A stretch of 64,000 nt of DNA from Argopecten irradians (Eukaryota > Mollusca > Bivalvia > Pectinida > Pectinidae), in contig NC_091140.1 in the NCBI RefSeq assembly GCF_041381155.1, forward strand, positions 20,116,864 to 20,180,863, read 5' to 3'. The notes beneath the pieces are model-generated. The model saw only the letters and a list, made by a program, of their open reading frames with translations, was not told the origin of the DNA and did no database searches. How positions within the stretch are numbered: position 1 is the first letter of the stretch; the number at the start of each line of letters is the position of its first letter. This document shows, piece after piece, positions 1 to 64,000 of the stretch. The position numbers and the translations under genes are program-made.

Positions 1-100
1 AGAGTCTCGAACAGGAATCTCAATAGAGGTTAGGTTCAAACCTAGTAGAGTAGTGTTTTATTATGGTCACAAGTTATCAGCTCAACCACTAAGGATTAAT

Positions 101-232
101 ATGTGTAGTGGGATTGGACTGTGTCGATCATCGGTGACCAGGTGGCTCAGTCGGTAGAGCACTCGGCTAGTGTTCTGAGGGTCCCTGGTTAGAATCCCCG
201 TCTGGCCGCTACATTTCCTCCTCTCCTGTTAC
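101..232 (+). mobile_element. tRNA-derived SINE, copy 1
   Basis: A tRNA-like head lies at 136-207. It has a 7-bp acceptor stem with one clear mismatch (GACCAGG with TCTGGCC), an A box in GGCTCAGTCGGTAGAGC, and a damaged B box (GGTTAGAATCC). The anticodon arm pairs poorly and the loop is eight bases, so this is a SINE head rather than a working tRNA. A 37-bp leader (GTGTAGTGGGATTGGACTG...) precedes it and CTCCTCTCCTGTTACA follows it. The same leader and tail flank the copy at 326-455, so the two look like a tandem duplication with a period of about 224 bp. Confidence 0.7.
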
Positions 233-325
233 AAAATTGGCACCCAACTAAATAACCCACGGTGGTGGTGTTTGGAAGGGTCTCGTATGTCTTTGAAGGC
301 GAAGACTTTGAGAAAGGAAGGAGGA

Positions 326-455
326 GTGTAGCGGGATTGGACTGTGTCGATCATCGGTGACCATGTAGCTCAGTCGGTAGAGCCCTCAGCTAGTGTTCTA
401 AGGGTCCCAGGTTCGAATCCCGGTCTGGCCGCTTCATTTTCTCCTCTCCTGTTAC
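326..455 (+). mobile_element. tRNA-derived SINE, copy 2
   Basis: This is the second copy of the preceding element, with its tRNA-like head at 359-430. The B box is intact here (GGTTCGAATCC) and the A box reads TAGCTCAGTCGGTAGAGC, so the internal RNA polymerase III promoter could still work. The acceptor stem is weaker than in copy 1. It shares the 37-bp leader and the CTCCTCTCCTGTTACA tail. Confidence 0.72.
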
Positions 456-1322
456 ATATGAATTGAAGGCAAAGCCTCAGAAAAGCGCAGCTTCATGTAA
501 AAAAATGTTAATATAGTTACGATTATAACCTTAGAACTAGATTAAAATTGTTTAAACTTGTAGTCCGATTGATTATTTTTAATTGCAATTCTTTAACACT
601 ATTGGTGGATGTATTGTGTCTAGCAATATATCAACAGTCATCATATACACGTCAGAAAGTAATATATTCAACTGGAATAGTTTGGTCTTGTTTCTCTCAA
701 AGGCGGAAAACTTGGCAACATGCCATGTATAAAAATGTGCTTGAATGTGTGCCATCATCTTTGGCAACAAGATTCATGATGTCACGACTGACGGTGCCGT
801 GGGCTCCACAACATACAGACTATATCATTTTGACCAGTGCATTTATTGTGTCGTTTTTATCTTTGTATCATTATCTAAAACTACTTAAGAGTAATTTCAA
901 AGTGTATCCTGATGACACAATTCGTCCATTGAAAAAATTTAAAATCTTGTCGTGCTGATAACGAGAATTAAAATATGGCTGCCTGCATGGAGGCGAGAGA
1001 CTTTTCCTGCGGGACACAATTTCAAAGTCCAAGGGGCACTGGAATGTATTGGAATCTATATGCTCACACATGTGCTATATTAGTAGAACTTTGCTCTACA
1101 TGGCCAATTTTAGGCTCTTATCAATTAAAATCAGATCATTAAGCATAAAGAATGAAAAAATATATGATTTTTTTGTGTTAATCCAAAACTTTTAGTTTTA
1201 TAACTTCAAGTTTCATTTGTTTGGGTTACAGTTTAATCATCAACTCAAATACCTTCAAACTAAATTGGCTTTTTAATTACAACGATTTTGGTGTTAATTG
1301 TTATTAATCTCTCTCTTTACAG
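456..1322. other. Non-coding stretch before BBS7 exons
   Basis: No gene was recognised here. A 136-codon open frame (548-958, +, without an ATG at its 5' end) resembles nothing known. ATGGCTGCCTGCATGGAGGCG at about 975 is a Kozak-like start, but it does not encode the BBS7 N terminus (M-D-L-I-L-N in human). The first coding exon of BBS7 was not found here and probably lies left of the window. Confidence 0.5.
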
Positions 1323-4300
1323 GCAGGAGCTACCTCACAAAAATGCATGTGTCTACTTCCATCAGTCGCAGGAAAAGCACAGAAGGTAAACATGATGTAG
1401 TTATGTTGATGCCACAAAACCAATAATGGGTCATTAACAAACTGCTAACTGTAAGTGTGCATGTACCATATGTACACATGTTATGTGCTTAGCTGGAAAG
1501 AGTCATCTCTGACTCGACTAGGATAAGATAGGCTCCATACAGGGTTTTGGTAAAAGGTCATTCAAAAAGACGTGGGTAAAGTACTATTTATTGTCGATTA
1601 GTCCCACCTCCTGGTGATGATGATGATGATGTCACAAAAATCACGTCAAATGACAACATCATAATCACCGGAAGGTGGGACTAATGGACGGTAAATAGTA
1701 CTTTACCCACGTTGTTTTGGGATCATGAAACCCTTGTATTGGGAGTTTTCTGACAAAATCAGAAAGTTGGCAAGTGTATAAGTACATTATGATATACATG
1801 TCCAAAAAATTTCTACTATATACTGATAATGCTCACGGCCCAGCCTTAAAATTTCCACTTTAAAACACTTTTTTGTCTATTGATATGTCATTTTGAGATA
1901 TGTTTGTTGCTTGAAGGTGGTGATGGGAGACCAGGAAGGCTTATTTCAGTGTATAGGAATGAAGAAAGGAGAACCCCAGGTATGTTTTATAAAAAGAAGC
2001 ATTAAAAAAACCATAGAAATATCTGAGTTGCGTACTGCAGATAGAAATACAGTTTAGTGATGTATTATATCTATCAGTCACAGGTACTTGATTTCAAACA
2101 GATTTATAAATATTGACAAAGTGCAGTACCAAGTACCCTAAAAGGATTTAGTACTCCATTTTATCAATATAATTATTAAAGTCTTTTTGAAATAAAGTGT
2201 CTGCAAATGATCTGAATAAGAAAGTTGATAGTACCAAAAATCTTGAACTTTCTCATTCTTTCCGACCAAAAGGCAATATACAAAACATCTCTATGTCATT
2301 ACAGCTACTTGTAGAAGGTTGATAAATTATAATTAAATTGAACAATTCGTAAATGACAATTTACTATTACACTACATTGAGTTTGAATTCAGAGTTTGAA
2401 TATTGCTGTTTAAAAACAAGCTTTGTCTAATATTTCTATATTTATGTTTAGATTCTTTATGAAATGCTTATAGTCATAACAAGAAAGAAAAGGTTTTTCA
2501 CTTATGTTTCTTTGTTGTAGCATGTATTCAAAACAAACATTGCTAAGAAGATCAATCGTTTAGAACTAGGAGGACCCATCGGAGGTACACGGGAGAGAAT
2601 CTTTCTCGCTGTGGGATCAGAAGTTAAAGGATTCACAAAGAAGGGAAAGAATTTCTTAAAGTTTGATACAAATCTGTCCGAACCAATTCAATCTGTGTAA
2701 GTACATATACCAGTACACAATCATAGTAATAGAAAAGTTGTACATCTTGTTAGAATCAGAATCAAGACTGTCATAAAGGAAAGCCAGTCTGGGAAGTGTT
2801 AAGTCACTAACGGAGTACAGTGAATGATATACAGTGGACTTCTGATAATGCAGACACTGATAGCATGGAACACTCTCAGTCCAGACGGATATGTTAGGAA
2901 ACAGATTATCATAATGTTACATATTGAATATGAACAAACCTGGAAAATTTGTAAACTGGACGGTTTTCGAGGGTTCACTGTTCATCCGTTTTTGTCTTTT
3001 TTATTTTTTTTGTTGATCAAAAGTTTTTAAGTTCTTAAGTTATCTTTAGAGTCATCATATTTTTATATTTAGAATTATTTTTGAATCATGAATGTAATAT
3101 GCTACCTAACGTGCTTTATAAATTCAAGCATTTGATTTTCCTTCATGTTTACATTTTTGAAAATAAAAAATGGACAAAATATAGTGTGCAGTCTGCTATA
3201 TGTACCTATTCCATAACTATGACTTGTAACACCATTGCTTGTTTTTAGATATGTTGAAGGATCAGAGTTGATGACATGTGGAAATTTTGTGTATAATCAT
3301 TATCATGATTGTAAAGACACAAATTACTTCTTGTCTGGTGACAAGATCTCTGATATTGTGTGTCTGCCCATGGACCGCAATCCTGATATAACCCCAATTC
3401 TGGCTTGCCAGGATCGGGTACTCCGAGTTCTCCAGGTGGGTAAAGACATCTATACATGTATATACAGTAAAATCTGTCTTTGTAGCACCTCTCACTTCTG
3501 TATATAAAGACCCCCTGTTTAATGTGACCACTTAGTTTGGATCCAAAATGGTCAATAGCAATAAAATTTTACCTGTGGATGGCGAGATTGTAGAGATCAT
3601 TTTAGGTGTCACACTTAGATGGTCTTTCTTTTGACTGTAGATGTGATTAATAAACAGCTATACTACTATGCTTATTTAATGTTTTCTTATTCAATTATTC
3701 AAGAGGAATCATTTTTTTGTTCATCAATTAAGTTGAATTAACCCTTCAGCTTTTAAATTACTTAATTACAAATTTGAAAATTGGTAAAGATTCAATATAG
3801 ATGAATGATTTGAATAAACATGTGCAATCAGCTTATTTTATGTTTTCATAATTCATCATTCAACTCAGAAAGAGAAATTAGATTCTGTGTGATGTATACA
3901 ATTATAAATTAAATTTTTATATTAGGAGTCAGAGTTGCTGTATGAAGTAGAAGTTCCTGGCCCTCCCACAGTATTAGAGTTGTATGGTAATTCAGCAGGT
4001 AAGTACTAGGTAGTTCTTTGTTTATGTGTGTTTGCTAAAAATGACTTTTGAGTATAAATACAGAAAGCTTAGAACTGAAATAACTCTGTAAATTAATGTT
4101 GAATCATGATGCTTTTCAAACTCGTTCGAGATCCTTCGCAAATAACAAAATGGAAGGTGTTGATTTTAAAGTTGAAAAACACTTACCAATTGATACAAGA
4201 ATTATCATAATAATCATAATACCTCTGTTTGTTGAGAATATTTTAAATAAGTATAATATAAGCTTGTGGTTAACTTTTAAACTTAATATAATAGAAATGA

Positions 4301-4520
4301 GATGGAGCTTCCAATGAACCTTCACCGACCAACACCTTCAGGATTTCGGACCCATTCGCCACCCCTTTATTTTAAACTTCAATGTACAAAAAATGAAAGA
4401 TAATTACCCTAAGCTATGGATTGATAAGTATTATGTGTATCTATGTTCTACAGGAGAGGATGGAAATGAAATACTGTATGGAACATCAGACGGTAGAGTG
4501 GGACTGGTACAGATCAGCAA
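1323..4520 (+). CDS. BBS7: BBS7, BBSome subunit, 5' half only
   Basis: BBS7 is one of eight BBSome subunits. The BBSome carries membrane proteins into and out of cilia together with intraflagellar transport. Six exons are visible: 1323-1385, 1917-1979, 2521-2696, 3249-3435, 3926-3998 and 4454-4520. All have AG/GT borders, and the phases join into one frame of 209 codons plus two bases. The product follows the human N-terminal beta-propeller: GATSQK, IGMKKGE, LELGG, YNHYHDCKD, LSGDKI, LACQDRVLRVLQ, EVPGPPTVLEL and GTSDGRVGL. Missing are the first dozen or so residues (exon left of the window) and everything after about residue 220 of ~715: the rest of the propeller, coiled coil, GAE, platform and helical domains. 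The last donor (AA|GTCAGT) coincides with the first base of a 9.4-kb minisatellite. No later exon was recognised in the remaining 59 kb. The gene may be broken, have an enormous intron, or be misassembled. Confidence 0.93.
1570..1712. mobile_element. Foldback MITE in BBS7 intron
   Basis: This is an imperfect palindrome. ACGTGGGTAAAGTACTATTT at the left returns inverted as AAATAGTACTTTACCCACGT at the right, and TTAGTCCCACC / GGTGGGACTAA form the inner arms. The loop holds a (GAT)n run. A related copy lies at 42286-42433. There is no coding capacity. Confidence 0.75.
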
Positions 4521-7500
4521 GTCAGTAGTTCTCCTTGTCTTATAGAACATACAGTCAGTAGTACTCCTTGTCTTATAGAACATACAGTCCATATAGTACT
4601 CCTTGTCTTATAGAACATACAGTCAGTAGTACTCCTTGTCTTATAGAACATACAGTCAGTAGTACTCCTTGTCTTATAGAACATACAGTCAGTAGTACTC
4701 CTTGTCTTATAGAACATACAGTCAGTAGTACTCCTTGTCTTATAGAACATACAGTCAGTAGTACTCCTTGTCTTATAGAACATACAGTCAGTAGTACTCC
4801 TTGTCTTATAGAACATACAGTCCATATAGTACTCCTTGTCTTATAGAACATACAGTCAGTAGTACTCCTTGTCTTATAGAACATACAGTCAGTAGTACTC
4901 CTTGTCTTATAGAACATACAGTCAGTAGTACTCCTTGTCTTATAGAACATACAGTCAGTAGTACTCCTTGTCTTATAGAACATACAGTCAGTAGTACTCC
5001 TTGTCTTATAGAACATACAGTCAGTAGTATACTCCTTGTCTTATAGAACATACAGTCAGTAGTACTCCTTGTCTTATAGAACATACAGTCAGTAGTACTC
5101 TTGTTTTGATCTACTCTCTTATAGAACATACAGTCAGTAGTACTCCTTGTCTTATAGAACATACAGTCAGTAGTACTCCTTGTCTTATAGAACATACAGT
5201 CAGTAGTACTCCTTGTCTTATAGAACATACAGTCAGTAGTACTCCTTGTCTTATAGAACATACAGTCAGTAGTACTCCTTGTCTTATAGAACATACAGTC
5301 AGTAGTACTCCTTGTCTTATAGAACATACAGTCAGTAGTACTCCTTGTCTTATAGAACATACAGTCAGTAGTACTCCTTGTCTTATAGAACATACAGTCA
5401 GTAGTACTCCTTGTCTTATAGAACATACAGTCAGTAGTTACTCCTTGTCTTATAGAACATACAGTCAGTAGTACTCCTTGTCTTATAGAACATACAGTCA
5501 GTAGTACTCCTTGTAGTATAGAACATACAGTCAGTAGTACTCCTTGTCTTATAGAACATACAGTCAGTAGTACTCCTTGTCTTATAGAACATACAGTCAG
5601 TAGTACTCCTTGTCTTATAGAACATACAGTCAGTAGTACTCCTTGTCTTATAGAACATACAGTCAGTAGTACTCCTTGTCTTATAGAACATACAGTCAGT
5701 AGTACTCCTTGTCTTATAGAACAGTACAGTCAGTAGTACTCCTTGTCTTATAGAACATACAGTCAGTAGTACTCCTTGTCTTATAGAACATACAGTCAGT
5801 AGTACTCCTTGTCTTATAGAACATACAGTCAGTAGTACTCCTTGTCTTATAGAACATACAGTCAGTAGTACTCCTTGTCTTATAGAACATACAGTCAGTA
5901 GTACTCCTTGTCTTATAGAACATACTTATAGTCAGTCAGTAGTACTCCTTGTCTTATAGAACATACAGTCAGTAGTACTCCTTGTCTTATAGAACATACA
6001 GTCCATATAGTACTCCTTGTCTTATAGAACATACAGTCAGTAGTACTCCTTGTCTTATAGAACATACAGTCAGTAGTACTCCTTGTCTTATAGAACATAC
6101 AGTCAGTAGTACTCCTTGTCTTATAGAACATACAGTCAGTAGTACTCCTTGTCTTATAGAACATACAGTCAGTAGTACTCCTTGTCTTATAGAACATACA
6201 GTCAGTAGTACTCCTTGTCTTATAGAACATACAGTCAGTAGTAACTCCTTGTCTTATAGAACATACAGTCAGTAGTACTCCTTGTCTTATAGAACATACA
6301 GTCAGTAGTACTCCTTGTCTTATAGAACATACAGTCAGTAGTACTCCTTGTCTTATAGAACATACAGTCAGTAGTACTCCTTGTCTTATAGAACATACAG
6401 TCAGTAGTACTCCTTGTCTTATAGAACATACAGTCAGTAGTACTCCTTGTCTTATAGAACATACAGTCAGTAGTACTCCTTGTCTTATAGAACATACAGT
6501 CAGTAGTACTCCTTGTCTTATAGAACATACAGTCCATAGTAGTACTCCTTGTCTTATAGAACATACAGTCAGTAGTACTCCTTGTCTTATAGAACATACA
6601 GTCAGTAGTACTCCTTGTCTTATAGAACATACAGTCAGTAGTACTCCTTGTCTTATAGAACATACAGTCAGTAGTACTCCTTGTCTTATAGAACATACAG
6701 TCAGTAGTACTCCTTGTCTTATAGAACATACAGTCAGTAGTATACTCCTTGTCTTATAGAACATACAGTCAGTAGTACTCCTTGTCTTATAGAACATACA
6801 GTCAGTAGTACTCCTTGTCTTATAGAACATACAGTCAGTAGTACTCCTTGTCTTATAGAACATACAGTCAGTAGTACTCCTTGTCTTATAGAACATACAG
6901 TCAGTAGTACTCCTTGTCTTATAGAACATACAGTCAGTAGTACTCCTTGTCTTATAGAACATACAGTCAGTAGTACTCCTTGTCTTATAGAACATACAGT
7001 CAGTAGTACTCTTTGTCTTATAGAACATACAGTCAGTAGTACTCCTTGTCTTATAGAACATACAGTCAGTAGTACTCCTTGTCTTATAGAACATACAGTC
7101 AGTAGTACTCCTTGTCTTATAGAACATACAGTCAGTAGTAGTACTCCTTGTCTTATAGAACATACAGTCATATAGTACTCCTTGTCTTATAGAACATACA
7201 GTCAGTAGTATACTCCTTGTCTTATAGAACATACAGTCAGTAGTACTCCTTGTCTTATAGAACATACAGTCAGTAGTACTCCTTGTCTTATAGAACATAC
7301 AGTCAGTAGTACTCCTTGTCTTATAGAACATACAGTCAGTAGTACTCCTTGTCTTATAGAACATACAGTCAGTAGTACTCCTTGTCTTATAGAACATACA
7401 GTCCATATAGTACTCCTTGTCTTATAGAACATACAGTCAGTAGTACTCCTTGTCTTATAGAACATACAGTCAGTAGTACTCCTTGTCTTATAGAACATAC

Positions 7501-8341
7501 AGTCAGTAGTACTCCTTGTCTTATAGAACATACAGTCAGTAGTACTCCTTGTCTTATAGAACATACAGTCAGTAGTACTCCTTGTCTTATAGAACATACA
7601 GTCAGTAGTATACTCCTTGTCTTATAGAACATACAGTCAGTAGTATACTCCTTGTCTTATAGAACATACAGTCAGTAGTACTCCTTGTCTTATAGAACAT
7701 ACAGTCAGTAGTACTCCTTGTCTTATAGAACATACAGTCAGTAGTACTCCTTGTCTTATAGAACATACAGTCAGTAGTACTCCTTGTCTTATAGAACATA
7801 CAGTCAGTAGTACTCCTTGTCTTATAGAACATACAGTCAGTAGTACTCCTTGTCTTATAGAACATACAGTCAGTAGTACTCCTTGTCTTATAGAACATAC
7901 AGTCAGTAGTACTCCTTGTCTTATAGAACATACAGTCCATATAGTACTCCTTGTCTTATAGAACATACAGTCAGTAGTACTCCTTGTCTTATAGAACATA
8001 CAGTCAGTAGTACTCCTTGTCTTATAGAACAACATAGTAGTCAGTAGTACACCAGTTAGTCTTATAGAACATACAGTCAGTAGTCTTATAGAACAGTCAG
8101 TAGTACTCCTTGTCTTATAGAACATACAGTCAGTAGTACTCCTTGTCTTATAGAACATACAGTCAGTAGTACTCCTTGTCTTATAGAACATACAGTCAGT
8201 AGTACTCCTTTCTTATAGAACATAGTCAGTACTCCTTGTCAGTAGTACTCCTTGTCTTATAGAACATACAGTCAGTAGTACTCCTTGTCTTATAGAAACA
8301 TAGTCAGTAGTACTTTTGTCTTATAGAACATACTGTCTTAT
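4521..8341. repeat. 33-bp minisatellite array (array A)
   Basis: About 116 head-to-tail copies of a 33-bp unit that starts GTCAGTAGTACTCCTTGTCT and ends TATAGAACATACA. There are no spacers. Common variants are GTCCATATAGTACTCC (near 4590, 4823, 6001, 7402 and 7937) and an inserted TA giving AGTATACTCC. The unit is divisible by three, so both strands carry long repetitive open frames (plus TPCLIEHTVSS, minus MFYKTRSTTDC). They have no non-repetitive start, so I do not call a protein. Units become ragged after about 8020, as expected at an array edge. The left edge falls on the donor of the last visible BBS7 exon. Confidence 0.97.
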
Positions 8342-11300
8342 ATATAAGGTGTGTACTCCACTGGGCAGTAAGAGATGATATAAGGTGTGTACTCCACTGG
8401 GACGCAGTAAGTGATATAAGGTGTGTACTCCACTGACGCAGTAAGTGATATAAGGTGTGTACTCCACTGGGGCAGTAAGAGATATAAGGTGTGTACTCCA
8501 CTGGGGCAGTAAGAGATATAAGGTGTGTACTCCACTGGGGCAGTAAGAGATATAAGGTGTGTACTCCACTGGGGCAGTAAGAGATATAAGGTGTGTACTC
8601 CACTAGGGCAGTAAGAGATATAAGGTGTGTACTCCACTGGGGCAGTAAGAGATATAAGGTGTGTGTACTCCACTGGGGCAGTAAGAGATATAAGTGTGTG
8701 TACTCCACTGGGGCAGTAAGAGATATAAGGTGTGTACTCCACTGGGGCAGTAAGAGATATAAGGTGTGTACTCCACTGGGGCAGTAAGAGATATAAGGTG
8801 TGTACTCCACTGGGGCAGTAAGAGATATAAGGTGTGTACTCCACTGGGGCAGTAAGAGATATAAGGTGTGTACTCCACTGGGGCAGTAAGAGATATAAGG
8901 TGTGTACTCCACTGGGGCAGTAAGAGATATAAGGTGTGTACTCCACTGGGCAGTAAGAGATATAAGTGATATAAGGTGTGTACTCCACTGGGGCAGTAAG
9001 AGATATAAGGTGTGTACTCCACTGGGGCAGTAAGTGATATAAGGTGTGTACTCCACTGGGGCAGTAAGAGATATAAGGTGGTGTGTACTCCACTGACGCA
9101 GTAAGTGATATAATGTGTGTACTAGTAAGTGATATAAGGTGTGTACTCCACTGGAGCAGTAAGTGATATAAGGTGTGTACTCCACTAGGGCAAAAAGAGA
9201 TATAAGGTGTGTACTCCACTGGGGCAGTAAGAGATATAAGGTGTGTACTCCACTGGGGCAGTAAGAGATATAAGGTGTGTACTCCACTGGGGCAGTAAGA
9301 GATATAAGGTGTGTACTCCACTGACGCAGTAAGAGATATAAGGTGTGTACTCCACTGGGGCAGTAAGAGATATAAGAGATATAAGGTGTGTACTCCACTG
9401 GGGCAGTAAGAGATATAAGGTGTGTACTCCACTGACGCAGTAAGAGATATAAGGTGTGTACTCCACTGGGGCAGTAAGAGATATAAGGTGTGTACTCCAC
9501 TGGGGCAGTAAGAGATATAAGGTGTGTACTCCACTGACGCAGTAAGAGATATAAGGTGTGTACTCCACTGGGGCAGTAAGAGATATAAGGTGTGTACTCC
9601 ACTGGGGCAGTAAGAGATATAAGGTGTGTACTCCACTGGGGCAGAGATATAAGGTGTGTACTCCACTGGGGCAGTAAGTGATATAAGGTGTGTACTCCAC
9701 TGGGGCAGTAAGTGATATAAGGTGTGTACTCCACTGGGGCAGTAAGAGATATAAGGTGTGTACTCCACTGGGGCAGTAAGAGATATAAGGTGTGTACTCC
9801 ACTGACGCAGTAAGAGATATAAGGTGTGTACTCCACTGGGGCAGTAAGAGATATAAGGTGTGTACTCCACTGGGGCAGTAAGTGATATAAGGTGTGTACT
9901 CCACTGGGGCAGTAAGAGATATAATATAAGGTGTGTACTCCACTGGGGCAGTAAGTGATATAAGGTGTGTACTCCACTAGGGCAAAAAGAGATATAAGGT
10001 GTGTACTCCACTGACCTAGTATGAGATATAAGGTGTGTACTCCACTAGGGCAGTAAGAGATATAAGGTGTGTACTCCAAGGACGCATTAAGAGATATAAG
10101 GTGTGTACTCCACTGGGGCAGTAAGAGATATAAGGTGTGTACTCCACTGGGCAGTAAGAGATATAAGGTGTGTACTCCACTGGGGCAGTAAGAGATATAA
10201 GGTGTGTACTCCACTGGGGCAGTAAGTGATATAAGGTGTGTACTCCACTGGGGCAGTAAGAGATATAAGGTGTGTACTCCACTGGGGCAGTAAGAGATAT
10301 AAGGTGTGTACTCCACTGGGGCAGTAAGAGATATAAGGTGTGTACTCCACTGGGGCAGTAAGAGATATAAGGTGTGTACTCCACTGGGGCAGTAAGTGAT
10401 ATAAGGTGTGTACTCCACTGGGACAGCAAGAGATATAAGGTGTGTACTCCACTGGGGGCAGTAAGAGATATAAGGTGTGTACTCCACTGGGCAGTAAGTG
10501 ATATAAGGTGTGTACTCCACTGGGGCAGTAAGAGATATAAGGTGTGTACTCCACTGAGGGCAGTAAGAGATATAAGGTGTGTACTCCACTGGGGCAGTAA
10601 GAGATATAAGGTGTGTACTCCACTGGGGCAGTAAGAGATATAAGGTGTGTACTCCACTGACGCAGTAAGAGATATAAGGTGTGTACTCCACTAGGGCAGT
10701 AAGAGATATAAGGTGTGTACTCCACTGGGGCAGTAAGAGATATAAGGTGTGTACTCCACTGGGGCAGTAAGAGATAAGGTGTGTACTCCACTGGGGCAGT
10801 AAGAGATATAAGGTGTGTACTCCACTGGGGCAGTAAGAGATATAAGGTGTGTACTCCACTGGGCAGTACTCCAAGAGAGTAAATATAAGGTGTGTACTCC
10901 ACTGGGGCAGTAAGATATATAAGGTGTGTACTCCACTGGGGCAGTAAGAGAGGTGTGTACTCCACTGAGGCAGTAAGAGATATAAGGTGTGTACTCCACT
11001 GGGGCAGTAAGAGATATAAGGTGTGTACTCCACTGGGCAGTAAGAGATATAAGGTGTGTACTCCATTGACACAGTAAGAGATATAAGGTGTGTACTCCAC
11101 TGGGGCAGTAAGAGATATAAGGTGTGTACTCCACTGGGGCAGTAAGAGATATAAGGTGTGTACTCCACTGGGGCAGTAAGAGATATAAGGTGTGTACTCC
11201 ACTGGGGCAGTAAGTGATATAAGGTGTGTACTCCACTGGGCAGTAAGAGATATAAGGTGTGTACTCCACTGGGGCAGTAAGTGATATAAGGTGTGTACTC

Positions 11301-13891
11301 CACTGTGGCAGTAAGAGATATAAGGTGTGTACTCCACTGACGCAGTAAGAGATATAAGGTGTGTACTCCACTGACAGGTGGTAAGTAAGAGATATAAGGT
11401 GTGTACTCCACTGGGGCAGTAAGAGATATAAGGTGTGTACTCCACTGACGCAGTAAGTGATATAAGGTGTGTACTCCACTGACGCAGTAAGTGATATAAG
11501 GTGTGTACTCCACTGGGGCAGTAAGAGATATAAGGTGTGTACTCCACTGGGGCAGTAAGAGATATAAGGTGTGTACTCCACTTGGGCAGTAAGAGATATA
11601 AGGTGTGTACTCCAATAGGGCAGTAAGAGATATAAGGTGTGTACTCCACTAGGGCAGTAAGAGATATAAGGTGTGTACTCCAAGGACGCAGTAAGAGATA
11701 TAAGGTGTGTACTCCACTGGGGCAGTAAGAGATATAAGGTGTGTACTCCACTGGGGCAGTAAGAGATATAAGGTGTGTACTCCACTGGGGCAGTAAGAGA
11801 TATAAGGTGTGTACTCCACTGGGGCAGTAAGAGATATAAGGTGTGTACTCCACTGGGGCAGTAAGAGATATAAGGTGTGTACTCCACTGGGGCAGTAAGA
11901 GATATAAGGTGTGTACTCCACTGGGGCAGTAAGAGATATAAGGTGTGTACTCCACTGGGGCAGTAAGAGATATAAGGTGTGTACTCCACTGGGCAGTAAG
12001 AGATATAAGGTGTGTACTCCACTGGGGCAGTAAGAGATATAAGGTGTGTACTCCACTGGGGCAGTAAAGAGATATAAGGTGTGTACTCCACTGACGCAGT
12101 AAGAGATATAAGGTGTGTACTCCACTGGGGCAGTAAGTGATATAAGGTGTGTACTCCACTGGGGCAGTAAGAGATATAAGGTGTGTACTCCACTGGGCAG
12201 TAAGAGATATAAGGTGTGTACTCCACTGGGGCAGTAAGAGATATAAGGTGTGTACTCCACTGGGCAGTAAGAGATATAAGGTGTGTACTCCACTGGGCAG
12301 GTAAGAGATAATAAGGTGTGTACTCCACTGACGCAGTAAGAGATATAAGGTGTGTACTCCACTAGGGCACGCAGTAAGAGATATAAGGTGTGTACTCCAC
12401 TGGGGCAGTAAGAGATATAAGGTGTGTACTCCACTGGGGCAGTAAGAGATATAAGGTGTGTACTCCACTGGGCAGTAAGTGATATAAGGTGTGTACTCCA
12501 CTGGGGCAGTAAGTGATATAAGGTGTGTACTCCACTGGGGCAGTAAGAGATATAAGGTGTGTACTCCACTGGGGCAGTAAGAGATATAAGGTGTGTACTC
12601 CACTGGGGCAGTAAGAGATATAAGGTGTGCAGTAAGTGATATAATGTGTGTAGCAGTAAGAGATATAAGGTGTGTACTCCACTGGGGCAGTAAGTGATAT
12701 AAGGTGTGTACTCCACTGGGGCAGTAAGAGATATAAGGTGTGTACTCCACTGGGGCAGTAAGAGATATAAGGTGTGTACTCCACTGGGGCAGTAAGAGAT
12801 ATAAGGGTGTGTACTCCACTGGGGCAGTATGAGATATAAGGTGTGTACTCCACTGGGGCAGTAAGTGATATAAGGTGTGTACTCCACTGGGGCAGTATGA
12901 GATATAAGGTGTGTACTCCACTGGGGCAGTAAGTGATATAAGGTGTGTACTCCACTGGGGCAGTAAGTGATATAAGGTGTGTACTCCACTGGGCAGTAAG
13001 AGATATAAGGTGTGTACTCCACTGGGGCAGTAAGAGATATAAGGTGTGTACTCCACTGGGGCAGTAAGTGATATAAGGTGTGTACTCCACTGACGCAGTA
13101 AGTGATATAAGGTGTGTACTCCACTGGGGCAGTAAGAGATATAAGGTGTGTACTCCACTGGGGCAGTAAGAGATATAAGGTGTGTACTCCACTGGGGCAG
13201 TAAGAGATATAAGGTGTGTACTCCACTGGGGCAGTAAGAGATATAAGGTGTGTACTCCACTGGGGCAGTAAGTGATATAAGGTGTGTACTCCACTGGGGC
13301 AGTAAGAGATATAAGGTGTGTACTCCACTGGGGCAGTAAGAGATATAAGGTGTGTACTCCACTGGGGCAGTAAGAGATATAAGGTGTCCAGTAAGAGATA
13401 TAAGGTGTGTACTCCACTGGGGCAGTAAGTGATATAAGGTGTGTACTCCACTGGGGCAGTAAGTGATATAAGGTGTGTACTCCACTGGGGCAGTAAGAGA
13501 TATAAGGTGTGTACTCCACTGGGGCAGTAAGTGATATAAGGTGTGTACTCCACTGGGGCAGTAAGAGATATAAGGTGTGTACTCCACTGGGGCAGTAAGA
13601 GATATAAGGTGTGTACTCCACTGGGGCAGTAAGAGATATAAGGTGTGTACTCCACTGACGCAGTAAGAGATATAAGGTGTGTACTCCACTGGGGCAGTAA
13701 GTGATATAAGGTGTGTACTCCACTGGGGCAGTAAGAGATATAAGGTGTGTACTCCACTGGGGCAGTAAGAGATATAAGGTGTGTACTCCACTGGGGCAGT
13801 AAGAGATATAAGGTGTGTACTCCACTGACGCAGTAAGAGATATAAGGTGTGTACTCCACTGGGGCAGTAAGTGATATAAGGTGTGTACTCC
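8342..13891. repeat. 34-bp minisatellite array (array B)
   Basis: About 163 head-to-tail copies of a 34-bp unit: GGTGTGTACTCCACTGGGGC followed by AGTAAGAGATATAA. Common variants are ACTGACGCAG or ACTAGGGCAG in place of ACTGGGGCAG, and GTGATATAA in place of GAGATATAA. Scattered units carry insertions or deletions. It abuts array A directly, and both units contain TACTCC, so they may share an ancestor. The minus strand of the unit has no stop codon in any frame, which leaves open frames as long as 3.7 kb. These look like a by-product of the repeat. The array ends cleanly in unique sequence at 13892. Confidence 0.97.
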
Positions 13892-15873
13892 TGAAGACTA
13901 AAGGGAGAGCGACATCCAACTTAAAAGCCACACAGTAAACCTCAATGTAGCGTTATACAATCCTTTTGATGTACATCAAAGGATCAAATTACCTGCCTCC
14001 AGTTTTACTATAAGATAGTCCAGGGGTGGATACAATGTCAGTGATAGTAACCCCTGGAGTATTGAGTATGGCAGTTAGGTCACAGAAATACCAACTACTC
14101 AAACTTTCATTAGGACCTCTTATTACTGATGTATACACAACTTTTAAGATACTTTCAGTCTACATCTATGGTTCCTTTAAATCTCTCGACCAAAAGATTT
14201 TGTTCTGATTTGGCACAGTAAAATTATGATAAAATCCTAATTACAACTATTAACATTACAAAATATGTTCAGAATATTCCTTTTTTCATTTCTTTAATCA
14301 TGGTCATTATGTTATTATATTACATATACATAACTCCATTATGAAATACATTTTATAATCACAACCCCATTTAATGGGTATGCCTACTCAAAAGGGTAGA
14401 TAACTCTTATAGTGCTGTCAAAGGGAGATAATTCTACATCACAAAAGGAATGCAGAGTGATGCTGTAAGTTTTGTCTTCTAATCTTGATTCTTAACTTGT
14501 GGTTCAAACACTTTTTAAAATAGCTTAATTGATTAGGCATAATCACTCAATCAAAATATAAATTATAATTAAAAAATAACAAATACATGTAAACATTGAG
14601 TGAAAAGACACGTTTAAAAAAATGTAATTTATAACAAGACAATAACAGCGATTGAGATATGAATATATGGACATGAAACTTCAATCAAGTGAACATAAAT
14701 ATCACAGTCTTAAATCAGAACTACAGCATGTAGCTGACACAACAACACACATAATATCAGGTTTTGATGCCTTGTTACCCAACATCAACTCAAATTACAC
14801 AGTGGATCAAATTACATGTAGAAATGAAATACAATATTATATATTATATGTAAACGAACCTGAGGAGAAAATATTGATTAATAGATTTATTCTAGGAAAC
14901 AAATTTCAACTGATTCACAATGGAAAATGCAGCATGAAAAACTTTTCAACTCTGATTTATACTGGATGTGTATATGTACATATATTTATTTATACAGAGC
15001 AGAAATTGTTCATAGGATTACGACAATTCAATAAACTTCTGGCATAGATTTAAGATGACTGCCCCTCATAGGTATCATATACTTAGCTTGGTTTTAATTC
15101 TATTATGCATACACTTGTATCTACTCACTCCGTTTAAAATGACTGTTTTATAAACACCACAGTACATGTGTTGTTCAAATCACACGTGTGTTTCAAGAGA
15201 TTTACATATACAGTACTAGTGCTGTAAATAATATACTAGTATGTGTACATATTTTAGCAATGATCATCTCCTCATGTTTTTCTCACTACATTAACAGTAT
15301 TCATAAAATGACCTCTGCCTGAAATTTAATGAAAACAAAGAGTAACAGAGAAGTTATAAATTAATAATATGTTGTCATGGTGACATATACATATTTTCAT
15401 TTAAAGAATGAAATTTCAAAATTTTAACCAAATAAAACTGTCACTGTAAAAGCCCTTTGTAATGACTCCAGTTTACAAGCTGTAAAAATGTATTAATATA
15501 CAAGAGACCCACCTGGAGCCATGACAGTCATACCTGACAAATTTCAGCAAAGTTCCCCTTTTGGAGCCCCGTCCCTCTGTCTTCTGATGTAAATACGATA
15601 TGATTTTCCACTCCCAATGATACTTCACACCTTTGGTTGTAATCCATGGAAGCTTGGAGAAGTAGGATTTTTAAGCAAAAACCAGTTTCCCCTTTTGAAG
15701 CCCCAGCCCTCATAATGTCCCTTGAGGTTGGAGCAGCTGCAATGAGGTAATAAAGAAGTTGGCTTTTGGATGAAATAGTCTAGGTTATGCTTGACTCATC
15801 GCAAAGGCAAATAACAACATGACCTAAAAACATGCAATTGAAGAGATATGCAGTCCGTGAGATAGGCAGGATT
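13892..15873. other. Intergenic, with repeat fragment
   Basis: No gene was recognised. It is mostly AT-rich sequence and probably includes the 3' UTR of the minus-strand HSPA12 gene. Positions about 15510-15720 carry CCCCTTTTGGAGCCCC and a second CCCCTTTTGAAGCCCC, resembling the GC-rich interspersed repeat found in the HSPA12 intron. A 131-codon frame at 14652-15047 (+) is not similar to any family I know and has ordinary AT-rich composition. Confidence 0.5.
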
Positions 15874-18800
15874 TCACTTCCCTTTCTTTTTTTCAACATT
15901 TTCAAGAGCATCTAACTTAACTTTTACGTGTTTTTTGGAGGTCTCGTCCACTCCCTCAAACACCAACTCTGTTTTACCAAAGTGCAGACTGACTGTGACC
16001 TTCCTGTCCTTACCACCAGTGGTATCTGGCATCTCCACCAGCATTTTACCTAAGTAGTGACACCCTGTGGTGTACTTAGGATCTTTCTTATCTGTGTAAA
16101 ATAAGCTGACAGTCATTCCCGTCATGTCCGCAGTCAGAGCATACACTTCTGTCTCGACAGTGTCTCCAACACGTATCAAAGTATCCTTCTCTACCAGCTT
16201 ATTGAAGACGTGTTGACAGTAGTCTGGACGTTTTTTGTCCCGCATTTGCTCATCATCAAAGTCTTTAAGGAAGAATCTGCTTACCTCTGCACCATAGGTG
16301 TATCTGCTGATACGAGCAGACACAATGCCTGGATTATGTCCGTACAAGACAGCTCCCTTCAGCACCGCCAGACCAGAATCTTGGGGAATCACCACTTTCT
16401 TGCCTGTGAGAATGGTTTTAACCGCCTCTTGTATTATCTTGCTCTCAGAGAACCCTCCAACCAATATCACATTATGGACTCCCATGGTCTCCTTTTTCTT
16501 AAATAATTTGGAAAAATGTTCCTGGATATTTTTCACAGAAGGATCAAAAAACTCCTTAACCTTTGAAACTGGTATCTTGACCCTACCACTTTTTACATTC
16601 AGAGTTCCTTTCCTGATGGTGTTCTGCAATTTCTTTGCTGAAGCCTCTTCAACATATTCACTCAAAGCTCCTAAATTTATTTTAATTCCAATGCTGCCTC
16701 CGTCTTGGTCAGTTTTCAGTTCTCGTTTCTGTTGCTCGATGGCCCGTTCAAAGTCTAGCTGTTCCGCTTTGCACTCATCAAAGACATCCTTCATCTTGTC
16801 TTTACCTACAAGTTGCTCAATGAACTTCCAGAATTCCTGATTGACAGTCATCCCTCCCCATGCTTCACCAGAGGCACACAAAACTTCCTGGATACTGCCA
16901 TCTGCCATCACTTCTCTCACAGTAAAATCAGCAGTACCCCCTAAAACACACAATCCTTTTAAATAATATTTTGCTGTTAACTGGCATATATTGTGTGTGA
17001 TTGAATAATAACTTTGGCACATTTCATGAACTTGAAAACACACATAGGTCAAACTTGACCAAGAGATCTAAATTATGAAATTGCAATGCCATGAAAATTG
17101 TGTGTAAAAACATGAAATTAAGTCGCCGCGAAAGGAGGTTGGTTTACAGTACAGTATAAATAAATACTATTTATCCTGTACTGTCCCACATATTGACCGA
17201 TAACTACTGCCGAATAAACTTGTGCTTTTTCTAACTAGACCCATTTTGTTTCAGTGATATATCACACTGAAAAGAATTACGGATACTATTTGTGAATGCG
17301 CTGATATATTTCCCACGGCAGTAAAAAGGAGTACACTCTCATTCGGTTTAGTGAATGAATCTTTACCTCTGCATCAAAGAAGCATCTCGCTTCAAGCGAA
17401 ACCAAGTAAATAACTGTCAATTTGTTTTCGTTTTGAATGCCATAATGGTTGCAGGATAAACAGAATACACGGCTTCTATCTTACAACACAAGTTTTATTT
17501 TGGTGCTCCATATGGAAAGCCGAGATGACTCAGCAAAACCTCATCATCTCGGCTTTCCTAAGTCTCGCACCAAAATAAACATTGTATTATAAGATACTGA
17601 CCATGTATTCTCTATATATATGAAGGTACAAAAATGAAGGATAAGAAATATAATTGCTACAATAAGAAATATCATTCATATATATTTTTGTGTGATGTTT
17701 GAATTCTTCATTATCTATATGCAGTATGGTGCAATCATGATCTGATCAACATATGTTGTTTCATCACGATGTTAAGACAAAATTTATATTTAAATATGTG
17801 TTGTTATTAAAAATCTACATCCTGAATTAAAAGACATGTAAGAATTTACCTAAAAACTATACACAGTTGTGTTAAGCTGTAAGAATGTGTCCTTGACCTA
17901 CCTCCAAGGTCAGAAACCATGTACTTTGTTCCAGGATCATACGAGGTGAGAAAGACATCTCCTTCATCCCCAGTTTTTCGTTGGACGGCAATTTCCTTGC
18001 AGTAAACTGATGCAGCCTCTGGCTCCAGAGCAAAGAGCAAATGTTCATCCTTTATACCGGCCTTCAAAAGAAAATTTATACATGATCAAGATATCCGGTC
18101 TATAATTTAATTTTGCAGTTATTTATTCTGGGTCTCCGATTCTTGTATAGTCCATTATATCTGTTGAATCTAATTTTGTTTTGAATCACAATACTTCAAA
18201 AATTGAAAGAAAATAAAAAACAATTCATCCATTTTGTATTTAATTTGCAAAAATAGCAAACAAAGGGCCATAACTCTAGAAGATAAAGTCGTTGCAAAAA
18301 GCAATTCATGTAAACACAACTTCATGTCAGGGTATTTAAACCTTCTGAGTGTGAAAAGGAAGAATCGATATCAAAGTGTATGATGTACGTATTATGAATA
18401 AGATGGAATAGGACCTTATATATTTTACAAGTAGGAATAACAACTAGGGAGCTATACCCTGTCAAACATAACAGATGTCTAGTTACCTTGACAGCAGCCT
18501 CTCTCATGAACTGTTTAGCCGAGTTGTCCCAGATAGCAGGCACCGTCAGTACCCATGTGATGGTGTCGTCTGTTGGCTTCACTGCTGCATGCTTCAGTGA
18601 ATCCATTAACATATTCTTGAAAAATTTGATAGATTCTGCAAATATTGTGAGGGCGAGGACTTCCTGGCCCTGGTCATCTTTTATCTTTGTGTCTCGTGAA
18701 AGTTTCACCTGAAAAACACATCACTGTTGTAAGATGTTTTCTTTCTCAATAATTTTTGCAGTAAATATATCTTAACTAAGAACATTTTAATTTCTTTTCC

Positions 18801-21800
18801 TTTGTTAGTAATACTGGTAGAACTCAAAGAAGGTTTATTATATAAACTAGAGCTTTGTTTTACTGATTTTATGCCTGAAAATTGGGAAACACATTTTTGT
18901 TTGTCTGACATTATCTTATTCACTCCTGAAAATACGTTTTCAACTCTTCTAAATTAAGCTGAAACAGTTAACAATGAAACGATGTAGGGTTACATCAACT
19001 TCAATAAAGATCTTGAGGATTTATTCGTTAGAATCTCCAGATAGGCCAAATCCAGTCTAAATATTATCAAGTCTCTAGCTACTCTTTATGCCTCTCAGTT
19101 CTTGGCAATATGTCATTCAAAGATTTTAGATTTTTGAATGGAGGTCAAGGTCATTCATTTTAACAAATATGGAAGACATTCGTCCCAACATGTTACAGAT
19201 GCAATATCAGGTCTCTAGGCTTCTTTATTTTTAAGAAAATGTCCTTAAAAGTTAATGGAGAGACCCGTAGACGATGGAAGGACAACGGACGCCACACCAC
19301 AGAACAAGCTCACTTGTCCTTTTAAAACCAACAATGTTTGTCTTATACACTAAGTTACTACAAATACCATATTAAAAAAAAACAATAGAATTCTGCAAGA
19401 CTCCACTATAACTTTTTAAGGACTTGCCCTGTTGTGCAGGTGACCTATACCTACCTGCCCGACTGGAAATTTGACTTGCCCAATAAATTTTGTTGAAAAA
19501 TAATAACAATTCTGTAATATGCATTTTAGACAGTTATATATATATGTTCTATTCAGATAAGCAATAAACTGTTCCTACTCTTTATTTCCCCTGCACAGGA
19601 CATGGGTGTCACGGCCCCATCATGCCCCTGGGGGATCAGAGCCAAAATTTATACAAATTTCATGTAAACTTCCCCCAAGATGTTTGTTCAGAATTCCTAT
19701 ACATTTGATCATTTGCAACAAAACTTTTGTTTAAGATAAAAAAAGTCGTTTTATCCTTCAAAAAAAATAAAATTGGGGCCCCTTTGCCCCTCCCCCCCCC
19801 GGCATTAAACAGGGATCCCAGGGTCATAAATTATACAATTTACAATTTCAATTTTCCCCATTCCCCACATGTTTGAGGGGCAAACGGAGGTGTTATATTT
19901 TTGATTGCCTATCAAATATTCCGCTTAGTTTCAGAGATAGAAGAAGTCTTCTGGAAAATAAAGGATAAATAGCCTAAATTGACCCATTTTAGACCCCGCC
20001 CCTCTTTGCCCCCCAGGGGGGAGCCGGCCAGACTACAAATCATATGATATTAAAAGCTATCTGCCAGGCTAATTATTGTTATCCCATGGACTTTTTCCAA
20101 TGAAAAGTCGCAATGAAATAGCCAAAATTTTTCCCAATTGGACCCCGCCCCCAGCCCCCGGGGTGTCCCCCAGGGTCATTAACAATTTTGAATCCCCCAC
20201 CAATGACCTTTCTATTGATACCATACAAAAATTATTCCATTACATTGCATGCTTCAGAGACAAAGTAATTTTTAGAAGAATTTTACCTATATTTTTAGCC
20301 TAATTGACACCCATTTGACTTTTTGCCCCCTATTGCCATTCAGGCCCCCGGGGGTCAGCCAATCATTTGTACAATTTTGAATCCCCTTACCCTATAAGGA
20401 TGCTACCATTGCTATTATTGGATGCAATCCCGCTTTAGTTTGCAGAGAAGAAGTCGTTTATATGGAAATTTAGCTCAAATTGACCCCTTTTGACCCCCCA
20501 ACCCTCAGGCCCCGGGGGGTCAGCCCCATCATTTATACAATTTTGAATCCAAACCCTTATAAGATGTAAACCATTGCCAATATGGTACAATCCCATGCAG
20601 AAGTTCAGAGAAAGAAGTCGTTTATATAGGAAATAGCCAAATTTGACCCCTTTTGGCCCCGCCCCACAGCCCCTGGGGGGTCTGCCCCCATCATTTGGGG
20701 GTCAATTCAATAAAAATTTTACAATCCCCCCCCTCCCCCAAGGATGCTACCATGTGCAAATATTGGTTACAATCCATGAGAACAGTCAGATTTGTTAGAA
20801 AAGCGATTTAAAGGATTTTGGAAATGTACGACGGACACGACGGACGACGTCAGACGACGACGGACGACGGAAACGCGGACGACAGGACGCCGCGGACATG
20901 ACACTCAGCTCAATGGTCCTTCGGACCAGGTGAGCTAAAATCCCTAAAAATCTGGATTGGCCTGCAATAATACGCTCACCTGGCTTTTTGTAAAAAATTA
21001 GTAAGATTGTTTAGAAAAGAATGTTATTTTGCTAAGTAATTTGTCCTTATACCTCAAATTGACCCCTTTGGACCCCTCTTCCTGATCAACGAGGGGGATT
21101 AGATGCCCAATCCCTTCATTTGAAATTTTGAATCCCCACAATTGTTAATATGCAAATTAGACAGTTAATAAATATATGTTCTATCAGCTTAAGCAGATAA
21201 AAGTCGATTTATTTTAGCCAAATTGACCCTATTGAGCCCCGCCCCTCCTGCCCAAAGGGGTCATATCCGGTCATTTATACAATTCAATTCAAATTCCACA
21301 CTGATATTCTTTCTGGGCCATTGCATTATATTGCAATCCATGCTATTATATCTAGAAGAATGCAGCGTTTATATGGAAATTTGTTAAATTGATTGAATTT
21401 TGTGCCCAATTCAGGGGTCAGAAAGAATTTTGCAAAAGTTGATGTTCCTATTCCGCTAAATTAACAACATTCTACTGGCAAAATTGCACAAATGCATGCA
21501 TAAAGTAGTTTTGCAGAGAAAGATTACATTAAAACGGCCAAAACTTTTGACCCCGCCCCTCAGGCTGGCCCCCGGGGGGGTCAACAATTAAACAAGTTCT
21601 GAATTATCAGTCACAAGGAATGTCATGCCAAATCAATCTTTGTATAAATGCAGAATTTAAGAACAATCGTTTATATGGATTAGCCAAATTTATGACCCTA
21701 TTTTGACCCCAGCCCCTTAGCCCCCCGGGGGGTCAGCCCCATAATTTGTACAATTTTTTTTACAAGTAAGGATAAACAACTAGGGAGCTATACCCTGAAA

Positions 21801-24800
21801 AATCCATGATGCTAGTTATATGACAGAATCTCTCATTAAGTTTACCATTGTCCCAGATTAAACCGTCAGTACGCCACCGATGGTGTGTCTGCCCCCGGCT
21901 TACTCTGCAGCCAAAATGTCATTAACATTTTTTGTTCATTTGATAGATTCTGCAAATATTGTGAGGCGAACTTCCTGGCCCAAATCTTTTATCTTTGTGT
22001 CGATTTAAAATTGGTAGTTTCAACTTCAAAAAAACATCACTTGTTGTTCCTTTTCATCAATATTTTTTTTTGTTTACAAGTGAATCTCAAACCCTAGGAA
22101 AATTCAATTTAATTTTTTTTTCACATGTAATATGTAGAACTCAAAGAAGGTTTATATTGATTATATTCTAAATATTTTGTTTTACTGATTTTTTCTGAAA
22201 ATTGGAAAAACCCCCAAAATTTGTCTGACATAGCTTTAGCTCAGATTTTGTTTCTGAAAATTTGATTTGCCAAATCTTCTAAAAATAAGCTGAAACAAAC
22301 AATGAAAACGAAGTAGGTTTACATCAACTTCTCAGATCTTGAGGATTTTTTTCGTTAGAATCTTCACATCCAGATAGCCAATTGTGTCAGTCAAAATTTA
22401 TCAAGTTCTAATTTTGAAAATATGCCTCCAATGTTCTTGGCATTGATCATTCAAAGATTTTCAATACATTTTTGAATCAGGAACAAGTAGTTTTATAGAA
22501 AATAGTAGCCAATTGACCTTTTTGGGCATCTATTGCCCCCTCCTGCCCCCGGGGGTGTTAGCAGATCATTTGTACAATTTTCAAATCCCAGTTCTCAACC
22601 CTTATAAAGGATTACCATTGCCAATTTTAAGAAAATGTCCTCCAGTTATTGAGAAGAAGAAGACGATAAAGGAAATACGGACAACGGACCCACTTTTCAC
22701 CACAGAAACAAGTCTCATTTGTCCTTCAGCAGTGAGCTAAAAACCAACAATGTTTGTCTTAAAACATCTAAGTTTACTTCAAATTACCATATTAAAAATA
22801 CAACAATAGAATTCGGCAAGTCTCACACTATAAATCTTTTGAAGGACCTTGTCCCTGTTGTGAATGTTGACCTTATAACCTACACTGCCCGACTGGAAAA
22901 TTGATCTTGCCCAATAATTTTTGTATGAAAATAATAACAATTTTCGTGTTAATATGCATTTTAGGACAGTTATATTATAAATGTTCAATTATTCAGGATT
23001 AAGCAATAAAAAAATGGTCCTACTGTCCAGTTGGCCTTGTGATAAGGTAGCAGCAGTCCACATAGACATGATGAACTCCCTGACAACTGATTATTTCAAG
23101 GTAATTGAATATTACAGAGTTAGCTACCTTGCAGGTATGGTATCGATTGTTATGTCATATTTTTGTGAGCACAATTCAAATCGTTTTTCTCTGAAAAAAG
23201 TATGATGTATACGCTCGCAAACACATGACTCTCAACAATCAATCACCTACCCGACAAGGACAGTTTATTCTGTAATATGCAATTACAGAATATCTTATTC
23301 TTAGTATGTACACTTTATCAGTGATGATTTACAAGATGATCAGGTGTATAATTATAAACTTTCTACAGGCAAAATCTAAATGTGCACCATAGCGAAAGAT
23401 CAAATTAAATCAACGGAGATCTTGGGCTCTAAGTTGGCACAACTAACCCATTTTTAACATAGATTATCAGTCACAAGATTGTCATTCAAATATAATTCTT
23501 TTATATAATGGTGAATTTTTGATGCATGAACTATAGCAGTTTTGAATAGTTTAACTCCAGACATTTTGTAAAAATCTCACAAACTCAACAGCTTTCAAAA
23601 CAGCCCAAATTTTTTCAATTTTTTTTTTTTTTTTTTAAATCTGTTTATACTTTTCTAAAATCATACATTTTATACAGAAATGCCTTTAGTTACATTTGTT
23701 ATAAACTGTAGGGGTGTACCATACATCAGATTATATACAAAATTACGTTAAAATTTGTGTCGATTAGTGAGGTTCAGAATTGATAAGTGAATATTTGCAG
23801 ATTACAATCATGTTTAAATAAATAAAATTGGTTATAACTTCAGAAAAAATTTCCGTGTTGTTTCCTTTTAAGTACAAATAATAAATTAAAATAATTTTTG
23901 CTTTATCAAGTGAAGGAAACAATAATCAATTGTGCCAGTTCATGTATTTAGGGGTCAAACGGAGGTGCTATTGCCATTGCCTATTCAAATATTCCGCTTA
24001 TTCGAAGCTATATTTCTTCTGGAAAAACCCTAATAAATCTGATGTCAGATAGCTTGATAGCTCAGATTTTTGTTTCAAGGTAATTTGATTTGCGATATCC
24101 AACTCTAAATCAACCTAAACAAGAGGCCCAGAGGGCCTGTATCGCTCACCTGGTTTTTTGTTAGTAATTATCACAAGAATCTGACAATTAGAAAAATAAG
24201 CAAAATTGTACTCCCAAAGTTTAATTTTTGAAATCACAACCATACAATGATGCAATTGATACCATACACATATGCTATCCAATACATAAGGTTCAGAGAC
24301 AAAGTAATTTATTATGAAAATAGTAGCCTAAATTGACCTTTTTGACCTCGCATCTATTGCCATTTAAGGCCCCGGGGTCAGCCCTATCATTTGTTACAAT
24401 TTCAAATCCCAACCCTATAAGGATGCTACCATTGCATTATAAGTGCTCTCTTTCCATTCTTAGTTTGCAGAGAAGAAGTCGTTTATATGGAAATAGCTCT
24501 AAATTTGACCCCTTTTGAACCATCCACCCTTTTTCAGGCTCCCAGGGGGGTCAGCCCCATCATTTGCAAAATTTTGAATCCAAACCAATAAGGATGTAAC
24601 CATTGCATTATGGAGCGCAATCCCATGTTAAGTTGCAGAGAAAAAGTCATTTATATAGGAAATTGACCACTTTTGACCCCGCCCCTCAGGCCCCCGGGGG
24701 TCTGCCCTATCATTTGCTCATATTTGGAATCCCCAGCCTACAAGGATGCTACCATTGCATTATTGGTGCTATACCATGCTTAGTTGCAGTAAAGAAGAAG

Positions 24801-26121
24801 TCATTTATATGGAAATAGCCAAAATTGACCCCTTTTGACCCCGCCCCTCAGGCCCCCCGGGGGTCAGCCCTATCATTTGCACAATTTTGAATCCCCACAC
24901 TATAAGGTTATGCTTCCATTGCATTAATGGGTGCTATACCATGCTTAGTTTGCAGAGAAGAAGTCATTTATATGGAAATAGCCAAATTGACCACTTTTGA
25001 CCCCGCCCCTCAGGCCCCCGGGGGGGTCAGCCCTATCATTTGCACAATTTTGAATCCCCACACTATAAGGATGCTTCCATTGCATAATGGGTGCTATACC
25101 ATGCTTAGTTGCAGAGAAGAAGTCATTTATATGGAAATAGCCAAATTGACCACTTTTGACGACCCCCCCCTCAGGCCCCCTGGGGGGGTCAGCCCCTATC
25201 ATTTGCACAATTTTGAATCCCCACACTATAAGGATGCTTCCATTGCATAATGGGGTGCTATACCATGCTTAGTTGCAGAGAAGAAGTCATTTATATGTAA
25301 AAAAATGAAAAAAAAAAAAAAAAAAGAAAATAGCCAAATTGAACCACTTTTGACCCCGCCCCTCATGCCCCCGGGGGGGTCAGCCCTAAACAATTTTGTC
25401 CCCACCCTATAAGGATGCTAACCATTGCATTATGGGTGCTATACCATACTTAGGTTTCAGAGAAGAAGTCGTTTTATATGGAAATAAGCAAATTGATGTC
25501 ACTACAAAATTTCCACCTCAGCCCCCATTTGTCGGGCAAGTCCCAAATTTTATTGAAATCCGACGCAGCCGGGCTTATGGAGAAGAAGTCCGATTGTTCA
25601 GCACAATCCACCTGCCCAATCTGGGCAAGTCAGCAGCACATACATGGATGACCTGCCCGTCAGCAGGTCTGACCTGCTGGGGCAGTCAGACAATGGTTAA
25701 TGTCAAGCCCTGAATTCTAAGATAAAATTCTAATTAGAATTACCTTTGGTTTGTGAAGATTCATCTTGAAGTGTTTGAAGTAATGCCAGCCATAGTGAGC
25801 ATCATCATCCACCATCCTAGAATATGATTCCTCTGCTTCAAATCCAAAAGCTTCAAATTCTTTATCTGGCGTTAACAGCAGTGTTGTTGGCATTTTTAAA
25901 GATGCAAGTGAATTAGTGCCTCCTGAATTCCATTTGTGGCAATGAATTTTCATCTTATCGGTTTCATAATCATGTTTAAAAGAATGTGCAACACCTGAAT
26001 AAGTTGTTCCAAAATCAATGGCAGCTACCATATAAGGTTCAAGTTTGCCTCCAGTGATGTTGCTTGAACTTTGTCCAGCCTCCTCTTCATCATCAGAATA
26101 AGCAACTGTATTACTGGCCAT
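15874..26121 (-). CDS. HSPA12A/B-like HSP70-family protein
   Basis: This is a divergent HSP70-superfamily ATPase of the HSPA12 branch. Four coding exons in transcript order are 26121-25744, 18708-18487, 18061-17902 and 16940-15874. All borders are GT/AG, the phases join, and the product is 608 aa (human HSPA12A is about 675). Visible motifs are phosphate-1 VAAIDFGTTYSG at residues 32-43, TVPAIWDNSAKQFMREAA in exon 2, ALEPEAASVYC around 211-221, phosphate-2 DLGGGTADFTV at 251-261, and the adenosine-site VGGFSES around 414-420. The C terminus ends in KKKGK with no EEVD, as expected for this branch, which lacks the classical substrate-binding lid. The ATG sits 36 bases after a 3' splice acceptor, so the 5' UTR is spliced. 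Intron 1 is 7 kb of scrambled repeats. Bivalves are known to have many HSPA12-like genes, so a specific A or B symbol is not justified. Confidence 0.95.
17463..17610. mobile_element. Palindromic MITE in HSPA12 intron
   Basis: A near-complete inverted repeat. The outer arms are GAATACACGG / CCATGTATTC, followed by TTTATTTTGGTG / CACCAAAATAAA, then GGAAAGCCGAGATGA / TCATCTCGGCTTTCC around a small loop. It has no coding capacity and lies in the intron between HSPA12 exons 3 and 4. Confidence 0.75.
18420..19590. repeat. Source copy of a 1.2-kb duplication
   Basis: This segment includes HSPA12 exon 2 and downstream intron sequence. It reappears in degraded form at 21760-23010. Shared landmarks in the same order are CAACTAGGGAGCTATACCCTG, ATAGATTCTGCAAATATTGT, TAGAACTCAAAGAAGGTTTA, GATCTTGAGGATTT, CAATAGAATTC and the run from CTGCCCGACTGGAAA to AATAATAACAATT. 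Confidence 0.85.
19600..21750. repeat. Diverged GC-rich ~160-bp repeat copies
   Basis: Irregular, diverged copies of the repeat that is tandem at 24340-25480. The core is a CCCCTTTTGACCCCGCCCC tract, then a CCCCCGGGGG tract, GTCAGCCCCATCATTTGTAC, AATTTTGAATCC, ATAAGGATGCTACCATTGC, and GAAGAAGTCGTTTATATGGA. A CGGACGACG simple repeat lies at about 20826-20900. Next to it, GGTCCTTCGGACCAGGTGAGCT resembles the terminus of a common bivalve repeat, and CGCTCACCTGG follows at about 20971. No gene is present. Confidence 0.75.
21760..23010. repeat. Degraded copy of 18420-19590
   Basis: It is collinear with 18420-19590 over many short matching blocks but interrupted by frequent small insertions, deletions and CCCCGGGG-repeat material. 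The damage is so evenly spread that it resembles either uncorrected long-read error or repeated template switching. Confidence 0.8.
21825..22025 (-). pseudogene. HSPA12 exon 2 relic
   Basis: This part of the degraded duplication corresponds to exon 2 of the functional gene (18487-18708). Recognisable pieces are GATAGATTCTGCAAATATTG, ACTTCCTGGCCC and TTTTATCTTTGTGTC. Many small gaps destroy the reading frame, and the splice sites are not preserved. It lies in intron 1 of the intact gene, upstream of the real exon 2 in transcript order, so it would be skipped. Confidence 0.8.
23105..23281. mobile_element. Foldback MITE, TTACAGAGTT family, copy 1
   Basis: GAATATTACAGAGTTAGCTA at the left and TTCTGTAATATGC at the right are imperfect terminal inverted repeats. 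Internal landmarks are GGTATCGATTGTTATGTCAT and CGCTCGCAAACACATGAC. The latter recur in the copy at 48580-48756 and, more weakly, at 57900-58049. There is no coding capacity. Confidence 0.6.
24340..25480. repeat. GC-rich tandem repeat, ~162-bp unit
   Basis: CAGGCCCCCGGGGG tracts recur near 24366, 24541, 24687, 24849, 25011, 25172 and 25363. The middle copies are 161-162 bp apart. Each unit continues with TCAGCCCTATCATTTGCACA, ATTTTGAATCCCCACACTAT, a 'TTCCATTGCAT' block, CCATGCTTAGTTGCAGAGAA, GAAGTCATTTATATGGAAAT and AGCCAAATTGACC. The last unit carries a poly-A insertion at about 25303-25327. It lies in HSPA12 intron 1. Confidence 0.9.
25500..25713 (-). mobile_element. hAT-like transposon end
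   Basis: Read on the minus strand from 25713, the sequence begins CAGGGCTTGACATTAACC, a terminus typical of one hAT-like group in invertebrates. It continues with cysteine-knot-like repeats of CAGGTCAGACCTGC and GACGGGCAGGTCA. Similar interior sequence (CTGCCCGACTGGAAA) occurs near 19455 and 22886. The opposite terminus was not found, so it is a fragment or has been interrupted by the tandem repeats. Confidence 0.5.
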
Positions 26122-26254
26122 CGTGAGAATCCGGTGGTTACTAGGTTACCAACCTGTTAAAAAAGACAAAAATATCCAGTTATTAATTGGTGATCAATAT
26201 CAAATAACAAATATAACATTGCTATATCATAATATACAAGGACATAGTCATTCA

Positions 26255-27196
26255 GATCCCCCGCCAATGGAGATATCAAAGCTGAAGTAAGTTTGATTGT
26301 GGAGACTTATGTGTATGAAAAAAAAACCAGGAAAAAGTGCAAAAAATGAAAACCTAAAAATAGCAAAAGGTACTACTAGACCATAAAATGAATGTGTCTA
26401 TGAAGTGGAAATATCTCTGCTGGTTTTAGAGTTATGCTCTAGAAATGAACCTGCTACAAAAATATGATATTTTCAGCAATGTTTCTATGGTTACAGAAAA
26501 AAGCAAAAGGCACTACTAGACCATAAGAACAATGTGTCTATGAAGTTTCATGGAAATATCGCTGCTGGTTTTAGAGTTGTGCTCCGGAAACGATTCTTAC
26601 ACAAAAATCTGCCATTTTCAGCAATGTTTCCATGGTTACAGAAAAAAGTACAAAAGTGAAAACCTTAAAATAGCAAAAGGCACTACTAGACCATAAGATT
26701 AATGTGCCTATGGAGTTCCGTGCATATATCTCAACCGGTTTTCCAGTTATGCTGCGGAAACGAACCTTGTACAAAAATATGATATTTTCAGCAATGTTTC
26801 CATGGTTATGGAAAAAGTGCAAAAAACAAAAAACCTAAAAATAGCAAAAGGCACTACTAGACCATAAGAACAATGTGTCTATGAAGTTTCATGGAAATAT
26901 CTCTGCTGGTTTTAGAGTTGTGCTCCGGAAACGATTCTTACACAAAAATCTGCCATTTTCAGCAATGTTTCCATGGTTACGGAAAAAATGCAAAAAATGA
27001 AAACCTAAAAATAGCAAAAGGCACAATTAGACCATAAGAGCAATGTGTGTATGAAGTTTCGTGGAAATCTCTCTACTGGTTTTAGAGTTATGCTCCGGAA
27101 ACCATTCGTACGGACGGACAAACGGACAGACGGACGGATGGACGGACGGACGGAACTCATTTGTATATCCCCCGCCAACTTCGTTGGGCGGGGGAT
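26255..27196. mobile_element. MITE with internal tandem repeats
   Basis: Terminal inverted repeats are ATCCCCCGCCAA at the left and TTGGGCGGGGGAT at the right. The right end also forms its own hairpin. The interior is five tandem units of about 145-175 bp, each containing AGCAAAAGGCACTACTAGAC (near 26359, 26502, 26671, 26845 and 27015), then AATGTGTCTATGAAGTTTC, CTGGTTTTAGAGTT and CAGCAATGTTTCCATGGTTA. A (CGGA)n run lies at about 27110-27155. This is a well-known type of bivalve repeat. It has no transposase. Confidence 0.8.
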
Positions 27197-27263
27197 AATA
27201 ATGCATTATAGCTTTCTCTTTCTATCTCTATTTAAGTATACATGTCTTACACTGGTCTTTTTT

Positions 27264-27546
27264 CAGAGGACTCCACATAATCGAATAACGGTTATTCGAA
27301 TATTTCGGTTATTTGTATAAAATTCTGCGGTCCCGATTTTTTCCTTCTCTATCTTTGTTTTTCAACTCTGTGTATTTGCATAGACTTTTACATGACCTCC
27401 GGTTATTCAAATAAAATATTTGGGAAATTCTAAAAACAAAATTGAATATTTTTCAATATTTTTAGCGAAATTCGCCAATATATGTTTCAAGATACTTCGA
27501 TATTTTCTTCTGGAAAATGACTTATTCAAATAAGCGGAATCCTCTG
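27264..27546. mobile_element. Short TIR element, CAGAGGA termini
   Basis: CAGAGGACTCCACATAATCG at the left pairs with the inverse of CAAATAAGCGGAATCCTCTG at the right. The arms are roughly 25 bp and imperfect. The interior is AT-rich and non-coding. No convincing target-site duplication is visible. Fragments of the same repeat (TCAAATATTCCGCTTA) occur near 19913 and 23985. Confidence 0.65.
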
Positions 27547-28194
27547 TATACAATTGAAACGTATTTATAAAAAAAATATTTATCATGGCTTTGTGGCTAT
27601 AAGGTAACAGTTTTATTCCCTGTCAAGGTTCCTATAATATACTTGTATATGTGATATGTTTATTATAATATAATTATGTTTTGATAATAACAAAGTAATA
27701 TATAGTCACCAGAGGTTCGTAAAAACCATGTTTTACTGAAAATGCATACATGGAATTTATCAAACGAGTTCAATAATTTGTCAAAGGCTTGTGGCATATC
27801 AAATTATTAACGAGTTTGATAAATGTCATATCGCATAGTCACGAGTGTAAGATTTTATCTATCACATAACTTTTAATAATAGAAATATACGTAAAACTTA
27901 AGATTTCGTCTTTATATAAAACAGTAGAAATCTGGCTTGGATGTGACATTTCCGTCTACTGAGACAATCATGTGACGTCATATATAGATTATGACGTCAA
28001 AACTACCTGTGACATCACAATAGTATTATTACACATGTGTCTTACGACATTAATAACATGGCCGTATGACATGACTGGACGGGCTAGTTATGTGATAAAC
28101 TTTATTTTTTGATGACCTCTATACTGTTTTTAAAGTTGTATGGTCTATCACTTTCGCTCTTTTTGTCATAGTAAAAACTTTTTAAGTGCTATAC

Positions 28195-30680
28195 TACAGT
28201 GGCTAATTTGTGCCATTTCGTCTTTTCGCCCCGAAAAGACGAGAAGGGCGAAAAGACGAGAATTAAGAAACCTTAATTTTCGTCTTTTCGTCTCTTCGCC
28301 CCGAAAAGCTTTTCGCGGCGAAAAGAAGAAAAGACGAAAAGTCAAACACGAAAAGACGAAAGTGATACACCCTAATTAGCGACTTTGATTCTCGTCTTTT
28401 CACCTTCAAAATTCTCGTCTTTTCGTCTTTTCGCCCCGAAAAAAAGACGAAATTTAACAAACCTTAATTTTCGTCTTTGCGAAAAGACGAAAATTAATAA
28501 ACCTTAAATTTCGTCTTTTCGTCTTTTTGGGGCGAAAAGACGAAAATTTAACAAACCTTAATTTTTGTCTTTTCGTCTTTTCGCCCCAAAAAGACGAAAA
28601 TTAACAAACCTTAATTTTCGTCTTTTCGTCTTTTAGCCCCGAAAAGACTAAAAATAACAAACCTTAAATTTCGTCTTTTCGTCTCATCGACCAGAAAAGA
28701 CGAAAATTAACAAACCTTAATTTTCGTCTTTTCGTCTTTTCGCCTTCCGGTCCGGTGTGGAAGTCATTTTGAAATCTTTTTATCTTAATATTGACTTAAT
28801 TGTTCAATATCAAGGGCGTAGGAAGGGGGGGGGCAGGGGGGGCAACTGCCCCCCCGTTCCCCAGGACGGGGGGGCAAACATGTCTTTTTGCCCCCCCATT
28901 TTCGCCGACTGAAATTTTCTAAAAATGCTTATTTGAAAGAAAAAAGGGTCCTCCTACACATTTTTCGTACTTCATTCTAGAAAATTTTCCGCTGCGCGGC
29001 GCATTTCCTAAAACGTTCAAGCACATAATGTCAAACCTTAAATAGTGAAAATTCAATACACACAAACTAGACTAAAAATGTCCATCAAGGGATTCTATGT
29101 GCTATTTAAAAAAATGTCTCTTAAAAGATCAATTTGTTTATATGTCTTAGCGAGACAATTAATTCATATGGAAGCATCAAAGAAGTTTATGATAACACTG
29201 TGTACAAGGATTAAATTTAGTGATATATGAAAAATGAACATAAAGCATATATTATATAGGTTTGGGAGTTGAATTAATCTCCTCCTGTAGTGTGGCGGGG
29301 GGGGGGGGGGGGTTTACAAAATATTGAGGACCTTTGCCCCCCCATGACGTTTTCATCTTCCTACGCCACTGAATATGGAAGCATCAAAGAAGTTTATGAT
29401 AACATCGATTTATTATATTGATAGTATTACAAGTTCCTTCATCAATAACTAAGATTAGTAGTTTTAAAACAGAAGTCAACATGTTTGTTTACAGCAGTTA
29501 CGTAGATTTCTCACACGTGGCATATGCCACGTGCCACTAACAGATTCATCATTCCGCAAATCCTTAAGCGTAATTGATACATTTTCTAAAATTCATTAAT
29601 ATCTTATTTTTTGTGTTCTAATCGCCCTCTTTAGCAATTACGCTTATCAAAACATTGCCGTGTATATTTAGGACCATAATGAACTTAAGATGCTAAACAA
29701 GCACTTAGAGGAGTTGCCTCCCCTACACAACTTCAAAAAAAAAAGTTGTCGGCAGGTAATATTTGAAAGCGTTTGAACCACAGATAAACTTGTTAAAAAA
29801 TTAATTTATGAAAGACAACTCATGAAGACTTTGAGTTTAAAGGAAGGACTTGTACCAAGAAATTGCTCAAATATAGTTAATTAGAACAGTCAATCAGTAG
29901 GTACAATGTACTGTGTATTATTTGAAAAGACATTTTGACTACATACATGACATGGTCTTCATCATAATTGTACATTAGAAATTACATTATAATCTTCGTC
30001 GTATATGATAGATGACAAAGTATATCGGTAATTTGTATTTTTTCGGGGCGAAAAGGCGAAAAGACGAAAATTAAGGTTTGTTAATTTAGAAAATTTTGAA
30101 AAGACGAAAAGATGAAAAGACAAGATTTTTGAAGGCGAAAGGACGAAAACTAAAGGCGCTAATTAGCATGCTTCACTTTCGTCTTTTCGTGTTTGAATTT
30201 TCGTCTTTAAGTCTTTTCGCCGCGAAAAGACGAAATTTAAATTTGTTAATTTTCGTCTTTTCGGGGCGAAAAGACAAAAAGACGAGAATTAGGGTTTGTT
30301 AATTTTCGTCTTTTCTGGGCGAAAAGACAAAAAGACCAGAATTAGGGTTTGTTAATTTTCGTCTTTTCTGGGCGAAAAGACGAAAAGACGAAAATTAAGG
30401 TTTGTTAATTTTCGTCTTTTCGGGGTGAAAAGACGAAAAGACGAAAATTAAGGTTTGTTAATTTTCGTCTTTTCGGGACGAAAAGACGAAAAGATGAAAA
30501 GACAAGATTTTTGAAGGCGAAAGAACGAAAATTAAAGGCGCTTATTAGCATTCTTCACTTTCGTCTTTTCGTGTTTGACTTTTCGTCTTTTCGCCGCGAA
30601 AACAAAAACAAGAGAATTAAGATATTCAATTTTCGTCTTTTCGGGACGAAAAGACGAAATGGCATAAATCAGCCACTGTA
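28195..30680. mobile_element. 2.5-kb TIR element of palindromic arrays
   Basis: Termini are TACAGTGGCTAATTTGTGCC at the left and the inverse of GGCATAAATCAGCCACTGTA at the right. CTATAC is repeated directly outside both ends (28189-28194 and 30681-30686) and reads as a 6-bp target-site duplication. Inside each end is an array of roughly 58-60-bp units in which CGTCTTTTCGCCCCGAAAAG hairpins alternate with AAAATTAACAAACCTTAATT (about 28220-28745 and 30045-30660). The middle has no recognisable gene and contains a nested hAT-like insertion. The superfamily is unresolved. Confidence 0.8.
28811..29371. mobile_element. Nested hAT-like non-autonomous element
   Basis: Its ends are CAAGGGCGTAGGAAG and the inverse of CTTCCTACGCCACTG. 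The right end read inward, CAGTGGCGTAGGAAG, is a classical hAT-type terminus. Long G and C runs sit just inside both ends (about 28825-28900 and 29295-29345). It inserted into the palindromic-array element. AATAT is present on both sides, and no clear 8-bp duplication survives. No transposase was seen. Confidence 0.7.
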
Positions 30681-31240
30681 CTATACACATTTTTCTCCGT
30701 CTGTCCGAGGTTTAAACTTTCTACTTTTACCACTTTTATAAAGTTGCAGCACAGGAAGTATTTTTAATTATAAAAGTAAAAAATCTTTTTAACGTGTACA
30801 CGTTTAAAATAGCTCGGAAATACCCGAACTGTTCCGATCTATTCCAATCTGTACCGGTATTGCCGATATTGAGCACGTGATATGGCTTGGGAGGTTCCGA
30901 TCTATAAGGGTATTGCTGATGTCTGTCACGTGATGCAACTCGGCTTTCCGATATTAGCCGAAAGTTTGAAACATGGCGTTGACTGTGGCGGTTCTTTCAA
31001 AACGTGTGATATTTCATGCCACATTTACCACTATGTCAATAGTATATTGGTGTTTTCATGGATCTGAACCATCTTATATTAGCATTCATATTCACACATT
31101 GTATGTTTTATGAGAGTTTTTGATGGTGAAATTTACAAGAAATACAACTTTAAAACTATGAAACATTCATGTTAATTACTATTTGTTGTCATAATTTCAT
31201 TATGATTTTGCTATTTGAAATACAGTACCTAGCTAAAGTA

Positions 31241-31393
31241 GCTATAACCAAAGGAATTTGACATTCTGTCAATAATATGTAGTATACATATATAAAAAAT
31301 ACTCCTGTTTTTATATAGTATATAGGGTATTTTTTATATATGTATACTATACTATATATATTGACAGAATGTCAACTCCTGTGCTATAACCAA
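31241..31393. mobile_element. Foldback MITE with direct-repeat flanks
   Basis: A strong inverted repeat of about 45 bp per arm lies at 31259-31302 and 31327-31374, starting TGACATTCTGTCAAT and ending ATTGACAGAATGTCA, around a ~24-bp loop. GCTATAACCAA occurs directly on both sides (31241-31251 and 31383-31393) and looks like a target-site duplication. The palindrome is close to perfect, which suggests a recent insertion. Confidence 0.8.
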
Positions 31394-32081
31394 GATATAT
31401 CCTTGAAATAATGTATGGTCTACAGATACATGTACAACATAGACAAAAATAACAGTGTATGTGTATTAGCAGCAATTGTAAACCAACAAATCAAAATACC
31501 AATTAAAAACAACACTTATATAAAATAAATGTAGGAGACCAACACTTAACATGTATACATATACCCTAAAACACTGAAAATAATTAATGTGATTCCTTCA
31601 AAACTAAACATTCCAGTAAAGTACAACCGTTCAGTTTCCTTCCTTGGTGCTAAAAGAATGTATTACCCTTATCATAGTTCTGTAAAAGACTATATAATGC
31701 GTAGTTGGGAAATACAGTGTTACATACATGTAAAACGAAAGTAAAGTCATATTTTTTTGTGGAGAGTCCCAGTTATTTCGCAACATTTTAAAGTCTAGTT
31801 TATAGAACTATAAAAATGAAAATTCTCGTTTTAAAGGATATAAAGTAACAAAACCCACATTTAATTTATAACTAGCGTTCGGTAAATGAGAGTAACAGAT
31901 TGAAGTTTGCATCTGCTTTCAATTTGGTTTCGCTTTACCTTTTAACTGTTGATTGCTAAGATATCGATAAATAGTTTGTGTTATTTTCGTTCAACGACCA
32001 ATTTTTAGTATCATCCAAATAAATCCCCACCAAACGACTATTAGAGAACAAGATAGACAAGATAATCAGGTAAATAATTAC

Positions 32082-32130
32082 CTTCTTTTCCCAATCCTTC
32101 TTTGTACGCTCGCACACTCCGGTTGTACGC
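32082..32130 (-). promoter_or_regulatory. Possible HSPA12 non-coding first exon
   Basis: The HSPA12 start codon is preceded by a splice acceptor (TTTTTTAACAG|GTTGG), so an upstream non-coding exon must exist. Here, on the minus strand, GAAAAGAAG|GTAATT is a good donor. It is preceded by CpG-containing sequence (GTGTGCGAGCGTAC) and, about 70 bases upstream, by TTTAAAACC as a TATA-like element. The right end is approximate. This is inference from position and splice signal only. Confidence 0.3.
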
Positions 32131-32696
32131 GTATAGTACGTGAGTGTTGCTGGGTTTTAAAGTATTGTAAGAAAATAAACGGAATCCGGAAAGAGTCAAT
32201 CCGGATTTGACTGAGTGAACTCAAAATTATTTGCCAATTAGCTGGAATAAATAGGGCAAGATTATCAGTATATCAACGACAAAAATAATTGAATTAATAG
32301 GTTAAGCGTTAAATAATCAATAAAGTACAGTAAACCAGCTTCATGGCAATAATTAATTAAAAGCCAGCGTTTTCATGCTTATAAGATTATATAACATTTT
32401 TTCATAGCAAGTTACTTGCGCGGTTTATTGTTAAAACTTTTCATTTAGTAGTTGATACGTTTCCGGGCAAATTCTTTTCTAAAATTATAATTATATGACA
32501 GCGGCATACTTTTAAATATTTAATCGCATGCGATTATACGGGGCCCAATTAGCAGTTATTAATTCTACCATCTATCCATCTGTATTAACATTTTCAATCT
32601 TTGACTATCGCGATGGTACACCTACATGTACATACTGATAAGAGATCATACATTCACACAACATATCAGATAAAGTTCTGTCGCCATTCCGTGGCC

Positions 32697-35600
32697 ATGG
32701 CGCGACAAAAGTCAGGTAATCTGTGTTTTTGAGAATTATCGATTTTTTTTTATTTTGGGAATTCATGCATTGCTTAAATATAGGTTATTACTGTAGATGT
32801 ACGTATTTTTGCCAAATGAAATTTTAGCGCAAATTCTACGTTGAACAAGGAATTTATGATTATGATATCGTGTTAACGATGTCAAAGTCAATTATAACTA
32901 CATGTGTATCTGTCTGTGTTTTGTGAACTACATTTAACGGTAAAATATTTTATATAGTATATATTGTATAATATGTGTACATGTATAGCAATGCAATATC
33001 AATATGTGTGATAGTCGTCGCCTACTGCATGGTTTCGAAGCAGAGAAGATATGATAGTATAAGGGATTTTTAACCTTTTTTATATAAACAGCCAATGTAC
33101 ATAAAATATCAGTTCCGATTATTGTTTTTGCTACACAGTGGAGTGGTCCGACGTACTGTAGGAAACTACACACTAGTGTAGTAATTGTACATGTTGTAAG
33201 TGAACATTATATACTGTATTGCGATTTGGAGATTGTTTGTAGACAGAATAAAAGCATGAGGTTTAGAGATGATATGAATGCCGTACAGCCACTACATATA
33301 GAGGTCTATACGGGAGCGAACTCGTGTCCTTTGATACTGACTATGTCAAATACAATCTCAGATTGCGTCAAATATACACTACAGTGGTAATCTTTTTATC
33401 GCTTTTTGTGCCATAACTTTTACATCTGCATGGTTGTACCTATTGCCTTTGTCCTACTCAGAAGACTTCTATCCTGTATGCACTCGCTCTTTGCTCCTCG
33501 TTGTGCTAGTCGGCTTTCTTATCTGTCATTGTCATATTACAATATTGTCCCATTTCTTGACACACATGCAAAGACAACTTAGCCTTGCTAAAAAGCTATA
33601 CGTCTGAGTGGGTTGATTGGCTGTAATGTTAGCTAAGGCCAATCAAGGATGGCCTCCTATGTATACAATGTGTTACGTGTAAGTTTTGGGAGGCGACAGT
33701 ATATTCGTGTTGTATCGCTTTGTAATAGAAATATCCTTGCCCATTTTATAGTGCTATTTCAATAAGCATGTTGCCAAAGACACAAAGCAACACATCCCAC
33801 CCAGTCACATTATACTGAAAACGGGCAAACCAGTCGTCTCACCCCATAATGGTGAGAGCAAAGCAGCAGAAAATGCTACTTTTATAGACTATGTCTAGGT
33901 CACGGGACAATTCAAGAAAATATTAAAGTGAACAGTCGGGCAAGGATGGCTAAAGTCGGTAAAAATGGTGTGAATGTATCCAGTTTAATTTCTTATGAAA
34001 TAGAAAAATAAAATCTCTCGCCAAAATCTGTCTGCGTACGAAGAAATTAATTTAAAGTATAGGAATCCTAAAACGTCCTCCCGGCTGACTATGTCCGTGG
34101 TTACATTTACACGCAGCCTCGCTTTCAATGCTTTCAACTTTCCTTTACTTTAATGGTCAGAACTGGGAAACGTAAGCAGAACTTGGCCGTCGTATTAATA
34201 TGTGAGAACTTTTGGAAGGCCAATGAACGCATTTAGACTGGTTTTCTTTGCCCGACTATTCACTTTAAATCAATTCCAAACAGAAATATGTTATAAGGTT
34301 ATCTTTCTTTCTATTGCCTTTTATTCAGGTTCGCGGAAATCAGTAGTTTGGTAGAGATTATAGCGACATTAAATCTCCTGCGATTAAAATCATCTATACA
34401 GTATTTCGATTAAGTAGTTAATCATTGATAAAAGTGCTGAAAGTCAAGACGTTAACAAGTCGCATGACAAACACGTTCGACGCAAGACTTATCTTTTGGC
34501 AACTTTTGACAAGGGGTTTCAGTTCGACTTCAAGAGAAGTATCGTAATGAATACCTTTGGCTACCGAAGTTGATCTTTGTGCGAATTATATATTTCTGCA
34601 GTTATTTAATTTATTTAAGTAGTCAAACTAATATTGGCGGCGGTATAAAAACAAGTTAGGTTGCTACCCCTAACACTCTCCTGATCTTTCTCTGTTGATA
34701 ATATTATTTAAACATTATTTATTTTCACAGATTGTCTCCTCCTCGTGTTGCTATTATGTATCGAGCAGACGACAAGCATGTCGGGATACATGCAGGGGTG
34801 GTTGACGACAGGGGACCACCATAACCTGTTACGCCAGCTGCCCAGGGTTTACCCTAGCACGGGAGGCGGGCGAGGAGTCCACATCAACATTGATAAGAAC
34901 AGACGATACCAGACTATGGAAGGATTCGGTGCAGCGCTCACGAGCTCGGCTGCCTACGTCATCCATAACAGTCCTGAATACGACGAAATCATCAACGAGC
35001 TGTTCAGTCCTTATTCTGGAATTGGTACTTAAGTCCCTTTCACGCATTCAAGGATGAGGCGCCGGATTAACACGGGCCATCAATCCGGGACAATCCGCCA
35101 TCACCGTGTTAGGGCCGTGTATTCATCCAGCGATATCCGGGACCGTTCAGCATGGCAACGCTGGCCCGGGAGAAAAATTAAACATTCGCCGGACCTACAC
35201 GGATAGAAATTGTCCGCACCGATTCATGTACGATCCGTGTATCTCCGTGTAACATCCGAGATGTATGTGTAGGAACCGAAGTATCCTTTTTGGTTCCGAA
35301 GTATCCTTATTAGTTCCGGGCCATCCGTAACGTTATACGAATTTTTCCTTCGGAAGAACACTGGTAGACTATCTGCGGATTGCACACCGAGTGTGCCCGG
35401 AAGCTTTGTGGACCTAAAACGTATTGAAATTTTCCGTGAATATCCGTATCAACACCGGGTTCCTCCGTGAAATAATCGTGTAGGTCTAGCCCGGCACAAA
35501 CTGTTCGTGTCGGCTTCGTATCACGACCGCGTTAACACCGGCATCATGACGTAATACAATCTCTCCCAGGGTGCATTGCGGTCCCCACAATCATGATGGA

Positions 35601-37443
35601 CCGCTTGAACTCTGGGAGAGAGCCCCGGAACGCCGGATGTTCCCCGATGATCAAAATTTCCAATCCATGGTTATCCGGCGCCTCATCCTTGAATGTGTGA
35701 AAGGGACTTTAACGATGCTACGTCACGTTTGCTCTCTGCACCTTTATACATTGTAGCTACAGTTAGAGCGATACATTCGAAGACATGGAACCAGGTAGCT
35801 GGTGTTTTTATTTTAAGCATTGATTGAGAAGCGATGCCAGTGACCAAATAAGTCGTTAGCGGTTTCAAATATATTGAAAAGGTGCAAAGGGCAAAACCAA
35901 ACGCAATGTATTCGTGTTCGATCGTTAGGTGAAACATGTAAGATTTATTTATTTCCTAAAGCAGGACCGAAATATTCGAATACCATTCTAATAAGAGACT
36001 TTTTGGCATTCTTTCCAATACCAGTACAACAAGTATTCAATATTGCACCCGAAGAGAGTAACATATATAAGGTGCACACATAGTTGTCAGTTTCAGAGCT
36101 CGTACAGCTTGATGCAATAGAGGTAAATAGTTATTTATCTCCACAACGCAGCTAGTTTTTTCTAAAATTTATCTTCGGTTACCGGAATCTGACCTTTTCA
36201 TCGTTTTTGAATGATTTTTCTTTACTCCGTACGTTGATCTTCGTCTAAGAATGATATTGTTTCATCACTAGACCATTTAAATTACGGCTTTGAAATGTTT
36301 AGATGTTTCATACACTTATCTCATTAGATATGTGTAATGCCGATTCTGTTTGCAGGTATCAGTTACATTCGCCTGCCGATGGGAGCCTCTGATATCCAGG
36401 CGGAGGCACCTTATACCTACGCCGACACGCCTTGGGACTTCAATCTCGACCACTTCAGCATAGACAAGGATCGGCACTTCATCATTCCAGTCATCAAAAA
36501 AGCGCTTAGGGTCAATCCAACCTTGAAGATAATGGGAACACCCTGGACCGCCCCGGCGTGGATGAAAACCAGCAACAAACTTCAGGGCGGTCAACTGAAG
36601 TGGGACGCTAATATCAACGAAGCTTACGCTAAGTACTTCGTGAAGTTCATACAGGAATACCAAAGGGAGGGAATCGACATCACAGCCGTCACGGTCCAGA
36701 ACGAGCCCCTCAATGGAAACGACCAGTACCCTACCATGGAAATGTCGTGGCAACAAGAGAGCGAGTTCGTAAAGCATCACTTGGGTCCCGCATTCCGATC
36801 AAACAACATTCAGACAAAGATCCTTTTATATGACCACAACTGGGACAACACTGATTATGCCAATAACATTCTAAATGACCATGAAACAAGTCAGTTCGTC
36901 TCGGGAGTGGCATGGCATTGCTATGGCGGAGACAAGAGCGCCCCTAACAAGGTACATAACAGCCACCCAAATGTCGACATGTACTTCTCCGAGTGTTCTG
37001 GCGGTACCTGGGCTGCTGACTTCAGCGGCAACTTGATGTGGAACGCCGAGACCTTGTTCATCGGTCAGCCTCGCGCATGGACAAAAACGGTCTTGCTGTG
37101 GAATCTTGCACTGGACGAGAACCACGGTCCACACGTGCAGACGAACGGCGGCTGCAAGACATGTCGGGGTGCGCTCACGGTGCACACACACGGAGGATAC
37201 ACCAAGGAAGTGGAGTTCTACCTTATTGCACATCTCAGTAAGTTTGTCAAACCTGGTGCGGTCCGGATTGATTCAAACACTGGTCAAAACATCAATACCG
37301 TGGCGTTCCAAAATTCAGATGGCTCAGTGGCTATTCTTGTGCAGAATTCTGGATCGAATTCCCAGGATGTAACGATTCAAGTGGATAACAATAACTATAT
37401 CTACAATATGCCTGGCCACGCCATCGCCACATTTCAACTCTAA
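32697..37443 (+). CDS. GH30 glucosylceramidase-like hydrolase
   Basis: This is a glycoside hydrolase family 30 enzyme, predicted to cleave beta-glucosidic bonds, most simply in glucosylceramide in the lysosome or outside the cell. The exons are 32697-32715, 34731-35024 and 36356-37443, with GT/AG borders and phases that join, giving 466 aa. Exon 1 encodes only MARQKS plus one base. Joined to exon 2 it gives a signal peptide with core CLLLVLLLCIEQTTS. Family landmarks are TMEGFGAALTSSAAY, SYIRLPMGASD, TPWTAPAWMK, VTVQNEP with the likely acid/base E221, YDHNWD, WHCYGGD, YFSECSGG with the likely nucleophile E317, and LLWNLALDENHGPH. A C-terminal beta domain ends in HAIATFQL. GGCKTCRG and the short frame recall bacterial GH30 sequences more than human GBA1. 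The few introns fit that, but vertical descent is possible. A polyadenylation signal follows at 37544. Confidence 0.93.
33927..34264 (+). mobile_element. TTAA MITE, AGTGAA family, copy 1
   Basis: Termini are AGTGAACAGTCGGGCAAGG and the inverse of TTTGCCCGACTATTCACT, flanked on both sides by TTAA (33923-33926 and 34265-34268). The interior includes AGTCGGTAAAAATGGTG, CCTAAAACGTCCTCCCGGCT and CCAATGAACGCATTTAGACT. TTAA duplications fit a piggyBac- or Kolobok-type mobilising enzyme. It lies in intron 1 of the GH30 gene, and three more copies lie in this window. Confidence 0.85.
35032..35708. mobile_element. MITE at GH30 exon 2 donor, Harbinger-like
   Basis: Near-perfect ~37-bp terminal inverted repeats begin AGTCCCTTTCACGCATTCAA at the left and end TTGAATGTGTGAAAGGGACT at the right. 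TTA flanks both ends (35029-35031 and 35709-35711), a 3-bp duplication as in PIF/Harbinger. TTAA with one extra base is the alternative. The interior is CpG-rich with many short ATCCG and CCGTGT motifs and no gene. Its left target site is bases 5-7 of the intron after exon 2. Confidence 0.85.
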
Positions 37444-37543
37444 CTCGCACAGTCGCAACTTAACAGAAATACTAACCCACAGACATAACCCTTCTATGTT
37501 TTGAGATTATAATAATTTCCGTTTAATGTTGTTTACTGTCTTC

Positions 37544-37549
37544 AATAAA
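37544..37549 (+). terminator. Polyadenylation signal of GH30 gene
   Basis: AATAAA lies 100 bases after the stop codon and is followed within about 30 bases by a G/T-rich stretch (CGTTTTGGTCTGCATGG). This is a normal arrangement for cleavage and polyadenylation. Confidence 0.7.
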
Positions 37550-38846
37550 CGTTTTGGTCTGCATGGATGGCCATTTATCAAACCGATTCGGTCTTTTCGT
37601 TCATCTGAGTTTGAAGATATAAAAGTGAAAGAAACGAGTCATTTTTGGTATCACAGAACTACTCGTTTCACGATGTCCGACATTTTTTCTGGCATTTTAG
37701 ACACAGAAGTTGCGTCAGATGTCAAATGTGCAACTGCAATCCTGCAAACGGCGAATGGACGATGAAGAGCGTTTGTTTCTTGTCCGGTAGATCCGTAACT
37801 GTTCGCCCCTGGAATGTACTTCAGTTTGTTTGGTTTAGACACGGCGTCCAGTGATAACTTTATGTTGTAGATGTGAAGTTCTTTAAATTTTGGCTGGTTC
37901 GGATAAGTCTTTTCTCATGTTCCTCTATCACACCCTGACGTTCCCTTACTTGGGATGTCCAATATCTCCTTGTCTACTGACGACGAGTCTCTTTACTTGT
38001 TCACAGGATCACTTTTCACGTTTCCATATATTCTCTGCTAATGTTTTAAATTCGTTTTTGTTTGTCAAGTAGAATATCTTGGCTTGTGCATCCCTCCGTG
38101 GACTCGCTTGAAGCAAATATCTAGAAAACGTTTTCTTAGTGTTTGTAAATCCAACATTATATCTGTTTCTGTTAGCGTATTATAGATCTTCAGACATCAA
38201 TTTAGCTGCAGGGATTTGAATTCTAGTATGGCAACTCAATCGATGTCCGCTTTAACTCTTGCTTGTAATAATTGTAATAATGCTGAACGTAATCATGGCA
38301 ACCGTCTCATTAACATATAGTTGCAATAAGAAATAAGTGGCATATGCCTTGCATAAATGATATCTTAAAGAGTGATGCTTCTTGTTGATAGTTGAAGGCG
38401 TTCTATAGTTTGAATCACAATATAACCGTAATATTGTTCTATAGCGTATTTCCAATGTGTTCTGAATATTGAATTTCCTGTTTTCGAAATATGTACTTTA
38501 CTCTGTTGCTTGGTCTTCTTTGTGAAGCATCGCACATAATGTTTATTGAAGAGATGTCCTGTTTGGTTTGGTGTCCTATCAACGGTCAGTTGAGGGTGTG
38601 TAAGGTTTATCGGTATTTTTGATGATGACTGTAACAGTTACTTCTTTCCCTTCTCGACTGAAAATGTCCCGGTTTTCTTACGATCTTCCTCTTTTACCTG
38701 AGAGTATCACTGTCAATGTTATCCATGAAGTGGCATATATGGGTCCATGTCCAATACAAAACGCCATATTCTTAGCTTGATTTATTAGACCAATTTGGCA
38801 AACCAAACTTGTTCTCAACGTAACGAATTTAAAGTGGTAAAATTAA

Positions 38847-39208
38847 AGTGAATAATCGGGCAAAGAAAGTGATAAAGTCGGTAAAATGGTATACATATAT
38901 CCAGTATAATTTCTTATGAAATAGGAAAATGAAACTTTCCATCAAAATTGGTCTGTATGCGAAGAAATTAATTTATATTATAGGAATCCTAAAACGTTCC
39001 CCCGGCTGGCTATGTCCGTGGTTACATTCCCATGCAGCCTTGCTTTCAATTTTTTTTAGAACTGTGCTAAATGTACACGGGGCTTTTCCATAATTTCAAT
39101 GGTCAAAACTGGACAACGTAAGCAGAACTTGACCGTCGTTTTGATATATAAGGACATTTGTATGGCCAATGAACGCATTCAGACTGGTTTTATTGTCGAC
39201 TATTCACT
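38847..39208 (+). mobile_element. TTAA MITE, AGTGAA family, copy 2
   Basis: Same family as 33927-34264: termini AGTGAATAATCGGGCAAAG and GTCGACTATTCACT, TTAA on both sides (38843-38846 and 39209-39212). The interior matches copy 1 through CCTAAAACGTTCCCCCGGCT and CCAATGAACGCATTCAGACT. It carries a small extra segment (TTTTTTTTAGAACTGTGCTA) shared with copy 4. Confidence 0.85.
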
Positions 39209-42200
39209 TTAACTTTTAGGGTAATTTCCCCATTGGATTTAACATTTCACAGTCATCCCTAAGAAAAAGGCACATTTTAAATTATAATAATGTAAAACTA
39301 AAAGTTACCATTAAATCATATTTATTAGAAATGAAACAGCACATTTCAGTCTCACAAGATAATAACAAATATCTGTTTTAGGTGTATGAAAAAAAACATG
39401 ACAAGCATTGTCTTCATAAACAGGACATAGACAAACATATCTCTATAAAGGAAATAAAGAAAAAATAAAAATATGTAAAAAAATGTAGAATGGATGGAAT
39501 CATTGAATTTGGCAAAACAATAAATAAAGACAAGGAAAATAATACATCTATAGCTAAAACTCATCTGAAAACATTAATAATAGATCAGAGAAATTGAGTA
39601 AGAAAGGTCATTCCCATAATAATAAGCACTTAAAATATGTATAATTTCAGTTTTTACAAAATGTGATGCATTTGCTGTTTAAGTGGTTACACATAAAGGA
39701 CTAAATTATTCTAGCCTAAGTACAAATGAAGGGAATGATCATTTCTTTCCACAATGACATTGAAATTACGATACTAATTTATTGGATAGGAACACACCAT
39801 AACCAGCATTTTCTTATAGCTTCTGACTTTGTTTTTCAGAAGAGATATCAAATAATATAAGTTATCACATGTGTAAGTATGATAAATACTGGAAAATGAG
39901 AGTTTTTTTTTAAGAATTTATCCTGAAATTTTACATGTACATGTAGATTACATTTACATGAAATTATACTTAACCTGCATTCCTTCAAATGTAATTTTCA
40001 TATTGAACAATTACTCATTTCCCTTAAAAGTACTTGAAATTAATCAAATAAGTAAACTTTCACAAGTTTCCATCCCACAAAACTGGATTATCAAAGAAAA
40101 CATTATTTTCGAAATATACAAGTGTACCAAGCATTCAAAATAAATGAAACCAAAAACAATTTGTACTGAACAACAAAATATCATAAATTACTTCCACATA
40201 GGACTGCTATTTAGTTACTCATGTTACACCTAATTAAGAAGTACATATAGGAATTAAATGCAACATTCAATTAATTTTGATAAAGACACACAGATGGTAG
40301 GATTTTATTAGACTTCTCAGTAAATCTACAGTGCAAACCATATATCTGCAACTATTATAGGACAATATTATACAGGCAATCCACAGTTATCTTTGACAAT
40401 TGTAGCAGGGTAAAGTTTGAGGCATTCTGAAGGTAAACTGCATATGAATATAAATATTTGTTTATGCTGCTTCTATTATAAAAATTAACACTGCATCACA
40501 TATTTTAGAAAATAATTGAATCAAGATAGTTTTTAAAATTTGAAATATTTTGAAAAGAACTTTTGAGAGCGGTATCAAAAAGTTTGCACATCCATCAACA
40601 AGCTTATTGATTCACATAATGAATACATTGAATAATTAACATGATTACAAAATCTGTATCTTCAAGTTCATATCAGATGATTTAATGCTAAACTTGTGGA
40701 ATTAGTTAAAACTAATAATCATTTAATAACAGACAATGCAACGACTAACGTACCTTTAAATTCTATGTCAATAGTTTGAATCGGTGGGAGATGATGATTT
40801 TGACTTGTCATGCTCAAATTCACCAGTTGATGGTTAAGTACTCATCCGTACCACACAAGGACATGAAACGGTGTCTTAATATAGCCAAATTTTACAGTTT
40901 TACTTTCTTTCTATTACTATATGCTATCTTCTTGAAATATCAACATCAACGTTTATTTTCCCAAAATCTTTTGCTACTTTTGGAGATATTGCATTCAAAT
41001 TTCACTAAGAATGATAACAGATTATATATAAATTTTATCCATTTAAAAACTACCTGTGCCTAAATTAGTAATAAATCACTATAAACCCATTACTAATTGC
41101 TACAAGATAGGACATAATTTCACCTCTAAAACAGGGTGTCATTTTTTCCACATATAAATTTGTTTCCATGACTATTCACATTTTAGATTTTACAAAATCA
41201 GTGCCATGGTAATACAAAGTACAGATATTGATTGACATAAATGCTACAAGACAATACATACATTATCATTAACAATCAGATTCAAAAATTTACAATGGAA
41301 CAGCACCCTGTCCTTTCCATTGTTTGTATGTTGTAAGAATCATAAATGCAAGAAATCGCCCTTATATCAACGAACATTTCTCATATGAAAAATAAATCAT
41401 AATCATTTTTTTTAAACTTTAACGTAGACCGTCCCTTCTGTGACGTCATACGTTTGTAACGTCGCTTTCCGGATCCCGGCAAACATATTTTATTTCTCCG
41501 TACCCACCTATTATAACTCGCTTCGGATATCCGCAAATATTTCGTCTGCCAGCTTTCCGAGTGTTTACTTGACGTGTACCAATCTAAAGTTGTGAACTGT
41601 GTGCTAATCGGTAGAGCTAAATGTAGTATAATTTTGAAGATTCGTGCATGAAGTAATTCCAAGAATAAAGATTCTTTAAAGCAATTTGATCACATTTACA
41701 GTGTAATGATTATAATGAAAATGAATTCAAATGTTTAGCTGACTGTACCACTAATGTTAAGTACTGTGTATCACATTAAATAATGCTTTTGTGACTGAAT
41801 GTTACAAAATTTCACATAATCGTGCAATATATTATGGGTTTTTTCCTTAAAATTTAATTTCATCAGAATAATTTTGTTTCAACAGATTCAATCACTGTCA
41901 CTCTACAAAATAAATTGCTAAAATTTTCAATTCATTTTCACATTCTACAATACATGCACTTTGCAATAAAATGAAAATCATAATAAAGATACTATGTACT
42001 AGTAAATAAATATCCATGAGAAATTAACAACTTGCTGATAATCACAACGCCAGATTAGATGATATGATAGTAGTGTGTCGGGATGTTGTACAGGTAGACC
42101 ATGGTTCAGTTGACGGCCCACTTGAGAGTAGTAGAGAAGTGTTGCACGAACATAAATAATTTAACTATAAATAACACCACAGCTGCAGTATATAGTCACT

Positions 42201-42285
42201 GTAATACTGAGTCTATACTGGGGTCCGGCTTCTTCCTACAAACAAATAAGGAAATGAATGATTGATAATATTGGGTTTTCGAGAT

Positions 42286-42433
42286 ACCAAAACAATGTCA
42301 GTAAAGAATGATTTACTAGCGATTAGTCCCACCTTCAGGTGATGTCACAAAAACCAGATCAAAATATGATGTTACAATTGTTTAAAAATGAGACTAATCT
42401 AAGGTTAATCATACATTACACATTGTTTTGGTA
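42286..42433. mobile_element. Foldback MITE related to 1570-1712
   Basis: TACCAAAACAATG at the left and CATTGTTTTGGTA at the right are inverted termini. Inside, GATTAGTCCCACCTTCAGGT and GATGTCACAAAAA match the element in the BBS7 intron. It lies just downstream of KIF3A. Confidence 0.7.
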
Positions 42434-42747
42434 ATTTTAAATCGACAAATTGATATTGATGTTGATGATTATAAATGATGGTTGATTATTGAAATATTTT
42501 GTTAAACAAAATAGGTTTTCTCCCACACAAATCTTTTATGCTATGCATCTATTTACATGCCACACTGCTTATAAAACGTAATACAGTCCAACAGATTTGG
42601 AATTGTTTAAATGAATTCAATTTTTTTTTCATGTTTCCTATTGATTAATTTAGATACATATGGGTAATTACTACAAGTTTACACAATTATCATAGCTGAA
42701 TACTAATATCTAGCCTATCAGTAAAGTACACCAGGAGCATATGAAGC

Positions 42748-52158
<9,411 letters not shown>

Positions 52159-52748
52159 TTTGCAGATTTCTTTGAAAATCAGTAAAAATCACCACCGATT
52201 TCTTCATTCATGCTGTCATTCCAAAATATTTGTATTAGTAAGGGCTATCTGAAATACAATGATTTGATTGGTTTAAATAAATGTCAGCTTTCGGACAACC
52301 TCGGATTTTTACATGTTTCTCCTTACTTTTTCATCATTTCCGAAAGAAGAAAATGGCAGCCTCCATGCATTAGCTAGGTAACTACCAAACTTTTTATTCA
52401 AAAGCGAATTTAACAAGTCGTACTTTTTTCTATACCAAATTTTACACACATAATGTTATACGCATACCATTGCCAGCTAATTTGCACTAATTTCAAGTTA
52501 TCCTTGACGCAGCAAGTTGATAATAAATAGAGGGACGGAAATAGAAGGTCAAACATGTATCCTTATGTAATCACTGTCAGACAATATCTGATCATCATCA
52601 GTAGTGCTGCTTCGTAACGATCACTAAACAAAATTGAATTTCAGTACTCAGAGTTTGGGATTTGAACTCGGAACCAACAGACCAACGTGATTTTGCATAA
52701 TTCTCCTTGGTCTCGTAGTCACTGATAGTTAACTAGGCCTAATTTTAA

Positions 52749-53830
52749 CAGGTTGGGCACAACCCTGCATATGGGTAACAGTTACCCATTTGAGTAACAG
52801 TTACCTGTTTGAGTAATCAATAAGTTACCCAAATGAGGAATTTTGTGTAAGAAAAATGCATGAAGTTGTTTTAAACTTTTTTTTCAAAAAAGGGCGTAAT
52901 AATTTTGACATGGCACCATTACTAACATAACATAGTACATTATTAATCAAAATGGGACAAACTTCATTGTCTCAATTTTGGTAAAAGTCACAAAATAAAC
53001 CACCTCCATTGCTTACTATGGTGCTAAAAATAGAACACAGGTTAAACTCTAGAACGAATATACGTACCCGGCCTACTATAACCTTTCGGTCGGGTACGAA
53101 TTGGTCCCTATGTGTCGTAGTGGAGCAGCGCCTCCGAAAATCACTCGGGCACAATTTTCTATACTTTGTTGTAGGTTTCCGATTAATATATGCGTATACA
53201 AGCATTTACATAATTTCGTTATCCTAAACAAACACAACTACCATTCTTAATATCTACCGTATCGCTCACAAGACGTCAAATTCCTAATTTGAAGACTTCC
53301 GGTATATATTCTCTTCAGAAAGGCCTTTATATGTATATGTAAAAAAATAATGTCTAGCTGAGAATTTGATATTTCATACGGTTCAGTTTTATTGTCTAGT
53401 AGGTAAGCGATATAAAATAAATAAGATAAAATGCATGCAAGCGTTTTCATAATGGTTTGCATAACCATTACTTTGCTCCATTAGCAGTAATAGGCACCAA
53501 TTGTAGCTCTAAAGACGACATCATCTGTCTTAAAGTCTTTTGAGCTACAATATTGCAGCTAGTTAAACTCATTCAACCATGACAGTCATTTGCACTGAGT
53601 TACACAACAGAATTTGATATTTCACCCACAGAAACACATATACAGTCTTTGATCAGTTGTAAGGCATTCTAAAAATTATGACGCCCTTTTTTGTTAATAA
53701 TTTTTAAAACAACATTATGCGTTTTCTTTTCACATAATTACTCAATTGGGTAACTTATTGATTACTGCAAACAAGTAACTGTTACTCAAATGGGTAACTG
53801 TTACCAATATGCAGGGTTGTGTCCAACCTG
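52749..53830. mobile_element. 1.1-kb transposon with ~90-bp TIRs
   Basis: About 90 bp at the left (CAGGTTGGGCACAACCCTGC, GGGTAACAGTTACCCATTTG, TCAATAAGTTACCCAAATGA) return inverted at 53741-53830 with only a few differences. TTTAA flanks both ends (52744-52748 and 53831-53835). The TIR itself contains small palindromes (GGTAACAGTTACC). The interior has GTACCCGGCCTACTATAACC and a GC-richer core but no recognised protein, so it appears non-autonomous. It lies upstream of KIF3A, possibly within its promoter flank. Confidence 0.85.
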
Positions 53831-54001
53831 TTTAAAAAGATGATTTACCCCGGCTGTTGGAATGAGATGTTAAAAATCGTTTTCGTTGCTAGTTTGTAAC
53901 CCACATGTATGTAATGGATGGCTAGATACTACTTACAACCATGAAGGCATTTGTCTTGGACTGTTACGTTACACAATGCATCAATTAACGTTTTACTATA
54001 T

Positions 54002-54784
54002 ACCGTATTTTCCCTAATGAGGGCGCCGGGCGCGGGTAAATGACTGAGGGGGGGGCGCGGTTTTTTGAGACCATTTTTAGATGTTTTTTTTCTGAAACAG
54101 ACTATTGTCATCTTGCTTTTAGTTTCGTATTTTTCTGAAACTTATGATAACCAACTTTCGTTTTGAAGTCAAGTAAGTATTGAAATTACATAATAATGAA
54201 GAAATGTATGCACCAGAAGTATTAAACATTGGTTAAATATGTCTGTTTCACGGAATTTTTGCATTTCATGCTAGCCTGTTTGTTTACCTTGCGTACACAA
54301 AATGGCGGACGGTGCTTTCGATCGCTACTTTCGTTTTGTGGCAGATGGGGAATACCGACAAGAGCACACAATAAAATGCTTAGAAATGATAATATTACTG
54401 TTAGTTAGGAACCTTTATCATAGATATACAGTAAGTATTCATAAAACCTGTACAGACATCGCTAAAATGTTGTTGCCAGTTAGTCTTCATCCATACACGT
54501 GTGTGGGACATTCAAGTGACACGTTTTGTTTTGAACATGGCGTTCTAGCTATTTCTATGTGTAAATACTTGGCAAGTTATTCAGTGCAATAAATTTAGTG
54601 TTTATACAAGCTGATTAGATATCTGTTAGGCATCAGATTGATGTAAAACCATATTTCATTATTGTCTGCAGAGACAAATCGTCACAATCTGGCACAAAAA
54701 TTGTATGAAATTAGTTGATTTTTTCAGCAAAAAACGTGGGGGCGCCCTTATTAGAGGAGGCGCTCTTAATAGGGAAAATACGGT
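54002..54784. mobile_element. TIR transposon with exon-like cargo
   Basis: Termini are ACCGTATTTTCCCTAATGAG at the left and the inverse of CTTAATAGGGAAAATACGGT at the right, extending into GGGCGCC / GGCGCTC. AT occurs directly at both ends (54000-54001 and 54785-54786), consistent with a 2-bp duplication as in ISL2EU-type elements, though the assignment is tentative. The interior carries ACAAAATGGCGGACGGTGC at 54298 and an open frame. Confidence 0.8.
54302..54592 (+). CDS. Exon-like ORF inside a transposon
   Basis: A 96-codon frame starts with a strong context (ACAAAATGG) and MADGAFDRYFRFVADGEYRQ. Composition changes after a good splice donor, ATACA|GTAAGT, at about 54430, so the first ~43 codons look like a real first coding exon and the rest like intron read-through. 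I do not recognise the product. It lies wholly inside the TIR element 54002-54784, so it is either captured host sequence or the first exon of the element's own, otherwise missing, gene. Confidence 0.35.
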   Translation: MADGAFDRYFRFVADGEYRQEHTIKCLEMIILLLVRNLYHRYTVSIHKTCTDIAKMLLPVSLHPYTCVGHSSDTFCFEHGVLAISMCKYLASYSVQ

Positions 54785-55122
54785 ATGTTGTACTGTAAAC
54801 TTTGAGATATAATTTGTAGATTTTATTGATGTAATACAATTTTGTCAATTTCAGCAACAATGTCCGTCTCATTTTCTTACTTTTATCCTTATGTTATATA
54901 AATTATGCCCATTGTTACCTTAGTGCTGTAATATTTTATAAAACTTTAAAGCATCTGTTCTCAGAACGAGTTTAATCCATTAAAATATGACTGAAATGTA
55001 TTAAACTAAATATTTTTTTTTAAATAGGGTAGCGTCTTCAGAAAAGACACCAGGCTATACTCCCAGCAGAAGCCCTTGAGTGGTCTCCACGCTGATTCCT
55101 ATTGTAAAGATATTAATTAGCA

Positions 55123-56916
55123 ATGTGGCCATTCGGGGAAAGTGATCCGGACTCAACACCTAAAAAATCATGTGAAAAGCAAAGACAACTATTACAAGAC
55201 TGCTTGTTAATGAGTAAATGTGTAAATCTGGTAAGGTTTGTTACAGCATCACATTTAATTTTTTCTGATCCAAAGACTTATAATAGCCATATACCTATAG
55301 CATTCAAGATTATATTCTTTATAATATGCGTAAAGGGTTTTACTTTATTTTAATTATATGAAACTTTCACGTAATTACACGAAACTATCACATAATTACG
55401 TTATTATGCGAAAATTTGGGTTTATTACATGAAAATTTTGCGTTACAGTGCGAATAACAATATATATAATTTATATAATTACATTGTTTGAGCCTTTGGA
55501 AGCAACAATTAGATTCCGGAAGCCACATTTAATATGGACAAGCAAGAACTTTTTTATCTATACACATGAAATTGCCCAGAATGCTGAAGTTCACTCAAAA
55601 TAAATGTTGAAACATCATTTAAATCTGACTTTATGGCGTTAAGCTACAATATACTCCCGTACTCACCTGCAACCACACAATTTTTATGTTCATTTTGGAA
55701 AAGGTTCTGATTACCATTTTACACTCAATTTATAAGAAGCAAATTTTCTCTTTGCTTGTTTAATTTCTATTCTGTTGCTAAAATAACTTCCATGAGTATC
55801 TACACTTCCTTACAACTCCATTGAAGTACAATGAATTTTATTTAAACGTTCGCCTTACTGCTTATGATATATTATTGTTGGAATTTGGAAATCCAAATGT
55901 ATAAGACAAAAATTTCCACTAATCCGGATCCCATGGTCATGCGGAGATCAATGTACAGTATATGGACTCGGATCATTTTTAGAAACATCAGTTCAATATT
56001 AGTGTTGTGACGTCATAATTGTATCGATTTTGGACTTTTGGATTCCACTATCCAAAACATTGAGTTCATTAGTGTAGTTTCTTATGGCCATCCTTTTACT
56101 TACTAACAAGCACCTCAAATAATCCTATTGACATTTTTCAGAGAAATATTAAAAATTTTCAGAGAAATATAGGTGATATACTGCCCCTGTAAAATATAAA
56201 ATAAAGGATTCAGGGGGTTATATAATTTTATTACTGCAAATTCCAAACTCTGACAAAGGAAAATTGTGGGGGATAAAACACTTGCTTCTACAATAACCTT
56301 TACTATAAAAGACCCCTCGACACACACCAGGTGCCATAAATTAGCGGAATAAAAGTATAGATGTTGCAATCATATTTCATTACATTAATTGACTAATTAT
56401 AATGATCAATGCTTCATAAGTTAATGATGTACATGTACAGCTGTGACTGTGTTATGAACTAAACTCAAAAACTGCTGACTTCCTTTTTATTAGTTCTACT
56501 ATACAAAAGCTTCTATACCTGTAGATTTTTATTTGTCATTCATTGTACATCTGTTTTTTAGGATGGCAATACTCCGAAGGAGTGCCTCAAAATGAAGGGC
56601 CACCCCAGTGTACCGGACAAGTGCTTTCATTATCAACATGACCTTTACCTCTGTAAACGATCAATGGTAATTAACTGCTTACTGTCTTATCTTTGTCATT
56701 TTTTCTCAATATTCTTCATCACAAATCAACTTTGATCAATATTAAGTTTCCTATTATCTGCTCTTGCATAATCATGTTTATCAGTTTTCATTACGAATTA
56801 AAAGAAATTTATTTATGGTTTCTTCTCTTTTTTAGATCGATATGAGGGCAAGATTCCGAGGAAGGCGTGGAGTTGATTATGATGAAATACATCATGGGCC
56901 ACAGAAAGAGGAATGA
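55123..56916 (+). CDS. COA5: COA5/PET191 cytochrome oxidase assembly
   Basis: A small mitochondrial intermembrane-space protein needed for assembly of respiratory complex IV. It is imported through the Mia40/CHCHD4 disulfide relay. Exons are 55123-55230, 56562-56666 and 56836-56916. Borders are GT/AG, all phase 0, giving 97 aa. The twin CX9C signature is present: C17-X9-C27 (CEKQRQLLQDC) and C57-X9-C67 (CFHYQHDLYLC), with extra cysteines at 33 and 44, as in the family. The KRSMIDMRARFRGRRG ending matches the human ECKRSVLDNRARFRGRKG region. It is longer than human COA5 (74 aa), with an N-terminal MWPFGESDPDSTPKK and a C-terminal VDYDEIHHGPQKEE extension. The ATG follows an in-frame stop (TAG at 55117), which supports the start. 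Confidence 0.93.
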
Positions 56917-57899
56917 TAAATGGTGTAAATGGTTACATGGACTCTAATTAAGTGTATTGTGGATTGATAGTGGATGTATTATTCTAGGACTAAAATCATG
57001 TGGCATTATTGGATGTGCCTGGTATTAGTGACTGATCATTGGGAAAATTCTAGGACTTATGAAGTAATACATAATGTTGTCCGAGTGATCCAGGCATGGC
57101 TATCTAATTCATTTAATAAGTCATACATCATCTTTCTTTCTCCTGAAAGTTGGTATTAAATCTGAATGATTATGTCTGTATCTATAATTAAACTATTTTA
57201 TAATAACTCAAATGAATGTTTTGCTTTCATTGATTCTGTAAATAATTTATGGTGTGACATGTTTGTCAATATGTAATTACATATACATGTAATCATAATT
57301 ATTGTGAAGCTGGGTATTTTTCATAGATCGCGCATTTTGTGGTTTTCTCTTATGGAAAAAAATCAAATCTAATCCAACAACATTCTGTTGTTAGGCAGAA
57401 TTTATCTACACGACCAAAGAAATATCCCACAATATCGTGAAAATATCATCCCTGTGAAAATTGCCAGCTATACAGTGACATCAATCTAAAGTTTGCTAGT
57501 CTTAGTGGGCAGACAGTAAACTGTTCATTAGAACCCCTTTCCTTTTATCAATGTGGTCTTTATAGTTTGTTTATTTATCTACAAATATTGATATGGCTTT
57601 AACGATGAAAACATGAAACAACGCCATTTGTATGGATATTCAAGTGTAAAGATACACTTTCGCCTTTATTTTATGCTGTTTTACAATAATTGTTTCACAC
57701 GCATTCTTTCATTGGATTTTACGACTGAACACTAAAACAGTCACACTCCTCAACAAACAGTAACAATGGACCCACCTGATCCGTAAGCTGTTTTAATACA
57801 CAACAATTACAAGTATAGCTTTGTCATACAGTTACCCTGCCTATAATTATATGAAACATTCATATACTGAAATGGTCTTTTGCTCAGTTAAGGTATTCT

Positions 57900-58049
57900 G
57901 TATTTGTACAGTACAGTTATCTGATGTCATGTATTTGTGACTGTTCAATTGTAACATCACACTTTTCAAAGGAAACAAGATTCTAACTCACTAAGTGATG
58001 GCGTTGCAATGAATACCTACCACACTGAAGATAACTCTAATATGCAAAA
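57900..58049. mobile_element. Foldback MITE, TTACAGAGTT family, copy 3
   Basis: A diverged copy: GTACAGTTATCTGATGTCATGT at the left side and GATAACTCTAATATGCAAAA at the right, with TTGCAATGAATACCTACC inside. Termini are eroded. It lies downstream of COA5. Confidence 0.5.
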
Positions 58050-58330
58050 ACTGAATACATAATTGGTGGTTCTATTTAAGATCGTATTAAAATCTAGACA
58101 TTATTTTTTCGCTAAAATTCAAATTTTACCTTAACATACCAACTTTTATGATTAATTATCAATAGATAGTTATTTGAAATAATTCTTGGGATAATTGTTA
58201 CCTTACTTGATTGTTATGATGCTAGTCCAACTACATGTAAGTGCATTTTATTTTTTTAGAAGTACATGTTTTTGCAGTTTACACTTCAATTATGTTTTAC
58301 TGTATTATACTCAAAACTTCAAATGTGAAT

Positions 58331-58553
58331 ATGGAGACAATATTTTATTTTTAGTATAAGTAATTTTCTCACCTACCTTGTTAAAGATGGAGACAATATT
58401 TTATATATATTTAGGAATAATTATCTCCCCTACCTTCTGTTTAGCAGGGAGACAATATTTTATTTTTAATTTAGAGTAATTGTCTCCCCTACCTTGTTTA
58501 ACAGGGAGACAATATTTTATATTTAATTTGGAGTAATTGTCTCCCTTACCTAT
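58331..58553. repeat. Tandem repeat, ~62-bp unit, 4 copies
   Basis: GGAGACAATATTTTATTTTT recurs near 58331, 58388, 58447 and 58505. Each copy is followed by about 20 AT-rich bases and then AATTGTCTCCCCTACCTTGT or a variant. GGAGACAAT and ATTGTCTCC are inverse to each other, so each unit can form a hairpin. Confidence 0.85.
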
Positions 58554-59974
58554 TGTTTTGTTTCATGAAATCGTTCAGTTTGAATGTCAGTGGAGTATCA
58601 CATAGCACACAATGTAAATAAAATTAACACTGAGTAAACTACTAAAACTAAATAGCAAGTCATGAAACCCAATATATTGCACATACAGATTTTGAGCAGC
58701 ATGGAAGCAAAAATGTGAAAATGCTCAATATAAGTTAAAATATTATGGACATTTGACCATATCTGATCATCATAATGTATTCTAGCATGACTTTTTAATT
58801 TCATTGATACCATGCATTAATCTTTTCTTAATTATTGGCAATTGTGAACCTTCTACCTACGGGGTTATCTAATATAATAATACTTGTATTTAAGTATCAT
58901 ATTAGACGTTTGGCATCCTGACTTGAAAGACTAAAAACATTAAATCAAAAGAAAATTTTAACTGATGGACAAACCCTTCACCAAGGATTCAAATGACAAT
59001 TACATGTACATGCATCCAGAATTAATTGAAGAAAGGGATGCAGACCAGGAAGGTTAAAAAAAATGCAATTAAAAAGTTGTTAATACCGGTACAACCTACA
59101 AGTATATCAAAATACCACTCACCTGTACACAAAAACTTTTCGTTGCATAATAATAATACTATTCTAAGATTTATTAGCAAAGAAATCTTTGCCTTTTTGA
59201 ATAAGTAAAAATAGCACTGCTGCAGAAAATATGAAATTATGAATTAGAAATGCTGTTATTCACCATCAATCTTAAAACGAATTACAAACTATTTAAAAAA
59301 AAACCTTTTTTTCCCAATATATTTGTACAAAGTTCCTAAGCATGCAATATAGACAAATATTATATAGTCTTTGTTTGACCTTCTGTGTTTAATTTAAAAT
59401 CAGTTTTTTTAGAAATTCTTTTCCCAATGTAAAATTGTATCATTTAGTGGCAGTCTGAAATAGATTATAGAAAAATCCTTCGCACTTTTGACCTTTTCTG
59501 TTAAAAACTTATCTCTGACCTGTTAAAATGAAACAGGAGCTTGATCAATTTAACAAAACAGTCTGGGCCTATTTTATGAACCCGATTGTAATGAATGGTA
59601 AAATATATCATTTCTGAACTACAGCATACCTTTATGTCACACTTGAATAGCTGTACTACTACTATTATTACACGAATATTTAATGAAACCACATATAGTA
59701 TGTGTTGGCCATTAAAGTAGCAAATGTCCATCTCTGCAATCGTTTAGAAATAAGAAATGCCATATTATCAAACACAACTATCTTACATTTACCAAATAGT
59801 TAACAGTAAATCCAGTCACAAAAAAGTGAGGTATATTGTTTTTATTAACATGAAGAACATTCTTCCAATAATGATGGGACTTAACTAAATTGAAATTAAC
59901 TAATAACATATTACATATACATGAATGCCATGGTAGGGGATAAGTAAGATACAACAGTTAACAGTATTACTAAC

Positions 59975-60339
59975 GTGAATAGTCAGGCAAAGGCAGACTG
60001 AAGTCGGTAAAAATAGTGTTAAAATGTCCAGTACAATTTCTTATGAAATAGGAAAATAAAATTTCCAACCAAATTTGCTCTGCATTCAAAGAAATTAATA
60101 CATGTATTATGGGAATCCTAAAACGTTCTCCCAGCTGGCTATGTCCATGTTGATATTTCCACGCAGCCTTGCTTTCAAAAGAGTTGGCAAATTTATTTTT
60201 AGAACTATGCTAAATTCTATAATTTCAATGGTCAAAACAGGACAATATAAGCAGAACTTGACTGTCTTTTTGATGTGTTAGGACTTTTAGAACGCCAATG
60301 AACGCATTTAGAGTGAGTTTTTTTTCCCGATTATTCACT
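59975..60339 (+). mobile_element. TTAA MITE, AGTGAA family, copy 4
   Basis: The most diverged of the four copies. The left end reads CGTGAATAGTCAGGCAAAGG after CTAA, and the right end is CCCGATTATTCACT followed by TTAA (60340-60343). The interior retains CCTAAAACGTTCTCCCAGCT and CCAATGAACGCATTTAGAGT. Confidence 0.75.
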
Positions 60340-60343
60340 TTAA

Positions 60344-62652
60344 AAGCCTTAAAATAAATATAACCATTAGCAAGATGGAATAAACACAGATACTGGTGAT
60401 GTACACACAGATATCTAAACAATGCCTTAATTGTTAAATACATCACTTATCAGTAAATACATAGACACCTATAAATCCGAGCTGATTCTAAATGTTTCAA
60501 CAAGTTTATACCACTTTCAGATTCATGATGCTTCAACATCCACATATACTTAACATATATAAAGATAATTAGTAACAATTTCAACTCTCATACATATATA
60601 ATAAGATACATGTGCACTTGTACATAACAACATATATAATACATGTAGTATTATATTTACAATTGTCTGTCAATTCCACAATTAGTCTTATTCTGTGAAG
60701 TGAAAGACCAATGCTATAGTGATATAATTAATTTTTATTTGTTTTCATACTATATCCGACTTTCTGATTGGCAGATCCTTTTTCTTCATATACTATGAAG
60801 AAAAATTTAGAGGATGGCGCGAAAACCCGACGTTATCATGACGTCACAATAGAGACGTCGACATTGGGTATTTATTTATAAAAATAATCCATTGGAAAAT
60901 CAATGGAATCGTACGTTTAAACGTATTTTATATTATCAAATAGTCTGAAAATTAATTATAAGCATTGATATAACTATTTTTTAACTTCATCAGGTCATGA
61001 AATAAATTCTGTTTGCAAACAAAATAGTGACATCAATGCTTAAGTGAACAAACTGATGTACGTACAATACATTCTATAGGTCAACTGAATCATATTGAAT
61101 CTTGGGAATCACAAATAGTTCTATATCTTTTTATAAATAATATAATTATATAATGAAAATAGGTATAATTATATGAAAAATTATCAAATAATGAATATGC
61201 ATTGTATATTTTTTCTAGGATTCCAGATATCACATGTAGCAAGAAATGCATTAAAATCATTAACTACTCTAATTTTAACAAAATTACAGAATAAAAATTA
61301 CAAAAATTTAAGGCAACACAATGTAAATAATGCCAAACAACCAGACATAGCAACAGAAAATAAGGTAGCAAAATAAGTATTATGCATTTATGAACATCTA
61401 TTTATCATCATGTAACTTTAATACTTAATTGAAATAATATTAATACACGTATTTACAGTTTGCCATTTCCAGCCCGAGACTCTCTCCCAAACATACACAA
61501 TGTTCTCTATATAATGATAACTGTAATTTAGATTACCAGGTACACATGTTGATTCCAATACCTGTATATGTACCTGTCACTCTTTCCACCAATCGTTCTT
61601 ATAATGAATCTACATGAAAATAAATAGGTGAACTAAGAGATATTTTTATAATTATAGGAAATCAATCATGCCATGCACAATATTCATCACACCATAATGA
61701 TAGCCACAGAATAAAACCACAATATCATACATCAGTATAAACTAAGAGTACAGGTAACAATATTTACAAATTCTTCGTACCTCACATACCTGATACTAAG
61801 TTAAATGTACAAACTATATGTAGGGATATATACAATTTCATTTAAAGTGGAAGCATTTGTCATAGCTAGGTTTCAGCTAAAGCATCTGCATTAAGACAAT
61901 AAAATATTAGCTAAGTACTTGTCACATCGAAGATAACAATATGTTATATAAGTGCTTCTCTGTAATATCAATGAGGACTAGTACTGCTGGTCCTTGATCC
62001 AAAAGGCTGATATATTGTGGTCTATATTGTATAATTATGTGAATTTTCTTTGGAGTCTGCTTACATTTATTTTATGACATCCTGCCTTTTGCTAAGTCAA
62101 CAAGTGTGATTTATTTATATTCTGTGCTCAAGGTTTATATACAACATAACACTATTTTACAATAAACTATAGACAAGATGAACTCAAGATGCTGAATGTC
62201 GATGTTTGGATTGTTCTTGTGGAAGATGAACCAAGAACTGAATAAAATTGACAATAAAGCCTTTTACCAATAGCTATATATACAGCAAAACTCTCTGATT
62301 GTCTAATTGGGATAATAGGATTAAACATATTTATACAACCATATAATTACTATAGACATCAAATAATAAAAACTTTTGGTTTGGTCATGTTAGGAGATAC
62401 CAGTCCCCGAATAGATTTCTTGAAGAAAGGTATTAGGACTTTAAGGGAGACGTTCAACAAATGTTTTTATTCAACAAAGTAATCTACAGAACAAAAAGAT
62501 TCTTTGTATGAACACATAGTGATGGTATATATTGAGAAATTATTAGGGAAAAGTCACACAAACTTAACATAGCATTGCTTTTTTTCTGTAACACTGTTTT
62601 CTTTCAAATGGACAAGAGCCCATATAAAGAAAGAATTGTCAATCAGTGAAAA
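60344..62652. other. AT-rich stretch without recognised genes
   Basis: No gene, RNA or large repeat was seen. A small patch at about 60770-60860 (CTGATTGGCAGATCC, GGATGGCGCGAAAACCCGACG, CATGACGTCACAATAGAGACGTCGAC pieces) is richer in CpG and contains TGACGTCA. The remainder is low-complexity A/T. Confidence 0.5.
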
Positions 62653-63175
62653 TATTAAAGTTATAGAATGGGAGATAACAGAAATGTAGTTAAAGTTATA
62701 GAATGGGAGATAACAGAAATGTAGTTAAAGTAATAGAATTGAGATAACAGAAATGTAGTTAAAGTTATAGAATGGGAGATAACAGAAATGTAGTTAAAGT
62801 AATAGAATTGAGATAACAGAATTGTAGTTAAAGTTATAGAATGGGAGATAACAGAAATGTAGTTAAAGTTATAGAATGGGAGATAACAGAAATGTAGTTA
62901 AAGTTATAGAATGGGAGATAACAGAAATGTAGTTAAAGTTATAGAATGGGAGATAACAGAAATGTAGTTAAAGTTATAGAATGGGAGATAACAGAAATGT
63001 AGTTTAAGTTATAGAATGGGAGATAACAGAAATGTAGTTAAAGTTATAGAATGGGAGATAACAGAAATGTAGTTAAAGTTATAGAATAAGAGATAACAGA
63101 GATGTAGTTAAAGTTATAGAATGGGAGATAACAGAAATGTAGTTAAAGTTATAGAATAAGAGGTAACAGATATGT
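62653..63175. repeat. Tandem repeat, 35-bp unit, ~15 copies
   Basis: The unit is AAAGTTATAGAATGGGAGAT followed by AACAGAAATGTAGTT. Most copies are identical. Variants include a 34-base form (AAAGTAATAGAATTGAGATA) seen twice, at about 62727 and 62796, and AATAAGAG forms near the right edge. Confidence 0.95.
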
Positions 63176-63954
63176 AATCTCAAGGATTTACATAGCGTAC
63201 TTCCTTACTTAGATCATTGTGTAACATCAGTCTCCTCTACTGTTCATTCATACAGATTATAGAATGTTGCATGGGCCTGTCTCTAGTGGACAGGGATTTC
63301 TCTTATCCAAAACAGGGATATGAGAAAAAGAATCCTTCACCCTCAGGTTGAGATTCTACTTTCTTACCCCAAAGGGAGTGAAAGATTCTATTTATCTCAA
63401 CCTGTGTATAAGATTTTGACTGGCCAACATGTTGCCCTTGTAATCTTTTCCATAGCAATCCTGTTAAGTATGGGAGAAAAAATCTACATTTCACAAAATT
63501 CTTTTTACTGGCAACAACATTTTAGCTAGTGTGTGACTATAGCTCTTTCGGGGTTAAGTGCATGAGTATTAAAATTGAAATAAAGTCATGGCTTTACATA
63601 TATAGACTAGCTTCTTCTTAAATAACTATGATGTGATACCAAACCCTAATCCTATGACGACAACACATTATAGATCCTAACTTTTATGTAGAAAGAATAT
63701 AAAACTGTATGCAACCTTCACCTTGAATTATGACCTTTATCAAAAAAATATCACAGATACAGTATATCTAAAACAATCTACTGAATGTGACTGTCATTTC
63801 TATCATCAATCAAAGCATCTGTACATACAGTGAATGGTAACAATATGATGTTCTTGGTGATGATAGGTGTCATGGAGAGCTCTAGTATTAATAGTAGAAT
63901 CCAGGTATTCTCTGTCCATTAGAATATTTTCCATCCTAAGTTTTTATTCCATCC

Positions 63955-64000
63955 TCATTTACACTTGACCACCATCTGTAGGATCTGTTCAGTCATCCTC
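63955..64000 (-). CDS. Possible C-terminal exon, cut by edge
   Basis: On the minus strand the last 46 bases can be read as ...RMTEQILQMVVKCK followed by TGA (63957-63955), and AATAAA follows at 63948-63943. The peptide has ordinary coding-like composition, but it is very short, the signal is unusually close to the stop, and I do not recognise a family. It may equally be non-coding. Confidence 0.2.
   Translation of the reverse strand, partial: RMTEQILQMVVKCK

Follow-up and report, generated by a model that had tools for sequence, protein, structure and literature searches.

A minisatellite, here called array A, begins directly behind the last recognisable exon of a BBS7 gene in Argopecten irradians. 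We give a probability of about 0.5 to the reading that array A is a splice-junction minisatellite of a kind that recurs in this genome, and that the remaining part of BBS7 is absent from the assembly. Array A is an outlier and the weakest example of the kind, its unit reaching only 1–3 nt into the exon. The window, to which positions refer unless stated otherwise, is the whole analysed stretch of 64,000 nucleotides (NC_091140.1, positions 20,116,864 to 20,180,863 of the forward strand). In short motifs, a slash marks the border between exon and intron.

BBS7 exons and the adjoining arrays

Six BBS7 exons lie on the plus strand between 1323 and 4520, at 1323–1385 (AGATSQKCMCLLPSVAGKAQK), 1917–1979, 2521–2696, 3249–3435, 3926–3998 (with a strong donor, CAG/GTAAGT) and 4454–4520 (EDGNEILYGTSDGRVGLVQIS, corresponding to human residues ≈ 202–221). 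They were recognised by homology, with tblastn of human BBS7. All six have AG ahead and GT behind, and joined together they form a single open frame that matches the solved BBS7 structure (PDB 6vbu) with an E-value of 2.2e-81 and covers positions 1–201 of 299 of the Pfam model Beta-prop_BBS7 (PF23743).

Array A occupies 4521–8341 (plus strand, 3,821 bp) and starts at the base after the last recognisable BBS7 codon. Array B, with a distinct unit, follows it directly at 8342–13891 (plus strand, 5,550 bp). Tandem periodicity gave a 33-bp unit for A (GTCAGTAGTACTCCTTGTCTTATAGAACATACA) and a 34-bp unit for B (ATATAAGGTGTGTACTCCACTGGGGCAGTAAGAG), and the measured 116 and 163 unit lengths confirm the approximate unit numbers of the original prediction. 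Both arrays are highly regular: in A, GTCAGTAG occurs 107 times and ACAGTCAGT 102 times, and of 110 pieces obtained by cutting the array at its unit borders, 85 are identical; in B, GCAGTAAGAG occurs 115 times and GCAGTAAGTG 32 times. Exact units (87 of A, 80 of B) are found at the BBS7 locus only in the 846-Mb genome. The first unit of array A departs from the consensus at a single base out of 33. The periodicity extends only 1 base into the exon (3 with a 34-bp offset). Read in the BBS7 exon frame, this first unit contains an in-frame TAG. Four of the 33 possible phases of the unit start with GT.

The GT at the edge of exon and array provides a weak candidate donor, CAA/GTCAGT (4521–4526, plus strand). 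Scored with a human 5′-splice-site matrix, it reached 1.33 bits, a value that 4.5% of the window's 2,930 other GTs on the plus strand match or exceed. This is the lowest score among the six BBS7 donors, the other five having 1.47, 3.69, 5.46, 5.95 and 8.78 bits. Predicted pairing with U1 was likewise weak (−3.1 kcal/mol versus −6.8 to −13.5 kcal/mol for the other BBS7 donors). A GC-type alternative, TCA/GCAAGT, starts at 4517, four bases before the candidate GT donor. The proposal that the array begins exactly at a BBS7 splice donor was borne out as far as BBS7 homology ends at 4520 and array A starts at 4521. The low score and the weak U1 pairing speak against use of the site, and 4520/4521 is no more than a candidate donor.

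The usual repeat in array A carries C at position −2 and scores −0.87 bits, and only one site within A reaches the score of the first. For array B, the proposed word GCA/GTAAGAG did not hold up: it scored 1.0 bits and was surpassed by AAG/GTGTGT at 5.2 bits. Sites of at least 4 bits have a density of ≈ 29 per kb in array B, compared with 0.42 per kb outside the arrays, but array B starts 3.8 kb from the exon. The description of hundreds of near-identical decoys is fair numerically and overstated for how strong they are at BBS7. Splice competition would be better tested on taxilin, enolase and BLTP1 (below).

Human exon borders bear on the same question. The literature yielded three of them for BBS7, c.718+3, c.849+1 and c.1230+5. 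The first comes from the variant c.718+3A>G, named in PMC11291329, and it means that the human exon extends into codon 240, while similarity in the window ends near codon 221. The human donor thus lies ≈ 18 codons beyond the edge at 4520 and, being in codon 240 and not near 222, is evidence against a conserved donor at 4520. An assignment of c.1636 to 'exon 7' (PMC9334124) was set aside because it clashes with 'exon 15' for c.1666 (PMC2603185).

Beyond residue ≈ 221, searches of the window and of the 120 kb downstream and 80 kb upstream gave no BBS7 sequence. A search of the whole assembly with the C-terminal 494 amino acids of human BBS7 (residues 222–715) gave no matches. Profile searches of the assembly with hairpin, platform and GAE models likewise gave no match over the cut-off (PF23349, 0 of 10; PF23361, 0 of 5; PF23360, 0 of 1). 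As a control, the BBS2_hp profile, applied by the same method, exceeded its cut-off in two exons. The propeller profile detected four window exons (profile positions 14–204) and one place elsewhere, with an E-value of 7.8. Out of a complete coding sequence of propeller, GAE, platform and hairpin, only the propeller, at positions 1–201 of 299, was found in the assembly. Since full-length human BBS7 recovered only two of the six window exons in the genome search, and the propeller profile four of six, short divergent downstream exons could be missed. BBS7 may therefore be broken, its 3′ part may have been lost by the assembly at the repeat, or short divergent exons may have escaped the search.

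Weak matches were considered as a possible BBS7 C-terminus and rejected. The best PF23349 match belongs to the taxilin gene described below and another (locus L006) reads with stops; the PF23361, PF23360 and C4 matches are below the cut-off or are repeats.

The window has several further features. Positions 103–233 and 326–456 are two 92% identical copies that contain a sequence looking tRNA-like by eye, possibly a SINE. Repeats of 53 bp, palindromic (CGAAAAGACG...), form two inverted clusters at 28410–28744 and 30029–30672, with a third upstream at −20484. The stretches at 18418–19568 and 21753–23010 are gap-rich, degenerate-looking copies of 71–85% identity, either an old duplication or the product of a poor consensus. 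A minus-strand open reading frame at 15880–16959 had no Pfam match.

Junction minisatellites in other genes

Ten other donor arrays were found that begin inside or at the end of an exon: one each in taxilin, enolase, an ABC transporter and two further genes (L047 and L049), and five in BLTP1. Their units contain 7–55 nt of exon followed by GTAAGT, GTAAAC or GTAACT, so that every one of the ten combines exon sequence with a splice signal. Their U1 pairing ranges from −5.0 to −12.2 kcal/mol, compared with −3.1 kcal/mol for array A of BBS7. The identity of the exon is backed by a Pfam E-value of 6.3e-6 or better in 7 of the 10, several of these being fragments that fall under curated whole-protein cut-offs.

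The taxilin array (within C1:60696020-60703000; 30-bp unit, ≈ 52 units; Pfam 6.9e-25) has coding exons on both sides. The upstream exon ends ...RKLSV/GTAAGT; the array opens inside the end of this exon, repeating the exon end plus GTG/GTAAGT, and is followed by the exon VSREKDQ. When the first donor is joined to this next exon, EHR and EKD are separated by 18 residues, the spacing of human taxilin. The predicted taxilin protein would therefore keep its normal spacing if the first donor were used.

Four more arrays were examined through their upstream flanks, those of enolase (C1:205250-205920), a gene with an armadillo-like exon (L047; C1:1197450-1198120), the ABC transporter (C1:2761750-2762440) and one other gene (L049; C1:2890020-2890720). 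These were the first four distinct arrays among the matches listed, and all four start at the end of an open exon that leads into GTAAGT and is itself preceded by an acceptor. The flanking exons matched Enolase_C (5.3e-10) and, just under the cut-off, ABC_membrane (6.3e-6). A third matched an engineered protein in the PDB (E-value 6.5e-4), which we take to be armadillo-like, and database searches gave no support for the exon at L049.

The BLTP1-like gene lies outside the window, at 84757–131049 relative to the window start on the minus strand, and contains five donor minisatellites with units of 54, 37, 45, 56 and 40 bp. Pfam supports four of the five exons (E-values 2.6e-8 to 1.8e-14), the exon at 119376 having no Pfam support. 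In two cases the next exon continues the profile (871 to 875 and 1016 to 1020), and later profile stretches were found beyond the array at 127034. The same gene has a 110-bp acceptor minisatellite at 88227–88608 (relative to window start, minus strand), in which copies of TTTTAAG/GATGAGATGATC... precede an exon ending ...RPIVLAHPLAFDK/GTATGT. Its unit joins an acceptor to the start of an exon; the exon behind it matched BLTP1_C at 3e-5, just below the cut-off. This array rules out a class restricted to donors. Motif searches of the kind described below can find donors only, so they are silent on acceptors.

We also surveyed 264 kb around the window for tandem arrays (period 20–120, at least three copies, at least 90 bp). 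Of the 26 merged arrays, five are the BLTP1 donor arrays, one is the BLTP1 acceptor array, one is the BBS7 locus with A and B merged, and 19 have no visible span of an exon edge. Tandem repeats of period 10 or more make up 17.4% of the 264 kb. Finding five or more donor arrays among 26 has P = 1.4e-3 at an expected 3.3% each, a generous assumption that allows a donor every 1.5 kb with zones of 50 nt, but all five are in one gene. Three arrays on the minus strand (78998–80089, 83298–83394 and 177258–178002 relative to window start) end ≈ 10, 45 and 22 nt, respectively, before likely acceptors without spanning them; among the exons behind them, only that at 177258 has Pfam support (Cadherin, 4.7e-7). 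An array at −27745 repeats CAG/GTGAGT but has no clear exon and was not accepted as a junction array.

Genome-wide, three GGTAAGT words spaced 15–45 bp apart gave 19,107 matches (10,219 + 8,888), 3-fold more than the reversed word with 6,192 (2,893 + 3,299); matches overlap, so these are not counts of arrays. For the stricter word CAGGTAAGT, likewise in threes, the overlapping matches numbered 2,120 (1,326 + 794) against 59 (9 + 50) for the reversed word, a 36-fold difference. Single words outside repeats were not in excess in 218 kb (GGTAAGT, 22 versus 33 for the control; CAGGTAAGT, 3 versus 3). The minus strand of C1:6463090-6468164 holds at least ≈ 5 kb of a 42-bp unit carrying CAGGTAAGT.

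The period is a multiple of three in 3 of the 10 donor arrays, as expected by chance. In the other seven, choice of a wrong donor should therefore be visible and costly. We looked for selection against decoy donors in the five scorable arrays and saw none: 92–100% of the repeated GTs are intact, and their rank among the dinucleotides of the unit is inconsistent (28 of 54, 22 of 37, 18 of 45, 30 of 40 and 8 of 30), which gives no clear sign of decoy purging.

Origin of the BBS7 array

The preferred explanation for the recurrent arrays is as follows. Tandem duplication would affect a short stretch that lies at a splice site or spans it, and the copies would expand and homogenise through slippage or unequal exchange. 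The intron would thereby come to open with its own donor repeated several to a hundred times. The donor next to the exon would stay functional while the others turn intronic, and the gene would remain correct provided that the spliceosome takes the first donor. At BBS7, the missing part would reflect an assembly failure at the repeat or a deletion on the sequenced haplotype. The spliceosome presumably uses the first donor, the decoys being largely ignored or their use tolerated, and the route of duplication given here is a proposed one. The suggestion that the array grew from the splice site itself agrees with the other arrays of the genome, whose units hold an exon end and a donor, and is not borne out at BBS7, where the unit has no exon sequence and no downstream BBS7 exon was found.

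For BBS7, the abutment of the homology with array A, together with a GTCAGT in the top 4.5% of window GTs, argues for a junction array. The same edge could have been produced by a deletion, rearrangement or misjoin that cut BBS7 in the middle of an exon, array A being the other side, with no donor at 4520 and a coincidental GT. The longer human exon (to c.718), the failure to find residues 222–715 while the BBS2_hp control was found, and the weakness of the site all fit such a cut, as do the gap-rich degenerate copies in the neighbourhood (21.8–23.0 kb of 18.4–19.6 kb) and the ease with which the unit presents a GT (four phases of 33). However, short exons could have escaped a search of this sensitivity, and loss of exons is equally expected from assembly failure inside a genuine intronic array. 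Moreover, the GT with which the array opens ranks in the top 4.5%, all six exons have an open frame and AG/GT edges, and junction arrays are recurrent in the genome. A mid-exon cut is a serious possibility, which we nevertheless hold to be somewhat doubtful.

A third and improbable reading makes array A an ordinary minisatellite within an intron, with a left edge that came to lie near the exon by chance and with donor and decoys irrelevant. The abundance of tandem repeats in the 264 kb, the 19 merged arrays without a visible exon-edge span and the lack of exon sequence in the unit of A are consistent with this, but chance placement sits poorly with five of 26 arrays at exon ends with a donor in the unit (though all in one gene) and with the 3-fold and 36-fold motif excess. 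The splice-junction origin is our working explanation for array A. A broader generalisation is tentative and rather less likely than not: in this animal splice junctions, donors above all, may be hot spots of minisatellite birth. Perhaps of the order of a thousand introns, housekeeping genes such as enolase included, would then open with several to a hundred donor copies, which the spliceosome would ignore by a positional rule favouring the first. The figure of a thousand is an extrapolation from four arrays that one motif yielded in the initial 2.9 Mb of C1.

Significance and relation to known systems

How a 5′ splice site is chosen among equals is a long-standing question that has usually been studied with a few engineered copies. 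This genome offers genes with 3 to ≈ 100 near-identical donors in a row, and thereby a natural test of 5′ splice-site choice. The arrays are also relevant to why tandem repeats arise at exon–intron boundaries, and to gene models, since introns of this kind may defeat both annotation and assembly; BBS7 is perhaps an instance.

Among the literature matches listed, we found no report of splice-junction minisatellites in molluscs or bivalves; a paper on abalone describes an intronic minisatellite only (PMC6905558). Tandem duplication of AG/GT segments has been put forward as a route of intron gain in the Rogers model (described in PMC3087553) and for potato RdRp (PMC4974935). The arrays described here share with this model the tandem duplication of a segment with splice signals, but the copies lie at one end of an intron and no new intron is seen. 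In human IFI6 (6-16), a minisatellite at an exon end supplies repeats that serve as donors (Turri 1995, as cited in PMC4526556). The likeness is a minisatellite at an exon end carrying donor-like repeats. The downstream repeats of IFI6 are used donors, whereas such use would add a stop at BBS7, and seven of the ten arrays have periods that three does not divide.

The closest parallel is with the amphioxus 'mirages', minisatellite-like tandem duplications of exon–intron boundaries in Adh, TnC, the globins BflGb6 and BflGb9, and PGBD5. RT-PCR is said to suggest normal splicing, and length instability is described both between haplotypes and somatically (PMC3087553, PMC3902484). The present arrays, in a different genome, differ in having up to ≈ 100 units, in the occurrence of six arrays in one gene and in donor-word matches far above the control genome-wide. 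Array A of BBS7 has no exon part in its unit beyond 1–3 nt, and its left edge is only a candidate splice boundary. The ten donor arrays and the BLTP1 acceptor array fit the mirage definition: as in amphioxus, where donors and acceptors are both affected, their units bridge exon and intron and multiply the splice signal.
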